A stretch of DNA of 64,000 nucleotides, from positions 186,001 to 250,000 of the forward strand of contig NZ_PGFE01000003.1 in assembly GCF_002797595.1 (NCBI RefSeq), written 5' to 3'. Positions 1 through 64,000 of this stretch are shown piece after piece. Position numbers and translations under genes: made by a program. The notes below the pieces were generated by a model. That model made no database searches, had not been told where the DNA came from, and was given only the letters and a program-made list of their open reading frames with translations. Positions within the stretch are counted from its first letter, which is position 1. Each line of letters opens with the position of its first letter. The DNA is from Sediminihabitans luteus (GTDB lineage: Bacteria > Actinomycetota > Actinomycetes > Actinomycetales > Cellulomonadaceae).

Positions 1-299
1 CCTCGACCGCGATCACGCTCGGCGTCAGCGCCCGGTCGCAGTGCGTCAACGGCAAGGCGATGGTCGCCGTCTACGCGTACAACAGCGGCACGTCGAAGAC
101 CACGATCGACCTCACGACCCCGTGGGGCACCGAGACGGTCAAGAACGTGAAGCCGAAGTCGGCCGCGTACAAGCTCTTCGACACGAAGAGCACGTCCGTG
201 ACCGCAGGCACCGCGACGATCACCGGCACCGCCGGCTCCAAGGGCGACCAGGTGAGCACCCAGCTCACCAAGCCCTGGGCCGCGATCAGCTGCAGCTGA
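1..299 (+). CDS. C-terminal end of a secreted or surface protein (5' truncated)
   Basis: The reading frame is open from base 3 to a TGA at 297-299, so about 98 residues of the C-terminus are present and the start lies outside the window. The piece is Thr/Ser/Lys-rich with predicted short beta strands, has two cysteines (near its start and two residues from the end) and ends in Cys-Ser. It resembles the terminal beta-sandwich module found on many secreted actinobacterial hydrolases and nucleases, but I cannot name the enzyme. No LPXTG signal or membrane segment follows. A GC-rich hairpin lies just downstream, so this is probably the end of a transcript. Confidence 0.6.
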   Translation, partial: STAITLGVSARSQCVNGKAMVAVYAYNSGTSKTTIDLTTPWGTETVKNVKPKSAAYKLFDTKSTSVTAGTATITGTAGSKGDQVSTQLTKPWAAISCS

Positions 300-308
300 C
301 GTCCCACC

Positions 309-341
309 GACGGCGGCGTCCCCTCGCGGGGCGCCGCCGTC
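309..341 (+). terminator. GC-rich hairpin after the first gene
   Basis: Ten-base perfect arms GACGGCGGCG (309-318) and CGCCGCCGTC (332-341) enclose a 13-nt loop that can pair further. There is no T run. Position just after the stop codon suggests termination. Confidence 0.55.
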
Positions 342-457
342 GGCATGTCCGGGGTCTGCCGGGCACGCCCCGGGCACGGCTCGGCACGGTCCGGCACGGA
401 GTGCGGTGCGCAGCGATTTCGCCCGGTTCACGGGGCCCGCGCAGGGCGGGTCGCGCC

Positions 458-463
458 TAGGGT
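458..463 (+). promoter_or_regulatory. -10 element TAGGGT of a leaderless promoter
   Basis: TAGGGT ends 6 nt before the GTG at 470, the spacing expected if transcription starts on the start codon. It helps choose GTG 470 over the in-frame GTG at 464. Confidence 0.5.
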
Positions 464-469
464 GTGACG

Positions 470-2467
470 GTGAGCACCCCTGACGACGGCCCGGCGCCCA
501 CCGACGCGCCCCTCCCGGCCGTTCAGGACGACGCCCGGCCGGCCCCGGCTGGTGAGCACGAGTCAGGGCAGGACGAGTCAGGGCAGGACGAGTCACGGCC
601 GGACGATGCAGGGCAGGGCACCACAGGGCCGGACGATGCAGGACCGGACAGCGCGGGCGCCGTCCGACGTCGGCGCGGGCGGGTCGCCCGCTGGGTCGTG
701 CTCTGGCTCCTCGCCGCGCTCGTCGGGGTGCTCGTGTGCGTCGCGTTCCTCGTCCGGGACGCCCTGACCGCCAAGGACGCGCTCGAGCACGCGCTCGACG
801 GGGTCCCGGCGGCCGAGCAGGCGGTCCGCGACGGTGACGCCGAGGCCGCGCGCCGCGCCCTCGCGGACGTGCAGCCGTGGACGGAGTCCGCGCGCACGCA
901 CACCGACGGCTGGCTGTGGTGGGTCGCCGCGCACGTGCCCGGCGTGGGCGCCGACGCGCACGCCGTGACCGTCACGTCGGCGTCGGTCGACACGATCACG
1001 CAGGACGTCCTGCCGCCGCTCGTCGAGGCGGCCGGGCTGCTCTCGGCGGGCGGGAGCCAGGGGGGCGGGGTCGCGCTCGCCCCGGTCGCCGCGGTCGCGC
1101 CGCAGGTCGTGGCGGCGTCGTCCACGATGGACGACGTCGTGGCGGACCTCGCGGCGATCGACACCTCCGCGCTGCTGCCGGTGCTCGCCGACCCGGTCGA
1201 GCAGGTGCAGGACAAGTCGGTCGAGCTCGCCGGCACGGTCGCGGCGGGCGCGACGCTCGCCGAGCTCCTGCCGCCGATGCTGGGCGACGACGGCCCCCGG
1301 CGCTACCTGCTCATGAGCCTCAACAGCGCCGAGCTGCGCGCCGCGGGCGGGATCCCGGGCGCGGTCGCGGCGCTCGACGTCGAGGACGGTGCGGTCACGC
1401 TCGGCCCTCAGCTCGCCTCGGGCGACCTCATGCCGGGCGCGGAGCCCGTCGGTCCGATCGACCCGGAGGACCTCGCGCTCTACTCCGACCGGCTGGGCAG
1501 GTTCCCGCAGGACACCGTGCTGACGCCCGACTTCCCGACCGCCGCGTCGCTGCTCACCTCGATGTGGCAGCGCGCCGAGCCCGGCCAGGTCGACGGGGTC
1601 ATCGCGACCGACCCGGTCGCGCTGTCGTACCTGCTGGGAGCGACGGGCCCGGTGCGCGTGCGCGGGGTCGACGTGACGCAGGACGACGCGGTCGCGATGC
1701 TGCTGCGCGACGCGTACGCCGAGCACGAGGCCGGTCCCGAGACCGACGCGTTCTTCGCGGACGTCGCGGCCGCCGTCCTGTCGACCCTGACCACGGGCGG
1801 CACGGACCCCGCGGCCGCCGCCGACGCGCTGTTCCGTGCGGCGGGCGAGCACCGGATCCAGGTCTGGTCGACGCACGAGGACGAGGCCGCGCGCCTGCAG
1901 GACACGGTCGTCTCGGGCGCGCTCGACGCGTCCCCGCGCGCGGCGAGCTCCCTCGGGGTGTTCTTCAACGACGCGGTCTCCGGGAAGATGAGCTACTACC
2001 TCGACAGCTCGGTCGAGGTGGTCGCGAGCCGCTGCGAGTACCTGACCCGGGTCGACACGGTCGACGTGACCCTCACGTCGACGGCACCGGCCGACGCGGC
2101 GACGTCGCTGCCCGCGTACGTCACGGGCCTGGGGCCGCTCGGCTGGTCGGCGGGCGACATCGTGATGAACGTCGTCGTCTACTCCCCCGTGGGCGGGAGC
2201 GTGGGCGTCGTGACGCGCGGGGACCAGCAGCTCACGGGCGGCCTGTCGACGACGCACGGGCGCCGCGGCGCCACCCAGGTGACCCAGCTCCTCGCCCCGG
2301 GCGACTCGGTCGTGCTGCGGGTCGAGGTCACCTCGCTCGGTGCCGGCCCGGGTCTCGGCGACGCCGACGCCCGCCGCGCGTCGCGCACGGGCGAGCTCGA
2401 CGTGTGGAGCACGCCGACCGTCACCGAGCCCGGGCTGCAGACCGTTGCGGTGCCGTCCTGCACCTGA
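470..2467 (+). CDS. DUF4012 domain membrane protein
   Basis: About 665 residues. Residues 1-65 are an acidic disordered head with short repeats (DESGQ type), followed by an Arg-rich patch and one membrane helix at about 74-95. The rest is predicted outside the cell. The segment around PRRYLLMSLNSAELRAAGG is the hallmark of DUF4012, a family found in actinobacterial envelope and polysaccharide loci with no settled biochemical role. The GTG at 470 is preferred because a TAGGGT box sits 6 nt upstream; GTG 464 is the alternative. The next gene, a wall-anchored protein, is on the same strand 165 bp away, which fits an envelope role. Confidence 0.8.
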   Translation: MSTPDDGPAPTDAPLPAVQDDARPAPAGEHESGQDESGQDESRPDDAGQGTTGPDDAGPDSAGAVRRRRGRVARWVVLWLLAALVGVLVCVAFLVRDALTAKDALEHALDGVPAAEQAVRDGDAEAARRALADVQPWTESARTHTDGWLWWVAAHVPGVGADAHAVTVTSASVDTITQDVLPPLVEAAGLLSAGGSQGGGVALAPVAAVAPQVVAASSTMDDVVADLAAIDTSALLPVLADPVEQVQDKSVELAGTVAAGATLAELLPPMLGDDGPRRYLLMSLNSAELRAAGGIPGAVAALDVEDGAVTLGPQLASGDLMPGAEPVGPIDPEDLALYSDRLGRFPQDTVLTPDFPTAASLLTSMWQRAEPGQVDGVIATDPVALSYLLGATGPVRVRGVDVTQDDAVAMLLRDAYAEHEAGPETDAFFADVAAAVLSTLTTGGTDPAAAADALFRAAGEHRIQVWSTHEDEAARLQDTVVSGALDASPRAASSLGVFFNDAVSGKMSYYLDSSVEVVASRCEYLTRVDTVDVTLTSTAPADAATSLPAYVTGLGPLGWSAGDIVMNVVVYSPVGGSVGVVTRGDQQLTGGLSTTHGRRGATQVTQLLAPGDSVVLRVEVTSLGAGPGLGDADARRASRTGELDVWSTPTVTEPGLQTVAVPSCT

Positions 2468-2632
2468 CGCACCGATTGCCGCAGAACCCCGGAATCACCC
2501 TCTTTTCACCCTTGGACGCACTGCCCTCGGACCCTGCGCGCGCGTAGCGTGAGAGGGACCTTCACGGGTGTCCGCGAGCCGGTACGCACCACGGCCCACG
2601 GCCGCCCCACGACATCGACCACGGGGCCCACC

Positions 2633-3862
2633 ATGTACCGCAGACCGAGGTACCACTCAGCGCGAACCGCCTCCCGGGCGTGGGCCGTCGTCGCCGGCGT
2701 CGCCCTCCTCGTCCCCGTCGCGGCCGGTGGGGCGAGCGCAGCGACCGACGCTCCGACGACCGACCCGAGCACGTCCCCGAGCGGGCCGTCCTACCCGCCC
2801 GCGGTCGAGCTCACGACCCTCACCCCGGTGTGCGACGGCGACGTCCCGTACCTCGAGTACTCCGCCGACCTGACCGAGGCCGAGGGCGCGGACGACGCAC
2901 CCGCGGCCGACGCCGCAGGGCTCGCGGGCGGCGGGGCCCGGCTGGGCGCCGCCGTGCCGACCGACCTGCGTGGGCTGCTGCCCGCAGCCGACGACGACAC
3001 CGTGACGATCCGGTGGATCAACCCGGGCGGTGACGACATTGTCCAGACCGGCACGCTCGCGGGCCGCCTGCTGTGGCCGGGCGCGGTGGTCGACGGCTCG
3101 GGCGCCCCGCTCGACTGGCCCGGCTGGAGCCAGCTCGCGGACGGCACCTGGGTCGAGGGCGGCGACGGGTTCGACTGGGTGCGCCCGACCGTCCAGGTGG
3201 TCTTCACCGTCAACGGCCAGGACATCCCGCGCACGATCGGCTACCCGCCGTCGAGCCCGAACTGCAAGACCAACCCCGAGAACCCTCCGACGACCCCGCC
3301 GACCACGCCGCCGACGACCCCGCCGAGCGGTGCACCGACGATCGAGGTCAAGACGCGCACCCCCGTGTGCGTCCAGGGCGTGACCTACCTCGACTACGAG
3401 GTCGCCGTGACCGGGACCCCGAACGACCGGGTCTCGATCACGTGGCACAACCCGACCGGTGACGACTTCGTGCAGTCCGACCTGCCGCTCAAGGGTCGCG
3501 TGCTGTGGCCCGGGGCCTACCCCGAGCGGTTCGTCGAGCTGCCGGCGTCCGACGGGTGGGAGCTCGTCAACAACATGTGGCAGAACACGCGGGACTTCGG
3601 CTGGGCGGTCGGCGACGTCGAGATCACGTTCGCCGTCAACCCCGAGGCGACCGTGACCGTGACCTACCCGCAGGACACCGCGGGCTGCGTCAAGAGTCCC
3701 GGTGACGACGCGACGCCCGTCGCCTACGTGCCGGACAGCCCGGACGACTCGTTCCTGCCGCGCACCGGTGCCGAGATCGCGGCCTGGGCGGTCGGCGCGC
3801 TCCTCCTCGTCGGCGCCGGCACCGCGCTCGTGCTCTGGACCCGCCGCCGCAAGGAGAGCTGA
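2633..3862 (+). CDS. LPXTG-type cell-wall anchored protein with two repeated domains
   Basis: About 409 residues from ATG 2633. An upstream in-frame GTG at 2549 would put about 28 residues before the signal peptide and is less likely; a TAGCGT box at 2545-2550 fits a -10 with a leader of about 75 nt. The signal peptide ends near residue 36 (GGASA-AT). Two homologous domains follow, each with a conserved TPVC start, an I(R/T)W(I/H)NP.GDD segment, a LLWPG/VLWPG segment and a closing Cys. They are joined by a Pro-Thr spacer (PPTTPPTTPP). The C-terminus is a complete sorting signal: LPRTG at about 375, a hydrophobic helix and RRRKES. A sortase should attach it to peptidoglycan; none is encoded in this window. 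The function of the repeat domain is unknown to me. Confidence 0.85.
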   Translation: MYRRPRYHSARTASRAWAVVAGVALLVPVAAGGASAATDAPTTDPSTSPSGPSYPPAVELTTLTPVCDGDVPYLEYSADLTEAEGADDAPAADAAGLAGGGARLGAAVPTDLRGLLPAADDDTVTIRWINPGGDDIVQTGTLAGRLLWPGAVVDGSGAPLDWPGWSQLADGTWVEGGDGFDWVRPTVQVVFTVNGQDIPRTIGYPPSSPNCKTNPENPPTTPPTTPPTTPPSGAPTIEVKTRTPVCVQGVTYLDYEVAVTGTPNDRVSITWHNPTGDDFVQSDLPLKGRVLWPGAYPERFVELPASDGWELVNNMWQNTRDFGWAVGDVEITFAVNPEATVTVTYPQDTAGCVKSPGDDATPVAYVPDSPDDSFLPRTGAEIAAWAVGALLLVGAGTALVLWTRRRKES

Positions 3863-3898
3863 CAGGCACAGGCCGCCCCACAGGGGCGCCTGCACGAC

Positions 3899-3933
3899 GA
3901 GAACCCCCGGTGGAGCAACCACCGGGGGTTCTC
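3899..3933 (+). terminator. Strong intrinsic terminator
   Basis: Fifteen-base perfect arms (GAGAACCCCCGGTGG, 3899-3913, and its complement, 3919-3933) around a 5-nt loop, 37 nt after the stop of the wall-anchored protein. Confidence 0.85.
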
Positions 3934-4196
3934 GCGTTCCGGGGCGCCGGAGACGCCCAGGACGTCGCCGTGGGCCCGTCCCCGCTCCGGGTGACGGGCC
4001 CACGGCGGCGCGCGCACGGCCACGCGTGCATCACGGCCACGCGTGCATCACGGCCTCGGGGCGGAAGCTCGGAGACCCGAAGACCTGAAGACGCCACCTG
4101 GTGCCGCGGCGAGCGCCGTTCGGGGACGGACGCCGGGTCGTCGGCACGGCGGTAGCCAGCGCCCGGACGCCCCCCCTGCTCACGACCGGGCGAATG
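3934..4196. other. Non-coding stretch between convergent genes
   Basis: Lies between the two terminators. It holds the tandem 17-bp repeat at 4017-4050. I see no convincing gene, RNA or promoter in the rest. Confidence 0.6.
4017..4050. repeat. Two tandem 17-bp units
   Basis: CGGCCACGCGTGCATCA occurs twice head to tail (4017-4033 and 4034-4050) in the intergenic gap. The unit contains the palindrome ACGCGT. Confidence 0.9.
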
Positions 4197-4236
4197 CCGA
4201 AGGCCCCCGGCGGACGAGTCCACCGGGGGCCTTCGG
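4197..4236 (-). terminator. Terminator of the chitinase-lipoprotein transcript
   Basis: Fourteen-base perfect arms (CCGAAGGCCCCCGG at 4197-4210 and complement at 4223-4236) with a 12-nt loop, about 100 bp beyond the lipoprotein stop. Symmetric, so it may act on both strands. Confidence 0.75.
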
Positions 4237-4334
4237 GTCGTGCTGCGCCTCTGCTCGAGACGTCCTGTGCCGTCAGCAGGACCTGCACGGGGTGCGTGGT
4301 CGGGCCGGGGGCCCGACCACGCGAAGGGGTCGAC

Positions 4335-4928
4335 TCAGGCGTCGGCTCCCGACCACTCGGCCGTCGCGAGACGGTCCTTGAGGCCTTCGAACGACCAGCG
4401 GTCGACGACCAGGACGGGTCCGTTGGGGCCCTCCGGGACGTACCACTGGTTCTGGCTGACGGTGCGCTCGGGTGCGCCGTCCGAGACGACGCAGTCGACC
4501 GAGTAGACCGTGAGGGTCGCGGGCTTGCCGCCCACCTCCACCTCGGTCTCCTTGCCCTTGGTCGCCTCGCCGACGGGGAACCCTTCGGTGCCGGGGCAGA
4601 CCGCGTCGTCGGGCAGGTACGCGGCGGCCGGGTCGACGCCCTCGAGGGCAGCGCCCTCGAGGATGTCGAACGAGGCGCACGGAGCATCCGCCTCGCACCC
4701 GCCGGCGCGCACCGTGGTGACGCCCTCCGAGCCCTTGAGCACGGTCCAGTAGTCCGCCGCGAACACGTCGAGCGAACCGACCGGCACGCGACCCTCCTGC
4801 GAGTAGTCGCCGTGCTCGTGGGTGTCCCCGGCGCCGGCGGCGCCGTTCCCGTCAGCTGGTGCCGAGCTGCTCCCGCACGCCGCGGTGAGCAGGCTCACCG
4901 CGAGCGCGACAGGAACGGCCTTGGCCAT
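4335..4928 (-). CDS. Small secreted lipoprotein, function unknown
   Basis: 197 residues from ATG 4928. The N-terminus is a lipoprotein signal peptide with lipobox LTAAC, so the mature protein should be lipid-anchored at Cys20. After the anchor come a Gly/Ala linker and an HEHGDYS segment, then a compact domain with four further cysteines that could form disulfides. I do not recognise a named family. It starts 8 nt after the stop of the chitinase gene upstream, so the two are very probably co-transcribed. A role at the cell surface during chitin use is an inference from context only. Strong terminator downstream. Confidence 0.75.
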   Translation of the reverse strand: MAKAVPVALAVSLLTAACGSSSAPADGNGAAGAGDTHEHGDYSQEGRVPVGSLDVFAADYWTVLKGSEGVTTVRAGGCEADAPCASFDILEGAALEGVDPAAAYLPDDAVCPGTEGFPVGEATKGKETEVEVGGKPATLTVYSVDCVVSDGAPERTVSQNQWYVPEGPNGPVLVVDRWSFEGLKDRLATAEWSGADA

Positions 4929-4936
4929 GGTGCGAT

Positions 4937-6889
4937 TCAGCAAGATCCGAGATCCTTCCACGGCCCCCACTGCGTCGCACCGGGCTGCTCGCCGGTCGTC
5001 CACCACTTCGCCGACCAGTTGTGGCCCGCGTACGAGACGGTCGTGCCGCCCGCGTACTGGCCCGAGGCGGTCCACACGGGAGCGCTGCAGGTGCCCGGGT
5101 TGGTGGTCTGCGTCGGGGTGGCGGTCGTCGTGGCCGTCGCCGAGGGCGAGGTCGTGGCGGTCGCCGACGGGCTCGAGGTGCCGCACGCGCCGAGGTCGTT
5201 CCACGGAGCGCCCGAGGTGCCGGGCTCGTTGCCCTGCGTCCACCACTTGGCCGAGTAGTTGCGGCCGTTGTGCGTGACCTTCGCGCCGCCCGAGTAGGCG
5301 GTCGAGGCGCTCCAGGCGGCGTTGCAGGTGCCCGGGTTGCTGGTCTGCGTCGCGGTCGCCGTGGCGGTCGCGGTCGCCGTGGCGGTCGCGGTGGCCGTGG
5401 CCGTGGCCGTGGCGGTCGCGGTCGGCGTCGGGTTCGCGCCGGCGGTCACGGGGCCCTTGGCGCCGGTGCCGAGCTTGCCCATGAGGGTGTTGATGAGCTC
5501 GCCGTCCTTGTTGCCGGACAGGTCCCACCACATGCCGCCACCGAGGCCCTTGGCCCGGATGTAGTCGGCCTTCGCGGTGACCGACTTGTTGTCGTCGAAC
5601 GTCCACCACTTGTCACCGTCGTAGCGCCACGAGGCGATGATGTTCGCGTCGTAGTAGCCGGTGCCGAGGTTCTTGAGCTTGTCGTAGTCCTCGTTGCCGG
5701 GCTCCCACGTGCCGGGCGCAGCGCCGGTCGCGGTGCCCCACGGCTCGGCCTGCTTGACGCCCTTCCAGCCGCGGCCGTACATCGCGAGGCCGAGGCCGAT
5801 CTGCGAGGCCTTGACGCCGGCCGAGGTGTACTCGGTCAGCGCGGCGTCGATCGAGAACTGACGCTTCGCCTCACGCGTGTCCTTGGGGTCCTTGTAGACG
5901 TTGCCCTGGTGGCCGGTCAGCGCCGGGTCCCAGGCGCCGTGCAGGTCGTAGCCCTGCAGGTTCCCGTAGTCGAGGTAGTTCCAGATCTCGGGGTCGTTCC
6001 AGCCGCCGCCCTTGATGTCCTCGGAGTTCGCGGGGAGGTAGGCCGAGAGCAGATACTTCTTGCCCGTCGTGGTGGTCAGCGCGTCGAGCTGCGTGCGGAA
6101 CTCCTTGAGCAGCAGCTTGAAGTTCGCCTTGTCGTTGACCGGGTCGACGATGTTGCCCTCGAGGCCGTTGTTCGTGCCCGGCCACTCCCAGTCGATGTCG
6201 ATGCCGTCGAAGATGTCCGCGGCGGCGCCCTGCCCGCCACGACCGTCGATGACGGGGATGTTGCCCTTGATGTACAGGTCGATGCAGGACGACACGAGGG
6301 TCTTGCGACCCGCGTCGGTCGCCGCGGCCTTCGAGAAGTACTTCGAGAAGGTCCAGCCGCCGATCGAGATCATCGGGCGGATCTGGGGGTGCTTGGCCTT
6401 GAGCTGCTTCATCTGGTTGAACGAGCCGGCGAGCGGCTGGTCCCAGGTGTCCGCCACGCCCGCGACCGAGTTCGCCGCGGTGTACGTCATGCCGTAGTCG
6501 GCCCAGGCGTCACCCGCGCCGTCGGCGCCGTTCGGGCCGTCGGTGACGGCCTTGTTCGCGATGAAGCACTTGCCCGTGGTCGGGTGGATGTTCGCGAACG
6601 AGTAGTTGATCGCCGTGAGCTTGTTCGCGGCGCCCGACGTGTCGAGCTGCTTGAGCTTGAAGTCGCGGCCGTAGACGCCCCACTGGGCGAAGTAGCCGAC
6701 GTTGCGGTAGCCGTTGATGGCGCTCTCGCCGCCGGTGACGGTGGCGGCGGCAGGCAGCGCTGCCGGTGCGGGTGCCGCGGACGCCGCGCTGGTCAGCGCC
6801 GCCGTCCCGACGAGGGCGAGGGACGTCGCGAGCGCGCCGACGCGTGCCCACCGTCCTCGCATCGGGGTCGTGGTCGACCGTGAGGTCAT
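4937..6889 (-). CDS. Secreted GH18 chitinase with two C-terminal CBM5/12 modules
   Basis: 650 residues from ATG 6889, preceded by a GAGGAAG ribosome site. Order: signal peptide (about 1-38), GH18 TIM barrel (about 50-485), a Thr-Ala linker with a long TATATA run, CBM5/12 (about 519-567), a second linker and a second CBM5/12 ending at the C-terminus. The catalytic motif DGIDIDWEWPG gives the proton donor Glu235 with Asp228, 231 and 233. Both binding modules show the AKWW signature typical of chitin-binding domain type 3. It should hydrolyse chitin outside the cell with retention through substrate-assisted catalysis. It differs in layout from the two neighbouring chitinases, which carry one CBM at each end, so it is not a simple copy. 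Followed 8 nt later by a lipoprotein gene. Confidence 0.95.
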   Translation of the reverse strand: MTSRSTTTPMRGRWARVGALATSLALVGTAALTSAASAAPAPAALPAAATVTGGESAINGYRNVGYFAQWGVYGRDFKLKQLDTSGAANKLTAINYSFANIHPTTGKCFIANKAVTDGPNGADGAGDAWADYGMTYTAANSVAGVADTWDQPLAGSFNQMKQLKAKHPQIRPMISIGGWTFSKYFSKAAATDAGRKTLVSSCIDLYIKGNIPVIDGRGGQGAAADIFDGIDIDWEWPGTNNGLEGNIVDPVNDKANFKLLLKEFRTQLDALTTTTGKKYLLSAYLPANSEDIKGGGWNDPEIWNYLDYGNLQGYDLHGAWDPALTGHQGNVYKDPKDTREAKRQFSIDAALTEYTSAGVKASQIGLGLAMYGRGWKGVKQAEPWGTATGAAPGTWEPGNEDYDKLKNLGTGYYDANIIASWRYDGDKWWTFDDNKSVTAKADYIRAKGLGGGMWWDLSGNKDGELINTLMGKLGTGAKGPVTAGANPTPTATATATATATATATATATATATATQTSNPGTCNAAWSASTAYSGGAKVTHNGRNYSAKWWTQGNEPGTSGAPWNDLGACGTSSPSATATTSPSATATTTATPTQTTNPGTCSAPVWTASGQYAGGTTVSYAGHNWSAKWWTTGEQPGATQWGPWKDLGSC

Positions 6890-6991
6890 GTCACTTCCTC
6901 TTCTCTGAGTCTCGGGGAGCCCGCTGCGGTGCGGTGAGGCGGTCGTGGCGCCGCTCCCCTCCGGTCGGCCGGCGCGTGCGCGCCGACCGAG

Positions 6992-7001
6992 GTGGTACCA
7001 C
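6992..7001. promoter_or_regulatory. Palindrome GTGGTACCAC upstream of the first chitinase
   Basis: A perfect 10-bp dyad about 100 bp upstream of ATG 6889, in a gap with no other obvious signal. It is a plausible operator, but I cannot assign a regulator. Confidence 0.4.
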
Positions 7002-7058
7002 GGGTCTCCCCGTGCAGTTCCCGGTCGGGTGCGCCCCCTGTCCAACGCACCCGGCCAC

Positions 7059-7088
7059 GTGCCGCGCGGCCCGAGGGCCGCGCGGCAC
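7059..7088 (-). terminator. Terminator after the second chitinase
   Basis: GTGCCGCGCGGC at 7059-7070 pairs perfectly with 7077-7088, 4 nt beyond the stop codon at 7093. Very GC-rich, no T run. Confidence 0.75.
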
Positions 7089-7092
7089 GAGA

Positions 7093-9744
7093 TCAGCAGG
7101 CCCCGGCGTCAGCCCACGGCCCGTAGGTCGTGGCGGTGCTGGGGGTGTTGCCCTGGGTCCAGTAGCGGGCCGTCCACTCGCGACCCTGGTACGAGACCTT
7201 CGCGCCGCCCGAGTAGGCCGTCGCCGCGTCCCACGCCGCGCCCGAGCAGGTGCCCGTGCCGCCGGTGCCGGTGCCCGTGCCCGTGCCGCCGCCCGTGGTG
7301 GCCGCCGGGGCGTCCACGACGGTCACGCCGCGCGGGTGGTCGTACGTCGTCGAGAACTTCTTGTCGCCGATCGTGACGATCAGGTTCGAGAACTGCGCGA
7401 CGGGCAGCGCCCACTTCATCTGGTTCGTGATCGAGCCGCCGGCGGGGATGCCGCCCGTCGGCACCACGAACTCCGCGGTGTGGAAGTCGCCCTTGAGGCC
7501 GCCCACGTTCGAGCCGGTGTGGCCCTTGGCCGTGGTCGTCGTCTTGTACCCGCTCCAGTCGCTGATCTCACCGGTGTCGGTGGTGCCGTACTGGAACGAG
7601 ATGACCGAGCCCGCGGGGATGTCGTTCTTGCCGTGGTTGGTGAAGACGATCTTCGGGTTGATCGGGTAGTTGTTGTCGCCCAGCGCGAACTCGGTGTAGT
7701 CGAGCGACAGGTCGAGCGCCTGCGTCGGCATCGCACGGTCCGCGTTCGCCTTGGTCGCGCCGTACGGCGTCGCCGACGCGAACTTGGTGTGCATGAGGTC
7801 GACGAGCGTGTGGCCCATCTCGTACTGGCCCTTGGTGGTGTTGTACGAGTAGTCGCCCGCGAGCTCCCAGATCATGAGGCCGCCGAGGCCCGTGGAGTTC
7901 ACGTAGTCGGCCTTGGCCGTGATCGCCGCGTCCGAGTCGCCCGAGAGGAACGTCTTGGTCGTGGCGTTCCACCACCACTCGTTCTTGGTCACGGTGTCGA
8001 AGTGACGCTCGTAGGTGCCCGTGATCTTCGTGGGGACCTTGTAGGCCGCCGCGTAGTCGCCCACGACGCCCTTCTCGAGGTTCAGCACGTGCCAGATCGG
8101 GTTGACGCCGGCCGGCACGGCGTTGCCCTGCGGGTCGGAGTCGTACCAGAGGTTGTCGATGCCCTCGGCGCCGTAGCCGCACTTGTTGTTGGTGCCGGCC
8201 GGGCAGTTGAAGCCGGCCGGGGCCTTGGCGGTGCCGCCCATGCCGTACGTGCCGCCGGTGACGTTCTGGAAGCCGCGCGTGTAGAACGGCACACCCATGT
8301 TGATGCGGCCGGCCTGCATCGCACCGCGGAAGTAGTGCGAGGCCCAGTCGGCGTTGAGGTACCCGATGCCCTTGTAGGCGGTGTAGACGCCGCCCGCGGC
8401 GAGCTCAGGGTCCTTGCCGTCGTCGTACAGGGCGCCGTTGCCGCCCACGAACTCGTTCCAGGCGCCGTGCAGGTCGTACGTCATCATGTTGACGTAGTCG
8501 GCGTACTGCGTGATCTGGTAGACCTCCATGCCGCGCAGCAGCCAGCCCGACGACGGCGTCGCCGTGGTCAGCATGTAGTACTCGCCGTCCTCGGCGCCGG
8601 CCTTGTCGAGCTTCTCGCGCAGCGTCTTCATAAGGGCCACGTAGCCGTCGAAGACCTGGCCGCGACGCGCGTCCGAGAACGCGAAGTCGTCAGGGTTGCC
8701 CGCGGACTTGTTCGAGGTCGGGTACTCGTAGTCGATGTCGATGCCGTCGAAGCCGTACTGACGGATGAACGCGACCGTCGAGTCGGCGAACGTGTCGATC
8801 TTCGCCTGCGACTCGGTCATCGTGTAGAAGCCGCCCGAGGCGACGCGGTTGCCGCTCGCGTCGAAGTAGCCACCGGTCTCGGCCCAGCCGCCGACGGCGG
8901 GGAGCACCTTGACGCCCGGGTTGGCCTTCTTGTACTTGCTGAGCAGGTTGAAGTGACCCTTGTAGGAGTACGCGGGGTCCATCTCGGCGCCCTTGACGCC
9001 CGGCCACGTCATGTCGGTCGAGGCGTTGCCCGCGGCGTTCGCGTTGACCGAGATCTTGTTGTCGCTGCCGATGTGCGCGAACGCGTAGTTGATGTGCGAG
9101 AGCTTGGTCCACGGGATGTCGCTCGCGAGGTACTGCGGCTGACCGTTCTTGCCCGTGCGCCAGTTCGTGAAGTAGCCGATCACGCGGCGGTCGAGACTGT
9201 TCGGCAGCTTCTCGCGACCCTGCTCGTCGTAGACGTCGCAGTACGGCGTCTTGACGCCCGGCGTCGGCGCCATGCCGTCGGGGCGGCACTTCTCGTCAGG
9301 GTTCGCGTTCGGGGCCGTCGTCGCGGTCGGCGTCGGCGTCGGCGTGACGGTCGGCGTGACCGTGGGCTTCGGCGTCGAGGTCGCCGTGGCCGTCGGGGTC
9401 GGCGTCGCGGTCGCGGTCGGCGTGACCGTGGGCTTCGGCGTCGAGGTCGCCGTGGCCGTCGGCGTCGGCGTCGAAGTGCCGCACGCGCCCTGCGAGGCCC
9501 ACGGGCCCCACTGCGCGGAGCCGGGCTTCTCGTTGGTGGTCCACCAGCTGGCCTTGTAGTTCACGCTGTCGAGCGAGACCACGGAACCGCCGGTGTAGGA
9601 GGCCGAGGCGCTCCAGGTGGGTGCGCAGGCCGTGGCCGGCGTCGCGGCCAGCGCGCTGGTGGCTGCCACGAGCGAGGTGGCCAGGACCGCCACCGCCGTC
9701 GTCAGCGAGGCCGCAGCGCGGGCCCTCTTCGAGATGGGAAGCAC
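7093..9744 (-). CDS. Secreted GH18 chitinase, CBM5/12 at both ends
   Basis: 883 residues from GTG 9744, with AGGAGAG as ribosome site. Order: signal peptide (to about 34), N-terminal CBM5/12 (about 38-90, SWWT motif), a Pro-Thr/Lys-Pro linker with repeats, GH18 barrel (about 135-655), a ChiC-type beta domain (about 660-815), a Gly-Thr linker and a C-terminal CBM5/12. The motif DGIDIDYEYPT gives Glu340 as acid with Asp333, 336 and 338. It is closely related, domain for domain, to the chitinase encoded just upstream at 10077-12707, so the pair looks like a tandem duplication followed by divergence, mainly in the linkers. It has its own promoter region (see 9821-9907). Confidence 0.95.
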   Translation of the reverse strand: MLPISKRARAAASLTTAVAVLATSLVAATSALAATPATACAPTWSASASYTGGSVVSLDSVNYKASWWTTNEKPGSAQWGPWASQGACGTSTPTPTATATSTPKPTVTPTATATPTPTATATSTPKPTVTPTVTPTPTPTATTAPNANPDEKCRPDGMAPTPGVKTPYCDVYDEQGREKLPNSLDRRVIGYFTNWRTGKNGQPQYLASDIPWTKLSHINYAFAHIGSDNKISVNANAAGNASTDMTWPGVKGAEMDPAYSYKGHFNLLSKYKKANPGVKVLPAVGGWAETGGYFDASGNRVASGGFYTMTESQAKIDTFADSTVAFIRQYGFDGIDIDYEYPTSNKSAGNPDDFAFSDARRGQVFDGYVALMKTLREKLDKAGAEDGEYYMLTTATPSSGWLLRGMEVYQITQYADYVNMMTYDLHGAWNEFVGGNGALYDDGKDPELAAGGVYTAYKGIGYLNADWASHYFRGAMQAGRINMGVPFYTRGFQNVTGGTYGMGGTAKAPAGFNCPAGTNNKCGYGAEGIDNLWYDSDPQGNAVPAGVNPIWHVLNLEKGVVGDYAAAYKVPTKITGTYERHFDTVTKNEWWWNATTKTFLSGDSDAAITAKADYVNSTGLGGLMIWELAGDYSYNTTKGQYEMGHTLVDLMHTKFASATPYGATKANADRAMPTQALDLSLDYTEFALGDNNYPINPKIVFTNHGKNDIPAGSVISFQYGTTDTGEISDWSGYKTTTTAKGHTGSNVGGLKGDFHTAEFVVPTGGIPAGGSITNQMKWALPVAQFSNLIVTIGDKKFSTTYDHPRGVTVVDAPAATTGGGTGTGTGTGGTGTCSGAAWDAATAYSGGAKVSYQGREWTARYWTQGNTPSTATTYGPWADAGAC

Positions 9745-9820
9745 GTCGTCGTCTCTCCTTGCTGTCGATCCGGGGCCTCGGCGGGGACCGCGCCCGGGTC
9801 GGAGTTCACTGATCGAGACG

Positions 9821-9907
9821 ACGCTAATGAGCGTCCGGTGAGTCGTGAATCAGCAGTTTCCACATCGTTCACGTTCCGAACATATTCGTCTACGTGGTTA
9901 CGCGTAG
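9821..9907 (-). promoter_or_regulatory. Chitinase promoter: -10, shared upstream block and 18-bp dyad
   Basis: Reading leftward: a TAGCGT-type -10 (complement of 9821-9826), a block at 9847-9882 matched almost base for base upstream of the sister chitinase (core TGAACGATGTGG, then GTTCGGAAC), and a dyad CTACGTGGTTACGCGTAG at 9890-9907. There is no good -35, which suggests activator dependence. Confidence 0.55.
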
Positions 9908-10076
9908 GACTCCTGCAAAAGTCCACGTCAGAGCCCCGACGAAACCTCGGACGCCGGACGGGCAGCCCCGCCGATGCCCGCGGCCCTGCCGTGGCCCGAC
10001 GCACGCCGGACGCCGCCGGCCGAGCCCCCGCAGGAGCCCGCCCGACGGCGTCCGACACCGGTCCCTCAGCGGGGCG
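9908..10076. other. Non-coding stretch between tandem chitinase genes
   Basis: It contains a possible long-loop hairpin (CGGACGCCG at 10007-10015 with CGGCGTCCG at 10046-10054) that could end the upstream chitinase transcript. Nothing else supported. Confidence 0.4.
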
Positions 10077-12707
10077 TCAGCAGGCGCCCTGGTCCTGCCA
10101 CGGACCCCACTGGTTGGCCGCGCTGGGCGTGTCGCCCTGCGTCCAGTACCGCGCCGACCAGCGGTGACCCGCGTGGCTCACCGACGCGCCACCGTTGTAC
10201 GCGGTCCCCGCGTCCCACGCGGGGGCCGAGCACGTGCCCGGGTTCGTGGGCGACGCGGTGCCGGTCGGCGTGCCGGTGCCCGGCGCGACGACCTTCGCGC
10301 CACGGAGGTTGTCGTACGTGGTCGCGTAGCTCTTGCCGCCGAACGTGACGATCACGTTCGAGAACTGCGCGACGGGCAGCCGCCACGTCATCGGGACCGT
10401 GACGCTCTTGCCCGCCCCGATGCCGGCCGCGGGCAGCGTCATCTCGACGGTGTGGAAGTTCCCCTTGAGCCCACCGACGTTGTTGCCCGTGTGGCCCTTG
10501 ACCGTGACCTGCGCGCCGAAGCCGTTCTGGTCGCGCATGTCCCCCGGCGCCGAGGTGCCGTACTGGAACGAGATCTTCGCCCCGCCCGGGATCGCCGTCG
10601 TGCCGTTGTTCGTGAACACGACCTTCGGGTTGATCGGGTAGTTGTTGTCCCCGAGCGCGAACGCCGTGTACTTGACGTCGACGTCGAGCGCGTCGGTCGG
10701 CATGGGGCGGTTCGCCTCCGCCTTGGTCGCGCCGTACGGCGTCGCGGTCGACAGCTTCGAGTGCAGGATGTCGACGAGCGTCTCACCCATCTCGTACTGA
10801 CCCTTGGCGCTGTTGTACGAGTAGTCGCCCGCGAGCTCCCAGATCATGATGCCGCCGAGGTCGTTGCCGCGGACGTAGTCGGCCTTGGCCGTGATCGCCG
10901 CGTCCGAGTCACCCGTGATGAGCGTCTTGGTCGTGGAGTTCCACCACCACTCGTTCTTGGTCACGGTGTCGAAGTTGTGGCCGTAGGTGCCCGTGAGCGG
11001 ACCGGTCGGCACCCCGTAGGACGCCGCATAGTCGCCCACGACACCCTTCTGCAGGTTGAGCGCGTGCCAGATCGGGTTGAACCCGGCGGGCTCCGGCGTG
11101 CCGTCCGCACCGAGGTCGTACCAGAGGTTGTCGATGCCCGACGCCCCGTTGCCGCACTTGTTCTCGGTGCCCGCGGGGCACTGGTAGCCGGACGGCGCCT
11201 TGGCCGTGCCGCCCATGCCGTTCGTGCCGCCCGTGACGTTCTTCCAGCCGCGCGTGTAGAAGCCGACGCCGAGGTTGACGCGACCGCCCTGCATCGCGCC
11301 CCGGAAGTACTTGGCCGACCAGTCGCCGTTGAGGTAGCCGATCTGGTCGTACGCGCCGTAGACGTTCGCCGCGGCGAGCTCCGGGTCCTTGCCGTCGTCG
11401 AACAGCGGGTCGAGGCCGCCGACGTACTCGTTCCACGACCCGTGCAGGTCGTACGACATGATGTTGACGAAGTCCAGGTACTCGACGACCTGGGAGACCT
11501 CCATGCCGCGCAGGATCCAGCCCGACGCCGGGAGCGCCGCCGTGAGCTGGTAGTACTGGCCGTCCTGCGCGCCCGCCTTGTCGAGCTTCTCGCGCAGCGT
11601 CTTCATGAACGTCACGAAGTTCGCGTTGAGCTGGCCGCGCTGGGCGTTGGCGATCGCGAAGTCGGCCGGGTTGCCGGCGTCCTTGTTCGACGTCGCGTAC
11701 TCGTAGTCGATGTCGATGCCGTCGAACCCGTACTGACGGATGAACGCCACGACCGAGTCGGAGAACGTGTCGATGCCCGCCTGAGTCTTGGTCATCGTAT
11801 AGAAGCCGCCCGACGCGACGCGCTTGCCGTCGGCGTCGAAGTACCCGCCGGTCTCGGCCCAGCCGCCTACCGACGGGATGACCTTGACCCCCGGGTGCTG
11901 CTTCTTGTACTTGTTCAGCAGGTTGAAGTGGCCCTGGTAGGGCAGCGTCGGGTCCATCTCGGCGCCCGCGACGCCCGGCCACGTCATCTTGGTCGACTCG
12001 TTGCCCGCGACGTCGGCGTTGACGCTGACCTTGTTGTCGGGGCCGATGTGCGCGAACGCGTAGTTGATCGTCGAGAGCTTGTCCCACGGGATGTCGCTCG
12101 CGAGGTACCGGGGCTGGTCGTTCTTACCCGTGCGCCAGTTCGTGAAGTAGCCGATCACGCGGCGGTCGAGGCCGTTCGGGAGCTTCTCGCGGCCCTGCTC
12201 GTCGTACACGTCGCAGTACGGCGTCTTGACGCCGGCCGTGGGCTGCATGCCGTCAGGACGGCACTTCTCGTCGGGGTTGGCGTTCGGGTCGGTCGTGGGG
12301 TCCGGGGTCACGGTCGGCGTGACCGTGGGCTCCGGGGTGACCGTCGGTGTCGGGGTGACCGTCGGGTCCGGCGTGACCGTCGGGGTCGGGGTGACCGTCG
12401 GGGTGGTCGTCGTGGTCGGCGTCGGCGTCGAGGTGCCGCACGGCCCCTGCGAGGCCCACGGGCCCCAGGCCGAGGCGCCCGGCTTCTCGTTGACGGTCCA
12501 CCACTTGGCCGTGAAGTTCTCGGACGCGACCGACACGGTCTGACCGCCGGTGTAGGTGGTCGTGGCCGACCACGCCGGGGCGCAGGCCGTGACGGCGGCG
12601 GGCGCTGCGGCCCACGAGGTGACCGCCGTGACCACGGACGCGCCGACGACGGCGAGCGCCGTCGTGATGGCGGCTCCTGCCCGAGCTCGTCTGGAGATGG
12701 GAAGCAT
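10077..12707 (-). CDS. Secreted GH18 chitinase, paralogue of its downstream neighbour
   Basis: 876 residues from ATG 12707, with an AGAGG(C)AGGA ribosome site. Layout as in the neighbour: signal peptide, N-terminal CBM5/12 (AKWW), Pro-Thr-Val linker (VTPTPTVTPDPT type), GH18 barrel, ChiC-type beta domain and C-terminal CBM5/12. The catalytic motif is DGIDIDYEYAT with Glu336 as acid and Asp329, 332 and 334. The barrels of the two proteins are nearly collinear, including the insert around NEWWWN; linkers and binding modules differ most. The two enzymes probably both act on chitin outside the cell with different preferences, which is inference. Two genes upstream on the same strand is the large LuxR-family regulator. 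Confidence 0.95.
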   Translation of the reverse strand: MLPISRRARAGAAITTALAVVGASVVTAVTSWAAAPAAVTACAPAWSATTTYTGGQTVSVASENFTAKWWTVNEKPGASAWGPWASQGPCGTSTPTPTTTTTPTVTPTPTVTPDPTVTPTPTVTPEPTVTPTVTPDPTTDPNANPDEKCRPDGMQPTAGVKTPYCDVYDEQGREKLPNGLDRRVIGYFTNWRTGKNDQPRYLASDIPWDKLSTINYAFAHIGPDNKVSVNADVAGNESTKMTWPGVAGAEMDPTLPYQGHFNLLNKYKKQHPGVKVIPSVGGWAETGGYFDADGKRVASGGFYTMTKTQAGIDTFSDSVVAFIRQYGFDGIDIDYEYATSNKDAGNPADFAIANAQRGQLNANFVTFMKTLREKLDKAGAQDGQYYQLTAALPASGWILRGMEVSQVVEYLDFVNIMSYDLHGSWNEYVGGLDPLFDDGKDPELAAANVYGAYDQIGYLNGDWSAKYFRGAMQGGRVNLGVGFYTRGWKNVTGGTNGMGGTAKAPSGYQCPAGTENKCGNGASGIDNLWYDLGADGTPEPAGFNPIWHALNLQKGVVGDYAASYGVPTGPLTGTYGHNFDTVTKNEWWWNSTTKTLITGDSDAAITAKADYVRGNDLGGIMIWELAGDYSYNSAKGQYEMGETLVDILHSKLSTATPYGATKAEANRPMPTDALDVDVKYTAFALGDNNYPINPKVVFTNNGTTAIPGGAKISFQYGTSAPGDMRDQNGFGAQVTVKGHTGNNVGGLKGNFHTVEMTLPAAGIGAGKSVTVPMTWRLPVAQFSNVIVTFGGKSYATTYDNLRGAKVVAPGTGTPTGTASPTNPGTCSAPAWDAGTAYNGGASVSHAGHRWSARYWTQGDTPSAANQWGPWQDQGAC

Positions 12708-12823
12708 CGATCCTGCCTCTCGACGTCGACGTCACCCGGCGTGGGCCGGCGGCCCGCTGCGGCGCCTGGGGACGCACACCGGCGCCCGGGCGCCGAGGCC
12801 CCTGAACGTCAGCGTTCGTCCCG

Positions 12824-12925
12824 ACGCTATCGACGGGTCAGCGGCGCGAAATCAGCGGTTCCCACATCGTTCAGTTCGCGAACAATCCTTCGCGTAGGCC
12901 TTGACACCTAGGGGGAAACCCGTAG
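12824..12925 (-). promoter_or_regulatory. Chitinase promoter: -10, shared upstream block and 18-bp dyad
   Basis: Leftward: TAGCGT -10 (complement of 12824-12829), the block shared with the sister gene (12848-12884, containing the perfect palindrome GTTCGCGAAC), then the dyad CTAGGGGGAAACCCGTAG at 12908-12925, which fits CTANGGGNNNNCCCNTAG. A TTGACA at 12901-12906 with TAGCCT at 12923-12928 also looks like a rightward promoter, but no gene follows it. Confidence 0.55.
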
Positions 12926-13074
12926 CCTGCGGCAACGGGCGCGATCCGGGCACCCGTGGTACGGAGCACGGTTCCCGAGCCGCGGTACGCGTGGGCCGGA
13001 TGCTCGGGCCGGGCGTGCGGGCGGGACGCGACGGGCAGGGCGCACGTCGCCCGCCACACGCCGCGAGCGACGTG
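12926..13074. other. Non-coding stretch downstream of the LAL regulator
   Basis: Together with the chitinase promoter region this makes a gene-free gap of about 370 bp. A weak inverted repeat near 13014-13057 may end the regulator transcript. I see no gene here. Confidence 0.4.
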
Positions 13075-16000
13075 CTACGACGCGCCCCGCTCGGCCCGGT
13101 GCGCGAGCACCGTGAGCTCGACGCGCGAGCGCACCCCGAGCTTGCGGAACACGCGCCCCAGGTGCACCTCGACCGTGCGGACCGACAGGTACAGACGCTC
13201 GGCGACCTCGCGGTTCGCCATGCCCAGGATCACGAGCCGCGCGACGTCGAGCTCGCGCTCGGTGAGGTCCTGCGCCCACGCTCCCTCGGCCGCGGTCGCG
13301 CCGTCCGCCCCCGCCTCGGGCAACGGCGGGGCGACGTGCCGGACGCCGACCTGCCGGCGCACGTCGCCCGCGCGCACGAGGACCGGCCGCGGACCGTCGC
13401 CCACGGGAAGCCCCTCGCGGGCGAGGTCGCCGAGCGGGTCGTGGTGCACCTCGACGGGGATCGTGAGTGCCGCGAGCTCGTCCTTCGCGACCTGCGCCCA
13501 CGCACCGGCGCCCGACTCCGCGAAGAGCTCGGCGGCAGAGAGCAGATGCCCCTGCGCGACCATGAGGTCGCCCAGGCGCGCGAGCGCGCGCCCGATGCTC
13601 AGCTCGGTCCGCGCACGCTCGAACGGCGAGTCGAGCCGCCGCGACACCTCCATGGCGCGCTCCCGCAGCGCGTCGACGTCGCCGTGGCTCGCGAGCGCGA
13701 CCTCGGCCCGCGCGAGCACCGCGTCACGCATCGACGGCGAGAGCCTGTCGGCCGAGGCGCGCACCCGGGCGAGCGCGACCTCGGCCGCGTCAAGACGCCC
13801 GGCCAGGACCCAGGCCTCGACCTCGTCGATCCCGGGCACCGGGACGCCCCGGACCTCCTCGCGCTGCTCGCGCTCGGCCGCAAGCTCGAGCAGCGTCGCC
13901 GACTCGGTGTGCCGGCCGCCGAACGAGGCCGCGATCGCGCGGTCGACGAGGATCCCGAGCCGCACGGGCGGCGCGCTCGGGCACGGGCAGGTGCTCTCGA
14001 GCGCGGTCGCGAGCGCCCCGACGTGCCCGTCGCGCGCGAGGTCGAGCCGTCGCGCGAGCGCCGCGCCGAGCCCCGCGAACGCGAGTCCCACCGGCAGCCG
14101 GTACGCGGCGTCCGCCAGGCCCGAGGCGGCCTTGGAGACGTCGCCCGCCCAGAAGTCGACCGCGCACTGCACGATCCGCAGGTGCGCCTCGACGAGCGGC
14201 GAGACCGCCCGCTCGGGGCCGTCGAACCACATGCCGCTCTCGCGCACGGGTGCGAGCTCGGCGACCGAGCTCGCGAGCACGCGCGACGCGGCCGAGCACT
14301 GGTCCGCACGGGCGAGGCCCAGCGCGCGCGTCACGGACACGAGCGCCTCGTGGTCGGCGCTCACGTCCTCGGGCAGGTCAGGGCTCGGCGGGACCTCGCC
14401 CAGGCCGAACGCCGCCATCCAGGACTCGGCCAGCTCGACGCCGTCGCGCCACGTGGTGCCGGTGCCGACGAGTTCGCGCGCGGCGGCGTGCAGCCGTGCG
14501 GCGACCGAGGCCTCGCCCCGCTCGACGTGCAGGCACGCCGCGAGCGACATGCCGCGGGCCACCTCGACCGCGGTGCGCGTGCACCCGTCGCCCGGCCGCA
14601 CGACCTTGTCGACCTCGGCGAAGGCGCGCTCGACCACGTCGTCGGGCACCTGGCCCTCGGCGAGGGTCAGCGTGACCACGAGCGGCATGAGCGTGCGGGC
14701 GCGCGTGCGCGCGTCGCCCGAGCGCGCGGCGTGCCGCAGCCAGGACGCGGCGTCGTGCACGTGGCCGCCGTACAGCGCCGCGGTGCCCGCGACCTCGAGG
14801 GCGCGTACGCGGTCGTCGCCCGTGCCGTGCGACGCGGCCTCCCGGGCCACCTCGTGCGCGCGGGCGGTGTCGCCGCGCCGCAGGTGCCGACGCGCGATCT
14901 CCACGAGCCGCGGCACGATGCTCGCGTCGCCCTCGAGGGTCGCGAGCGCGGTGTGCCAGGTCGCGACGTCGTCGTCCCCGAGCCGCGAGTGCGCGTCGGC
15001 GAGCGTCTCGTGCGCGGCCGTGCGGTCCGCGAGCGAGGCGTCGCCGTGCACGAGCGAGCGCAGGCGGGGGTCGACGAACCGGTACCGGCCCGCGGCGAGG
15101 GCCAGGTGCTCGGCAGCGGGCGAGGCGGCGAGCTCCTCCATGGTCATGCCCGACGCCGTGATGAGCGCGTCGGTGCGGTCGACCACGGAGATCGCGGCCA
15201 GCAGCAGCAGACGCCGGTCCTCGGGGCCGAGGCCGACGAGGCGGCCGCCCATGAGGGTACGCACCGCGGGCACGGGGGGCAGCGGGTCCGGCAGCAACGA
15301 CGTCCCGGCCATCTGCTCGGGCGACAGGACCTGCGCGGTCTGCGCGATGCAGGCGGTGTTCCCGCCGAGCAGCGACGCGAGGCAGGCGGCGACGTCGGGC
15401 GCGACCGTGCAGCGTCGCTCGACCGTGAGCAGGTGCAGCGCGCCCTCGGGGCTCACGGGCGACAGGCGCCGCACCTCGATCTCGTAGGGCGTGCGGCCCG
15501 GGAACACGGCGTCGGTCGCGGTCGCGAGGACGACGAAGGGGATCTGGCGCTGGGTGAGCACGCCGAGGACGACGGCGCGGCTGAGGTCGTCCACGAGGTC
15601 GAGGTCGTCGACGACGAGCACGAGCGTGCGGCCGTCCTGCGCGCGGCGCAGGTACTCGGTGAGCGCGACCGCGGCGACCTCGGGCAGGTACGAGTAGTCG
15701 GGGTCGGTGACCGCGAGCGCGGGCACGAGGTGGTCGGGCACCGCGTAGCCCGTGGTGACGGCGACCTGCTGGACGAGCGAGTCGACGGCCCGGCCGGCGC
15801 CCCGGCCCGAGGGCGACTGCTGCGAGCCCATCCGGGCGATGGTCAGGACGGGTGCGCCGTAGCCGTCGGTCGCGCCGGAGCCGCCGGACTCGAGCGCGTC
15901 GACGACGAGCTCGAGGAGGGTGCTCTTGCCCATGCCGGGCTCGGCGGTCCAGACGAGCGCGCCGTGACCGGAGGTCACGGTCGCCGCGGCGCGCGCGACC

Positions 16001-16101
16001 TCGGCCCCGCGGTCGTCGAGCGCGGCACCCCGCCGCGGGGCGCGCGCGTGTGCCGAATCGCCTGCCCCGGTACGAGACAGGTCCCGCTGAACTGACGTCA
16101 T
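13075..16101 (-). CDS. Large ATP-binding LuxR-family (LAL/MalT-type) regulator
   Basis: 1008 residues from ATG 16101 (GGAAGGG ribosome site). The N-terminus holds a STAND-type ATPase with Walker A AEPGMGKST (about 53-61) and a Walker B region LVLVVDDLDLVDD. The middle is Ala/Arg-rich helical repeats of the kind used for ligand sensing or self-association. The last 65 residues form a LuxR helix-turn-helix (LTERELDVARLVILGM, then TVEVHLGRVFRKLGV). Such proteins activate transcription when bound to ATP and an inducer. Lying next to three chitinases on the same strand, it is the obvious candidate to activate them; the 18-bp dyads in front of two of the genes have the two-fold symmetry a LuxR dimer would need. 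The link is inferred. Confidence 0.85.
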   Translation of the reverse strand: MTSVQRDLSRTGAGDSAHARAPRRGAALDDRGAEVARAAATVTSGHGALVWTAEPGMGKSTLLELVVDALESGGSGATDGYGAPVLTIARMGSQQSPSGRGAGRAVDSLVQQVAVTTGYAVPDHLVPALAVTDPDYSYLPEVAAVALTEYLRRAQDGRTLVLVVDDLDLVDDLSRAVVLGVLTQRQIPFVVLATATDAVFPGRTPYEIEVRRLSPVSPEGALHLLTVERRCTVAPDVAACLASLLGGNTACIAQTAQVLSPEQMAGTSLLPDPLPPVPAVRTLMGGRLVGLGPEDRRLLLLAAISVVDRTDALITASGMTMEELAASPAAEHLALAAGRYRFVDPRLRSLVHGDASLADRTAAHETLADAHSRLGDDDVATWHTALATLEGDASIVPRLVEIARRHLRRGDTARAHEVAREAASHGTGDDRVRALEVAGTAALYGGHVHDAASWLRHAARSGDARTRARTLMPLVVTLTLAEGQVPDDVVERAFAEVDKVVRPGDGCTRTAVEVARGMSLAACLHVERGEASVAARLHAAARELVGTGTTWRDGVELAESWMAAFGLGEVPPSPDLPEDVSADHEALVSVTRALGLARADQCSAASRVLASSVAELAPVRESGMWFDGPERAVSPLVEAHLRIVQCAVDFWAGDVSKAASGLADAAYRLPVGLAFAGLGAALARRLDLARDGHVGALATALESTCPCPSAPPVRLGILVDRAIAASFGGRHTESATLLELAAEREQREEVRGVPVPGIDEVEAWVLAGRLDAAEVALARVRASADRLSPSMRDAVLARAEVALASHGDVDALRERAMEVSRRLDSPFERARTELSIGRALARLGDLMVAQGHLLSAAELFAESGAGAWAQVAKDELAALTIPVEVHHDPLGDLAREGLPVGDGPRPVLVRAGDVRRQVGVRHVAPPLPEAGADGATAAEGAWAQDLTERELDVARLVILGMANREVAERLYLSVRTVEVHLGRVFRKLGVRSRVELTVLAHRAERGAS

Positions 16102-16145
16102 CGTCGACCCTTCCGTCCATGCGTTCGCCCGGACGACGGTGTAAA

Positions 16146-16232
16146 TGTTAACAACCTGAAGAAAAAGTCTGTACCCCGAGTATCTCGATCAGGTTGCAGG
16201 TTGTGTCGAGCGTGTGAATAGAAGCGCTCCCA
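16146..16232. promoter_or_regulatory. AT-rich regulatory gap with a CelR-like operator
   Basis: The gap between the LAL gene and dtd is unusually AT-rich for this DNA. It contains the palindrome TGTTAACA (16146-16153) and TAGAAGCGCTCCCA (16219-16232), which matches the LacI-family cellulose-regulator (CelR) operator TGGGAGCGCTCCCA at 12 of 14 positions. It lies about 120 bp upstream of the LAL start, so the LAL gene may be under sugar control. Confidence 0.5.
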
Positions 16233-16249
16233 CAGTGTGGGACCCGTTC

Positions 16250-16675
16250 TCACGCCTCGATCAGCAGGGTCACGGGCCCGTCGTTGACGAGCTCGACCTC
16301 CATGTCGGCACCGAAACGGCCGGTCGCGACCTCGACCCCTCGCGCGCGCAGCGCCTCCGCGACCGCCTCGACGAGCGGCTCCGCGACCGCGCCCGGCGCT
16401 GCCCCGTTCCAGGACGGCCGACGCCCCTTGCGCGTGTCGCCGTAGAGCGTGAACTGGCTCACGAGCAGCACGGGAGCGCCCGCGTCGAGCACGCTCACCT
16501 CGCCGCGCAGCACGCGCAGCTCGGCGACCTTGCGCGCCACGAGCTCGACCTGCTCCGTCCCGTCCCCCGGCGCCACGCCCACGAGGACCACGAGCCCCGG
16601 ACGGTCGAGCGCACCGACGACCTCGCCCGCGACCCGGACCTGCGCACGCGTCACGCGCTGCAGGACCGCCCTCAC
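16250..16675 (-). CDS. dtd: D-aminoacyl-tRNA deacylase
   Basis: 141 residues from GTG 16675. It removes D-amino acids wrongly attached to tRNA (for example D-Tyr-tRNA), a quality-control step in the cytoplasm. The N-terminus [15 protein letters not shown], the [16 protein letters not shown] motif with the catalytic Thr region and the C-terminal [10 protein letters not shown] (Gly-cisPro gate region) are all typical of bacterial DTD, and the length is normal. Its GTG overlaps the stop of the asparaginase gene by 4 nt (GTGA), so the two are translationally coupled. Confidence 0.93.
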
Positions 16676-17676
16676 GCGTCGATCCCGACCGCGCGCACCT
16701 CGCCCACCGGGACGCCGCCGCCCAGCACGGGCGTCGCGGCGATCTCGTCGAGACCGGGCGCGTCGAACCCGGCCGCACGCAGCGCGGCCACGAGCACCGC
16801 CGGCCGCGGACGACCCGAGCCGTCGAGCACCTTGAAGGCGATGCCGCCGCCGTCGGGCAGACCGACCGCGAACAGCCCGTCGGCGCCGTCCTTCGCGACC
16901 ACGCCCGGCAGCGCGCGCATCACCGCGGTGCCCTCGCGCCGCGTCCCCGCGAGCATCCCGGGGTGCTCGGCGATCGCCGCGGCGACGCGCGCCTCGGCGC
17001 TCCCGGGCACCGTCGCGGGCGCCCCGCCCACGCGCCCCAGGGCCCGGGCCAGGCCCACGAGCGACGTCGCGAACAGCGGGGCGCCGCAGCCGTCGACCGT
17101 GACCGGCAGGTCGGGCGCGTCGCCCGTGAGCCGCACCAGCGTCGAGCGCACCGCCCGCTGGAGCGGGTGCTCGACGTCCAGGTACGTGTCGAGGTCCCAG
17201 CCCGCCGCGACGCACGTCGCGACCATGGCGGCGTGCTTGCCCGAGCAGTTCTGTGCGATCGGCTCCGGGCCGTGCCCCGCGAGCCGCCACGCGAACGCGG
17301 CCTCGCCCAGCAGCGGCACGTCGGGCGTGTTGCGCAGCGCCGACTCGTCGAGACCGGCGCCCGCGAGGATCTCCCGGGCGCCCGCGACGTGCACGTCCTC
17401 GCCGTTGTGGCTCGCGGCCGCGAGCGCGAGCAGGCGCGGCGGGAGCTCGAGGCCGGCGTCGACCATCGCGACCGCCTGCACCGGCTTGACGCACGAGCGC
17501 GGCCACACCACCACGTCGGGCCGCCCGAGCGCGTGCCGCACCGAGCCGTCGGGCGCCGTCACGACCAGGTGACCCAGGTGCACCGACTCGACGACGCCGC
17601 CCCGCACGACGTGCGCGAGCGGCACCGCACCCGCGGCCACGTCGACGACGCCGGCCGCGGCGTCCGCGGTCACCAC
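16672..17676 (-). CDS. Asparaginase (bacterial type II-like family, PF06089)
   Basis: About 334 residues; GTG 17676 or the next codon, GTG 17673, could be the start. The motifs [25 protein letters not shown] and DGCGAP identify the family often annotated asparaginase, which is unrelated in sequence to the classical E. coli enzyme. It is predicted to split asparagine to aspartate and ammonia in the cytoplasm. The start overlaps the end of the DUF2516 gene by 7 nt and its end overlaps dtd, so it sits in a tight three-gene unit. Confidence 0.85.
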
Positions 17677-18002
17677 CCGCTCGGGCTGCCGCCGCGCGGC
17701 GGACGGCGCGAGTACGGCGCGACGCGGGGCTTGACGTCCACGAGGTACACGATCGCCGCGACGACCGCGACGATGTTGAGGAACCCGAGGCCCGAGTAGA
17801 AGCCGATGCCCACGAACCCGAGCGCGGTCGCGACGCCGAGGATGATCAGCCAGACGTTCTTGGTCAGCTTGCCCTCGACCTCGAACGCGCGCGGCTCGCG
17901 CCGTGCGCAGTCGATCAGCGCGACGAGCTGCGTCACGAACACGACCACGGAGAGGCCCAGCATGACCCAGGCCTGGAGACTGTCGAGCGCGGTGGAGATC
18001 AC
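17670..18002 (-). CDS. DUF2516 family membrane protein
   Basis: 110 residues from GTG 18002. Helices at about 10-28 ([19 protein letters not shown]), 48-66 and 70-88, then a basic Pro-rich tail. DUF2516 proteins are small actinobacterial membrane proteins of unknown role. A TAGGCT box at 18009-18014 lies 6 nt upstream of the GTG, so the transcript is probably leaderless. The box overlaps the stop codon of the upstream PIN gene. Confidence 0.8.
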
Positions 18003-18011
18003 CGTCCGAGC

Positions 18012-18455
18012 CTACGTGACGGCCCGCTCGCCCGGCAGCACCACGAGGCCCTCGGCGCGGGCCGCGGCCACGACCGCCGGGTCCCACGCCGCGACGAGCG
18101 TGTCCTCGTGCGCGACGACGAGCGCGCTCGCGACGTGGACCGCGTCGCCCGCGCGCAGCGCGACCGGGCTGCGCCGCACGAGCTCGGCCGACGACGCCGC
18201 GACCTCGGGCGTGAGCTCGACCAGGGACAGCGCGGGCCAGACGTCCGCCCACCGTGCGAGCGCGGCGGCGTGCTCGTCGGGCGCGAGGGCGCCCGAACGC
18301 AGGCCGGCCGCGAGGACCGCCTGCAGCTCGACGTCCGCGACCCGGCTGGTGACGACGACGTCCGCGCGGTTCCACAGGGCCGCGACCAGGCGCGAGCCCG
18401 AGCCCGGGACGCACAGGTGCACGAGCGCGCTCGTGTCGAGGTAGACCAGCGCCAT
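18012..18455 (-). CDS. PIN-domain ribonuclease toxin (VapC-like)
   Basis: 147 residues from ATG 18455. MALVYLDTSALVHL carries the first conserved Asp, ADVELQ the conserved Glu and AGDAVHVASAL the later Asp of PIN nucleases, which bind Mg and cut RNA, often tRNA. Its ATG overlaps the stop of the small upstream gene (ATGA), the classical toxin-antitoxin arrangement. Antitoxin should mask the active site and autoregulate the pair. Target RNA unknown. Confidence 0.87.
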   Translation of the reverse strand: MALVYLDTSALVHLCVPGSGSRLVAALWNRADVVVTSRVADVELQAVLAAGLRSGALAPDEHAAALARWADVWPALSLVELTPEVAASSAELVRRSPVALRAGDAVHVASALVVAHEDTLVAAWDPAVVAAARAEGLVVLPGERAVT

Positions 18456-18718
18456 CAGCGACGGATGCGTCGCACGAGGCCGCTCACGCGGTCACGGGGC
18501 GAGCGCTCGCGCTCGGGCGGTGTCACGAGCGGCCGCTCGACGGTCGCGGGCGTCAGCAGGCCGTCGCGCACCAGGCTCTGGAGCAGGTCGGCCGTGCCGA
18601 TCCCGCTCAGCCGCGCGACGGGCTGGCCGCGGTCGGTCACGACGACCTCCTCACCGTCCCTCGCGCGCTCGATCCACTGCTTCAGCTCGGCCCGCAGGGC
18701 ACTCACGGCGACCTCCAT
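18455..18718 (-). CDS. Type II antitoxin of the Phd/YefM class
   Basis: 87 residues from ATG 18718; an ATG three codons upstream (18727) is possible but less typical. MEVAVSALRAELKQWIERA followed by GEEVVVTDRGQPVARL is the Phd/YefM DNA-binding fold. The basic C-terminal tail (RVSGLVRRIRR) would be the toxin-neutralising part. Paired with the PIN gene through an ATGA overlap. Confidence 0.87.
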   Translation of the reverse strand: MEVAVSALRAELKQWIERARDGEEVVVTDRGQPVARLSGIGTADLLQSLVRDGLLTPATVERPLVTPPERERSPRDRVSGLVRRIRR

Positions 18719-18742
18719 GCCGCACAACGTACCCGCGGCGGC

Positions 18743-19843
18743 TCACAGCTGCGGGAGCGCGGCCCGCGCGTCGTCCGACGTCGCCCCCGCGGTCTCCAGG
18801 AGGTCGACCACGGGCGAGCGCAGGATCATCACGAGCGACTGCACGGGCCAGTCCCCCGCGCCGACGACGTGCGGGTCCGTGTCCCGGGCGATCTCGCCGA
18901 GCATCGACCGCGCGACGACCGGGTCGACCCCCGCGGCGATCGCCTCGGCGAGCACGTGCGTCGCCGTCGCGAGCCGTTCGACGAGGTCGGCCACGGGCGC
19001 GAGGTCGTGCTCGCCCGGCGGGATCGCGGCCGCACGCCGGGCCGTGACCCGGATGCTGCGCATCGCCCGCTCGGCGAGCGTCGCGGCGCGTTCGAGCGAC
19101 CGCAGCTCGAACCGGTACCGGCGGGTCACGGCGTTGACGCGCGAGAGGTCGTGCGCGCTCGTCGCGGCCGCGCGCCACTCCTCGAGCGCGGGCTCGGACG
19201 CCCGCCCGCGCACGAGGGCGCTCGCGAGGTCGTCGGGGTCGCCCGAGCGCAGCCCGGTCGCGAGCCGTTCGAGCGTGCGCCCGACCTCGGTGAGCGCGTC
19301 CCCGCCGGCCGACCGGGGTCGGCGCCGGGGGTCGCCGGGCGTGAGCACCGCGACGAGCAGCGCGACGGCGCCACCCACGAGGGCGTCCGTCCACCGGTCG
19401 AGGGGTCCGGTCGTCCCGCCGGGCGGCAGGCCGACGATCACGAGGCTCTGCACGCCGGCCTGGGTCGCGAGCATCACGCCGCGGTCGATGAACCGCGCGA
19501 TGAGCACCGCGGTCGCGAGCACGATCCCGACCTGCCACCAGCCGCTGCCGATCCAGTGCACCACCAGGTCGCCGAGCAGCACGCCGAGAGCGACGCCGAC
19601 GCCCAGCTCCGCGACCTTGCGGAGCTGCCGGTCGGCCGTGAACCCGAGGCAGACCCACGCCGCGACGGGCGCGAAGAACGGGTACTCGTGCCCGAGCACG
19701 AAGTGCCCGACGAGGTACGCGAGCACGGCCGCGAGCGACGCCTGGAGCACGGGCCAGAAGGCGGCCTTGACGCGGCTCGTGCCCTGGCGCACGCGCGCCC
19801 GGACGACGAGCCGACGTGACCTGCGCTCGGCGTCCGGACCCAT
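18743..19843 (-). CDS. FUSC / aromatic acid exporter-like membrane protein
   Basis: 366 residues from ATG 19843. The first half has about five or six membrane helices (from AAFWPVLQASLAAVLAYLVG to LVGGAVALLVAVLTPGDP). The second half is a long soluble helical domain. This half-FUSC layout (ArAE family) is common in actinobacteria and is thought to export aromatic or other organic acids; no substrate can be read from the sequence. A CAGGCT hexamer 6 nt before the ATG suggests a leaderless transcript. Confidence 0.75.
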   Translation of the reverse strand: MGPDAERRSRRLVVRARVRQGTSRVKAAFWPVLQASLAAVLAYLVGHFVLGHEYPFFAPVAAWVCLGFTADRQLRKVAELGVGVALGVLLGDLVVHWIGSGWWQVGIVLATAVLIARFIDRGVMLATQAGVQSLVIVGLPPGGTTGPLDRWTDALVGGAVALLVAVLTPGDPRRRPRSAGGDALTEVGRTLERLATGLRSGDPDDLASALVRGRASEPALEEWRAAATSAHDLSRVNAVTRRYRFELRSLERAATLAERAMRSIRVTARRAAAIPPGEHDLAPVADLVERLATATHVLAEAIAAGVDPVVARSMLGEIARDTDPHVVGAGDWPVQSLVMILRSPVVDLLETAGATSDDARAALPQL

Positions 19844-19857
19844 GGGCACAGCCTGCC

Positions 19858-21012
19858 TCAGAGCATGCTCTTCGGCGCGCCGTCCCCCCGGGGCGTGAGA
19901 CCGCGCGCGACCGGGCCGCGTGCCGCGGGGCGGTCGGCCGAGACGCCCTCGCCCGGCACGACGACCTCCTGGGTCGCGCTCACGGCGCCGCCCTCGCAGT
20001 CGACGACGAGCTCGACGTCCTCGGACGCGGAACGCTTGAGCACCGCCAGCGCGACCGGGCCGAGCTCGTGGTGCCGGGCCACGCTCGTGACCTGCCCGAC
20101 GACGCGACCGGCTTCGCCCGGCGTGCGGACGTCGGCCCCGGGCTCGGGCAGGAGGTGCCCCGAGCCGTCGAGGTGCAGCATCGTCAGGCGCCGCGGGGGC
20201 CGGCCCAGGTTGTGCACGCGCGCGACCGTCTCCTGACCGCGGTAGCAGCCCTTGGCCATGTGCACCGCGGTGCGCAGCCAGTCGAGCTCGTGCGGGATCG
20301 AGCGGTGGTCGACCTCGGTGCCCAGGCGCGGGCGCCAGGCGGCGACGCGCTCGGCCTCGGTCGCCCACGTGCCCGCGAGGCGCCATCCCGCGGCCTCGCG
20401 CGCGGCGACCTCGCTCTCGAGGTCGCCGCGCGGCACGAGCACGAGTCGCCACGCGCGCTCGGTGCCGGGGTGCTGGTCGGCGGGCGGGCCGTAGCGGGTG
20501 CCGCCGCCCGTGACCGCGGGCCACGGGTCGCGCCAGGTCACGGGCTCGCCCTCGGCCCCCTCGGCGTCGACGGGCTCGCCCACGGCAGCGTAGTCCGCGG
20601 ACGCGTCGAGGATCTCGACGCGCATCATGAACTTCATGCGGTCGAGCCAGGCCGCGAGGTCGGCGGCGTGCGACCCCTCGGTCACGAGCCAGGTCGTGGT
20701 GCCGTCGTCCACGACGCCGGCCGCGTGCTCGACGTGCCCCTGCGGGCTCAGCACGAGCAGCTCGGTCGAGGTGCGCGGCGCGAGCGCGAGGAGGTCCTGC
20801 GACGTGATCGAGTGCAGCCACGAGAGCCGGTCCGGGCCGGTCACCGTCACGACGCCCAGGTGCGACTGGTCGACGACGGCGCCGTGGTTCGCGAGCGCGC
20901 GCTGCTCGCCCGCCGGGTCGCCGTAGTGCCAGGCCACGCCCGCGTCGGGACCCGAGCCCTCGACCGCGCCGTGACGCGCGAGCAGCGGCGACGCTCCCGC
21001 CGCGGCGGTCAC
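19858..21012 (-). CDS. ygfZ: Folate-dependent YgfZ/GcvT-type protein
   Basis: 384 residues from GTG 21012. The motif KGCYRGQE with its invariant Cys is the YgfZ signature. The fold is that of the glycine-cleavage T protein, binding tetrahydrofolate and assisting Fe-S cluster repair or assembly. N-terminal half SWLHSITSQDL also fits. The GTG overlaps the stop of the nitrobindin-like gene by 4 nt (GTGA), so expression is coupled; pairing of ygfZ with a nitrobindin-like gene is common in actinobacteria. The C-terminal 20 residues are Ala/Arg/Gly-rich and probably disordered. Confidence 0.9.
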   Translation of the reverse strand: MTAAAGASPLLARHGAVEGSGPDAGVAWHYGDPAGEQRALANHGAVVDQSHLGVVTVTGPDRLSWLHSITSQDLLALAPRTSTELLVLSPQGHVEHAAGVVDDGTTTWLVTEGSHAADLAAWLDRMKFMMRVEILDASADYAAVGEPVDAEGAEGEPVTWRDPWPAVTGGGTRYGPPADQHPGTERAWRLVLVPRGDLESEVAAREAAGWRLAGTWATEAERVAAWRPRLGTEVDHRSIPHELDWLRTAVHMAKGCYRGQETVARVHNLGRPPRRLTMLHLDGSGHLLPEPGADVRTPGEAGRVVGQVTSVARHHELGPVALAVLKRSASEDVELVVDCEGGAVSATQEVVVPGEGVSADRPAARGPVARGLTPRGDGAPKSML

Positions 21013-21587
21013 TGCCGCACCAGGCGCGCGGACGCGTACGACTGCATGGGGTGGCCGAACGCCGCGATCTCCTGGATCCACAGCAGGTCGCCCTCGACCA
21101 GGCCGAACAGGCGCTTGGACGCCCCGACCTCGGCGGCCGTGCCCGTGCGCGCGATCAGGTCGCTCGCGAGGTCGACGCGGCCGTTGCCCACGACGCCGAG
21201 GTAGACGCTCACCCGGCCCGCGGCGTCCGCGAGCAGCACCTCGAGCGGGAACCGGCCCTCGGCGAGCCCCTCGGGCCGCTCGGACGCGACGCGCCAGTAG
21301 CCGGTCTCGGTCGACCAGACCGTGCCCGCCGTGGGGTCGTCCGCGCCCGGGACCGGGGCCAGCGGGGCGCCGTCCGGCCCCACCTCCGGGACGGGCGCGT
21401 CGAGCACGCGGACCGTCGAGACGAAGCGCAGGTACGGGCCGCCGTCGTGGTCGAACGTCACGTCGCTGACGAAGGGTGCGGCGTCGATGCCGGGGTAGTC
21501 CAGCACGCCCTGCCCGCGCCAGCTCCCCAGGAGCCACGCGAGGGGGTAGACCTCGGGCGAGAGGTCGTCGGGGATCTCGAACGCCAT
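21009..21587 (-). CDS. Nitrobindin-like heme/fatty-acid-binding fold protein
   Basis: 192 residues from ATG 21587 with a perfect GGAGG 5 nt upstream. LLGSWRGQGVLDYPGI is the GxWxGxG signature of the bacterial nitrobindins (THAP4/Rv2717c type), a ten-stranded beta barrel that binds ferric heme and handles nitric oxide or peroxynitrite. The GHPMQSY segment near the C-terminus contains the expected heme-ligand His region. Coupled to ygfZ by a GTGA overlap. Confidence 0.85.
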   Translation of the reverse strand: MAFEIPDDLSPEVYPLAWLLGSWRGQGVLDYPGIDAAPFVSDVTFDHDGGPYLRFVSTVRVLDAPVPEVGPDGAPLAPVPGADDPTAGTVWSTETGYWRVASERPEGLAEGRFPLEVLLADAAGRVSVYLGVVGNGRVDLASDLIARTGTAAEVGASKRLFGLVEGDLLWIQEIAAFGHPMQSYASARLVRQ

Positions 21588-21634
21588 GGTGCCTCCGATC
21601 AGCGGTGCGTCGTCCAGCGGTGCGTCCGCACGGG

Positions 21635-21748
21635 TCAGCGCTGACCCTTGAAGAGCTTGTAGACGACGTACCCGGCGAACCACGTGATCGTCACGGTGGC
21701 GGCGAGCAGCAGACCGAGGAAGAGGACTTCGTACGCGTGGGTCGACAT
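21635..21748 (-). CDS. 37-residue single-helix membrane miniprotein
   Basis: ATG 21748 to TGA 21635-21637. The product starts MSTHAYEVLF, has one hydrophobic helix (about residues 8-30) and ends in a basic tail KLFKGQR, so the C-terminus should be cytoplasmic. A TAGGAT box at 21756-21761 sits 7 nt before the ATG, matching the leaderless promoters elsewhere in this window. It lies between the divergently transcribed DsrE gene and nitrobindin. Codon third positions are GC-rich as in real genes here. Function unknown; it may modify a larger membrane protein. Confidence 0.65.
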   Translation of the reverse strand: MSTHAYEVLFLGLLLAATVTITWFAGYVVYKLFKGQR

Positions 21749-21779
21749 GCGGCCGATCCTACCCGCCGGTGCGCGGGCC

Positions 21780-21785
21780 TACGCT
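21780..21785 (+). promoter_or_regulatory. -10 TACGCT of a leaderless promoter
   Basis: TACGCT ends 6 nt before the GTG at 21792. Divergent from the miniprotein promoter 20 bp away. Confidence 0.5.
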
Positions 21786-21791
21786 CGTGCC

Positions 21792-22181
21792 GTGAGCAAC
21801 GACACGACACCCCCGACCGTCACCCGCAGCCTCGTCGTCAAGGCGACCTCGGGGCTCGACCGCCCTGAGGCCGTCAACCAGGCGCTCACCGTGGCCGCGG
21901 CCGCGGTCGCGGCGGGCGCCGAGGTGAGCGTCTGGCTCACGGGCGAGGCCGCCTGGTTCGGGCTGCCCGGGCGGGCGGCCGAGCTCGAGCTCGAGCACGC
22001 GGTGCCGCTCGCCGACCTGCTCGAGGTCGTGCTCGCCGCCGGGACGCTCACGGTCTGCACGCAGTGCGCGGCGCGGCGCGGCATCACCGAGGACGACGTC
22101 ATGCCGGGCGTGCGCATCGCGGGCGCGGCGGTGTTCGTCGAGGAGTCGCTGCGCCCGGGGGCGCAGGCGCTCGTCTACTAG
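21792..22181 (+). CDS. DsrE-family protein
   Basis: 129 residues from GTG 21792. A small alpha/beta protein of the DsrE/DsrF type (sulfur relay fold): TRSLVVKATSGLDRPEAVNQAL at the start, a VSVWLTGEAAWF strand and a CTQCAARRGI segment holding the only cysteines. Members carry sulfur on a Cys or act in undefined roles; the function here is not certain. Its TAG stop shares the CTAG tetranucleotide at 22178-22181 with the stop codon of the opposing gene. Confidence 0.8.
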   Translation: MSNDTTPPTVTRSLVVKATSGLDRPEAVNQALTVAAAAVAAGAEVSVWLTGEAAWFGLPGRAAELELEHAVPLADLLEVVLAAGTLTVCTQCAARRGITEDDVMPGVRIAGAAVFVEESLRPGAQALVY

Positions 22182-22696
22182 CCTGCTCGCTCGCCCTCGG
22201 CGCGGCGCCGGACCTCCGCGAGCAGCTCGGCCGCTCCCGCCGCCCGCTTCGGGACGATGAACGCCTCGGAGGCGCCGACACGGACGAACCCGTGCGAGTC
22301 CGTCTCCTCGACGTGCGAGACGCCGCTCCACGCGACCGAGGTCCGCAGCCCGGCGACGTCCTCGTGCAGCCCCTCGTCGTCGGTCCGGAGGTTCGCCGCG
22401 CCGGTCGCGCCCAGACCGTCGACGGCGGCGAGCCGGTCGATGTTGCGCGCGAGCTCCTTGCGGCCGACCGCCGGGAACACGAACCACATGACGGCCGCAC
22501 CGATCGCTGCGACGACGAGGCCGCCGAGCCAGTCGCCCACGACGAGGCCGATGAGCAGGACCGGGATCACCAGCACGGCCGCGGTCACGGCCAGACGCTG
22601 GTTCCGCGCCCGGGCGACGAGGACCGGGGACGTGCGTGCGAGGTGCTGGGCGTACGCGACCTGGTCGTCGGTCGTCGCGACGTAGTCGATCTGCAC
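22178..22696 (-). CDS. YcxB-like membrane protein
   Basis: 172 residues from GTG 22696. Two adjacent membrane helices (about 35-75: VTAAVLVIPVLLIGLVVGDW and LVVAAIGAAVMWFVFPAVG) are followed by a soluble C-terminal domain with the YcxB-type pattern (TSVAWSGVSHVEETDSHGFV, AFIVPKR). Function unknown. It is the last gene of a four-gene leftward operon with membrane protein, thioredoxin and DUF4395. Confidence 0.7.
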   Translation of the reverse strand: MQIDYVATTDDQVAYAQHLARTSPVLVARARNQRLAVTAAVLVIPVLLIGLVVGDWLGGLVVAAIGAAVMWFVFPAVGRKELARNIDRLAAVDGLGATGAANLRTDDEGLHEDVAGLRTSVAWSGVSHVEETDSHGFVRVGASEAFIVPKRAAGAAELLAEVRRRAEGERAG

Positions 22697-22703
22697 GGCG
22701 GCC

Positions 22704-23183
22704 TCAGGCGCGGCGCGCGCCGCGCAGGCGGCCGAGCAGCACGTAGAGCTCGCACCCGAGGCACAGGCCGAACACCGCGTTGAGCAGCGCAGCGACGAGC
22801 GCCACCGCGGCCGCGACGGGCACGGCGGCGAGTACGCCGAACGCCCCGAGCACCGCACCGACCCCCGTGATCGCGAACCCGACCTGCTGCGCGAATCGCG
22901 GCGGCCGGGCGTCCTCGACCTCGTCGGACGCCGCGAGGCGGGGTCGCACCCAGTGCGCGAAGACCCAGCCCTGCCAGGTGTGCTGCGCGCCGCGCACGGC
23001 CCCGACCGCGAACCCGGCGGCGACGACCGCGAGCACGACCAGCCCGCCCACCGAGGCGCCGAGCACGAGCACGACGGCGAGCAGGAGCGCGGTCACGGCC
23101 GCGCCGAACCGCGGGCCGCGCACGTCGATCACGGGGACGTCGCGGGTGGGGGCGCCCGTCACGTCCGGGGTCTCGGGGGTCAT
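22704..23183 (-). CDS. DUF4395 membrane protein
   Basis: 159 residues from ATG 23183, which overlaps the thioredoxin stop (ATGA). Four hydrophobic helices. The DUF4395 hallmark is the CLGCE motif near the end (FGLCLGCELYVLL), which places two cysteines near the membrane, and an early VRGPRFGAAVTA segment. Coupling to a thioredoxin-like protein suggests a redox pair, with the DUF4395 protein passing electrons through the membrane. That is inference. Confidence 0.82.
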   Translation of the reverse strand: MTPETPDVTGAPTRDVPVIDVRGPRFGAAVTALLLAVVLVLGASVGGLVVLAVVAAGFAVGAVRGAQHTWQGWVFAHWVRPRLAASDEVEDARPPRFAQQVGFAITGVGAVLGAFGVLAAVPVAAAVALVAALLNAVFGLCLGCELYVLLGRLRGARRA

Positions 23184-23608
23184 CGTGCTCCTGTCGTGGC
23201 GAGGGCGAGCGCCTCGCGGGCCTGGCGGGGGCTCATCGCCCCGCTGGATCGGGCGACCTCGGTGCCGGTGCGGTCGAGCACGAGCACCGTGGGGGTGCGC
23301 AGCACGCCGTGCCGACGCACGAGGTCGGGGTGGTCGTCGACGTCGAGCTCGACGTGCGCGACGTCGTCCACCTCGGCCGCGAGCGCCCCGAGGACGCGCG
23401 CGGTCTGCCGGCACGGGCTGCAGACGGCGGCCGAGAACTGGACGAACACGGCACCGGCGGGCTCGACGCCCGTGCCGTGCCAGGCCGCGAACGCGTCGTC
23501 CGCGGCCACGGGGCGGACGGCGCGCACGACGCCCTGCCGTCGGCTCCACCACAGCCCGAGCACGAGGGTCGCGACGACCACGACGGCGAGCAGGACGAGG
23601 CGGTCCAT
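23180..23608 (-). CDS. Membrane-anchored thioredoxin-like protein
   Basis: 142 residues from ATG 23608. One N-terminal helix (LVLLAVVVVATLVLGLWW) then a thioredoxin fold with the active site CSPC in VQFSAAVCSPCRQTA and the cis-Pro TPTVLVL. The domain most likely faces outside. Both ends overlap neighbours by 1-4 nt, so it is translated as part of the operon. Confidence 0.87.
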   Translation of the reverse strand: MDRLVLLAVVVVATLVLGLWWSRRQGVVRAVRPVAADDAFAAWHGTGVEPAGAVFVQFSAAVCSPCRQTARVLGALAAEVDDVAHVELDVDDHPDLVRRHGVLRTPTVLVLDRTGTEVARSSGAMSPRQAREALALATTGAR

Positions 23609-24345
23609 CACACGCCCACGATCCGGCCGACGACGTAGACGAGCGAGCCGCCGAGCGCGACGGGCAGCACGATCGCGGCGAGCGCCGCGGCGCGGCTCTC
23701 GCGCACCACGCGCATGCGGCCGAGCAGCAGGTGGGCCGCGGCGACGAGGAGGCCGGCCACGAGGCCCGCCCACACGCCGTCCACCGCGGGCAGGTCGGGC
23801 ATGACGGCGGCGACCGCGCCGCCCCCGACGACGCCGACCAGGACGGTGAGGCCCTCGCCCCACCAGCCGCGGAACGACAGCGCCGAGAACGCGGCGGCGA
23901 CGGCGAGGGCGGCCGCGCACGCGACCACGAGCGCGACCCCGCCGTCGCTGCGCACGGTCGCGAGCCAGCCTGACGTCGCGACCGCGATCACGGTGCCGGT
24001 CACGGTGCCCGTGACGGAGTCGACGAGTCGCGGGCGGCCGTCGTGCCGGATCATCTCGTTGACGAACGCGAGGAGCACGGCCATCGCGAGCACGAGGGGG
24101 AGGTTGCGCAGCGCCTGCTCGCCCTTGGTCAGGTGGACCCCGGCGACGGCCCCGAACCCGGCGAGCAGCATCACGGTGCGCGTGCCGCCCGGGGCGGGCA
24201 GGTCGAGCAGCGCGGGCCACCCGTAGGCGAGCAGCGCGACGAGCACCGCCGAGGCGACGAGCAGCGGGATCGCGCCGGCGAAGGCCGCGGCGGCGAGGGC
24301 GACGGCCGCGACGGCCGTGCCGACGGCACGCGTCGAGGTCAGCAC
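23608..24345 (-). CDS. Polytopic membrane protein, unknown function
   Basis: 245 residues from GTG 24345, preceded by AGGAGGG. About seven or eight hydrophobic helices cover almost the whole length; a conserved-looking loop FVNEMIRHDGRPRLVDS lies near the middle. No family name recognised. First gene of the operon that continues with thioredoxin, DUF4395 and the YcxB-like protein; its stop overlaps the next start by one base (TGATG). Confidence 0.7.
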   Translation of the reverse strand: MLTSTRAVGTAVAAVALAAAAFAGAIPLLVASAVLVALLAYGWPALLDLPAPGGTRTVMLLAGFGAVAGVHLTKGEQALRNLPLVLAMAVLLAFVNEMIRHDGRPRLVDSVTGTVTGTVIAVATSGWLATVRSDGGVALVVACAAALAVAAAFSALSFRGWWGEGLTVLVGVVGGGAVAAVMPDLPAVDGVWAGLVAGLLVAAAHLLLGRMRVVRESRAAALAAIVLPVALGGSLVYVVGRIVGV

Positions 24346-24500
24346 GGGCCCTCCTGGGCGCGCACGGGCCTCGTGGGGCGGCTCTCGCGGTGGTCTGGCA
24401 CGCCCGACAGTCTCGCAGATCGGTGCGTGCGCACCGAAACGGCGGGGCGCGCGGTACGGTGACGTTCCACCGTGAGGTGTTCCGCCCGAGGAGGTAACCG

Positions 24501-25256
24501 GTGGCCGAGCTGCTGATCCTGACCCCGTCGACGGGGGGTTCCGCCGAGGTTCTCCCTGCCCTGGGGCTGCTCTCGCACCGGGTCCGAGTGCTCCCCATGG
24601 AGCCGTCGGCGCTGGTCGACGCGCCCGACGCCGACGTCGTTCTGCTGGACGCGCGCCGCGACCTGGTCGCTGCCCGCACGACGTCCCGGCTGCTGCACGC
24701 GACCGGTCTGACGGTCCCGCTCGTGCTCGTGCTGACCGAGGGTGGTCTGACCGTCGTGACGGTCGAGTGGGGCGCCGACGAGCTGCTCCTGGAGTCGGCC
24801 GGCCCGGCCGAGGTCGAGGCGCGGCTGCGGCTCGTGCTCGAGCGGTCCGCGGCGGCGGGCAACGACTCGCCCGACGAGGAGATCTCCGCGGGCGAGCTCG
24901 CGATCGACGTCTCGGGGTACACGGCCCGCCTGCGCGGCCGCCCGATCGACCTCACGTACAAGGAGTTCGAGCTCCTCAAGTACCTCGTGCAGCACCCGGG
25001 GCGTGTGTTCACGCGCGCCCAGCTGCTGCAGGAGGTCTGGGGCTACGACTACTACGGGGGCACCCGCACGGTCGACGTGCACGTGCGACGGCTGCGCGCG
25101 AAGCTCGGGCCCGAGCACGAGCAGCTCATCGGCACGGTGCGCAATGTGGGCTACCGGTTCGACCCGCCCAAGGAACGACGCGCCGCCCCGGCCGAGGCCA
25201 CGGGTGAGAGCGCTACCTCCTCGGCAGGCCGGGACACGGCCGCGTCGGACGTCTGA
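24501..25256 (+). CDS. glnR: Nitrogen regulator GlnR (orphan OmpR-type)
   Basis: 251 residues from GTG 24501 with GAGGAGG 6 nt upstream. The N-terminal receiver-like domain carries the GlnR wording [15 protein letters not shown] and [19 protein letters not shown]. The C-terminal winged helix has the near-invariant [20 protein letters not shown] and [20 protein letters not shown]. In actinobacteria GlnR works without a partner kinase and controls glnA, amtB and other nitrogen genes. A Ser/Ala-rich tail of about 30 residues follows the domain. No histidine kinase is nearby, as expected. A TACGGT at 24455-24460 may be the -10. Confidence 0.92.
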
Positions 25257-25289
25257 CCGTCGGCCCCCGTCACGGTAGGTTCGGGGGCG

Positions 25290-26225
25290 ATGATCGCCGA
25301 CTACACGAGCGCCCTCCACGACGGCCCGTGGCACCACGAGCTCGTCCCGGCCAACGGCGCGCGCTTCCACGCCGCCGTGTGCGAGCCCGCCGAGCCGCGG
25401 CCCGCTCCCCTCGTCGTGCTGCTCCACACGTTCCCCCAGTACTGGTGGGCGTGGCGTCACCAGCTGCCCGCGATCGCCGCGGCCGGGTACCGCGTCGCCG
25501 CGATCGACCTGCGCGGCAACGGGGCCTCCGACAAGCCGCCCCTCGGCTACGACACCCCCATGCGCACGCGCGACGTCGCGGGCGTCGTCCGCTCTCTCGG
25601 CGCGGACCGCGCGGTCGTCGTCGGCCACGGCACGGGCGGGACCGTCGCGTGGGCCATGGCCGCGCTCCAGCCCGCGGTCACCGCGGGCGTCGCGGCCCTC
25701 GCCGCCCCGCACCCCGCACGCCTGCACGTCTCCGGACGCCGCGTGCTGACCCGGGTCGCGCGCCGTCACCTCGCGTTCGCGCAGGTCCCCGGCGTGCCCG
25801 AGCGCGCGCTCGCGCACGGCGACCTCGTCGACCGGCTGCTCGACGACGGTGCCGTGGTCCCGTTCGAGCGCGACGTCGTCGAGACGTACCGCACCGCGCT
25901 GCGCATCCCGTTCGCCGCGCACGGCGCCCTCGAGGGCGCGCGCTGGCCCGTGCGCTCGCTGAGCGTGCCCAGCGGACGCCGGTTCACCGGCTCGATGCGC
26001 CGCCGCATCGACGTGCCCGCGCTGCTCGCGATCGGCGAGCACGACCCGTTCGTGCGCCGGCGCGGCGTCGACACGGACGCCGCCGCGCTGGCACGGCACC
26101 TGCGGATCGAGGAGGTGCCCGGCGTCGGGCACTACCTGCCCGAGGAGGCGCCCGACGCGGTCTCCGCGCTGCTGGTCGACTGGCTCGACGACGTCACGAG
26201 CCGCCCGGGGCCCCGGGCAGCTTGA
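25290..26225 (+). CDS. Alpha/beta hydrolase-fold protein with Gly in place of the nucleophile
   Basis: 311 residues from ATG 25290 (TAGGTT box 8 nt upstream). Epoxide-hydrolase-like fold: [18 protein letters not shown] oxyanion region, [11 protein letters not shown], a cap domain, an IGEHDPF acid and a [10 protein letters not shown] His. The nucleophile elbow reads VVVGHGTGG, so residue 114 is Gly (GGC) where Ser (AGC) or Asp (GAC) is expected, one base away from either. As read, ordinary hydrolysis through a covalent intermediate should not be possible. It overlaps nth tail to tail by 32 bp. Confidence 0.85.
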
Positions 26226-26940
26226 CCATGCGGGCGGCCGCGACCGGGTCGTTCTCGCCGATCCCTGCCGACGCGCACAGCCCGGCGACCGCGCACGCGC
26301 CGCACGCGGGCCGCCGCGCGAAGCACACGCGCCGCCCGTGGAAGATCAGCCGGTGCGACAGCGCCGTCCACTCCCGCTTCTCGACCAGGCCGCCGACGAC
26401 CGTCTCGACCTTGACCGGGTCCTCCTCGTCGGTCCAGCCCAGCCGCCGCACGAGCCGCCCGAAGTGCGTGTCCACCGTGAGCCCCGGCACGCCGAACGCG
26501 TCGCCCAGCACCACGTTCGCGGTCTTGCGCCCCACGCCCGGCAGCGCGACCAGGTCGCGCATGCGGGCCGGCACCTGCCCGTCGTGCCGCTCGACGAGCG
26601 CCGCGCCCAGCCCCATGAGCGAGCGCGCCTTGGCCCGGAAGAACCCCAGCGGGCGCAGGATCTCCTCGAGCTCGGACGGGTCCGCCCCCGCGTACGCCGC
26701 GGCGTCCGGGTAGCGCGCGAACAGCTCGGGCGTCGTCGCGTTGACCCGCACGTCGGTCGTCTGCGCCGACAGCACCGTCGCGACGAGCAGCTCGAGCGGC
26801 GTCGTGAAGTCGAGCTCGCACCGCGCGTCCGGGTGCACGAGCGCGAGCTCGCGGTTGGTCCGGCGCGCACGCCGCACGAGCGCGAGCCTGCTCTCGGGGG
26901 CACGCTCGACGGAGGCTGCCTCGCCGGCACGGGGAGTCAT
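26194..26940 (-). CDS. nth: Endonuclease III
   Basis: 248 residues from ATG 26940. A DNA glycosylase/AP lyase that removes oxidised pyrimidines. Helix-hairpin-helix [13 protein letters not shown] contains the catalytic Lys; VDTHFGRL holds the catalytic Asp; [17 protein letters not shown] supplies the four cysteines of the 4Fe-4S cluster (C-x6-C-x2-C-x5-C). Length normal. A TAGTCT box 6 nt before the ATG indicates a leaderless transcript. It neighbours crp divergently, a common actinobacterial order. Confidence 0.96.
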
Positions 26941-27105
26941 CCCGCCAGACTACGCACAGCGTCCTGGGCGCCGCCTGACCGGCCGAGTTGCTCCGATAGG
27001 GCAGACTGGACCCTGGATTCCCCCCAGGATCCTCGGACGACGCGGCACCACCCCCGAAGGGACGCGGCCGTCGCCCGGACGTACGGACGACGAAGGACAG
27101 TTCGC

Positions 27106-27783
27106 GTGGACGACGACGTTGTGCTCTCGGCCCCGCTCTTCGCGACCATGGAGCGCGAGGAGACGGCTCGACTCTTCGAGTCGATGACCCAGATCGAGCT
27201 CGCCCGCGGCGAGGTGCTGTTCCGCGAGGGCGAGCCCGGCGACCGCCTCTACGTGATCGGCGAGGGCAAGATCAAGCTCGGGCGCCGCTCGAACGACGGC
27301 CGCGAGAACCTGCTGTCGATCCTCGGGCCCGGCGAGATGTTCGGCGAGCTCTCGCTGTTCGACCCGGGGCCCCGCACCGCGACCGCGAGCGCGGTCTCCG
27401 AAGCCGTGGTCCACGAGCTCGGCCACCAGCAGCTCGTCGCCTGGATCGAGACCCACCCGGGCGTCGCGACGCACATGCTCAACGCGCTCGCCCGCCGCCT
27501 GCGCCGCACCAACGAGACGCTCGCCGACCTCGTCTTCTCGGACGTCCCCGGCCGTGTCGCCAAGGCGCTGCTCGACCTCTCGCACCGCTTCGGCGAGACC
27601 ACCGACGAGGGGCTGCGCGTCGCGCACGACCTCACGCAGGAGGAGCTCGCACAGCTCGTCGGCGCGTCCCGCGAGACGGTGAACAAGGCCCTGGCCGACT
27701 TCGCCGCCCGCGGATGGGTGCGTCGCGAGGGCCGCGCCGTGGTGCTGCTCGACCTTGAGCGTCTCGAGCGCCGCGCGCGCTGA
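27106..27783 (+). CDS. crp: CRP/FNR-family global regulator (Crp/GlxR)
   Basis: 225 residues from GTG 27106 (GAAGGA upstream). N-terminal cyclic-nucleotide-binding barrel with GEMFGELSLFDPGPRTATA, the cAMP phosphate-binding cassette (Gly-Glu-Leu-Ser and Arg-Thr-Ala). The dimer helix and a winged HTH with LTQEELAQLVGASRETVNKAL follow. It matches the actinobacterial Crp/GlxR group, which responds to cAMP and controls carbon use among many genes. A terminator follows at 27807. In this chitin-degrading bacterium it could also act on the chitinase promoters; no site was identified. Confidence 0.92.
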   Translation: MDDDVVLSAPLFATMEREETARLFESMTQIELARGEVLFREGEPGDRLYVIGEGKIKLGRRSNDGRENLLSILGPGEMFGELSLFDPGPRTATASAVSEAVVHELGHQQLVAWIETHPGVATHMLNALARRLRRTNETLADLVFSDVPGRVAKALLDLSHRFGETTDEGLRVAHDLTQEELAQLVGASRETVNKALADFAARGWVRREGRAVVLLDLERLERRAR

Positions 27784-27806
27784 CACGCCCGCACCCCTGA
27801 CACGAG

Positions 27807-27835
27807 GGGCCGCGCACCGATCCGGTGCGCGGCCC
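27807..27835. terminator. Bidirectional intrinsic terminator
   Basis: Thirteen-base arms GGGCCGCGCACCG and complement with a 3-nt loop, followed by TTCGTCGTT, between the convergent crp and RidA genes. Confidence 0.88.
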
Positions 27836-27848
27836 TTCGTCGTTCGCC

Positions 27849-28367
27849 CTAGTCGCCGAGCTCGACCACGATCTCGACCTCGACCGGTGCGTCGAGCGGG
27901 AGCACCGCGACCCCGACGGCCGAGCGCGCGTGCACGCCTCGATCGCCGAAGATCTCGCCGATCACCTGGCTCGCGCCGTTGACGACGCCCGGCTGTCCGG
28001 TGAACGACGGGTCGCTCGCGACGAACCCGACCACCTTGACGACGCGCGCGACCCGGTCGAGGGACCCCGCGACGTCGTGCACCGCGGCGAGCGCGTTGAG
28101 CGCACAGGTGCGTGCGAGCTCCTGGGCGTCGGACGCCGCGACGAGCCCCGGCCCGTCACCGACCTTGCCCGTGGCGGGCAGGGCGCCGTCGACGAACGGG
28201 AGCTGGCCCGACGTGTAGACGTAGCCCCCGCTCACGACGGCCGGCACGTAGCTCGCGACCGGTGCGGCCACCGCGGGGAGCTCGATGCCGAGCTCCGCGA
28301 GCCGCGCCGCGACCGTGCCGGCGGCCGAGCCGCCGGGCGCCGACCCGCCCGCCGGGGCGCCGGTCAT
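27849..28367 (-). CDS. RidA-family protein (YjgF type)
   Basis: 172 residues from ATG 28367. The N-terminal 20 residues are Gly/Ala-rich. The core reads GYVYTSGQLPFVDG, ALNALAAVHDVAGSLDRVARVVKVVGFV, and ends with ARSAVGVAVLPLDAPVEVEI. RidA enzymes hydrolyse reactive enamine/imine intermediates made by PLP enzymes. The Arg of the active site (HARSAVGV) is present. Starts 2 nt after the DUF4177 stop, so the two are co-transcribed. Confidence 0.88.
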   Translation of the reverse strand: MTGAPAGGSAPGGSAAGTVAARLAELGIELPAVAAPVASYVPAVVSGGYVYTSGQLPFVDGALPATGKVGDGPGLVAASDAQELARTCALNALAAVHDVAGSLDRVARVVKVVGFVASDPSFTGQPGVVNGASQVIGEIFGDRGVHARSAVGVAVLPLDAPVEVEIVVELGD

Positions 28368-28369
28368 GC

Positions 28370-28534
28370 TCAGGCCTCGCCCGTCGGACGCTTCAGGTAG
28401 GCCACGAGCCCGTTGCCGTCGGGGCCCGTGACGACCTGGACGAGCTCCCAGCCGTCGGCGCCCCACTGGTCGAGGACAGCCTTGGTGTTGTGGATGATGA
28501 GGGGGATGGTCGCGTATTCCCAGGTGGTAGCCAT
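28370..28534 (-). CDS. DUF4177 small protein
   Basis: 54 residues: begins MATTWEYATIPL, contains LDQWGADGWELVQVV and ends KRPTGEA. The WELV core is the mark of DUF4177, small proteins of unknown role often next to RidA in actinobacteria. A TAGGCT box at 28541-28546, 6 nt from the ATG, marks a leaderless promoter for both genes. Confidence 0.85.
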   Translation of the reverse strand: MATTWEYATIPLIIHNTKAVLDQWGADGWELVQVVTGPDGNGLVAYLKRPTGEA

Positions 28535-28636
28535 GACCTGAGCCTAGCCGGAGACGCACCGCCGGTCCGTCGAACCCGCACACAACCCGCACACCCCGGA
28601 GGGTGGACCTGCCGGGGTCGGCGGGGCCTTCTCCCG

Positions 28637-28642
28637 TACGCT
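28637..28642 (+). promoter_or_regulatory. -10 TACGCT of a leaderless promoter
   Basis: TACGCT ends 7 nt before ATG 28650 of the PBP gene. Confidence 0.5.
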
Positions 28643-28649
28643 GGGCACC

Positions 28650-30989
28650 ATGGCTTCTTCCGCGCGCTCCCACGGTCGCCACGTCACCGTCTTCCAGCTC
28701 GTCGCCCTGCTGCTCGCCCTCGTGCTCGTGGCAGGGATCGGTGGCATCCTCGCGGGCGGTCTGCTGATCCCCGTGGCGGCCGGCACCAAGACGCTCGCGG
28801 ACAGCGCGGTGCAGGTCTTCGACGACCTCCCCGACGACCTCGAGCCCGGACCGCTCTCGCAGCAGTCGGTGATCTACGCGAACGACGGCAAGACCGTGAT
28901 CGCACGGTACTGGACCGAGAACCGGATCGTGGTCGGCCTCGACGAGGTCTCGCAGCCCATGAAGGACGCGGTCATCGCGACCGAGGACAAGCGCTTCTGG
29001 GAGCACGGCGGCGTCGACATCACGGGCACCACGCGCGCGTTCGTCAACAACTTCTCGGGCGGTGACGTCGAGGGTGCGTCGACGCTCACGCAGCAGTACG
29101 TCAAGAACGTGCTCATCGAGCAGGCCGTGCGTGACGACGACCCGCTGGCCGCCGAGGCCGCGCGCGCCCAGACCAACGAGCGCAAGCTCCGCGAGGCCAA
29201 GCTCGCGATCGCGCTCGAGAAGAAGATGACCAAGCCCGAGATCCTCGAGGCCTACCTCAACATCTCGCAGTTCGGCAACGGCGTGTACGGGGTCGAGACC
29301 GCCGCGCGGTACTTCTTCGGCAAGCACGCGAAGGACCTCAACATCACGGAGTCCGCGACGATCGCCGGCATCACCAAGGGCCCCAGCGCGTACGACCCGA
29401 CGATCAGCGAAACGACGATGAAGAACGCGACGGGTCGTCGCAACACCGTGCTGAACCTGATGTACCAGCAGAACTACATCACCCTGGACCAGTTCAACAC
29501 CGCGCGGACGTCGAAGCTCGAGGACACGCTCGACCTGCACCCGGTAGAGGCCGGCTGCGCCGCGTCGCAGCAGTACGCGTTCTTCTGCGACTACGTGACC
29601 AAGGAGATCGTCGCGCAGCCCGCGTTCGGCGAGACCGCCAAGGACCGTCAGGACCTCCTGTACCGCGGCGGCCTGAGCATCGTCACGACGGTCGACCCGA
29701 CGATGCAGAAGGCCGCGTACAAGGACATCACCGAGGCCGTGCCGGCCGACGACCCGTCGACGCTCGAGGCCGCGATCTCCTCGGTCGAGCCGGGCACGGG
29801 CAAGATCCTCGCGATGGCGCAGAACCGCCCGTACAACCCTGCCGCGACCGACAACGCCGAGGGCACGGTCGTCAACTACAGCGCTGACATGGCGCACGGC
29901 GCGTCCGACGGCTTCCAGGTCGGGTCGAACTTCAAGCCGTTCGTGCTCGCCGAGTGGCTGCGCAGCGGTCACACGCTCAACGAGACGGTCAACGCGAACA
30001 AGGTTCCCCGGAACCCGAGCTGGTTCGACACGGGCTCGTGCTCCGGGCCGCTCGCTGACCAGGAATGGACCATCGCCAACTCGGAAGGCAACATCAGCGG
30101 CAACGTGAGCGTGCTCAAGGCCACCGCGCAGTCGATCAACACCGCGTTCGTGGACATGGGCAGCAAGCTCAAGCTCTGCAACATCCGCGACACCGCGTGG
30201 GACTCCGGGTTCCGTCCGTCCAACGCCGCCAACCCGACCGTCGACGACATCGAGCTCCAGGCCCCGATGATCATCGGTACGGGCGTCTCGTCGCCGCTGC
30301 AGATGGCCGCTGCGTACGCGACCTTCGCCTCCGGGGGGACGTACTGCACCCCGATCGCGATCACGAAGGTGACCGACGCGGACGGCAAGGACCTCGCGGT
30401 GCCCGGGCAGGACTGCGAGCAGTCCCTCGACCCGAAGATCGCCAACACCGTCGCCTACGCCATGAAGGGCCCCCTGGCGCCCGGCGGCACCGCCCCGCAC
30501 GCGGCGCTCGACCGGCCTGCCGCCGGCAAGACCGGCACGACCCAGATGAGCGCGCAGACCTGGTTCACGGGCTACACCCCCGACCTCTCGACCTCGGTGT
30601 GGGTCGGCAGCGCGGAGGGGAACAAGCAGTTCAACATGGACACGACGGTCAAGGGTGTCCGCTACGCCCCGCTCTACGGCTCGTCGATCGCCGCGCCCAC
30701 GTGGCACGACTTCATGACGACCGCGCTCGAGGGCGTTCCCGCCCGCGACTTCGCCGCACCGGACCCGACGATGGTCGGCAAGCCCAAGCCCGCCTACACC
30801 CCGCCTGCCGACGACGACAAGGACTCGGACGACGGCGACAAGGGCAAGGACTCCGACAACGGGTCGGACAAGGGCGGCGACAAGGGCGGCGACGCCGAGA
30901 ACACCAGCAACACCCTGACCGACCTGCTCGACGACGCCGCCTCCGGGCAGTGGGACGCCGACCTGTGGGGCGACGGGAGCAACGGCTGA
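28650..30989 (+). CDS. Class A penicillin-binding protein
   Basis: 779 residues from ATG 28650. One N-terminal membrane helix (about 15-44), then a GT51 glycosyltransferase domain with ATEDKRFWEHGGVD (catalytic Glu112), GASTLTQQYVKN and a second region EKKMTKPEILEAYLN. The transpeptidase domain has the SxxK pair Ser426/Lys429 (GSNFKPF), S495-I-N497 and K627-T-G629. It polymerises and cross-links peptidoglycan outside the membrane. The C-terminus is a low-complexity Asp/Lys/Gly tail (DKGKDSDNGSDKGGDKGG) of about 60 residues. The next gene starts 8 nt after the stop. Confidence 0.95.
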   Translation: MASSARSHGRHVTVFQLVALLLALVLVAGIGGILAGGLLIPVAAGTKTLADSAVQVFDDLPDDLEPGPLSQQSVIYANDGKTVIARYWTENRIVVGLDEVSQPMKDAVIATEDKRFWEHGGVDITGTTRAFVNNFSGGDVEGASTLTQQYVKNVLIEQAVRDDDPLAAEAARAQTNERKLREAKLAIALEKKMTKPEILEAYLNISQFGNGVYGVETAARYFFGKHAKDLNITESATIAGITKGPSAYDPTISETTMKNATGRRNTVLNLMYQQNYITLDQFNTARTSKLEDTLDLHPVEAGCAASQQYAFFCDYVTKEIVAQPAFGETAKDRQDLLYRGGLSIVTTVDPTMQKAAYKDITEAVPADDPSTLEAAISSVEPGTGKILAMAQNRPYNPAATDNAEGTVVNYSADMAHGASDGFQVGSNFKPFVLAEWLRSGHTLNETVNANKVPRNPSWFDTGSCSGPLADQEWTIANSEGNISGNVSVLKATAQSINTAFVDMGSKLKLCNIRDTAWDSGFRPSNAANPTVDDIELQAPMIIGTGVSSPLQMAAAYATFASGGTYCTPIAITKVTDADGKDLAVPGQDCEQSLDPKIANTVAYAMKGPLAPGGTAPHAALDRPAAGKTGTTQMSAQTWFTGYTPDLSTSVWVGSAEGNKQFNMDTTVKGVRYAPLYGSSIAAPTWHDFMTTALEGVPARDFAAPDPTMVGKPKPAYTPPADDDKDSDDGDKGKDSDNGSDKGGDKGGDAENTSNTLTDLLDDAASGQWDADLWGDGSNG

Positions 30990-30997
30990 GCCCCGCG

Positions 30998-31999
30998 GTG
31001 GCCCGCGCGGGCCGCTGGCTCGGCGCGGGTGCGGCGGTCTGCGCCGCCGGGCTTGCCTACGCGCACCTCGAGACGAAGCTCTTCACGCTGCGCGAGCGGA
31101 CCGTGCCGGTGCTCGCCCCGGGCGCGCGCGACCTGCGCGTGCTGCACGTCTCCGACCTGCACCTCACACCCGGTCAGCGGCGCAAGATCGACTGGGTCCG
31201 CTCGCTCGCGGACCTCTCCCCCGACCTCGTGGTCAACACGGGCGACAACATGGCCCACCGGGGCGCGCTCGCACCGCTCCTGCACGCGCTCGAGCCGCTC
31301 CTCGTGGCCGCGCCCGGGGCGTTCGTCATGGGCTCGAACGACTACTACGCGCCCGTCATGAAGAACCCCGCGCGCTACCTGCTCCCCGACGCACGCTCGC
31401 CCCGCACCACGAAGCAGCCGAACCTCCCGGCCGCCGAGCTCGCGCTCGCGATGCGTTCCGCGGGCTGGCGGGACCTGTCGAACCGCCGCGACACCGTCGT
31501 GGCCGACGGGCGGCGCATCGACCTCGTCGGGGTCGACGACCCGCACCTCGACCTGGACGTGTTCCCCGTTCGCGATGAAGGCAGTGACCTCGGTGGCCGC
31601 AGTGACCTCGGTGGCCGTGGCCGCAGCGACCCTGACGCCAGCACCCCGCCCGCCGTGCGCGACCCGGCGACCGCGCTGCGGCTCGCCGTCACGCACGCGC
31701 CGTACCGCCGCGTGCTCGACCAGATGCACGACGACGGCAACGACCTGATCCTCGCGGGCCACACGCACGGCGGCCAGCTGCGCTTGCCGTTCTACGGCGC
31801 GCTCGTGACGAACTGCGACGTCGACCGCCGCCGCGCGAGCGGGCTGCACGGCTGGCCGGGTGCCCGACCCGACGCGCCGGGCGGGCACGACTCGACCTGG
31901 CTCGAGGTGTGCGCGGGAGCCGGCACCTCGCCCTACGCCCCGGTGCGCTTCGCGTGCCGTCCCGAGGCCGTGCTGCTCACGCTCACCGCCCGCTCCTGA
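30998..31999 (+). CDS. Membrane-anchored metallophosphoesterase
   Basis: 333 residues from GTG 30998. An N-terminal hydrophobic stretch (LGAGAAVCAAGLAYA) is followed by the calcineurin-like motifs HVSDLHL, NTGDN, MGSNDYY (normally GNHD), THAPY and GHTHGG, which bind two metal ions. YkuE/YaeI-like members act on phosphodiesters or lipid phosphates at the membrane; the substrate is unknown. Its position behind the PBP gene is conserved in many actinobacteria. A tandem 18-bp duplication inside the coding region adds a Gly-Arg-Ser-Asp loop (see 31583-31618). Confidence 0.85.
   Translation: MARAGRWLGAGAAVCAAGLAYAHLETKLFTLRERTVPVLAPGARDLRVLHVSDLHLTPGQRRKIDWVRSLADLSPDLVVNTGDNMAHRGALAPLLHALEPLLVAAPGAFVMGSNDYYAPVMKNPARYLLPDARSPRTTKQPNLPAAELALAMRSAGWRDLSNRRDTVVADGRRIDLVGVDDPHLDLDVFPVRDEGSDLGGRSDLGGRGRSDPDASTPPAVRDPATALRLAVTHAPYRRVLDQMHDDGNDLILAGHTHGGQLRLPFYGALVTNCDVDRRRASGLHGWPGARPDAPGGHDSTWLEVCAGAGTSPYAPVRFACRPEAVLLTLTARS
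31583..31618 (+). repeat. In-frame tandem 18-bp duplication
   Basis: AGTGACCTCGGTGGCCG(C/T) occurs twice in a row, encoding two copies of SDLGGR in a surface loop of the phosphoesterase. One base differs. Confidence 0.9.
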
Positions 32000-32164
32000 C
32001 CGTCCGAGAGCCCGGACCGGGGCGTGCGCAGGGCCGCGGACCGCGGCGGATCCGAGCGCTCCGTGGTCGAGTTTCGTTCCTGGGCCCATCGTCGTCTATG
32101 CTGGGCAGGCTCCACCGGAGAACGCGGTCTCACCGCGGTCCGGCAGAGCGCGGTGACACATCAC

Positions 32165-32242
<78 letters not shown>

Positions 32243-32245
32243 CAG

Positions 32246-32276
32246 AAGGCCCTCGAGGGATTCCCTCGAGGGCCTT
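32246..32276 (+). terminator. tRNA terminator
   Basis: Arms AAGGCCCTCGAGGGA and complement, followed by TCTC, start 5 nt after the tRNA. Confidence 0.88.
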
Positions 32277-32428
32277 TCTCGTGCCCCGACGAGCGCGGCA
32301 CCCTGTCCATCCCGTGGGCACCACGAAGGATCCTTAACACTCCGGACACACGCCCGCAGCACGTGCGAGCGCTCCGCGGTCCACACTGGGCAGCAGCAGG
32401 TCGACACCGCGGTCACCGGAGGTTCCCC

Positions 32429-33649
32429 ATGGTTGAGACGTTCGTCCTCGTCGGAGGCGGGCTCGCGTCGGCGCGCGCCGCCGAGACGCTCCGCAGCGAG
32501 GGGTTCGGCGGGCGCATCGTCCTCGTGGGACGCGAGGGGGTCCGACCCTACGAGCGGCCGCCGCTGTCGAAGGACTACCTGCGCGGCGAGGTCGAGGGCG
32601 AGTCGGTGTTCGTCCACCCGTCCGGCTGGTACGACGAGCGCGACGTCCGCCTCCGGCTCGGTCTGCCCGCGGTGGGGCTCGACCCTGCCAACCACCACCT
32701 GACCCTCGCGGACGGCACGCTCCTGACGTACGACAGGCTGCTGCTCGCGACCGGGTCGACGCCGCGCGCGCTGCCCGTCGCGGGTGGTGACCTCGCGGGC
32801 GTGGTCTCGCTGCGGACCGTGGGCGACAGCTCGCGCCTGGCCGCGCAGCTCGGCGTGGTGCAGGACGCCGGCGGGCGGGTCGTCGTGCTCGGCTCGGGCT
32901 GGATCGGGCTCGAGGTCGCGTCGGCCGCGCGGGCCGGCGGCATCGACGTGACGGTCGTCGGGCGCTCGTCGGTGCCCCTCGCGGGGCCGCTCGGCGCGCA
33001 CCTCGGCGGGTTCTTCGCCGACCTGCACCGCGAGCAGGGCGTGCGGCTCGTGGGCGACGCGAGCGCGGTCGCGCTGACCGGCACCGACGGGCGGGTCACG
33101 GGCGTCGACCTGACCACGGGCGAGCACCTGCCCGCCGACCTCGTGCTCGTCGCGATCGGCGCGCTGCCCGAGGTGCGGCTCGCGAGCGTCGGCGGGCTCG
33201 CGCTCGACCCGACCACCGGTGGCGTCCTGACCGGGCCGACCCTCGCGACGTCCGACCCCGACGTCTTCGCCGCGGGCGACGTCGCCGCGGTGCCGTCCGA
33301 GCGCTACGGGACCACGCTGCGCGTCGAGCACTGGGCGCGCGCGAACGACCAGGGCCCGCACGCCGCCCGCGCGATGCTCGGATCACGCGACCCGTACACG
33401 ACGCTGCCGTACTTCTTCACCGACCAGTACGACCTCGGCATGGAGTACACCGGGTACGTCGCGCACCCCGACAAGGCCGAGATCGTCGTCAGCGGGTCGC
33501 TCGAGGAGAGCGAGGCCGTGGTCTTCTGGATCGAGGACGACCGCGTCGCCGCGGGCATGGCGCTCAACGTCTGGGACCGGCAGGACGACGTCGCCGCGCT
33601 GATCGGTCAGGACGAGGTCGACCGCGCGGCGCTCGAGGCGTTCGTCTGA
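32429..33649 (+). CDS. FAD-dependent oxidoreductase, ferredoxin/rubredoxin reductase type
   Basis: 406 residues from ATG 32429 (GGAGG 6 nt upstream). Two Rossmann motifs: VLVGGGLASARAAETLR for FAD and VVVLGSGWIGLEVASAARAGG for NAD(P)H. TSDPDVFAAGDVAAVPS is the second FAD motif. PYERPPLSKDYL is the usual cluster seen in ferredoxin reductases of Rieske-type oxygenase and P450 systems. The C-terminal reductase domain (FFTDQYDLGMEYTGY) is complete. No ferredoxin gene lies next to it, so the partner is unknown. Confidence 0.88.
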   Translation: MVETFVLVGGGLASARAAETLRSEGFGGRIVLVGREGVRPYERPPLSKDYLRGEVEGESVFVHPSGWYDERDVRLRLGLPAVGLDPANHHLTLADGTLLTYDRLLLATGSTPRALPVAGGDLAGVVSLRTVGDSSRLAAQLGVVQDAGGRVVVLGSGWIGLEVASAARAGGIDVTVVGRSSVPLAGPLGAHLGGFFADLHREQGVRLVGDASAVALTGTDGRVTGVDLTTGEHLPADLVLVAIGALPEVRLASVGGLALDPTTGGVLTGPTLATSDPDVFAAGDVAAVPSERYGTTLRVEHWARANDQGPHAARAMLGSRDPYTTLPYFFTDQYDLGMEYTGYVAHPDKAEIVVSGSLEESEAVVFWIEDDRVAAGMALNVWDRQDDVAALIGQDEVDRAALEAFV

Positions 33650-33656
33650 CGGGTTC

Positions 33657-34793
33657 TCACCGCCGGGGCACCTCGCGGCGCGGGGCACCGACGTACTCGC
33701 TCAGCGGCCGGATCAGCGCGTTCGCGGCGCGCTGCTCCATGACGTGCGCGGTCCACCCGACCACCCGGCTCGCGACGAACAGCGGCGTGAACGTCTGCGT
33801 GTCGAAGCCCAGGAGGTGGTACGCCGGGCCGGCCGGGTAGTCGAGGTTCGGCAGGATCCCCTTGCGCACGGCCATGGCGTCGGCGAGCGCGTCGTACAGC
33901 TCGCCCAGGTCGGCGCGGCCGTGGTGCGCGACGAGGTCGTCGAGCGTCGCCTTCATCGTCGGCACGCGCGAGTCGCCGTGCTTGTAGACGCGGTGGCCGA
34001 ACCCCATGATCTTGCGCCGCGCGGCGAGCGCGTCGTCGAGCCAGGCGGCCGCGCGGTCGGCGGAGCCGATCTCGGCGAACGCCTCCATGACGGCCTCGTT
34101 CGCACCGCCGTGCAGCGGACCCTTGAGCGCGCCGACCGCGGCGGTGACCGCGGAGTAGAGGTCGCTCAGGGTCGAGGTGACCACGCGCGCGGTGAACGTC
34201 GAGGCGTTGAACGAGTGCTCGGCGTACAGCACCATCGACACCTCGAACGCGCGCACCGCCTCGGGCGCGGGCTCCTCGCCGAACGTCGTCCACAGGAAGT
34301 TCGCGGCGTACCCGAGGTCGTCGCGCGGCTCGACGAGGTCGAGCCCCCGACGCCGCCGCTGGTCGAGCGCCACGACGCCGGGCAGCACCGCCCACAGCCG
34401 TCCGGCCTTGGCCTGCTCGGCCTCCGGGCTCGTGTCGTCGGCGGTCGGGTCGAGCGCACCGAGCAGCGAGACCGCGGACCGCACGACGTCCATCGGGTGG
34501 GCCGTGGTGGGCAGCGACAGGACCAGGTCGCGGACGGCGTCCGGCAGGGCCCGGTGGGAACGCTCGGTCACGGTCTGGGCGGCGAGCTGCGCGGGCGTCG
34601 GGAGCTCACCGTGCCACAGCAGGTGCGCGACCTCCTCGAAGCTCGTGCGCTCGGCGAGGTCCTGCACCGGGTACCCCCGGTACAGCAGCGAGTTGGACTC
34701 CGGGTCGACCTTGCTGACGCTCGTGACGTCGACGACGACTCCGGCCAGGCCCTTGCGGATCTCGCCGGGCCCGCCTGCTGCGGTGCTGCTCAT
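33657..34793 (-). CDS. prpC: 2-methylcitrate synthase
   Basis: 378 residues from ATG 34793 with GAAGGAG 5 nt upstream. Citrate-synthase fold; catalytic residues in LHGGANE (His), MGFGHRVYKHGDSR (His) and the FDTQTFTPLF region. It condenses propionyl-CoA with oxaloacetate in the methylcitrate cycle. The assignment as methylcitrate rather than citrate synthase rests on the adjoining prpB and prpD and the RKGLAGVVVDVTSVSKVD start. A large hairpin sits between prpB and prpC. Confidence 0.92.
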   Translation of the reverse strand: MSSTAAGGPGEIRKGLAGVVVDVTSVSKVDPESNSLLYRGYPVQDLAERTSFEEVAHLLWHGELPTPAQLAAQTVTERSHRALPDAVRDLVLSLPTTAHPMDVVRSAVSLLGALDPTADDTSPEAEQAKAGRLWAVLPGVVALDQRRRRGLDLVEPRDDLGYAANFLWTTFGEEPAPEAVRAFEVSMVLYAEHSFNASTFTARVVTSTLSDLYSAVTAAVGALKGPLHGGANEAVMEAFAEIGSADRAAAWLDDALAARRKIMGFGHRVYKHGDSRVPTMKATLDDLVAHHGRADLGELYDALADAMAVRKGILPNLDYPAGPAYHLLGFDTQTFTPLFVASRVVGWTAHVMEQRAANALIRPLSEYVGAPRREVPRR

Positions 34794-34819
34794 GGTCACT
34801 CCTTCGTGAACGGTGAGCG

Positions 34820-34865
34820 TCACGTCCTGGCCCCCTCCCGCACCGGGGAGAGGGCCAGGACGTGA
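34820..34865. repeat. Palindromic intergenic element, family A (copy 1)
   Basis: Arms TCACGTCCTGGCCC (34820-34833) and complement (34852-34865), perfect over 14 bp, with an inner part that can also fold. Sits 3 nt beyond the prpB stop and may attenuate prpC. Two close relatives occur at 45319 and 46232. Confidence 0.8.
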
Positions 34866-34868
34866 CCC

Positions 34869-35762
34869 TCACGGGCGGTAGGTGAAGATCTCCTCGTCGA
34901 ACGCGTTGTAGCCCGCGTAGTCGACGAGCTCGTAGAGCCGCGCGCGCGTCTGCATCTGGTCGACGACGCCCTGCTGCGTGCCGTGCGCCACGATCTCGTC
35001 GAGCGCACGCTCGGCGGCGCCCATCGCGGCGCGCAGCAGCGTGACCGGGTAGATGACGATCTTCGCGCCCGCGTCGGCGAGCTGCTGCGACGTGAAGAGC
35101 TCCGACTTGCCGAACTCGGTCATGTTCGCGAGCACCGGCACGTCGACCGCCGCGGCCACGGCCTCGAACTCCGCGAGGTCCCGCATCGCCTCGGGGAAGA
35201 TCGCGTCGGCGCCCGCGTCGACGAACGCGCGGGCACGGTCGACCGCCGCGTCGAGCCCCTCCGCGGCCCGCACGTCCGTGCGCGCCATGATCAGGAAGTT
35301 CGGGTCGCGGCGCGCGTCGGCCGCGGCACGCACGCGCTTGACCGCGGTCTCGAGGTCCACCGTCGCCTTGCCGTCGAGGTGGCCGCACCGCTTGGGGTTG
35401 ACCTGGTCCTCGACGTGGGCGCCCGCGACGCCCGCGTCCTCGAGCACCTGCACGGTGCGCGCGACGTTCATGGGCTCCCCGAACCCCGTGTCCGCGTCGA
35501 CCAGCACGGGCAGGTCGGTCGTGCGCGCGATCTGCTGCGCGCGCCCCGCGACCTCGGTGAGCGTCGTGAGCCCGATGTCCGGCAGGCCGAGCTCGGCCGA
35601 GAGCACGGCGCCCGAGACGTACACGCCCTCGAAGCCCTTCTCCTGGATCAGCCGCGCGGACAGCGGCGTGAAGGCTCCCGGGAACCGCAGGATCCCCGGG
35701 CCGGCGAGCGCGGCACGCAGGTTCTCGCGCTTCGCGGCGGGGGTCGTGGTGGCGTGCAGCAT
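34869..35762 (-). CDS. prpB: Methylisocitrate lyase
   Basis: 297 residues from ATG 35762. Splits 2-methylisocitrate to pyruvate and succinate. The catalytic KRCGH loop (QVNPKRCGHLDGK), the metal-binding VDADTGFG and EDQVNP segments are intact; length is normal for PrpB. The ATG shares a base with the prpD stop (TGATG), so translation is coupled. Confidence 0.95.
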   Translation of the reverse strand: MLHATTTPAAKRENLRAALAGPGILRFPGAFTPLSARLIQEKGFEGVYVSGAVLSAELGLPDIGLTTLTEVAGRAQQIARTTDLPVLVDADTGFGEPMNVARTVQVLEDAGVAGAHVEDQVNPKRCGHLDGKATVDLETAVKRVRAAADARRDPNFLIMARTDVRAAEGLDAAVDRARAFVDAGADAIFPEAMRDLAEFEAVAAAVDVPVLANMTEFGKSELFTSQQLADAGAKIVIYPVTLLRAAMGAAERALDEIVAHGTQQGVVDQMQTRARLYELVDYAGYNAFDEEIFTYRP

Positions 35763-37432
35763 CAGCGGGCCTCGCTCTCGGGGGCGGTGGGCGTGGGTGC
35801 GGGCGCAGTCCGTGTGGTGTCGGACGTCGCGTGGTCGGCGGGCGCGTCGTCCGACGTCGCGGGAACCGGCCGAGCGTCGTCCGACGTCGTGCCCGTGCGG
35901 GCGTGGTCGCGGCCGAGCTCGAACAGCCCGGTCGGGGCCTCGGCGGCAAGGAGCCCGGGGCGCGCGACGACCGAGAGCTCGCGCACCTCGGCGGCCGTGA
36001 GCTCGGGCAGCCGCTGCGCGAGGTCGAGGAACCGCTCGATCTCGGCGTCGTCGAGCACGCCCGCGGCGAGCGTGCGGAACTTGGCGACGTACTGCTCGCG
36101 CGCGAACGGCCGCGCGCCGAGCGGGTGGGCGTCCGCGACGGCGATCTCCCGGACGATCCGCTCGCCGTTCGTCAGCTCGATCTCGACGCGACCGCCGAAC
36201 GCCTTCTCGGCAGGGTCCGTCGAGTGGTAGCGACGGGTCCACGCGGCGTCCTCGGCCGTGGTGACCTTGCGCCACAGCGCGACCGTGTCCTCGCGCGCGG
36301 CCCGCTCGGGCGCGTACGAGTCGACGTGGTGCCAGCCGCCGTCCTGCAGCGCGACCGTGAAGATGTACGGGATCGAGTGGTCGAGGGTCTCGCGCGACGC
36401 GGTCGGGTCGTACTTCTGCGGGTCGTTCGCGCCCGAGCCGATCACGTAGTGGGTGTGGTGGCTCGTGTGGATGACGACGCTCGCGACGTTCGCGGGGTCC
36501 GCGAGCTCCGGGTGCTCGCCGTGCAGGGCGCGCGCGAGGTCGATGAGCGCCTGCGACTGGTACTCGGCCGAGTGCTCCTTGGTGTACGTGTCGAGGATCG
36601 CCGTGCGCGGTTCGCCCGGCGCGGGGAGCACGACGTCGTAGCGTGCGTCGGGGCCGTCGAGCAGCCACGCGATCACGCCGTCCTCGCCCTCGTAGATCGG
36701 CTCGGGGCTCGTCTGGCCACGCATCGCACGGTCGACGGCCTCGACCGCGACCTTGCCCGCGAACGCGGGGGCGTGCGCCTTCCAGGTCGAGATCTGACCC
36801 TTGCGGGACTGCCGGGTCGCGGTCGTGGTGTGCAGCGCCTGGCCGATCGCCTGGAAGATCGTCTCGGCGTCGAGCCCGAGCAGGGTGCCGATGCCCGCGG
36901 CCGCCGACGGCCCGAGGTGCGCCACGTGATCGATCTTGTGCTTGTGCAGGCTGATCGCGCGCACCAGGTCGACCTGCACCTCGTAGCCGGTCACGATGCC
37001 GCGCACGAGCGCCGCGCCGTCCGCCCCGACGTGCTGCGCGACCGCGAGGATCGGCGGGACGTTGTCGCCCGGGTGCGAGTACTCGGCCGCGAGGAACGTG
37101 TCGTGGAAGTCGAGCTCGCGCACCGCGACCCCGTTGGCCCAGGCCGCCCACTCAGGGCTCGCGCACGCCGTGAGCGGCGCGCCGAACACCGTCGCGCCCG
37201 GCACGTACGGGTGCGCGAGGGCCTGCGCGCGCGCCGCGACCGCGGGGCCGCGGGTCAGCGACGCGGTCGCGACCGCCGCGTTGTCGATCACGCGGTTGAT
37301 CACCATGTCGACGACCTCGGGCGTCGGCTCGGCCTGCTCGGCCGCGAGCTCCGCGAGCTTCCAGGCGAGCTGGTCCTCGCGCGCGAAGTCGTCGGCGCTC
37401 GGGTGGACGGTGACGGTGATCGTCTGGGGCAT
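35762..37432 (-). CDS. prpD: 2-methylcitrate dehydratase
   Basis: 556 residues from ATG 37432 (GGAG 7 nt upstream). MmgE/PrpD family: [39 protein letters not shown] and [18 protein letters not shown] are diagnostic. It removes water from 2-methylcitrate in propionate breakdown. The C-terminus has about 45 extra low-complexity residues ([20 protein letters not shown] type) beyond the normal domain end. First enzyme gene after gntR in the order gntR-prpD-prpB-prpC. Confidence 0.94.
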
Positions 37433-37444
37433 CGTGGGCTCCGG

Positions 37445-37508
37445 GGTTCTGGGTGTTCGAGGGTCTGGGTGCTCGAGGGTCTGGATGTTCGAGGTTCTGG
37501 GTGCGCGG
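37445..37508. repeat. Four tandem 16-bp units upstream of prpD
   Basis: Units GGTTCTGGGTGTTCGA, GGGTCTGGGTGCTCGA, GGGTCTGGATGTTCGA and a diverged fourth fill most of the gntR-prpD gap. Too short and with no spacers to be CRISPR. They could be regulator sites or simple slippage. Confidence 0.85.
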
Positions 37509-37515
37509 CCCGTCC

Positions 37516-37575
37516 GCCGAACCGGTGGTTGTGTCCGTTCCGAGCGGTTCTAGCGACCACGATCGCCGGGTCGGC
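37516..37575. repeat. Palindromic intergenic element, family B (diverged copy)
   Basis: GCCGAACCGGTGGTTGTG at 37516-37533 faces CGACCACGATCGCCGGGTCGGC at 37554-37575. It is an imperfect version of the two perfect copies at 46340 and 47938, and straddles the gntR stop codon. Confidence 0.6.
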
Positions 37576-38377
37576 GGGTCGAGATCGCCGGGTCGGCAGT
37601 CGGGGGTGACGGGTCGGCCGGTCGGCGGGTCGAGATCGCCGGGTCGGCAGGCGGGGGTGACGGGTCGGCCGGTCGGCGGGTCGAGATCGCCGGGTCGGCG
37701 AGGGTGCGCTCCGCCGTCGCGGCGCTGTGCTCGATGTGCGCGCGCATCACGGCCTCCGCGTTCTCGGGGTCGCCCGCGGCGATCGCCGCAGCGACCGCGC
37801 GGTGCTCGTCGACGTGAGCGCTCCCTCCCACGCGCCCGTGGGCCGCGAGCACGCGGTAGCGGTCGACGTGCCCGCGGATCTGTCGCAGGAGCACGGAGCA
37901 CCAGGCGTTGCCGGCGACGGTCTCGATGCGCGCGTGGAACTCGGCGCCGATGCGCAGCACCTCGGCCTCGTCGTCGCGCACGCGGTCCATGAGGTCGACG
38001 AGGCGGTCGAGGGCGGCGACGTCGTCGGGGGTCGCACGCTCGGCGGCGTCGTGGGCGAGCAGGCCCTCGAGCCGGGAGCGCACGTCGTACACGCGCTCCA
38101 GGTCGTCGGCGTCGAGCGGGGCGACGCGCACTCCCCCGGTCGCGAGCTCCTCGACGAGCGCCTCGGCCTGTAGCAGCCGCAGGGCCTCGCGCACCGGGGT
38201 GCGGCTCACGCCGAGGCGGGCCGCGAGCACGGGCTCGGTGATGCGCTCGGCCGGGGCGAGGTCGCCCGTGATGATCTGGTCGCGCAGGTGCTCGTAGACG
38301 GCACGCGCACCGGACTGTCGGCGTGCGGCGAGCTGCGTCGTCACGCGCGGGACGGGTTGCGTCGTCGCGTCGGTCAT
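37550..38377 (-). CDS. GntR-family (FadR/FCD type) regulator with a repetitive tail
   Basis: 275 residues from ATG 38377. The N-terminal winged helix reads RITEPVLAARLGVSRTPVREALRLL, and an FCD ligand-binding domain follows (FHARIETVAGN, HVDEHRAVAAAIAAGD, HIEHSAATAERTL). By context it controls the propionate genes downstream, binding propionate-derived acids or methylcitrate; this is inference. The last ~50 residues are a Pro/Arg/Asp tail made of 17-residue repeats (ADPAISTRRPADPSPP type), unusual for GntR proteins. It is probably autoregulated through the palindromes at 38396-38411. Confidence 0.88.
   Translation of the reverse strand: MTDATTQPVPRVTTQLAARRQSGARAVYEHLRDQIITGDLAPAERITEPVLAARLGVSRTPVREALRLLQAEALVEELATGGVRVAPLDADDLERVYDVRSRLEGLLAHDAAERATPDDVAALDRLVDLMDRVRDDEAEVLRIGAEFHARIETVAGNAWCSVLLRQIRGHVDRYRVLAAHGRVGGSAHVDEHRAVAAAIAAGDPENAEAVMRAHIEHSAATAERTLADPAISTRRPADPSPPPADPAISTRRPADPSPPTADPAISTRRPGDRGR
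37570..37709 (-). repeat. 51-bp tandem repeat encoding the GntR tail
   Basis: Units begin at 37570, 37621 and 37672 (the last partial), each 51 bp, i.e. 17 codons. They contain GATCGCCGGGTCGGC, the right arm of the family B palindrome next to them. Confidence 0.9.
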
Positions 38378-38395
38378 CCCGCCATGATGCACCCC

Positions 38396-38411
38396 TGTAC
38401 ACCTGTATACA
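38396..38411. promoter_or_regulatory. Candidate GntR operator
   Basis: Two palindromes, TGTACA (38396-38401) and TGTATACA (38404-38411), lie 20-35 bp upstream of the gntR start. The T/GT.TAC.A pattern suits FadR-type GntR proteins, which often repress themselves. Confidence 0.5.
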
Positions 38412-38548
38412 ACCTGCCCGCGAGCGTACCGACCGACAGCGCGCGCAGAATTCACCTTCTCTCCCGAATGCCCGGGTTGTCGGCCGCTCCTACGCTGAGC
38501 CCGACCCGGGGCGCGACGACGCACCTCGGCACGACCGAAGGAGCTCGC

Positions 38549-39004
38549 ATGAAGACCCTCCACCGCACCCTCGCCGCCGGCGCCGCCGCGGCGCTGCTCG
38601 CGACCGGCGCGCTCGCCGGCGCCACGAGCGCGACCGCGGCATCGGCCGCCTACTCCGCGTGCAGCACGACCGTCACGGTCGGCGGCGTGACCGTTCCCGC
38701 GACGCCCGCACCCTGGATCTCGCCGACCGCGAAGTCGACCTGGTGCAGCATCTCGCCCCGCCCCGACCACCTCGGCGTCCAGGGCCCCGGGGTCGCCGCG
38801 CTGCAGCGCCACATCGAGTCCTGCTACGGCATCTCGGCGGGCCCCCGGGGCGTGTACGGCACCGGGTTCGTCAGCGCGCTCACGAGCGTCCAGAGCGCGG
38901 CCGGGGACGGCCCCGACGGCGTCTACGGCCCCTCGACCCGCGACCGCATGAAGTTCCGCCCTGACAACGGCGGCCCCTGCGTGACCGTCGCGTTCACGAG
39001 CTGA
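38549..39004 (+). CDS. Secreted peptidoglycan-binding-domain protein
   Basis: 151 residues from ATG 38549 (AAGGAG 6 nt upstream). Signal peptide to about residue 32 (TSATA-AS). The rest is one PG_binding_1-like fold: GPGVAALQRHIESCYGIS, GPRGVYGTGFVSALTSVQS, DGVYGPSTRDRMKF. Four cysteines could form two disulfides. It has no enzymatic domain; it may hold to peptidoglycan or act as an inhibitor or marker. Hairpin terminator after it. Confidence 0.85.
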   Translation: MKTLHRTLAAGAAAALLATGALAGATSATAASAAYSACSTTVTVGGVTVPATPAPWISPTAKSTWCSISPRPDHLGVQGPGVAALQRHIESCYGISAGPRGVYGTGFVSALTSVQSAAGDGPDGVYGPSTRDRMKFRPDNGGPCVTVAFTS

Positions 39005-39009
39005 GCCCC

Positions 39010-39039
39010 GACGGCGCCCGTCCCTGGGCGGGCGCCGTC
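39010..39039 (+). terminator. Hairpin terminator
   Basis: Eleven-base arms GACGGCGCCCG and complement with an 8-nt loop, 5 nt after the stop codon. Confidence 0.75.
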
Positions 39040-39112
39040 CACAGCCTGTGAGCGGTTCGTGAACATCGCGAAGAGAGTCCTGGTCCGCAGCCGCCGCGGC
39101 CGCACCGGGCCC

Positions 39113-39118
39113 TAGCGT
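39113..39118 (+). promoter_or_regulatory. -10 TAGCGT of a leaderless promoter
   Basis: TAGCGT ends 6 nt before GTG 39125. Confidence 0.5.
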
Positions 39119-39124
39119 GATCGC

Positions 39125-40768
39125 GTGCCCTCCCGCCCTCGCACCGCCCGCACCGCCGCCCGCCGGCTCGACAACCATCTCGACCGCCAGCTCGACCGCC
39201 GCACCGCTCACCGCATCGGTCGCCGGCTCGACCGCCGGCGCGGCCCCACCGGCGACTACCCCACCGACGACTACCCCACCAGCGACTACCCCACCGACGA
39301 CTACCCCACCGGCGATTCCCCCACAGGCGATTCCCCGGCCTGGTCGCCGCGCGGTCGCCGCGCCCGCGCGCCCCTCGCCGCCACGCTCGCCTGCGCGCTC
39401 GGCGTGACCCTCGTCGCGTGCTCGCCCGCCGACGACGTCCCGGCCGCCGCCGCCCCTCTCGTCGAGCTCCTCGAGGACGTGCCCGGCGTCGACGGCGTCG
39501 AGGTCACGACGCCGACCGACACCACCGGCCCCACGGCCGACCCGTCGCCGGACGGCCAGGCCGACCCAGCGACGTCCGACGGCACGCGCGTGACCTTCTG
39601 GGTCGACGTCGGCCCGGCGCTCGACGGCGACGCGGCCACGGCCGCGCACGCGGAGCTCGTCCGCGCGGGCGGCGCGCTCGCATGGGACGTGTGGTTCCAG
39701 GACGGACCCCGCGACGGCGAGGTCCCGGCCCGGCGCTCGGTGCACGCCGACGCCACCGGGATCGCGCCCGACGCATTCCGGATCGCGCACAGCCCGGGCG
39801 TCGTCAGCGCGACGATCGACGGCCCCCGCAGCAGCGTGCGCACGAGCTACGCCGACCAGCTCGTCGCGATCGCGAGCGGCACGACCGAGGGCGGGACCCC
39901 GCTCACCGACCTCGGGGCCGCGGGCGACACGCTCGCGCGCGGCCACGGCGGCGCACCCTCCCCCACGCTCCTGATGATGCTCGCGGAGGTGCGCGACGTC
40001 CCCGGGTTCGTCGGCTCGGCCTACGACGACGCCGCCGACCCCCGCGGCACGGGTCCGGACGACGTCGGGCACCTCGTCGTCGTGGCGGCGGACGACGCGT
40101 CCGCGCGCGCGGTCGCGGACGTGCTCGACCAGGGTGGCTGGGCCGCGGCGACGCACCCCGTGGCGTACGTCGTGCAGGTCGGCAGCACGCCCCCGGACCT
40201 GCCCGGCGCGACGCCGTCCGCGGCCGAGGCCACGGACCCGGCGTCCACGGGCCTGGCGTCCACGGCGGACGGCGTGACCGGGTGGGTCTCGACGCGGGAC
40301 CCGGCCGGGACCCCGGCGTCCGACCCCGACACCCCGTGCGGCAGCCTGACCGGGCACGTCACGGGCCAGGACTCGGCCATGGGTCGGCGCTGGCTCACGA
40401 TCGTCATGACCAACGACGGCCAGGAACCCTGCGAGCTCGCCGCGGTCCCCGACCTGCGGTTCCGCACCCTCGCGGGCGAGCTCGCGGACGTGGGCCGCGC
40501 CGACGAGGACGCCGCGTTCCTCGGCCCGGATCAGCCGACCACCCGCGAGGCGGTGTCGCTCGCGCCCGGCGCGAGCACCTCGCTCGCGATCACCTGGCGC
40601 GGCGGGTCGACGTCGCTCGACCCGGACGTGACGGTCGCGATCGAGGTCGTGCCGAACCCGGACGCCGCACCGGTCGTCGTGCCGCTCACCGACCCGGACC
40701 ACCCCGGGCCGGCGACCCTCGACGTCGTCGACGGCGTGACGGTCACCGCCGGGGGGTGGCGCCCGTGA
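39125..40768 (+). CDS. DUF4232-type extracellular protein with an extended N-terminus
   Basis: 547 residues from GTG 39125, supported by the -10 at 39113. Residues 1-80 are highly basic and then repetitive (DYPTD units), lying before a hydrophobic helix at about 82-98 that ends in a lipobox-like VTLVACS (Cys99). Such a long cytoplasmic head is unusual for a lipoprotein, so either it is a plain anchor or the real signal starts later. The middle part (100-400) is an uncharacterised domain with PDDVGHLVVVA. The last 150 residues match DUF4232: CGSLTGHVTGQDSAMGRRWL, NDGQEPCELAAVPDLRF. Function unknown. It overlaps the channel gene on the other strand by 26 bp. Confidence 0.75.
   Translation: MPSRPRTARTAARRLDNHLDRQLDRRTAHRIGRRLDRRRGPTGDYPTDDYPTSDYPTDDYPTGDSPTGDSPAWSPRGRRARAPLAATLACALGVTLVACSPADDVPAAAAPLVELLEDVPGVDGVEVTTPTDTTGPTADPSPDGQADPATSDGTRVTFWVDVGPALDGDAATAAHAELVRAGGALAWDVWFQDGPRDGEVPARRSVHADATGIAPDAFRIAHSPGVVSATIDGPRSSVRTSYADQLVAIASGTTEGGTPLTDLGAAGDTLARGHGGAPSPTLLMMLAEVRDVPGFVGSAYDDAADPRGTGPDDVGHLVVVAADDASARAVADVLDQGGWAAATHPVAYVVQVGSTPPDLPGATPSAAEATDPASTGLASTADGVTGWVSTRDPAGTPASDPDTPCGSLTGHVTGQDSAMGRRWLTIVMTNDGQEPCELAAVPDLRFRTLAGELADVGRADEDAAFLGPDQPTTREAVSLAPGASTSLAITWRGGSTSLDPDVTVAIEVVPNPDAAPVVVPLTDPDHPGPATLDVVDGVTVTAGGWRP
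39254..39340 (+). repeat. 15-bp coding tandem repeat (DYPT units)
   Basis: Six units of GACTACCCCACC(G/A)(A/G)C type in frame, giving DYPTD/DYPTS/DYPTG and then DSPTG. Confidence 0.88.
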
Positions 40769-41636
40769 CGGGTCGTGCCTCCGCGAGGAGCTCCGCTCCT
40801 GCGACAGGCTCTGCTCCAGCGAGGGGCTCAGCCGCCGGGGCGCGCAGACGCGAGCCGCCCGCCACGAACCAGTAGCCGACGCCCACCACGAGCGCGCCGC
40901 CCACGAGGTTGCCCAGCCCGACCCAGAGCACGTTCGTCGCGAAGTCCCCGACCGTCGTCAGACCGTCACCGAGGAACAGCCCGAGCGAGAAGGTCGTCAT
41001 GTTCGCGACGACGTGCTCGAACCCGCTCGCGATGAACGCGAAGATCGCCCAGAAGATCACGACGGCCTTGCCGATCTCGGTGCGCAGTCGGGCGCAGGCC
41101 CAGATCGCGACGCACACGAGCACGTTGCACAGGACGCCGCGGAAGAACATCTCGCCGACGCCCTCGTGCGCCTTGTGGTCGAGCATCGAGGCGAGCATGT
41201 CGGCGCCGGCGGAGCCGTCGAGCACGCGTGACTGCACGACGGCCCACGCGAACACCACCGACCCGAGCAGGTTGCCCACGAGGCAGAGCGCGAGCGTGGC
41301 GACCGCGGCGCCGAGCCGTGTCGCCCGCGTGAGCACGCCCTGGGTGAGGATCATCATGGCGGACGTCGCGAGCTCGGCACCCGCGAACACGACCAGGGTC
41401 AGGGCGACCGCGAACACGCCGCCCGCGACGAGCGGCTGCGCCGGGCTCCCGGCGGCGAGGAACGGGCCGGCCGTCATGAGCATGAGCACCACGCCGACGC
41501 CGATGTAGGCGCCCGCGAGCATGGCCGAGACGAGGTAGCGGGCAGGGCTCGTCGCCCCGGCCACCTTGGTCTCGGCGGCACGGCCCTGCTCGGTCACGGT
41601 CTCGGGGATGGTCAGCACGACCCTACCTTGCACCAT
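40743..41636 (-). CDS. Formate/nitrite transporter (FNT) family channel
   Basis: 297 residues if it starts at ATG 41636; the start is uncertain because a TAGGGT box lies inside the first codons and no good ribosome site is seen. Six helices of the FNT fold with the characteristic segments AELATSAMMIL, LVGNLLGSVVF and ASGFEHVVANM (selectivity-filter His region) and GNLVGGALVVG. It passes formate, nitrite or a related small anion. The cytoplasmic C-terminus carries a degenerate PLAGAEPVAGAE-type repeat. No nitrite reductase or pyruvate-formate lyase is nearby. Confidence 0.85.
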   Translation of the reverse strand: MVQGRVVLTIPETVTEQGRAAETKVAGATSPARYLVSAMLAGAYIGVGVVLMLMTAGPFLAAGSPAQPLVAGGVFAVALTLVVFAGAELATSAMMILTQGVLTRATRLGAAVATLALCLVGNLLGSVVFAWAVVQSRVLDGSAGADMLASMLDHKAHEGVGEMFFRGVLCNVLVCVAIWACARLRTEIGKAVVIFWAIFAFIASGFEHVVANMTTFSLGLFLGDGLTTVGDFATNVLWVGLGNLVGGALVVGVGYWFVAGGSRLRAPAAEPLAGAEPVAGAELLAEARPVTGATPRR

Positions 41637-41713
41637 TCTTCACAAGGTGTCACGGCTGTCCGCGCGCTGGGCGCCGGCGTCCCACGACCCGGCGCCCCGC
41701 GCGGGCCCGCGAC

Positions 41714-43708
41714 CTACCCGAAGGTGAACGTGTAGACCGTCGCACCCGCGGGCAGCTCGAGCTCGACCGTGCCCGTCGTCGCACCCTCGCCCCGCAGCAC
41801 GTCGTACAGCGTCGGGTTGCCCGAGACCTCGATCTCGCGCGTCACGGGCTCGCCGCCGTCCGGCGTCACGGTCGCCCGCGCCGTCCCCTCGCCGCCCAGC
41901 ACCGCGAAGACGTTCGTCGCGTCGTACGCGAGCCGGACCGTCGCGCCGTCCTCGGTCGCGGTCGCCCCCTGGTGGTCGACGTCGAAACCGCCGTCGAGCG
42001 AGTAGGTGTCCTGCGGCTGGTCGGGGTTGGCGGTGTACTCGACCGGCCCGCCGTCGTACGCCGGCTCGCCGTCGTAGTTGAACGACTTGCTGATGCCGAA
42101 GTACGTCTCGGGCGTCGTCTCGTCGACCGGGGTCGCGTCGGCGACGTTCGTCGCGGGCGGCAGCTCGACCCCCGGGTTCGCGGCCGTCAGGAGCTCGCGG
42201 ATGTGCTTCTCCGTGGTCGCGTACCCGCCCTCGCCGAACTTGATGTGGCGCACCGTGCCGTCGGCGTCGATCAGGTACTCGGCGGGCCAGTAGCGGTTCC
42301 GGTAGGTCGTCCACGTCGAGTACGCGTTGTCCTGCGCGATCGGGTAGTCGACGCCCAGGTCCTTCGCGCCCTCGATCACGTTGCGCGTCTCGCGCTCGAA
42401 CGCGAACTCGGGCGTGTGCACCCCGATGACCTCCAGCCCGTAGTCCTCGTACGTGTCGTACCAGGCCGCGACGTTGGGGATCGCGCGCTGGCAGTTGATG
42501 CAGGAGTACGTCCAGAAGTCGAGCAGCACGACCTTGCCGCGCAGGTCCGCGAGCGCGATCGGCGACTCGTCGGGCGTGTTGAGCCACTGCGTGATGCCCG
42601 TGAGCTCGGGCGCGGTGCCGCAGCTCTCGAGCTCCTCGCCACCGTTCGAGCACTTCGACAGCTCGCGGTTCTCGTCCGTGACGATCCCCCCGAGGTCGAG
42701 CGCCTCGCGCACCGCGGCGTTGTCGTCGACCTGCTCCTGGAGCGCACCCGTGTAGTCCGGCAGCGCGCGCTGCAGCGCGGCCGGGAGGTCGAGCGCGAGC
42801 GCCGCCGCGAGCGCGATCATCACGACGCCGCCCGTGATCCGGATGCCCCGCTGGTGCGTGCGGAAGCTCTTGACCCGCTCGGCCACGCGTCGTCCGGCCA
42901 GGGCGAACACGAGCAGCGGGATCGCCGCACCGATCGCGAAGCTCAGCGTGAGAGCGACCGTCCCCGGGCCGATGTTGCCCGTCGCGCCCGCGACCGTGAT
43001 CGCGGCGAGCACCGGGCCCGCGCACGGCACGTACAGCACGCCGAGACCGAGGCCCAGCAGGAACGCACCCTTGTCGGGGTTCGAGCGCCGCCCGGCACGA
43101 CGCGAGCCGATCGCCGCGATCTTCTGGAACGGGCGCTCGAGCACCTCCTCGAACCGCGGCACGATCATCCCGACGCCGATCGCGGCGAGCAGCACGATCC
43201 CGAGCCAGCGCAGCAGGTCCTGCGGCAGGCCGAGCGCCGTGAGCAGCAGCGACCCGAGCAGCGTGAACACGCTGAAGCTCAGCACGAGGCCCAGGATCAC
43301 GAGGTACGGGCGCCACGAGCGGCGGCCGGGCCCGTCCGGTGCCGGACGACGGTCGGGGTCGTCCGCCGTCGGACGACGGTCGGCCCGGTCCCCCGCAGGT
43401 CGCGAGCTCGCGGCCGGGGCGGTCGCCGTCACGACCGCGCCGCGCGCACCGATGCTGACCGTGCCGGGCGCGCCCGCGAAGAGGCTGGGCGAGGGCGCCG
43501 CGGTGGTCGCCGACGACCCGGCCGCGGCGGCGTCGTCCGACGACGGCCGGTCAGCCGGGGCGTCGTCCGAGGAGCCGGCCGGGGTGCCGGGATTACGGGC
43601 GCCCTGCACGCCGCCCGCGAAGAAGATCACCGGGAGCATCGGCAGGATGCACGGGGAGATGCCGGTGATCAGGCCGCCGAGGAGGCCGATGAGGATCAGG
43701 GTTTCCAT
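41714..43708 (-). CDS. dipZ: DipZ-type thiol-disulfide protein (CcdA + thioredoxin + C-terminal domain)
   Basis: 664 residues from ATG 43708. An N-terminal CcdA/DsbD-like membrane domain has Cys20 in [10 protein letters not shown] and the second Cys in [11 protein letters not shown]; an insert of about 100 low-complexity residues lies in the first loop. Then comes a thioredoxin-like domain with [10 protein letters not shown] (Cys403/Cys406), and a C-terminal beta domain with GATVYTFTF, as in mycobacterial DipZ. Electrons should pass from inside to the thioredoxin domain outside. In Mycobacterium, dipZ lies between mpt70 and mpt83 under SigK; here a matching promoter precedes it (43715-43742). 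Confidence 0.92.
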
Positions 43709-43714
43709 GCCGGT

Positions 43715-43742
43715 GGTTCGGTGCGGACCGCTCCCGGGATGG
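43715..43742 (-). promoter_or_regulatory. SigK-type promoter of dipZ
   Basis: On the minus strand: CCATCC (complement of 43737-43742), 15 nt, CCGAACC (complement of 43715-43721), then 6 nt to the ATG. Agrees with the mycobacterial SigK consensus CCATCC-N15-CCGAATC as I recall it. Predicts a leaderless dipZ transcript. Confidence 0.8.
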
Positions 43743-43750
43743 GCGCGGGC

Positions 43751-44368
43751 TCAGCGCGTGCGGACCGTCGTGACGATGCGCGTCGCGCACGGACGGCGCG
43801 GGCTCGACCCGAAGCCGAACCGCACGGGCGGGTCGACGTCCGCGAGCGCCCCGAGGTCCGCGCCGTCCCAGCGCGCCTCGACGTCCAGGACCCGGCGGAC
43901 GTCGGTCGCGCCGTAGGCCTCGTGCCGCCCGCTCCCGGCCGTCCCGTACGTCCGCAGCCCGAGCACGCGCGCGAGCGGGTCGACGGCGCGCGCGAACCCG
44001 ACCGACCGCGCCACGCGGGCGGGCACGAGCCGGACCGCCCGGCCCAGCGGCGTCCGCGGCCCGGTCCGCACGACGGCGGTGAGCGGGCCCGCGCGCACGG
44101 TCAGCCGCTGCGGGCGCGACGCGGGACCGAGCGCGGGGACGGCGTCCGACACCACGGAGGACTCGACGACCTCGTCGAACGAGTACGTCGCGGCCACGAA
44201 CTCCGCGACGTCGGGCGGCGCGACCAGCACGCGGTGGCCGTCGGGGCGCTCGACCATGACGTCCGCGAACCGCCCGAACGGCGACGCCCACCAGTCGCCC
44301 ACGACGACGCGCGTGCCCGACGCCGTGCCGAACCCGATGATCTGGCCGTCGAACCGCTCGTCACCCAT
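43751..44368 (-). CDS. Conserved actinobacterial protein, function unknown
   Basis: 205 residues from ATG 44368. The N-terminal half has a pattern I associate with a conserved actinobacterial family: IIGFGTASGTRVVVGDWWASPFG, FADVMVERPDGHRVLVAP, then YSFDEVV. The second half is Arg/Val-rich. No membrane segment. It lies divergent from the fasciclin gene and 42 bp upstream of dipZ on the same strand, so it may read through into dipZ as well. Confidence 0.65.
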   Translation of the reverse strand: MGDERFDGQIIGFGTASGTRVVVGDWWASPFGRFADVMVERPDGHRVLVAPPDVAEFVAATYSFDEVVESSVVSDAVPALGPASRPQRLTVRAGPLTAVVRTGPRTPLGRAVRLVPARVARSVGFARAVDPLARVLGLRTYGTAGSGRHEAYGATDVRRVLDVEARWDGADLGALADVDPPVRFGFGSSPRRPCATRIVTTVRTR

Positions 44369-44392
44369 CGCAGAAGTTTCTCGCGATCCGAC

Positions 44393-44420
44393 CCATCCGG
44401 TGCGGCGGGGGCTCCGAACC
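44393..44420 (+). promoter_or_regulatory. SigK-type promoter of the fasciclin gene
   Basis: CCATCC (44393-44398), 15 nt, CCGAACC (44414-44420). Start codon 50 nt further on, with a GGAGAG ribosome site. Confidence 0.82.
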
Positions 44421-44470
44421 CCCGGTGAAACGCCCCGCAGGACGTGGGGCGACGACGCGAGGAGAGACCG

Positions 44471-45154
44471 ATGAACGTTCGTACCCGTTCCGCCGCCGCT
44501 GCCACCACGTTCGCCGCGCTCGCGGTGTTCGGCCTGGCCGCCTGCTCCGACGACAGCACCGACGCGGGCGCGTCGAGCGACGACTCCGCGATGACCGAGG
44601 AGTCCATGCCCGCCGAGACGCCCATGGACGACATGGAGTCCGACATGAGCGTCGACCCCGCCGCGAACCTCGTGGGCCCCGGCTGCTCCGACTACGCCGC
44701 CGCCGTCCCCGACGGCGCGGGCTCCATCACCGGCATGTCGGCCGACCCGGTCGCGGTCGCGGCGTCCAACAACCCGCTGCTGACGACGCTCGTCTCGGCC
44801 GTGAGCGGCGAGCTCAACCCTGACGTGAACCTCGTCGACACGCTCAACGGTGACGAGTTCACCGTGTTCGCGCCCGTCGACGACGCGTTCGCCAAGGTCG
44901 ACGCCGGCACGCTCGACACGCTCTCGACCGACGCCGACCTCCTGACCTCGGTGCTGACCTACCACGTGGTGCCCGGCCAGATCGCGCCGGACGACATCGT
45001 GGGCGAGCACACCACCGTCGAGGGCGACACCGTGACCGTGACCGGCTCGGGCGACGAGCTCAAGGTCGACGACGCGAACGTGATCTGCGGTGGCGTCGTG
45101 ACGCAGAACGCGACCGTCTACCTCGTCGACTCGGTGCTCATGCCGAGCATGTGA
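44471..45154 (+). CDS. Fasciclin-domain lipoprotein (MPT83-like)
   Basis: 227 residues from ATG 44471. Lipoprotein signal with lipobox LAAC, then an Asp/Ser/Met-rich linker (five Met within about 20 residues) and a single fasciclin domain: [21 protein letters not shown] (H1-type), [10 protein letters not shown] (H2-type) and [12 protein letters not shown]. Close in layout to the mycobacterial surface antigens MPT83/MPT70, which are SigK-regulated. The Met-rich linker may be oxidisable, which would fit a neighbouring DipZ, but this is inference. Confidence 0.92.
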
Positions 45155-45282
45155 CCCCTCGGGCCCCGCGCCCGGGACCCGGGCCTCGCGCCCGCCGCCG
45201 TCGACGCGGGTCGACGGCCCCCGACCGGCCCGGCCGTCGCGCGTCCCCCAGGCGCGACGGCCGGGCCTTCGTGCGTACTGGT
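45155..45282. other. Gap after the fasciclin gene
   Basis: GC-rich with several short inverted repeats (GGGTCGACGGC, CGACGGCCGGGCC type) but no open gene. With the two repeats that follow it makes a gap of 284 bp before the methyltransferase gene. Confidence 0.4.
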
Positions 45283-45320
45283 GCGTGCGGGCTGGGGCGT
45301 GCGGGCTGGGGCGTGCGGGC
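45283..45320. repeat. 14-bp tandem repeat
   Basis: GCGTGCGGGCTGGG twice (45283-45296, 45297-45310) plus a partial third copy, running straight into the family A palindrome. Confidence 0.85.
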
Positions 45321-45370
45321 GTCACGTTCCGGCCCCTTCCCCGGGCGCCGACCGGGCCAGAAGGTGACGC
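45319..45370. repeat. Palindromic intergenic element, family A (copy 2)
   Basis: Arms GCGTCACGTTCCGGCCC (45319-45335) and GGGCCAGAAGGTGACGC (45354-45370), 15 of 17 paired. Between convergent fasciclin and methyltransferase genes. Confidence 0.82.
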
Positions 45371-45438
45371 TCGACGCCCACGACGAGCGGGTGCCCCCCG
45401 TTCGGAATGCACGCGACGCCGGAACGCACGCGTCGCCG

Positions 45439-46200
45439 TCAGCGGGGTCGACGCGCCTCGATCAGGTGGCGCGCGGAGTACGCGACGAACGGCCCCTCGG
45501 CCTCGATCTGCTCGTGCAGCGCGAGCAGCCGGTCCCGGTACGCGTCGACCGTGAACCCGGGGACCATCCAGATCACCTTGCGCAGGAAGTACACGACCGC
45601 CCCGACGTCGAAGAACTCGACGCGCAGCCGCTCGGCGCGCAGGTCGACGACCTCGAGGCCTGCCGCCCGTGCCGCCGCGGCCTCGTCGTCGTGGTGCCGC
45701 CCCCGGCGCGCCTCTGGCTGCGGCCCGAGGAAGAGCTCCACGAGCTCGAACACGCTCGCGGGCCCCACGTGCTGCGCCAGGTAGGTGCCGCCGGGGCGCA
45801 GCACGCGCGCGATCTCGCCCCACCACGGGACCACGGGATGCCTGCTCGTGACGAGGTCGAACGCGGCGTCCGCGAACGGCAGGGGTGGCTCGTCGTGGTC
45901 GGCCACCACCACGATCCCGCGCGGGTGCAGCAGTTCGGTCGCCTTCGCGACGTTGGGCGGCCACGACTCGGTCGCCACGGCGACGCGCGGGACGCTCCCG
46001 ACCGTCGCGAGCACCTCGCCGCCGCCGGTCTGGAGGTCGAGCGCGGCGTCGGCGTCGGCCCACCGGGCGGCCATCGTGCGCGCGTAGCCCCACGACGGGC
46101 GTTCCTCGGTCGCGCGGCCGTCGAGCCAGGAGAAGTCCCAGCCGTCGACGGGCGCGGCCTCGGCCTCGGCGATCAGGTCGTCGACCGTGCGTGCGCTCAT
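45439..46200 (-). CDS. Class I SAM-dependent methyltransferase
   Basis: 253 residues from ATG 46200. Motif I reads ALDLQTGGGEVLA, motif II VVADHDEPPLPFADAAFDLV and motif III EIARVLRPGGTYLAQHVG, the usual pattern of small-molecule methyltransferases. Substrate unknown. It is flanked on both sides by family A palindromes (45319, 46232) in the same order, so the gene could move or be lost by recombination between them. Confidence 0.8.
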   Translation of the reverse strand: MSARTVDDLIAEAEAAPVDGWDFSWLDGRATEERPSWGYARTMAARWADADAALDLQTGGGEVLATVGSVPRVAVATESWPPNVAKATELLHPRGIVVVADHDEPPLPFADAAFDLVTSRHPVVPWWGEIARVLRPGGTYLAQHVGPASVFELVELFLGPQPEARRGRHHDDEAAAARAAGLEVVDLRAERLRVEFFDVGAVVYFLRKVIWMVPGFTVDAYRDRLLALHEQIEAEGPFVAYSARHLIEARRPR

Positions 46201-46231
46201 GCCTCCATGGTGGCGCACCCGTGGCTCGCGG

Positions 46232-46283
46232 GCGTCACGTCCTGGCCCGTTCGCACGCCCGGCATCGGGCCAGAAGGTGACGC
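46232..46283. repeat. Palindromic intergenic element, family A (copy 3)
   Basis: Left arm GCGTCACGTCCTGGCCC (46232-46248), right arm GGGCCAGAAGGTGACGC (46267-46283). The right arm is identical to copy 2. Confidence 0.85.
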
Positions 46284-46339
46284 TCGGCCGCACGGGGCCC
46301 GGGGCGGACGACGCACGCGTCGCGCGGCGATCTCCGCCG

Positions 46340-46395
46340 GTCGAACCGGCGATCATGGTCGGTGCGGGGGTCCTTACCGACCATGATCGCCGGTT
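46340..46395. repeat. Palindromic intergenic element, family B (copy 1)
   Basis: A 22-bp perfect inverted repeat (left arm starts CGAACCGGCGATCATGG) with a 12-nt spacer, 35 nt after the rskA stop. It probably ends the sigK-rskA transcript. Confidence 0.88.
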
Positions 46396-46429
46396 CGGCA
46401 CCGGAGGCGGGCGGGGAGGGCAGGCCGGG

Positions 46430-47269
46430 TCAGGTCTGCAGCGCCACGATCGGGTCGGACGTCGGCTGGTCGGAGCCGCCCGCCGGCTCGAGCGTCATCG
46501 CGACGACCTCGCCCGCGGCAGCCTCGACGAGGGCCTGCGGGTCGTCGGCGTCGAACAGCCCGGCCGACGTCGCAGCGCCGTCCGCGACGATCCACAGCTG
46601 GTAGTCCTCGTCCTCGCCCGTGCCGGGCAGCCCCGACGCGGTGAACAGCACGTCGCCGTCCGCGACGAGCGCGCTCGCCTCGCCGCCCCCGGCGACCGGG
46701 CTCGTGACGAGCCGCGCGTCCGGGTCGGCGAGCATCTGCGCGACGCGGTCGACCTGCGCCTGGAGCTGGACCTGCGTCTGATGGGTCTGCACGGCGATGC
46801 CCGTCGGCACCGCGACCGCGACGATCGCGGCCGCCGCCGCGGCGACCAGCCAGTTCCGGCGGCGTCGCGCCCCGATCGGCACCACGTTCGACGGCGCGTC
46901 GTCAGCCATGTCGGACGACGCGGGGCCGGCCGTGTCGGACGACGCGCGGTCCGCCGTGCCAGCCGTCGAGCCGATCGCAGCGATCGGAGCTGCGGACGGC
47001 GCGCTCCCGAGCACTGGGGTCGCCGCCGCGTCGGTGCCGGCCGTGAGCGCGGCCACGCGGGCGAGCACGTCGGCGCGCACGTCGGCGGAGGGCGCGGCGT
47101 CCACGACGAACGCCGCCACGGACTCACGGAGCTCGTCGAGCTCACGCCGGGCCGCGTCGTCCGACGCCACGAGCGACTCGACGGCGCGAGCCTCGGCGTC
47201 GGTCACGGCGTCGAGCGCGTAGGCAGGGATCAGGTCGCGGACCGCCTGGCGGTCGAGGTCGTCAGCCAC
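46430..47269 (-). CDS. rskA: Anti-sigma-K factor
   Basis: 279 residues from GTG 47269, which overlaps the sigK stop by 8 nt. N-terminal anti-sigma domain MADDLDRQAVRDLIPAYALD, an Ala/Ser-rich link, one membrane helix (about 135-158, RRRRNWLVAAAAAAIVAVAV) and an outside RskA_C domain with YQLWIVADG and AMTLEPAGGS. The zinc-binding HxxxCxxC of other ZAS proteins is absent, as in mycobacterial RskA. It should hold SigK at the membrane until cleaved after an outside signal. Confidence 0.9.
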   Translation of the reverse strand: MADDLDRQAVRDLIPAYALDAVTDAEARAVESLVASDDAARRELDELRESVAAFVVDAAPSADVRADVLARVAALTAGTDAAATPVLGSAPSAAPIAAIGSTAGTADRASSDTAGPASSDMADDAPSNVVPIGARRRRNWLVAAAAAAIVAVAVPTGIAVQTHQTQVQLQAQVDRVAQMLADPDARLVTSPVAGGGEASALVADGDVLFTASGLPGTGEDEDYQLWIVADGAATSAGLFDADDPQALVEAAAGEVVAMTLEPAGGSDQPTSDPIVALQT

Positions 47270-47864
47270 GGTTCACCCCCAGGCAGTCGCGGAGCCGGAT
47301 CAGTCCGTCGCGGATGCGGGACTTGACGGTCGGGAGCGCGGCGCCGAGCCCCTCGGCGACCTCGCGGTAGGTCAGGTCGCCGTAGTAGGCGCGCACGACG
47401 GCGTCGCGCTGGGTCTCGGTGAGCGTGTCGAGGCAGTCGCGCACGGCCGACCGGTCGAGGCCGCGCTCGACCTCCTCGGCGACGACGTCGCGCTCGGCGC
47501 CGACGGTGCTCGCGTCGAGGTCCTTCTGGTCACGCGCACGGCGCGACTGCTCGGAGCGCACGCGGTCGATCGCGCGGCGCCGCGTGAGCGTGACCGCCCA
47601 CGTGCGGGCCGACCCGCGGGTCGCGTCGAAGCGCGCTGCCGTCTGCCACACCTCGACCATCACCTCCTGGGTCACCTCGGCCGCGTGGTCCCGGTCGCGC
47701 AGGACCGCGAGCGCCGCCCCGAACACGGACGGGCTCAACGCGTCGTACACCGGCGCGAACGCGTCAGGGTCGCCGCCGGCGCACGCCGCGAGGGCGGCGT
47801 CCAGCGCGTCGGGTTCGGTCGTCCTGGCGTTCGGCACGGGCCCAGTCTGCCTCAGACGGGGCAC
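47262..47864 (-). CDS. sigK: ECF sigma factor SigK
   Basis: 200 residues from GTG 47864, or 191 from GTG 47837; the upstream promoter ends 4 nt before the first GTG, which makes the second start also possible. Region 2 AAEVTQEVMVEVWQTAARFD with TWAVTLTRRRAIDRVRSEQSR, and region 4 LTETQRDAVVRAYYGDLTYREVA and TVKSRIRDGLIRL. Pairs with RskA. Its own promoter has the same CCATCC-N15 layout as the two target genes, so it is probably autoregulated. Confidence 0.93.
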   Translation of the reverse strand: MPRLRQTGPVPNARTTEPDALDAALAACAGGDPDAFAPVYDALSPSVFGAALAVLRDRDHAAEVTQEVMVEVWQTAARFDATRGSARTWAVTLTRRRAIDRVRSEQSRRARDQKDLDASTVGAERDVVAEEVERGLDRSAVRDCLDTLTETQRDAVVRAYYGDLTYREVAEGLGAALPTVKSRIRDGLIRLRDCLGVNRG

Positions 47865-47868
47865 ACGT

Positions 47869-47896
47869 GGTTCGAGGCCGACGCGGTCCCGGATGG
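47869..47896 (-). promoter_or_regulatory. SigK-type promoter of sigK-rskA
   Basis: Minus strand: CCATCC (complement of 47891-47896), 15 nt, TCGAACC (complement of 47869-47875). First base of the -10 differs from the other two copies. Confidence 0.75.
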
Positions 47897-47937
47897 GTCG
47901 CCTCGTCGAGCGCGCGCCGAACCGGCGGTCGTGCGTC

Positions 47938-47997
47938 GCCGAACCGGCGATCGTGGTCGGCCAGAAGCCCTGGAACGACCACGATCGCCGGTTCGGC
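47938..47997. repeat. Palindromic intergenic element, family B (copy 2)
   Basis: A 22-bp perfect inverted repeat, left arm GCCGAACCGGCGATCGTGG... (47938-47959), right arm 47976-47997, 16-nt loop. A second left arm with small changes lies next to it (47916-47933). It follows the DAHP synthase gene by 33 nt. Confidence 0.88.
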
Positions 47998-48029
47998 GCG
48001 GGGGCTCGGGCGCGGGCGGGCGCGAGGGG

Positions 48030-49154
48030 CTAGAGGGCGCGGCGTGCGCGCACGGCCTCCGCGAGCTCGCCGAGCAGCGTGGCCGTGGTGTCCCAGTCCA
48101 TGCACTTGTCGGTCACGGACTTGCCGTACACGAGCCCCGACGGCGCGGGCGCCTGGGCGCCGGCGACGAGGAACGACTCCATCATGAGACCGGTCACGCC
48201 CTGCTCGCCCTCGGCGAGGCGCGCGGCGAGCTCGCGCACGACCTCGGCCTGGCGCACGTGGTCCTTGCCCGAGTTGCCGTGCGACGCGTCGACGATCAGG
48301 CCGTGCTCGACGGCGCCGCCGAGGCCCGAGGTGCGGGCCACGGCGAGGGCGGCCTCGACGTCGGACGTCGCGTAGTTGGGTCCCGAGCGGCCGCCGCGCA
48401 GGATCACGTGGCAGTCGGGGTTCCCGGCGGTCTCGACGGCGGCGGAGCGGCCCTGCTGGTCCATGCCGAAGAACGTGTGCTCGCTCGCGGCGGTCACGCA
48501 GCCGTCGACCGCGATCTGCACGTCGCCGTCGGTCGCGTTCTTGAACCCGACGGGCATCGAGAGACCGGACGCGAGCTGGCGGTGCACCTGCGACTCGGCG
48601 TTGCGCGCGCCGATCGCGCCCCACGAGATCGCGTCGGCGATGTACTGCGGGCTGGTCGGCTCGAGGAACTCGCTCGCGGCGGGCACCCCGGCGTCGAGCA
48701 CGCCGAGCAGCACCTCGCGCGCAAGACGCAGGCCGTAGTTGACGTCGTGCGTGCCGTCGAGGTGCGGGTCGTTGATGAGGCCCTTCCACCCGACCGTGGT
48801 GCGGGGCTTCTCGAAGTACACGCGCATGACGATCGCGAGGTCGTCCGCGAGGTCGTGCGCGACGGCGGCGAGGCGGCGCGCGTAGTCGAGCGCGGCCTCG
48901 GGGTCGTGCACCGAGCACGGGCCGACGATCACGAGCAGTCGGTCGTCGTCGCCCGCGAGGATGTCGCGCACCTCGCGGCGCGACGTGGTCACGAGGTCGG
49001 AGCGCGCGGGCCCGAGCGGCAGCTCGGCGAGCATGGCCTCGGGGGCGGGCAGCGGGGCGAGCGCGCGGATGCGCAGGTCGCTCGTGCTCGCCTGCAGGTC
49101 GTACTCGGGGTGCGAGGTCACGTCGTCCTCCGTGGTGGTGGTCGTGGCGGTCAT
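48030..49154 (-). CDS. aroG: 3-deoxy-7-phosphoheptulonate (DAHP) synthase, class I
   Basis: 374 residues from ATG 49154. First enzyme of the shikimate pathway (PEP + erythrose 4-phosphate). VIVGPCSVHD, MRVYFEKPRTTVGWKG, the ATDGD segment, LRGGRSGPNY and DASHGNSGKDH are the class I (AroF/G/H) landmarks. The N-terminal extension MTATTTTTEDD is short. An aromatic-rich leader peptide and terminator upstream (49235-49354) point to attenuation. Which aromatic acid inhibits the enzyme cannot be read, so the G in the symbol is only a class label. Confidence 0.93.
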   Translation of the reverse strand: MTATTTTTEDDVTSHPEYDLQASTSDLRIRALAPLPAPEAMLAELPLGPARSDLVTTSRREVRDILAGDDDRLLVIVGPCSVHDPEAALDYARRLAAVAHDLADDLAIVMRVYFEKPRTTVGWKGLINDPHLDGTHDVNYGLRLAREVLLGVLDAGVPAASEFLEPTSPQYIADAISWGAIGARNAESQVHRQLASGLSMPVGFKNATDGDVQIAVDGCVTAASEHTFFGMDQQGRSAAVETAGNPDCHVILRGGRSGPNYATSDVEAALAVARTSGLGGAVEHGLIVDASHGNSGKDHVRQAEVVRELAARLAEGEQGVTGLMMESFLVAGAQAPAPSGLVYGKSVTDKCMDWDTTATLLGELAEAVRARRAL

Positions 49155-49234
49155 GCGGTGGGCTCCTGATCAGGCTGGCTCAGACGGAGCGCGCTCGCCG
49201 CATCGGTGTCCGGAGCGGCCCGTCTGAATGACGA

Positions 49235-49264
49235 AGGGCCCGGACGCGGTCGCGTCCAAGGCCC
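49235..49264 (-). terminator. Attenuator hairpin of the DAHP synthase gene
   Basis: On the minus strand GGGCC-TT-GGACGCG / CGCGTCC-GGGCCC followed by TTCGT, about 80 nt before the start codon. It follows the leader peptide and is the expected termination choice. Confidence 0.8.
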
Positions 49265-49270
49265 TGTGCT

Positions 49271-49322
49271 GGCTCCGGTGGGGTTGGTTCAGGCGCGTGC
49301 CCGCTCGGCCCCACCAGGAGCC
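49271..49322 (-). promoter_or_regulatory. Competing leader hairpin
   Basis: GGCTCCTGGTGGGG within the leader coding region (complement of 49309-49322) can pair with CCCCACCGGAGCC (complement of 49271-49283), with one bulge. This is the early hairpin that a stalled ribosome would disturb. Confidence 0.6.
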
Positions 49323-49354
49323 GGCGTAAAGCGCCAATACCAACGGATGTCCAC
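49289..49354 (-). CDS. Aromatic-rich leader peptide of the DAHP synthase gene
   Basis: 21 residues from GTG 49354 to TGA 49289-49291. The start reads MDIRWYWRF: two Trp, one Tyr and one Phe in five codons, all products of the pathway. The rest (TPAPGGAERARA) has no aromatic residue. TAGGTT at 49361-49366 ends 6 nt before the GTG, so the transcript is leaderless and translation can begin at once, as attenuation requires. Low charged Trp, Tyr or Phe tRNA should stall the ribosome and prevent the terminator. Confidence 0.82.
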   Translation of the reverse strand: MDIRWYWRFTPAPGGAERARA

Positions 49355-49360
49355 GCGTCG

Positions 49361-49366
49361 AACCTA
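49361..49366 (-). promoter_or_regulatory. -10 TAGGTT of the leader transcript
   Basis: TAGGTT on the minus strand, 6 nt before the leader GTG. Confidence 0.6.
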
Positions 49367-49460
49367 GCACGCGGACGGCGTCCGGCACCGGGCGTCCACG
49401 ATGCGGCCAGTTCTTGCTCTTGCTCATTACCCGGGGCAACGACCGTGCGAGAATCGTCCG

Positions 49461-51440
49461 GTGCCTCCAGACCACCCGCGCACCACCGCCGCGCACACGC
49501 CACCGCCCGCCTCCGGGGCGATCCCCGCGCAGGAGCGCGACGCCTCGACGATCTCGACGCTGCGCCGCCTCCTGCCGTTCGTGCGCCCCGCGCGCACCCG
49601 GATCCTGCTCGGGGCGACGTCCGCCCTGCTCGCGAGCCTGTGCGCGCTCGCGATCCCGCGCGTGCTCGAGACGATCGTCGACGGCCCGCTCGCCCGCGGC
49701 GTCGCGAACCACGACACGCGCGGCCTGCTCGTCGGCGCGCTCGTGGTGCTCGCGTTCGGGCTGCTCGAGACCGCGTTCATCGCGGCCCGGCGGCGCCTGA
49801 TCCTCGCGCCCTCGACCGAGGTCGAGAAGTCCATGCGCATGCGGCTGTTCACGCACCTGCAGGACCTCGAGGTCGGGTTCCACGACCGGTGGTCCGGCGG
49901 GCAGCTGCTCTCGCGCTCGATGAGCGACCTCGGCCTGCTGCGCCGGTGGATCGCGTTCGGCGTCGTGATGCTCGTGGTCGACGCGGTCACGCTCACGGTC
50001 GGCACCGTGCTGCTGCTCACGACCAACGTGTGGCTCGGTCTCGTCTACCTGTGCGGCGCGATCCCCGTGACCGTGCTCGCGTTCCGGTTCTCGCGCCGGT
50101 TCCGCAGCGTCGCGCGGCTCTCGCAGGACCAGGCGGGCGACCTCGCGACCACGGTCGAGGAGTCCGTGCACGGCATCCGCGTGCTCAAGGCGTTCGGGCG
50201 CGGGCGCGACGCCATGGCGGGCTTCACCCAGCGCGCCACGACCCTGCGCGAGACCGAGATCCGCAAGGCCCGGATCCTGTCGACCCTCCAGGGGTCGTTC
50301 ACCGCGATCCCCGACGTCACGCTCGGCGTCGCCCTCGTGCTCGGCGTGTGGCTCGTCGCGCAGGGCGAGCTCGGCGTGGGCGCGCTCGCCGCGTTCTTCG
50401 CGACCACCGCGGTGCTCGCCGCGCCCGTGATCGACCTCGGCATGCTCCTGTCGATGACGCTCAACGCGCGCACCGCGCTCGAGCGGTACCTCGAGGTGCT
50501 CGACACGCCCGTGGCCGTGACCGACCCCGAGCACCCCGTGCCCCTGACGGACGTGCGCGGCGAGCTCGAGCTGCGCGGCGTGCGGTTCCGGTTCGGCGAC
50601 GCCGACACCGACGTGCTCGACGGCGTCGACCTCGTCGTCCCGGCCGGGCGGCGGACGGCGCTCGTGGGCCTCACCGGCTCCGGCAAGTCGACCCTCGCGA
50701 TGCTCGTGCCACGCCTCTACGACGTCACGGGCGGCCAGGTGCTGCTCGACGGCGTCGACGTGCGCGACGTGACGCGCGCCGACCTGCGCACGGTCGTCTC
50801 GGTCGCGTTCGAGGACTCGACCCTGTTCTCCGCGACCGTGCGCGAGAACGTCCTCCTCGGCGCGCCCGCGGGCGCCCACGACGGCCCCGCGGGCGACGCC
50901 GCGCTCGCCCAGGCGCTCGACGTCGCCCAGGCCGGGTTCGTGCACGACCTGCCCGACGGCGTCGAGACGACCATCGGCGAGGAGGGGCTCAGCCTCTCGG
51001 GCGGCCAGCGCCAACGCCTCGCCCTCGCGCGCGCGATCGCCGCCCGGCCCCGCGTGCTCGTGCTCGACGACCCGCTCTCGGCGCTCGACGTCGAGACCGA
51101 GGCCGCGATCCAGGCCCGCCTCGACACCGAGCTCGCCGGCATCACGACCCTCGTCGTCGCGCACCGACCCTCGACCGTCGCGCTCGCCGACCAGGTCGCC
51201 GTGCTCGAGGACGGGCGCATCACCGCGGTCGGCACGCACAGCGAGCTGCTCGCGACGCACGCGTCGTACCGGCACCTCATCTCGACGCTCGACGCCGAGC
51301 AGCAGGACGACGACGCGCGGCACACCGAGCCCGCCGGCGTCGTGCGCGGGACCGGGCCCGAGCGGCACGGCGACGACGACGGGACCGCGGCCGCGGCGTC
51401 CGACACCAGCACCAGCACCACCAGCGAGGGGGCACGATGA
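49461..51440 (+). CDS. ABC exporter half-transporter A (degenerate ATP site)
   Basis: 659 residues from GTG 49461. Six membrane helices (about 40-330) then a nucleotide-binding domain with Walker A GLTGSGKST, signature LSGGQRQR, Walker B VLVLDDPLSALD and H-loop VVAHRPST. The residue after Walker B is Asp, not the catalytic Glu, so this half forms the degenerate site of a heterodimer. A 40-residue acidic, Thr/Ser-rich tail ends the protein. Its stop overlaps the start of the partner gene (ATGA). Substrate unknown: drugs, lipids or peptides are all possible. Confidence 0.92.
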   Translation: MPPDHPRTTAAHTPPPASGAIPAQERDASTISTLRRLLPFVRPARTRILLGATSALLASLCALAIPRVLETIVDGPLARGVANHDTRGLLVGALVVLAFGLLETAFIAARRRLILAPSTEVEKSMRMRLFTHLQDLEVGFHDRWSGGQLLSRSMSDLGLLRRWIAFGVVMLVVDAVTLTVGTVLLLTTNVWLGLVYLCGAIPVTVLAFRFSRRFRSVARLSQDQAGDLATTVEESVHGIRVLKAFGRGRDAMAGFTQRATTLRETEIRKARILSTLQGSFTAIPDVTLGVALVLGVWLVAQGELGVGALAAFFATTAVLAAPVIDLGMLLSMTLNARTALERYLEVLDTPVAVTDPEHPVPLTDVRGELELRGVRFRFGDADTDVLDGVDLVVPAGRRTALVGLTGSGKSTLAMLVPRLYDVTGGQVLLDGVDVRDVTRADLRTVVSVAFEDSTLFSATVRENVLLGAPAGAHDGPAGDAALAQALDVAQAGFVHDLPDGVETTIGEEGLSLSGGQRQRLALARAIAARPRVLVLDDPLSALDVETEAAIQARLDTELAGITTLVVAHRPSTVALADQVAVLEDGRITAVGTHSELLATHASYRHLISTLDAEQQDDDARHTEPAGVVRGTGPERHGDDDGTAAAASDTSTSTTSEGAR

Positions 51441-53236
51441 GCGCGACCGCGACCGAGGACCACGTCGACCTGGACCGCGCGCAGCACCTCGAGGCGCGCG
51501 GGCGCTCGCGCGCGCTGCTCGGCTCGCTGCTGCGCCCGCACAAGGCCAGGCTGACGCTCGGCGCCGCGCTCGTGATCGTCTCGACCGCGGGGCAGGTCGC
51601 CGGGCCGGCACTCGTGGCGATCGCGATCGACCGGGCCCTGCCCGCGCTCGTCGACGGCGACCGCACGCCGATCCTCACCATCGGCACCCTGTACGTGCTG
51701 CTCGCGATCGTCGCGGGCGTCACCTACGCCGCGTACGTGCGCACCGCCGCGCGGATCTCGCAGGCCGTGCTGCTCGACCTGCGCCGGCGCGTGTTCGCCC
51801 AGACGCAGCGGCTGAGCCTCGAGTTCCACGAGCGGTACACCTCGGGGCGTGTGATCTCGCGGCAGACGTCCGACCTCGAGGCGCTGCGCGAGCTGCTCGA
51901 CTCGGGCCTGACCGGCATCGTCTCGGGCGTGCTGCTCATGCTGTTCACCGGGATCTCGCTGTTCGCGCTCGACTGGCAGACGGGCCTCGTGCTGTTCGTC
52001 GCGGTCGTGCCCGCCGCGATGCTCACGCGCTGGTACCAGAAGCGGTCCGCGCGCTACTACCGGGGCACGCGGACGACGTCCGCCCGGCTGATCGTCAGCT
52101 TCGTCGAGACCATGACCGGCATGCGCGCGGTGCAGGCGTTCCGCCGCGAGAAGGCCAACGAGAAGGCGTACGGCGACCTCGCCGAGGAGTACCGGCAGGC
52201 CAACACGCGGGCGTTCCTGCTCAACGGCACGTTCGACCCGGGGCTCGTGCTCATCGGCAACGTGACGCTGACCGTCGCGCTGCTCGTGGGCGGGCTACGG
52301 GTGCTCGACGGCTCGGTCGAGGTCGGCGTGCTGCTCGCGGCGCTGCTGTACACCAAGCGGTTCTTCGGGCCCGTGCACCAGCTCGGCGTCTTCTACAACG
52401 CGTTCCAGTCCGCGTCGGCCGCGCTCGAGAAGATCTCGGGGCTGCTCGCCGAGGAGACGACCGTCGCACCGCCCGCGCACCCCGTGCCGCTGCCGTCGCC
52501 GCGCGGCGAGCTGCGGTTCGACGGTGTCGAGTTCGCGTACGTGCCGGGCCGGCCCGTGCTCCCCCGCACCGACCTGACCATCCCCGCGGGGCAGACCGTC
52601 GCGCTCGTCGGCGCGACCGGCGCGGGCAAGTCGACGCTCGCGAAGCTCGTGACCCGGTTCTACGACGTCTCGACCGGGCGGCTCACGATCGACGGCGTCG
52701 ACGTGCGCGAGGCCGACCCGACCGACCTGCGGCGCGCCGTCGTCATGGTCACCCAGGAGGCGTACCTGTTCTCCGGGACGGTGCGCGAGAACATCCTCAT
52801 CGGCCGACCCGACGCGTCGTTCGAGGACGTCGAGGCCGCGGCCCGGGCCGTGGGCGCGCACGAGTTCGTGACGGCCATGCCCGACGGGTACGACACCGAC
52901 GTCAACAAGCGCGGCGGTCGCGTCTCCGCCGGCCAGCGGCAGCTGCTGTCGTTCGCGCGCGCGTTCCTCGCCGACCCGGCGGTGCTCGTGCTCGACGAGG
53001 CGACGTCGTCGCTCGACATCCCGGGCGAGCGGCTCGTGCAGCACGGGCTGCGCACCCTGCTCGCCGACCGCACCGCGATCATCATCGCGCACCGGCTCTC
53101 GACCGTCGCCGACGCCGACCGCGTGCTCGTCATGGAGCACGGGCGCGTCGTCGAGGACGGCACGCCCGCCGAGCTCATCGCGGGCGACGGGCACTACGCG
53201 TCGCTGCACCGCGCCTGGCGCGACTCGCTGGTCTGA
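51437..53236 (+). CDS. ABC exporter half-transporter B (catalytic ATP site)
   Basis: 599 residues from ATG 51437. Same layout; Walker A GATGAGKST, Walker B VLVLDEATSSLD with the catalytic Glu and H-loop IIAHRLST. Its signature is RVSAGQRQ instead of LSGGQ. A weak signature here together with the Asp in the partner is exactly the pairing that makes one of the two ATP sites non-hydrolytic in heterodimeric exporters. Translationally coupled to the first half. Confidence 0.93.
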   Translation: MSATATEDHVDLDRAQHLEARGRSRALLGSLLRPHKARLTLGAALVIVSTAGQVAGPALVAIAIDRALPALVDGDRTPILTIGTLYVLLAIVAGVTYAAYVRTAARISQAVLLDLRRRVFAQTQRLSLEFHERYTSGRVISRQTSDLEALRELLDSGLTGIVSGVLLMLFTGISLFALDWQTGLVLFVAVVPAAMLTRWYQKRSARYYRGTRTTSARLIVSFVETMTGMRAVQAFRREKANEKAYGDLAEEYRQANTRAFLLNGTFDPGLVLIGNVTLTVALLVGGLRVLDGSVEVGVLLAALLYTKRFFGPVHQLGVFYNAFQSASAALEKISGLLAEETTVAPPAHPVPLPSPRGELRFDGVEFAYVPGRPVLPRTDLTIPAGQTVALVGATGAGKSTLAKLVTRFYDVSTGRLTIDGVDVREADPTDLRRAVVMVTQEAYLFSGTVRENILIGRPDASFEDVEAAARAVGAHEFVTAMPDGYDTDVNKRGGRVSAGQRQLLSFARAFLADPAVLVLDEATSSLDIPGERLVQHGLRTLLADRTAIIIAHRLSTVADADRVLVMEHGRVVEDGTPAELIAGDGHYASLHRAWRDSLV

Positions 53237-53257
53237 CCTCTACCGGCTCTGCCCCCC

Positions 53258-53326
53258 CACGGCCGAACGCAACCTTGTGCACCGTCCTGGACGGTCCTGA
53301 GGTGCCGAACGTTGCGTTCGGCCGTG
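53258..53326. repeat. Long intergenic palindrome (type C)
   Basis: Arms CACGGCCGAACGCAAC (53258-53273) and complement (53311-53326), perfect over 16 bp, with a smaller palindrome in the loop. After the ABC operon. Confidence 0.8.
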
Positions 53327-53342
53327 AACGTGGGCGGGGCCG

Positions 53343-53348
53343 TAGGCT
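53343..53348 (+). promoter_or_regulatory. -10 TAGGCT of a leaderless promoter
   Basis: TAGGCT ends 6 nt before ATG 53355. Confidence 0.5.
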
Positions 53349-53354
53349 CGGGGC

Positions 53355-53849
53355 ATGCCGATCCCGCCGTACGTCGTCGCGATGCGGCAGCACGTGGGCA
53401 CGGCCCTGCTGTGGCTCCCCGGCGTCACGGCCGTCGTGCTGTCGGACGACGGTCGCGTCCTTCTCGGCCGACGCGTCGACACCGGCGAGTGGGCCCTCGT
53501 CGCGGGACACCTCGACCCCGGCGAGGAACCTGCCGTCGGGGCGGCCCGCGAGGTGCTCGAGGAGACCGGCGTCGAGGTGAGCGTCGACCAGCTCGTCGCG
53601 GTCCTGACCACGCCGCCCGTGACGTACCCGAACGGCGACGTGTGCCAGTTCGTCGACCTCACGTTCCTGTGCCGGCCCGTCTCGGAGGCCTCGGCGGCCG
53701 GTGCGCACGTCGCCGACGAGTCGCTCGACGTCGCGTGGTTCGCGCTCGACGCGCTGCCCGCGGGGCTCTCGGACGGCAGCCGGGTGCGGCTGCGGCACGC
53801 CGTCGAGGCGGTCACCGAGCCCGAGCGCGGGCCGTACTTCGTGCGCTGA
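53355..53849 (+). CDS. NUDIX hydrolase
   Basis: 164 residues from ATG 53355. The NUDIX box G-x5-E-x7-REVLEETGV is complete within GHLDPGEEPAVGAAREVLEE. The VTYPNGDVCQFVDLTFLC segment suggests a nucleoside-diphosphate-linked or modified-nucleotide substrate, which I cannot specify. Starts with a hydrophobic MPIPPYVVAMRQHVG common to a group of actinobacterial NUDIX enzymes. Confidence 0.9.
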   Translation: MPIPPYVVAMRQHVGTALLWLPGVTAVVLSDDGRVLLGRRVDTGEWALVAGHLDPGEEPAVGAAREVLEETGVEVSVDQLVAVLTTPPVTYPNGDVCQFVDLTFLCRPVSEASAAGAHVADESLDVAWFALDALPAGLSDGSRVRLRHAVEAVTEPERGPYFVR

Positions 53850-53888
53850 GCCGGGCGCGCGACGTCCGCCCGCAGCATGCCCGCCCCG

Positions 53889-53973
53889 CGCCGAGCACGG
53901 GGTTGGGCACCGCCGAACACGGGGTCGGGCACACGATCAGCAGCGCCGAGTGTGCCCAACCCCGTGCTCGGCG
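53889..53973. repeat. Long intergenic palindrome (type D)
   Basis: A 22-bp perfect pair (left arm starts CGCCGAGCACGGGGTTGGG, 53889-53910; right arm 53952-53973). The loop contains a diverged half copy. Between the convergent NUDIX and amidotransferase genes. Confidence 0.85.
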
Positions 53974-54000
53974 TCACGGGACGGCACGCGCCCGCGCCCG

Positions 54001-54735
54001 TCAGGCCCGGGCGTAGCGGCGCACGAACGCCGCCAGGATGCGCGACGGGACCGTGACGTCCTGCGTGCCGGCGTGCGCGATCACGGCGTCGGCCTCGTCG
54101 GGCGGGAAGTACCCGTGCTCGCGGTAGACCTCGATGCGCTGCGTGATCCCCTGCAGGTCGAGCTCGGGGTGGAACTGCGTCGCGTACAGGTTCTCGCGCA
54201 CCCGGAACATCTGCACCGGGCACGTCGCGGACGTCGCGAGCAGCACCGCGTGCGCGGGCAGCGTGCGGCACGCCTCCTTGTGACCCACGTACGCCTGGAA
54301 CGTCGGCGGGAGGCCCGCGAGCAGCGGGTCGTCGCGGCCGGCGTCGGTGACCTCGATGGTCACCGGCCCGACGTCCTCGCCGTAGGTCTCGTCGATCACG
54401 GCGCCCTCGTGCAGGCCGAGCGTCCCGACGCCGTAGCAGGCGCCGAGGAACGGCAGGTCACGGTCGACGATCTCGTCGAGCAGCGGTGCGAGGTCCTTCT
54501 CGACGCGCCGCTGCACCTCCGACTTGTCGTCCTCGGGGTCGGACGACGTGAACGGGCTCCCGCCGAGCAGCACCCCTGAGTAGTCGTCGAGGTCGAGCGC
54601 CGGGAGCGGCCCCGCCTCCATGCGCACGCGGTGCAGGTCCCGGGGCGCGAGCCCGCCGAAGCGTGCGAACGCCGCCGACTCGGCGTCGGCGGCGTCGTCC
54701 TCCGGGCGGGACGCGAGCAGCAGGAACGGCTTCAT
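54001..54735 (-). CDS. Class I glutamine amidotransferase-like protein
   Basis: 244 residues from ATG 54735, with TAGGCT 7 nt upstream (leaderless). Catalytic Cys100 in FLGACYGVGTLG, His in YATQFHPEL; the GGSPF oxyanion segment is present. GuaA-like stand-alone glutaminases of this kind (GMP synthase-like) often act in glutamate or amine metabolism; the partner is not known. It contains no synthetase domain. Confidence 0.85.
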   Translation of the reverse strand: MKPFLLLASRPEDDAADAESAAFARFGGLAPRDLHRVRMEAGPLPALDLDDYSGVLLGGSPFTSSDPEDDKSEVQRRVEKDLAPLLDEIVDRDLPFLGACYGVGTLGLHEGAVIDETYGEDVGPVTIEVTDAGRDDPLLAGLPPTFQAYVGHKEACRTLPAHAVLLATSATCPVQMFRVRENLYATQFHPELDLQGITQRIEVYREHGYFPPDEADAVIAHAGTQDVTVPSRILAAFVRRYARA

Positions 54736-54820
54736 GGCTGCGAGCCTAGGCACGCGGCGTCGGCCACGCCCGTGGGCGGCCCCCACGGGCACGCTGCGGG
54801 CACCGCCAGCGGGGCACCGA

Positions 54821-54893
54821 CCGCGAGATAGACGCGAGCGCGCCAGATAGAACGTGGGACGTTCGATCTCGCGCGCTCGGTTCTACCTCGCGG
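54821..54893. repeat. Long intergenic palindrome (type E)
   Basis: An imperfect 73-bp palindrome: CCGCGAG (54821-54827) to CTCGCGG (54887-54893), with inner arms GAGCGCGC/GCGCGCTC and AACGT/ACGTT. Eighteen nt beyond the asd stop. Confidence 0.75.
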
Positions 54894-54910
54894 CAGAAGC
54901 AGGTCGGGCC

Positions 54911-57324
<2,414 letters not shown>

Positions 57325-57482
57325 TGTGATGCTCCGTCTGTCGCCGGCCTCCGTCTGTCTCAACGGCCCGCCGGGTGCGTGAAGGTCGTTCCATGATAGG
57401 CACGGGCGGACGCCGCAGCCGGGCGTGGTCCGGATCCTGACCACCCGCGTCCGGCCCTCGCCCTCGGAGCCCGCGCCCTCGA

Positions 57483-58262
57483 TCAGAGCCCCGCGACGAC
57501 CTCCCCGCCGAGCCGCACGATCAGCGCGCCCACGACCACGACGAACACGACCCGCACGAACCCGCTGCCGCGAGCGACCGCCATGCGTGCGCCGACGTAC
57601 CCGCCGCACAGGTTCGCGGTGCCGACCACGAGCCCAAGGCCCCACAGCACCGCGCCGTACGGGACGAAGAACACGAGCGCGCCGAGGTTGGTCGCGAAGT
57701 TGACGATCTTCGCGAGCGCCGAGGCCGGCAGGAACGCGTAGCCGAGCACGCTCACGAGCGAGATCACGAGGAACGTCCCGGTGCCCGGGCCGAGCAGACC
57801 GTCGTACGCACCGATCACGAGCCCGATGCCCGCGGCGATCCACCGGTGTCCGTTGCCCTGCCAGCGCAGGTCGCTCGTCGCCCCGAGCGTCGGCTTCGCG
57901 ATCGTGTAGGCCGCGACGGCGACGAGCACCACGAGGATGATCGGCGTGAAGAGCTCCTCGGGGATGGACGACGCGAGCGCCGCCCCGCCGATCGCCCCGA
58001 CGAACGCGGTCGCGGCCATCGGCCCGGCGGTCGTCAGGTCGGGGCCGACCCGGCGGTAGTACGTGACCGCGGAGACCGACGTCCCCATGATCCCGGCGAG
58101 CTTGTTGGTCGCGAGCGCCTGCACGGGGCTGATGCCCGGCACGAGCAGGAGCGCGGGGAGCTGGACGAGCCCTCCCCCGCCCACGACGGCGTCGATCCAC
58201 CCGGCGGTGAACCCTGCGAGCACGAGCAGCAGGATCGTCGAGACGTCGAGGTCGAGCGGCAC
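57483..58262 (-). CDS. TauE/SafE (TSUP) family membrane permease
   Basis: 259 residues from GTG 58262. Seven or eight helices with the TSUP repeat signature [25 protein letters not shown] and its second copy [18 protein letters not shown]. These export sulfite, sulfoacetate or similar anions; the substrate is unknown. Begins immediately after the DUF5063 stop. Confidence 0.87.
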
Positions 58263-58841
58263 CTACGCCTGCAGCGCGTCGTACTCGGCCTCGGCCGCGA
58301 CGTCGTCGTCGACGTCGAGCCGGAAGTGCCCGAGCACCATCTGCAGCACGCGCAGCGCGCTCGCGCCGCGCTCGCCCCACAGCGACAGGTACGAGAACTG
58401 CCACCACCACAGCGCCTCGACGGTGCAGCCCGCGTCGTAGTGCTGCAGCCCCTTGGCGATGGCCTCGGCGACCGCGGCGACGTCGCCCGAGACCGACGCC
58501 TTGCCGACCTCGGCGCCGAGCACCGGGTCGACGATCTCGACGTACTCGTCGAGCGGCCCGAGCTGGAGCTCGAGCGCCTCGCGCAGCGGCTCGAGGTCGG
58601 TCTCGTCGCCCGCGTCCGGCTCGAACCGGTCGGGCGGGACGACGTCGACCATCGCGCCCAGGCGGGCGCCCGCGGCGAGGACGTCGGAGATCGCGAGGAT
58701 GAGCAGCGAGATCGCGGCGTCGGGCGCGGCGCCCGAGGCGACGTCGGTGACGGTCGACAGGAACGTGCGGGCGTGGCCCGACGCGGCCTCGGCGACGGCG
58801 CGCAGGTCGGTCTGCGCCTGGTTCGTCGCGGTGTCAGCCAC
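58263..58841 (-). CDS. DUF5063 protein
   Basis: 192 residues from GTG 58841, overlapping recR by 8 nt. All-helical, acidic, with [31 protein letters not shown] as its conserved core (given here only as reference to residues about 135-165). Found downstream of recR in many actinobacteria; function unknown. Confidence 0.8.
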
Positions 58842-59433
58842 CGACCACCCTCCTGCCCTCGAACGCCCGACCGAGCGTGACCTCGTCGGCGTACTCCAAG
58901 TCTCCGCCCACGGGCAGGCCCGACGCGAGTCGAGTCACGCGCACGCCCATCGGGACGAGCAGGCGCGAGAGGTACGTCGCGGTCGCCTCGCCCTCGACGT
59001 TCGGGTCGGTCGCGATGATGATCTCCTCGACCGTCGCGTCCGCGAGCCGCGTCATGAGCTGGCTGATGCGCAGATCGTCCGGACCGACGTTCTCGATCGG
59101 GTTGATCGCGCCGCCGAGCACGTGGTACTTGCCGCGGAACTCGCGCGTGCGCTCGATCGCGACGACGTCCTTGGCCTCCTCGACCACGCAGATGACGGCC
59201 GTCGAGCGGCGCGGGTCGGCGCAGATGCGGCACAGCTCGGCCTCGGCGACGTTGCCGCACACGTCGCAGAACCGCACGCGCAGCTTCACCTCGGTCAGCG
59301 CGTCGGCGAGCCGCCGCACGTCGGACGAGTCCGCCGCGAGGAGGTGGAACGCGATGCGTTGCGCGCTCTTGGGCCCGACGCCGGGAAGGCGGCCGAGCTC
59401 GTCGATCAGGTCCTGGACTGCGCCTTCGTACAC
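58834..59433 (-). CDS. recR: Recombination protein RecR
   Basis: 199 residues from GTG 59433. Helix-hairpin-helix [20 protein letters not shown], zinc finger [16 protein letters not shown] and Toprim domain [30 protein letters not shown]. Works with RecF/RecO in gap repair. TACCCT 6 nt before the GTG indicates a leaderless transcript. Confidence 0.96.
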
Positions 59434-59485
59434 CCCGCAAGGGTACGGGTCGGCGCCGACATCGCGGGCAGCCGGGCGGCGCGCC

Positions 59486-62338
59486 TCACGCGTCGTCGAC
59501 GATCTCCTCGATCACCTGTCCGCCGAGCAGCTTCTTGACGAGCGGCACGCCCACGAGCCCCGACGCCGCGAGGTCGGGGTCGTCGTCCGAGAAGTCCTCG
59601 TAGTCGGGCGCGCTCACCGGTGCCGGACGCCGCGTGGTGCCGTGCGCCGCGGCCCCGGCGTTCTGCCGGGCCTGGGCGATCGCGATCGCGGCGGCGGACT
59701 GCTTGACCGGCGGGCGGGCCGGTGCGGAGGAGGCCTCCGTGCCGGGCCCGTCCGTGCTGCCGGTGGCTCCGGCCGTCATGCCCGCGCCCGGTGCGCCACC
59801 GACGGCGGAACCGGCCGATGCACCGGAAGCAGCGCCTGCGGGCAGTGCACCCGCAGAGATCGCCCCCGCAGCCGTGGCATCGGCAGACATTGCCCCCGCA
59901 GGCAGGGCACCTACAGACGGCCCCGCAGACGTGGCACCTGCGGACGCTGCCCCGTCGGGTGCCGAACCCGCCGGGATCCCTGAGGACGCAGCACCCGCAG
60001 ACGTGGAACCTGTGGACGCCGAACCTGTGGGCCTGGTGGCGGACGTTCCGGCGAGCCAGGCGGCGTCGGCCTCGTCGGCCGCGCTGCGGGCCGCTCGCTC
60101 GGGCTCCGGCTCGGGGTCACCCGCCTCGGGCGACGTCGCGCTGTTCTCGTGCGGAGCCCGCGCCTCGGGCTGCGGCGCGCTGACCTCGACGCGCACCGCC
60201 GCACCGATCGCGCGGCTCGCGGCGGACTGGAGCACGTCACGGCCGTGCAGCGAGTCGAGGCGGTCGAGCGCCGAGGCGTCGCGCAGCGCAAGCAGCACCG
60301 CGCCGTCGGCGAAGTCCCACGCGGCGTTGCCGCGCAGCACGAGCTCGATGCGGCTCTCGGTCGAGCGGACGTCGGCCATGAAGTCGGCCCACCGCTCGCG
60401 CAGCCGCTGCTTGACCTCGTCGGCGGGGATCGCGCGCGCGGGAGCCCCCTGGGCGGGCTCGCCCGCGGTCCGGCCGTCGGCCGGGGCCACGTCGTCGGGG
60501 ACAGCGTCGTCGGGGGCCACGTCGTCGGGGACAGCGTCGTCGGGGGCCACGTCGTCGGGGGCCACGTCGACCAGCGGCTCGTCGACAGGCGGCTCGTCGT
60601 CCGGACCGTCACCGACGGGCGGCTCGCTGACCGGCGGCTCGTCCGAGTCCGACACCTCGCTGACGGGAGTCACGTCGTCGCCGGTCACGCCCGCGGAAGG
60701 ATCGACGGACGTCGCGTCGTCCGGGAGCTCGTCAGCCGGGACCTGGTCGGTCGTGGCCTGATCGGTCGTGGCCTGATCGGTCGCGATCTCGTCAGCGCGG
60801 GACTCGTCAGCGCGGGCCCCGTCGACCGACGACTCACCGCGGGCGACGTCCCAAGCACGTTCCGGGTGACCGGTCCCCGCGTCGTCCGACACGCGCGCGA
60901 CGGGCTGCGGGCCGCGCGCCGGCTCCGGTGTCTCCCCCGTCCCGGCAGCGGTCGCCGGGCCGGTGGACCGGGCGCGCGTGGCCTCGAGCGCGGCACGCGC
61001 AGCGGCGGCACCGCGCGCCGCGGCCTGCGGGTCGCGGCGGCCGGACTGCACGGGCTCGACCCGGGGGCCTCCCGCCGGTGCGCCGGGCACGGACGGCACC
61101 CCGACGGGTCCGGCGCCCGCGACGGTCGCGGTGCCCACGGGCACGGCAGATCCCGCAGGCGCGGCGGTCACCGGCGTACCTGACGCGAACCCGCGCTCGA
61201 GCTGGTCGACGCGCGCGGCGAGGCCGCCCGCGCCGTCCGCGGCCGGGACCAGGAGGCGCGCACACAGCAGCTCGAGGTGCAGGCGGGGCGAGGTCGCCCC
61301 CGCCATCTCGGTCAGGGCCGCGTTGGCGAGGTCGGCGGCGCGCGAGAGCTCGGCGAGGCCGAGCGCCGCGGCCTGGGTGCGCATGCGGTCGAGCTGGTCG
61401 GTGGGCACGTCGCGCAGCACCGCGTCGGCGGCGTCGCCCGAGACCGCGAGCACCACGAGGTCGCGCAGCCTCTCGAGGAGGTCCTCGACGAACCGGCGCG
61501 GCTCGTGACCGGTCGCGATCACGTGGTCGACGACCCGGAAGATCGCCGCGCCGTCGCGCGTCGCGAGCGCGTCGACCACGTCGTCGAGCAGCGTCGCGTG
61601 CGTGAACCCGAGCAGCGCGACCGCGCGCTCGTAGTCGACCTCGCCGTTCTCGGCGCCTGCGATGAGCTGGTCCATGACCGAGAGCGAGTCGCGCACCGAG
61701 CCGCCCCCCGCACGGGTCACGAGCGGGACCACGCCTGCGCCGATCGCGATGCCCTCGGCACCGCAGAGCTGCTCGAGGTAGGGCCCGAGCACGTCGGGCG
61801 GCACGAGCCGGAACGGGTAGTGGTGGGTACGCGACCGGATGGTCCCGATGACCTTGTCGGGCTCGGTCGTCGCGAAGATGAACTTGATGTGCGGCGGGGG
61901 CTCCTCGACGATCTTGAGCAGCGCGTTGAACCCCTGCGGCGTGACCATGTGGGCCTCGTCGAGGATGAAGATCTTGTACCGGTCGCGCGACGGCGCGAAC
62001 GCCGCACGCTCGCGCAGGTCGCGCGCGTCGTCGACCCCGTTGTGCGAGGCCGCGTCGATCTCGACGACGTCGAGGCTGCCCGAGCCGCCGCGCGCGAGGT
62101 CGACGCACGAGTCGCACGTGCCGCACGGCGTGGGCGTGGGCCCCTCGGCGCAGTTGAGGCAGCGAGCGAGGATCCGCGCGGACGTCGTCTTGCCGCACCC
62201 GCGCGGGCCCGAGAACAGGTACGCGTGGTTGACGCGGCCCGAACGCAGCGCCTGCATGAGCGGGCCGGTCACGTGATCCTGCCCGATCATCTCGGCGAAG
62301 TCGTCGGGCCGGTAGCGGCGGTACAAAGCGGTGCTCAC
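59486..62338 (-). CDS. dnaX: DNA polymerase III subunits gamma/tau
   Basis: 950 residues from GTG 62338 (TAGAGT 7 nt upstream). Clamp-loader AAA+ core: Walker [10 protein letters not shown], zinc finger [23 protein letters not shown] and the sensor segment [15 protein letters not shown]. After about residue 390 the protein is a low-complexity Ala/Pro/Asp region with tandem repeats for most of the remaining 560 residues, broken by a conserved tau-like patch ([18 protein letters not shown]). Much longer than typical actinobacterial DnaX cores. No slippery A-run was seen. Confidence 0.93.
60483..60560 (-). repeat. 30-bp coding tandem repeat in dnaX
   Basis: Two full 30-bp units (60483-60512, 60513-60542) and part of a third, encoding [10 protein letters not shown] repeats. 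Confidence 0.9.
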
Positions 62339-62365
62339 CCCGGCCACTCTAGACGGGTCCGCCCA

Positions 62366-62393
62366 CACGGGGGCGTGCGAGCACGCCCCCGTG
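62366..62393 (-). terminator. Terminator of metNI
   Basis: Arms CACGGGGGCGTGC (62366-62378) and complement (62381-62393), 3 nt after the metI stop. Confidence 0.85.
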
Positions 62394-62396
62394 CGA

Positions 62397-63053
62397 TCAG
62401 CGGTGCAGGGCCTTGCGCGCGAGCAGGTTGCCGAGCAGCTGGGCGAGCTGCGCGAGCACCACGATGACCAGCACCACGACGTACGTGACGACCCAGTTGT
62501 ACTGCTGGTAGCCGTACACGATCGCGAGGTCGCCGAGTCCGCCGCCGCCGACGTAGCCCGCGACCGCGGACATGTCGAGCACGCCGATGAACAGGAACGT
62601 GAACCCGAGGATCAGCGGTGCGAGCGCCTCGGGCACGAGCACCGTGACGATGATCCGCCACGGCGAGGCGCCCATCGCCCGGGCCGCCTCGATCATGCCC
62701 GGGTCGAGCGAGACGAGGTTCTGCTCGACGATGCGCGCGAACACGAACGACGTCATGACGCACATCGCGAACGTGACGGCGGGCGTGCCGATCGTCGTCC
62801 CGACGACGATGCGCGTGAGCGGGCCGAGCGCGGCGAGGAAGATGATGAACGGGATGGGCCGCACGAGGTTGATCAGCACGTTGATGACCACGAACAGCGC
62901 GCGGCTCTGGAGCAGGTTGCCGGGCCGGGCCACGTAGAGGCCGATCCCGAGCAGCAGCCCGAAGAACCCGCCCACGACCATGGCCGTGAGCACCATCTGG
63001 AGCGTCTCGCCGAGCGCCGTCCACAGGAGCGGCTCGAGCTGGTCCCAGGTCAT
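62397..63053 (-). CDS. metI: Methionine ABC transporter permease
   Basis: 218 residues from ATG 63053. Five helices with the MetI-type EAA loop (MIEAARAMGASPWRIIVTVLVPEA) at about 130-155, and the PIPFIIFLAALGPLTR region of MetI. Takes up methionine with MetN and a MetQ lipoprotein that lies outside the window. Overlaps metN by 4 nt (ATGA). Confidence 0.93.
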   Translation of the reverse strand: MTWDQLEPLLWTALGETLQMVLTAMVVGGFFGLLLGIGLYVARPGNLLQSRALFVVINVLINLVRPIPFIIFLAALGPLTRIVVGTTIGTPAVTFAMCVMTSFVFARIVEQNLVSLDPGMIEAARAMGASPWRIIVTVLVPEALAPLILGFTFLFIGVLDMSAVAGYVGGGGLGDLAIVYGYQQYNWVVTYVVVLVIVVLAQLAQLLGNLLARKALHR

Positions 63054-64000
63054 CGGACGACCTCCTCGGACGACGCGTCGTCGCGCGGTTCCTCGGCGGT
63101 GCCGAGGTCCACGACGTCGGTGTAGGACTCGAGCTCGGCGACCACGCGGGCGATCCGGTCGCCGTCGCCCACGAGCTCGAACGTGAGCGAGCCGTAGGGG
63201 CGTGACGCGACCTCGGTGATGCCGCCGTAGACGATCGTGCCGTCGACGCCGTGCGTGCGCAGCGTCTGGGTCACGCGCGCGCTCGACCCGGTCTGCTCGT
63301 CGACGCCCACCACGACCATGCGGCCGGGGTGCCGGGTGCGCAGGCGCGCGACGACGTCGGGGCCGGGGCGGTCGCGCAGCGCGGTCTCGACGAACCGCCG
63401 CGTGACGGGCTGCCGCGGGTTCGCGAACACGTCGTACACGTCACCCGTCTCGACGACCTTGCCGTGCTCCATGACCGCGACCCGGTCGCACGTGGTGCGC
63501 ACGACGTCCATCTCGTGCGTGATGATCACGACCGTGACGCCGAGCTCGCGATTGACGCGACGCAGGAGCGCGAGCACGTCCTGCGTGGTCTCGGGGTCGA
63601 GCGCGCTGGTCGCCTCGTCGGCGAGCAGGATGCGCGGGTCGGCGGCGAGCGCGCGGGCGATGCCCACGCGCTGCTTCTGCCCGCCCGAGAGCCGCGACGG
63701 GTAGCTGCGCGCCTTGTCGGCGATGCCCACGAACTCCAGGAGCTCGGCGACGCGTGCCTCGCGCCGGGCCCGTGGCCAGCCCGCGACGCGCAGCGGGTAG
63801 GCGACGTTCCCGGCCACGGTGCGCGACCCGAGCAGGTTGAACTGCTGGAAGATCATGCCGATCCGGGCGCGCACGGGCCGCAGGCGGGCCTCGGGCAGGT
63901 CGGTGACGGTCGTGCCGTCGACCTCGATCGTGCCCGACGTCGCGGTCTCGAGGGCGTTGACGAGGCGCACGAGAGTGCTCTTGCCGGCCCCGGAGTACCC
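63050..64000 (-). CDS. metN: Methionine ABC transporter ATPase (5' end outside window)
   Basis: At least 316 residues; the frame is open to the window edge with Walker A GYSGAGKST at its start, so only the first part of the domain is missing. Signature LSGGQKQR, Walker B ILLADEATSALD, H-loop IITHEMD. The C-terminal ~90 residues form the NIL domain (SLTFELVGD.DRIARVVAELE), which binds methionine and lowers activity when it is plentiful. Confidence 0.94.
   Translation of the reverse strand, partial: GYSGAGKSTLVRLVNALETATSGTIEVDGTTVTDLPEARLRPVRARIGMIFQQFNLLGSRTVAGNVAYPLRVAGWPRARREARVAELLEFVGIADKARSYPSRLSGGQKQRVGIARALAADPRILLADEATSALDPETTQDVLALLRRVNRELGVTVVIITHEMDVVRTTCDRVAVMEHGKVVETGDVYDVFANPRQPVTRRFVETALRDRPGPDVVARLRTRHPGRMVVVGVDEQTGSSARVTQTLRTHGVDGTIVYGGITEVASRPYGSLTFELVGDGDRIARVVAELESYTDVVDLGTAEEPRDDASSEEVVR

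Follow-up and report, generated by a model that had tools for sequence, protein, structure and literature searches.

Judged from its sequence, the sigK locus of Sediminihabitans luteus is a real SigK/RskA regulon of the known kind, since its promoters are conserved, its motif tracks SigK and its proteins match the mycobacterial families; these soil bacteria possess and conserve this stress-response switch, which is known from mycobacteria. Four promoters are probably under SigK control, and one of them serves a surface-anchoring enzyme pair that the initial annotation did not include in its gene set. The whole is best explained as an envelope-stress regulon of four SigK promoters and six genes working by the mechanism proposed below, an explanation in which we place high confidence. 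The following features lie in the window, that is, the whole stretch of 64,000 nucleotides analysed:

41714..43708 (-): dipZ, membrane thiol-disulfide exchanger (Pfam; PDB 5cyy, 2hyx)
43715..43742 (-): predicted SigK-type promoter of dipZ, exact match; 32/37 loci, five with a one-base -35 change
43751..44368 (-): ORF between dipZ and fas, no Pfam or NCBIfam match; motif upstream in 0/10
44393..44420 (+): predicted SigK-type promoter of the fasciclin lipoprotein gene (fas), exact match; 38/38 fas loci
44431..44451 (+): conserved GCCCCG...CGGGGC hairpin in the fas 5' leader (32 aligned leaders)
44471..45154 (+): fas, fasciclin-domain lipoprotein of the MPT70/83 type with a Met-rich acidic tether (Pfam Fasciclin 94.9 bits; PDB 1nyo, E 1.7e-62)
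45439..46200 (-): methyltransferase gene, not a predicted target (Pfam Methyltransf_11; motif upstream in 0/3)
46430..47269 (-): rskA, membrane anti-sigma factor (Pfam RskA_C 71.5 bits, cut-off 29.4)
47262..47837 (-): sigK, ECF sigma factor (NCBIfam SigK; PDB 4nqw)
47844..47849 (-): candidate second, housekeeping-type -10 CAGACT, 6 nt before GTG (CA[GC]ACT-N6-GTG in 41/48 sigK loci)
47869..47896 (-): predicted SigK-type promoter of sigK-rskA (-35 CCATCC, N16, -10 CGAACC), exact match; 44/47 sigK loci

The initial annotation had pointed to three matching promoters in the window, and all three proved to be exact copies of CCATCC-N16-CGAACC (43715-43742 and 47869-47896 on the minus strand, 44393-44420 on the plus strand). 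Shuffles of the window contained 0.04 matches on average, and three were reached in 0/100. The genome was also searched for many unrelated matches: there are just four exact copies in 3.4 Mb against none for the backwards control, and all four lie directly upstream of a gene in the correct orientation, an outcome in favour of the annotation's proposal. When a leading C is added to the motif the same four copies are found at zero mismatches and seven more at one mismatch, while up to two mismatches give a total of 149 against 60 for the control. Each of the seven one-mismatch sites overlaps a long open frame on one or both strands, and no further convincing target was found among them. The status of one of these sites (L175 on contig C7) is uncertain.

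The block was also compared among relatives, as suggested earlier. The motif is found upstream of sigK in 44/47 loci (with N16 spacing in 43 of the 44), upstream of fas in 38/38 and upstream of dipZ in 32/37, the remaining five having one -35 base changed at the same geometry. Two control patterns gave 0 matches at these loci, and shuffled upstream regions gave 5 in 12,200. No motif was seen upstream of five other genes of the locus (DAHP 0/28, MTase 0/3, RskA 0/41, FNT 0/5, ORF205 0/10). Bases beyond the search pattern are kept as well, namely the C before CCATCC (111/114 sites) and the C after CGAAC (102/114). In addition, the dipZ ATG begins 6 nt after CGAACC, an offset that is fixed in 32/32 loci. 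It might be argued that the sites arose by chance or reflect coding constraint in a genome rich in GC, as a looser motif easily turns up at random (CCATCC-N15-17-CGAAC has 7 genome matches against 6 for the reversed control). The full motif, however, gives four matches against none, and neither the low chance rate in shuffled regions nor the conservation across species with a fixed ATG offset agrees with such an origin. Given the conservation, the shuffles and the offset, a chance reading of the sites is very unlikely, and we attach almost no weight to that explanation. In the three Nocardia loci the motif is absent up to 330 nt from sigK; the only match listed for them is a CGAAT form approximately 210 nt upstream of the start of the lipoprotein match.

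Because the loose motif (CCATCC-N15-17-CGAAC) matched 200/200 family genomes and was thus too permissive, the stricter CTCCGAAC form was used for relatives. Among 61 genomes this form and SigK occur together in 29, the motif only in 1, SigK only in 3 and neither in 28 (Fisher p 7e-13, uncorrected for ancestry, so that with related genomes the test overstates independence); of the 32 SigK matches, 27 score above the curated cut-off. In one genome (G033) the motif stands without any SigK match; the contig there ends about 0.8 kb past the site, and the ORF at that point reads into a stretch resembling RskA (E 1e-5). Of the strict sites, 5/45 in relatives are without an assigned target. A scan of the phylum listed 24 sites in 21/198 genomes against 4 control matches. 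Two belong to the window's own genome, leaving 22: at six of them the fetched 3 kb include a match to SigK, RskA or Fas, two adjoin another sigma/anti-sigma pair, and the other 14 lack any such neighbour and may be due to chance.

The promoters could be real and yet have a different ECF sigma factor as their main reader, with SigK encoded next to them by coincidence. ECF sigma factors can overlap. A loose first search for SigK returned 24 candidates in this genome (one passing 1e-40), and by eye the strict motif stands beside a different sigma/anti-sigma pair in two genomes of one other family (L149 and L150). Nonetheless, sigK itself has the motif upstream, the two go together across the 61 genomes, and the mpt70 promoter is reported to be recognised by SigK orthologues of different species (PMC7509140, in excerpt). 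A main role for another sigma factor is highly improbable, and SigK remains the preferred reader. The same excerpt describes SigK sites as highly conserved among Actinobacteria.

Family and structure matches uphold the earlier view that the gene set is of the mycobacterial kind, with SigK, RskA, DipZ and an MPT70/83-type fasciclin lipoprotein. SigK, of the ECF18/19 groups, passes the curated model NF007228 (233.5 bits against a cut-off of 226; 232.9 in the genome search) and matches PDB 4nqw with an E of 1.4e-43; the downstream gene overlapping sigK is rskA. Residues C144 and C194 (numbering of the long sigK ORF) align with two matching cysteines of 4nqw and are conserved in 48/49 and 48/48 aligned segments, respectively. 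In M. tuberculosis SigK two redox cysteines, C133 and C183, are likewise described 50 residues apart (PMC7509140, in excerpt). The GTG at 47837 is the more likely start of sigK compared to the longer ORF start at 47864, and the arrangement CAGACT-N6-GTG suggests a probably leaderless basal sigK transcript. DipZ combines a DsbD/CcdA-type transmembrane part (DsbD_TM), a thioredoxin-like domain with a CINC (CxxC) motif and a C-terminal domain (Pfam), and its ectodomain is homologous to the solved M. tuberculosis DipZ (5cyy, E 4.7e-114; 2hyx, E 5e-114). All six of its cysteines are kept in aligned relatives (35/35 to 37/37). Because of the fixed ATG offset the dipZ mRNA, too, is probably leaderless.

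For the fasciclin lipoprotein, Cys72 and Cys206 are invariant (42/42 aligned) and Cys25 stands in a lipobox-like LAAC (34/34 aligned), a lipoprotein signal of the MPT83 type for which lipidation is predicted. The Met-rich character of the linker is also conserved, with 2-9 Met in cleanly parsed Cellulomonas-group orthologues. The initial annotation saw in this linker a possible redox target; neither the conserved Met content nor the invariant cysteines of DipZ, Fas and CHRD demonstrate a function by themselves. The stem of the fas leader hairpin is nearly invariant in the 32 aligned leaders, and for this reason covariation was left uncounted; the stability of the window's leader is not unusual against shuffles (z -1.44, 21/200 equally good).

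The mycobacterial SigK consensus has a -35 of CCATCC and a -10 of CCGAAT. The -35 is the same here and the -10 is similar, but reads CGAACC. The mycobacterial regulon (mpt83-dipZ-mpt70 and Rv0449c-sigK-rskA) shares the sigma and anti-sigma families, DipZ, relatives of the fasciclin lipoprotein and the two SigK cysteines. A SigK-dependent promoter is described for each of mpt83, mpt70 and dipZ (PMC9861118, in excerpt). Here sigK carries the motif directly, whereas autoregulation in M. tuberculosis is reported to run through the promoter of Rv0449c (PMC7509140, in excerpt). The three known parts, which occupy two loci in M. bovis (PMC10540498), are indeed together here as the initial annotation had noted; the outer sites of its 6-kb block, however, span approximately 4.2 kb, and the block also holds a methyltransferase gene and a motif-less ORF. 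The SigK-RskA pair of Yersinia enterocolitica (ECF19), a Gram-negative species unlike the host here, is likened by published description rather than by sequence: it acts on that species' mpt83 promoter (PMC7509140, in excerpt).

The fourth exact site, on contig C2, lies upstream of a CHRD-domain secreted protein and a class F sortase, an addition relative to the mycobacterial regulon. This promoter is strictly kept in 16/19 loci and the other three have one base changed. The earlier proposal that SigK drives itself and two targets is supported as regards the shared promoter, which is conserved and tracks SigK, but its list was incomplete. As in known class F sortases with a dedicated substrate, the sortase passes its model (NF033748, 194.4 bits, cut-off 166), and its presumed catalytic Cys233 is present in 19/19 aligned segments. 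At its C-terminus the CHRD protein is similar to the GVDTG sorting domain NF058571 but scores below the cut-off (25.3 bits against 29); SigK control of the pair is a prediction. The CHRD protein has an invariant cysteine pair in aligned relatives. A second CHRD copy with one stop codon occurs in G030. Full-text searches with nearby wordings, in which SigK was not always a term, found no paper stating SigK control of a class F sortase or CHRD protein, and a literature search found none linking SigK with Cellulomonas. Veyrier 2008, reportedly the founding comparison of SigK regulons, may already list some of these targets. Physiological roles of class F sortases are described as unknown, and deletion of all four in Actinoplanes missouriensis gave no phenotype (PMC13251363). 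The conserved CHRD-sortase arm would provide a concrete regulatory setting for this sortase class.

We propose that RskA would hold SigK at the membrane, by analogy with the published mycobacterial and Yersinia pairs, and that the putative CAGACT-N6-GTG promoter, probably leaderless, would keep the SigK/RskA pair present at a basal level. An extracytoplasmic signal would free SigK, which would then read CCCATCC-N16-CGAACC, amplify sigK-rskA and switch on the probably leaderless dipZ, the Met-rich fasciclin lipoprotein, and the CHRD protein with its sortase, the latter probably anchoring CHRD to the wall. DipZ would act as the membrane conduit for reducing power, with which the predicted disulfide of each surface protein would be formed or repaired; we infer this because the cysteines are invariant and the genes co-regulated. 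The invariant cysteine pairs of Fas and CHRD fit co-expression with DipZ. Genes under the same control might still serve a general envelope response independently, with no mutual action between DipZ and the lipoprotein. Joint action is argued solely from co-regulation, proximity and invariant cysteines, and in M. kansasii the fasciclin genes mpk83 and mpk70 go up in light whereas dipZ does not (PMC9861118, in excerpt). On the other hand, six cysteines are kept in DipZ and a pair in each of Fas and CHRD, and the same excerpt proposes that DipZ forms the MPT83/MPT70 disulfides. We consider separate action a serious contender, somewhat short of an even chance, and favour DipZ acting on its co-regulated surface proteins.

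Published work describes the activating signal of SigK as unknown (PMC7509140, in excerpt); a compact conserved regulon in soil actinobacteria would make it open to study outside the tuberculosis bacteria. A tentative and rather doubtful extension is that actinobacteria widely use SigK as a switch responding to oxidative damage outside the cytoplasm, possibly by light/singlet oxygen or copper. The switch would then install repairable Met-rich fasciclin and CHRD proteins, a thiol exchanger and a class F sortase. If true, class F sortases would gain a first stress-linked role. Hints, none decisive, are the response of the M. kansasii fasciclin genes to light (PMC9861118, in excerpt) and the lowering of RskA by UV in the soil actinobacterium Act20 (PMC8965627, in excerpt). 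In relatives the same promoter is also seen before DUF1775, cupredoxin, DUF4383 and Met-rich lipoprotein genes, again a hint rather than a decisive observation.

The three promoter motifs that the initial annotation had placed in the window are all confirmed by sequence matching, with unchanged positions. The genome-wide search it had proposed returns few exact matches: CCATCC-N16-CGAACC occurs in four exact copies in the whole genome (3,421,787 bases, nine contigs), against none for the backwards control:

43715-43742, minus strand, window: copy before dipZ
44393-44420, plus strand, window: copy before fas, encoding a fasciclin-domain lipoprotein
47869-47896, minus strand, window: copy before sigK-rskA
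189020-189047, contig C2 (another contig of this genome), outside the window: fourth copy

Adding a leading C leaves the zero-mismatch set at four genome-wide and gives seven one-mismatch sites, each of which overlaps a long open frame on one strand or both. One of these, L175, is an uncertain candidate for a further target. When up to two mismatches are allowed, this longer motif yields 149 matches versus 60 for the control. The block also holds two copies of a palindromic repeat (46342-46397 and 47940-47995) with half-site CGAACCGGCGATCRTGGTCG, which has nine exact copies genome-wide (control 0).

Family searches, the NCBIfam SigK model and sequence matches to solved structures agree on the SigK/RskA gene set claimed earlier. 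The dipZ product carries DsbD_TM and thioredoxin domains, and Fasciclin, RskA_C and an ECF sigma factor are found in the same block. The sigma factor exceeds the NCBIfam SigK cut-off (233.5 versus 226 bits), and its top solved structure in a sequence search is M. tuberculosis SigK (4nqw, 1.4e-43); for the dipZ product and the fasciclin lipoprotein the top structures are DipZ (5cyy, 4.7e-114) and MPT70 (1nyo, 1.7e-62). No motif lies upstream of the methyltransferase gene in the block or of an ORF without a family match. The N-terminal membrane part of DipZ has a long low-complexity insert (43320-43600, codons about 36-130); split alignments suggest that some relatives have a shorter one.

To compare relatives we searched named genome contigs for SigK, which gave 48 loci, added the window, and looked for CCATCC-N15-17-CGAAC at most 330 nt upstream of each gene. 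Loci with the gene absent or its N-terminus not covered were excluded (sigK 2 of 49, fas 11 including three from Nocardia, dipZ 12). The comparison, likewise proposed in the initial annotation, shows the motif to be kept before sigK in 44/47 loci (the three misses are Nocardia), before fas in 38/38 and before dipZ in 32/37. In the five dipZ misses the -35 reads CCGTCC or CCATCT, with CGAAC and ATG at unchanged offsets. Spacing is N16 in 43/44, 35/38 and 32/32 sites, respectively. Two control patterns give no match upstream of these genes, shuffled upstream regions contain the motif in 5 of 12,200 cases, and equal windows before other genes contain none (DAHP 0/28, MTase 0/3, RskA 0/41, FNT 0/5, ORF205, between dipZ and fas, 0/10). 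Outside the search pattern, C directly precedes CCATCC in 111 and directly follows CGAAC in 102 of 114 sites; spacer positions have a mean majority identity of 0.66-0.68.

Judged from these sequences, the block is a real, conserved SigK/RskA regulon of a kind already known. PMC7509140 counts eleven genes under SigK control in M. tuberculosis, describes SigK sites as highly conserved among Actinobacteria and RskA as both inhibitor and activator, and states that the signal for SigK is unknown. PMC9205884 concerns a different, SigB-type SigK.

Presence of the motif also follows presence of the sigma factor. Of 61 family genomes, 30 contain the strict form CCATCC-N13-CTCCGAAC, with no hit for the backwards control in any genome, and 32 contain SigK (E up to 1e-40; 27 over the curated cut-off). 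Both are present in 29, the motif only in one, SigK only in three and neither in 28, with a Fisher value of 7e-13 that is too small owing to shared ancestry. G033 is the genome with the motif only. Its contig stops about 0.8 kb past the site, and the ORF at this place opens with a lipoprotein start and continues into sequence resembling RskA (47% across 69 residues, E 1e-5); sigK may therefore have been lost or misassembled.

All three sites proposed earlier are confirmed, but the set was incomplete: the fourth exact copy precedes a gene for a secreted CHRD-domain protein, overlapped by a sortase gene. The sortase is class F by NCBIfam (194.4 bits, cut-off 166), and the CHRD C-terminus resembles a GVDTG sorting domain at a score below cut-off. 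CHRD relatives occur in 19 of the 61 genomes, one as a weak C-terminal match only. Twenty loci were fetched and 19 compared, one having no CHRD alignment. CCATCC-N15-17-CGAAC precedes CHRD in 16 of the 19, a CGAAT variant in one and CCGTCC-N16-CGAAC in two; the sortase is present at 18. Leaving out the weak match, CHRD and SigK occur together in 17 genomes, CHRD only in one, SigK only in 15 and neither in 28 (p 1.4e-5). We thus predict the CHRD-class F sortase pair as a fourth SigK target, outside the window. Literature searches, whose coverage excludes the key 2008 paper, found no link between SigK and this pair.

Cysteines are strongly conserved across aligned segments: SigK C144 (48/49) and C194 (48/48), six in DipZ (35/35 to 37/37), C72 and C206 in the fasciclin protein (42/42), and C89 and C202 in CHRD (19/19). 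The fasciclin tether is acidic and Met-rich, with 2-9 Met in 32 of 42 rows (six others were unparsed, one was overlong and three from Nocardia have one Met). A signal would free SigK from RskA, DipZ would pass electrons on to the surface proteins, and CHRD would be anchored to the wall.

At dipZ, 7 nt separate CGAAC from ATG (6 after CGAACC) in 32/32 sites, so its mRNA should be leaderless; a start codon at this offset occurs in 7/38 fas and 3/44 sigK sites. CA[GC]ACT-N6-GTG near the sigK start in 41/48 loci suggests a second, basal leaderless promoter. In the fas 5' leader a GC hairpin (44431-44451) is nearly invariant among 32 aligned leaders; the stability of the window's leader is not unusual (z -1.44).

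The 61-genome scan gave 47 strict sites, and all 45 outside the window's genome were fetched. By BLAST, fas follows 16, CHRD eight, sigK four and dipZ one. DUF4383 genes follow four (two checked by Pfam, two grouped with them by BLAST similarity), small LuxR-type genes three (Pfam on two) and a DUF1775 gene one, while five have no assigned target. The remaining three precede a Met-rich lipoprotein gene, alike by BLAST (loci L102, at 614-1906, L103 and L104), with sigK within about 1.5 kb after it in L102 and L104; a Pfam search, run on the L102 protein, gave no match. Across a sample of the phylum, the strict CTCCGAAY form lies upstream of sigK, of a fasciclin gene and of DUF1365 genes adjoining sigK, and 14 of 22 sites outside the window's genome lack such SigK-related context. 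At two loci (L149, L150; two genomes of one family, read by eye) the strict motif sits close to where a different sigma factor gene ends, immediately ahead of an anti-sigma-like gene. At another, L146 (1535-1906), a small cupredoxin-like lipoprotein gene is preceded by a SigK-type promoter of the strict form and has a divergent relative of sigK alongside.
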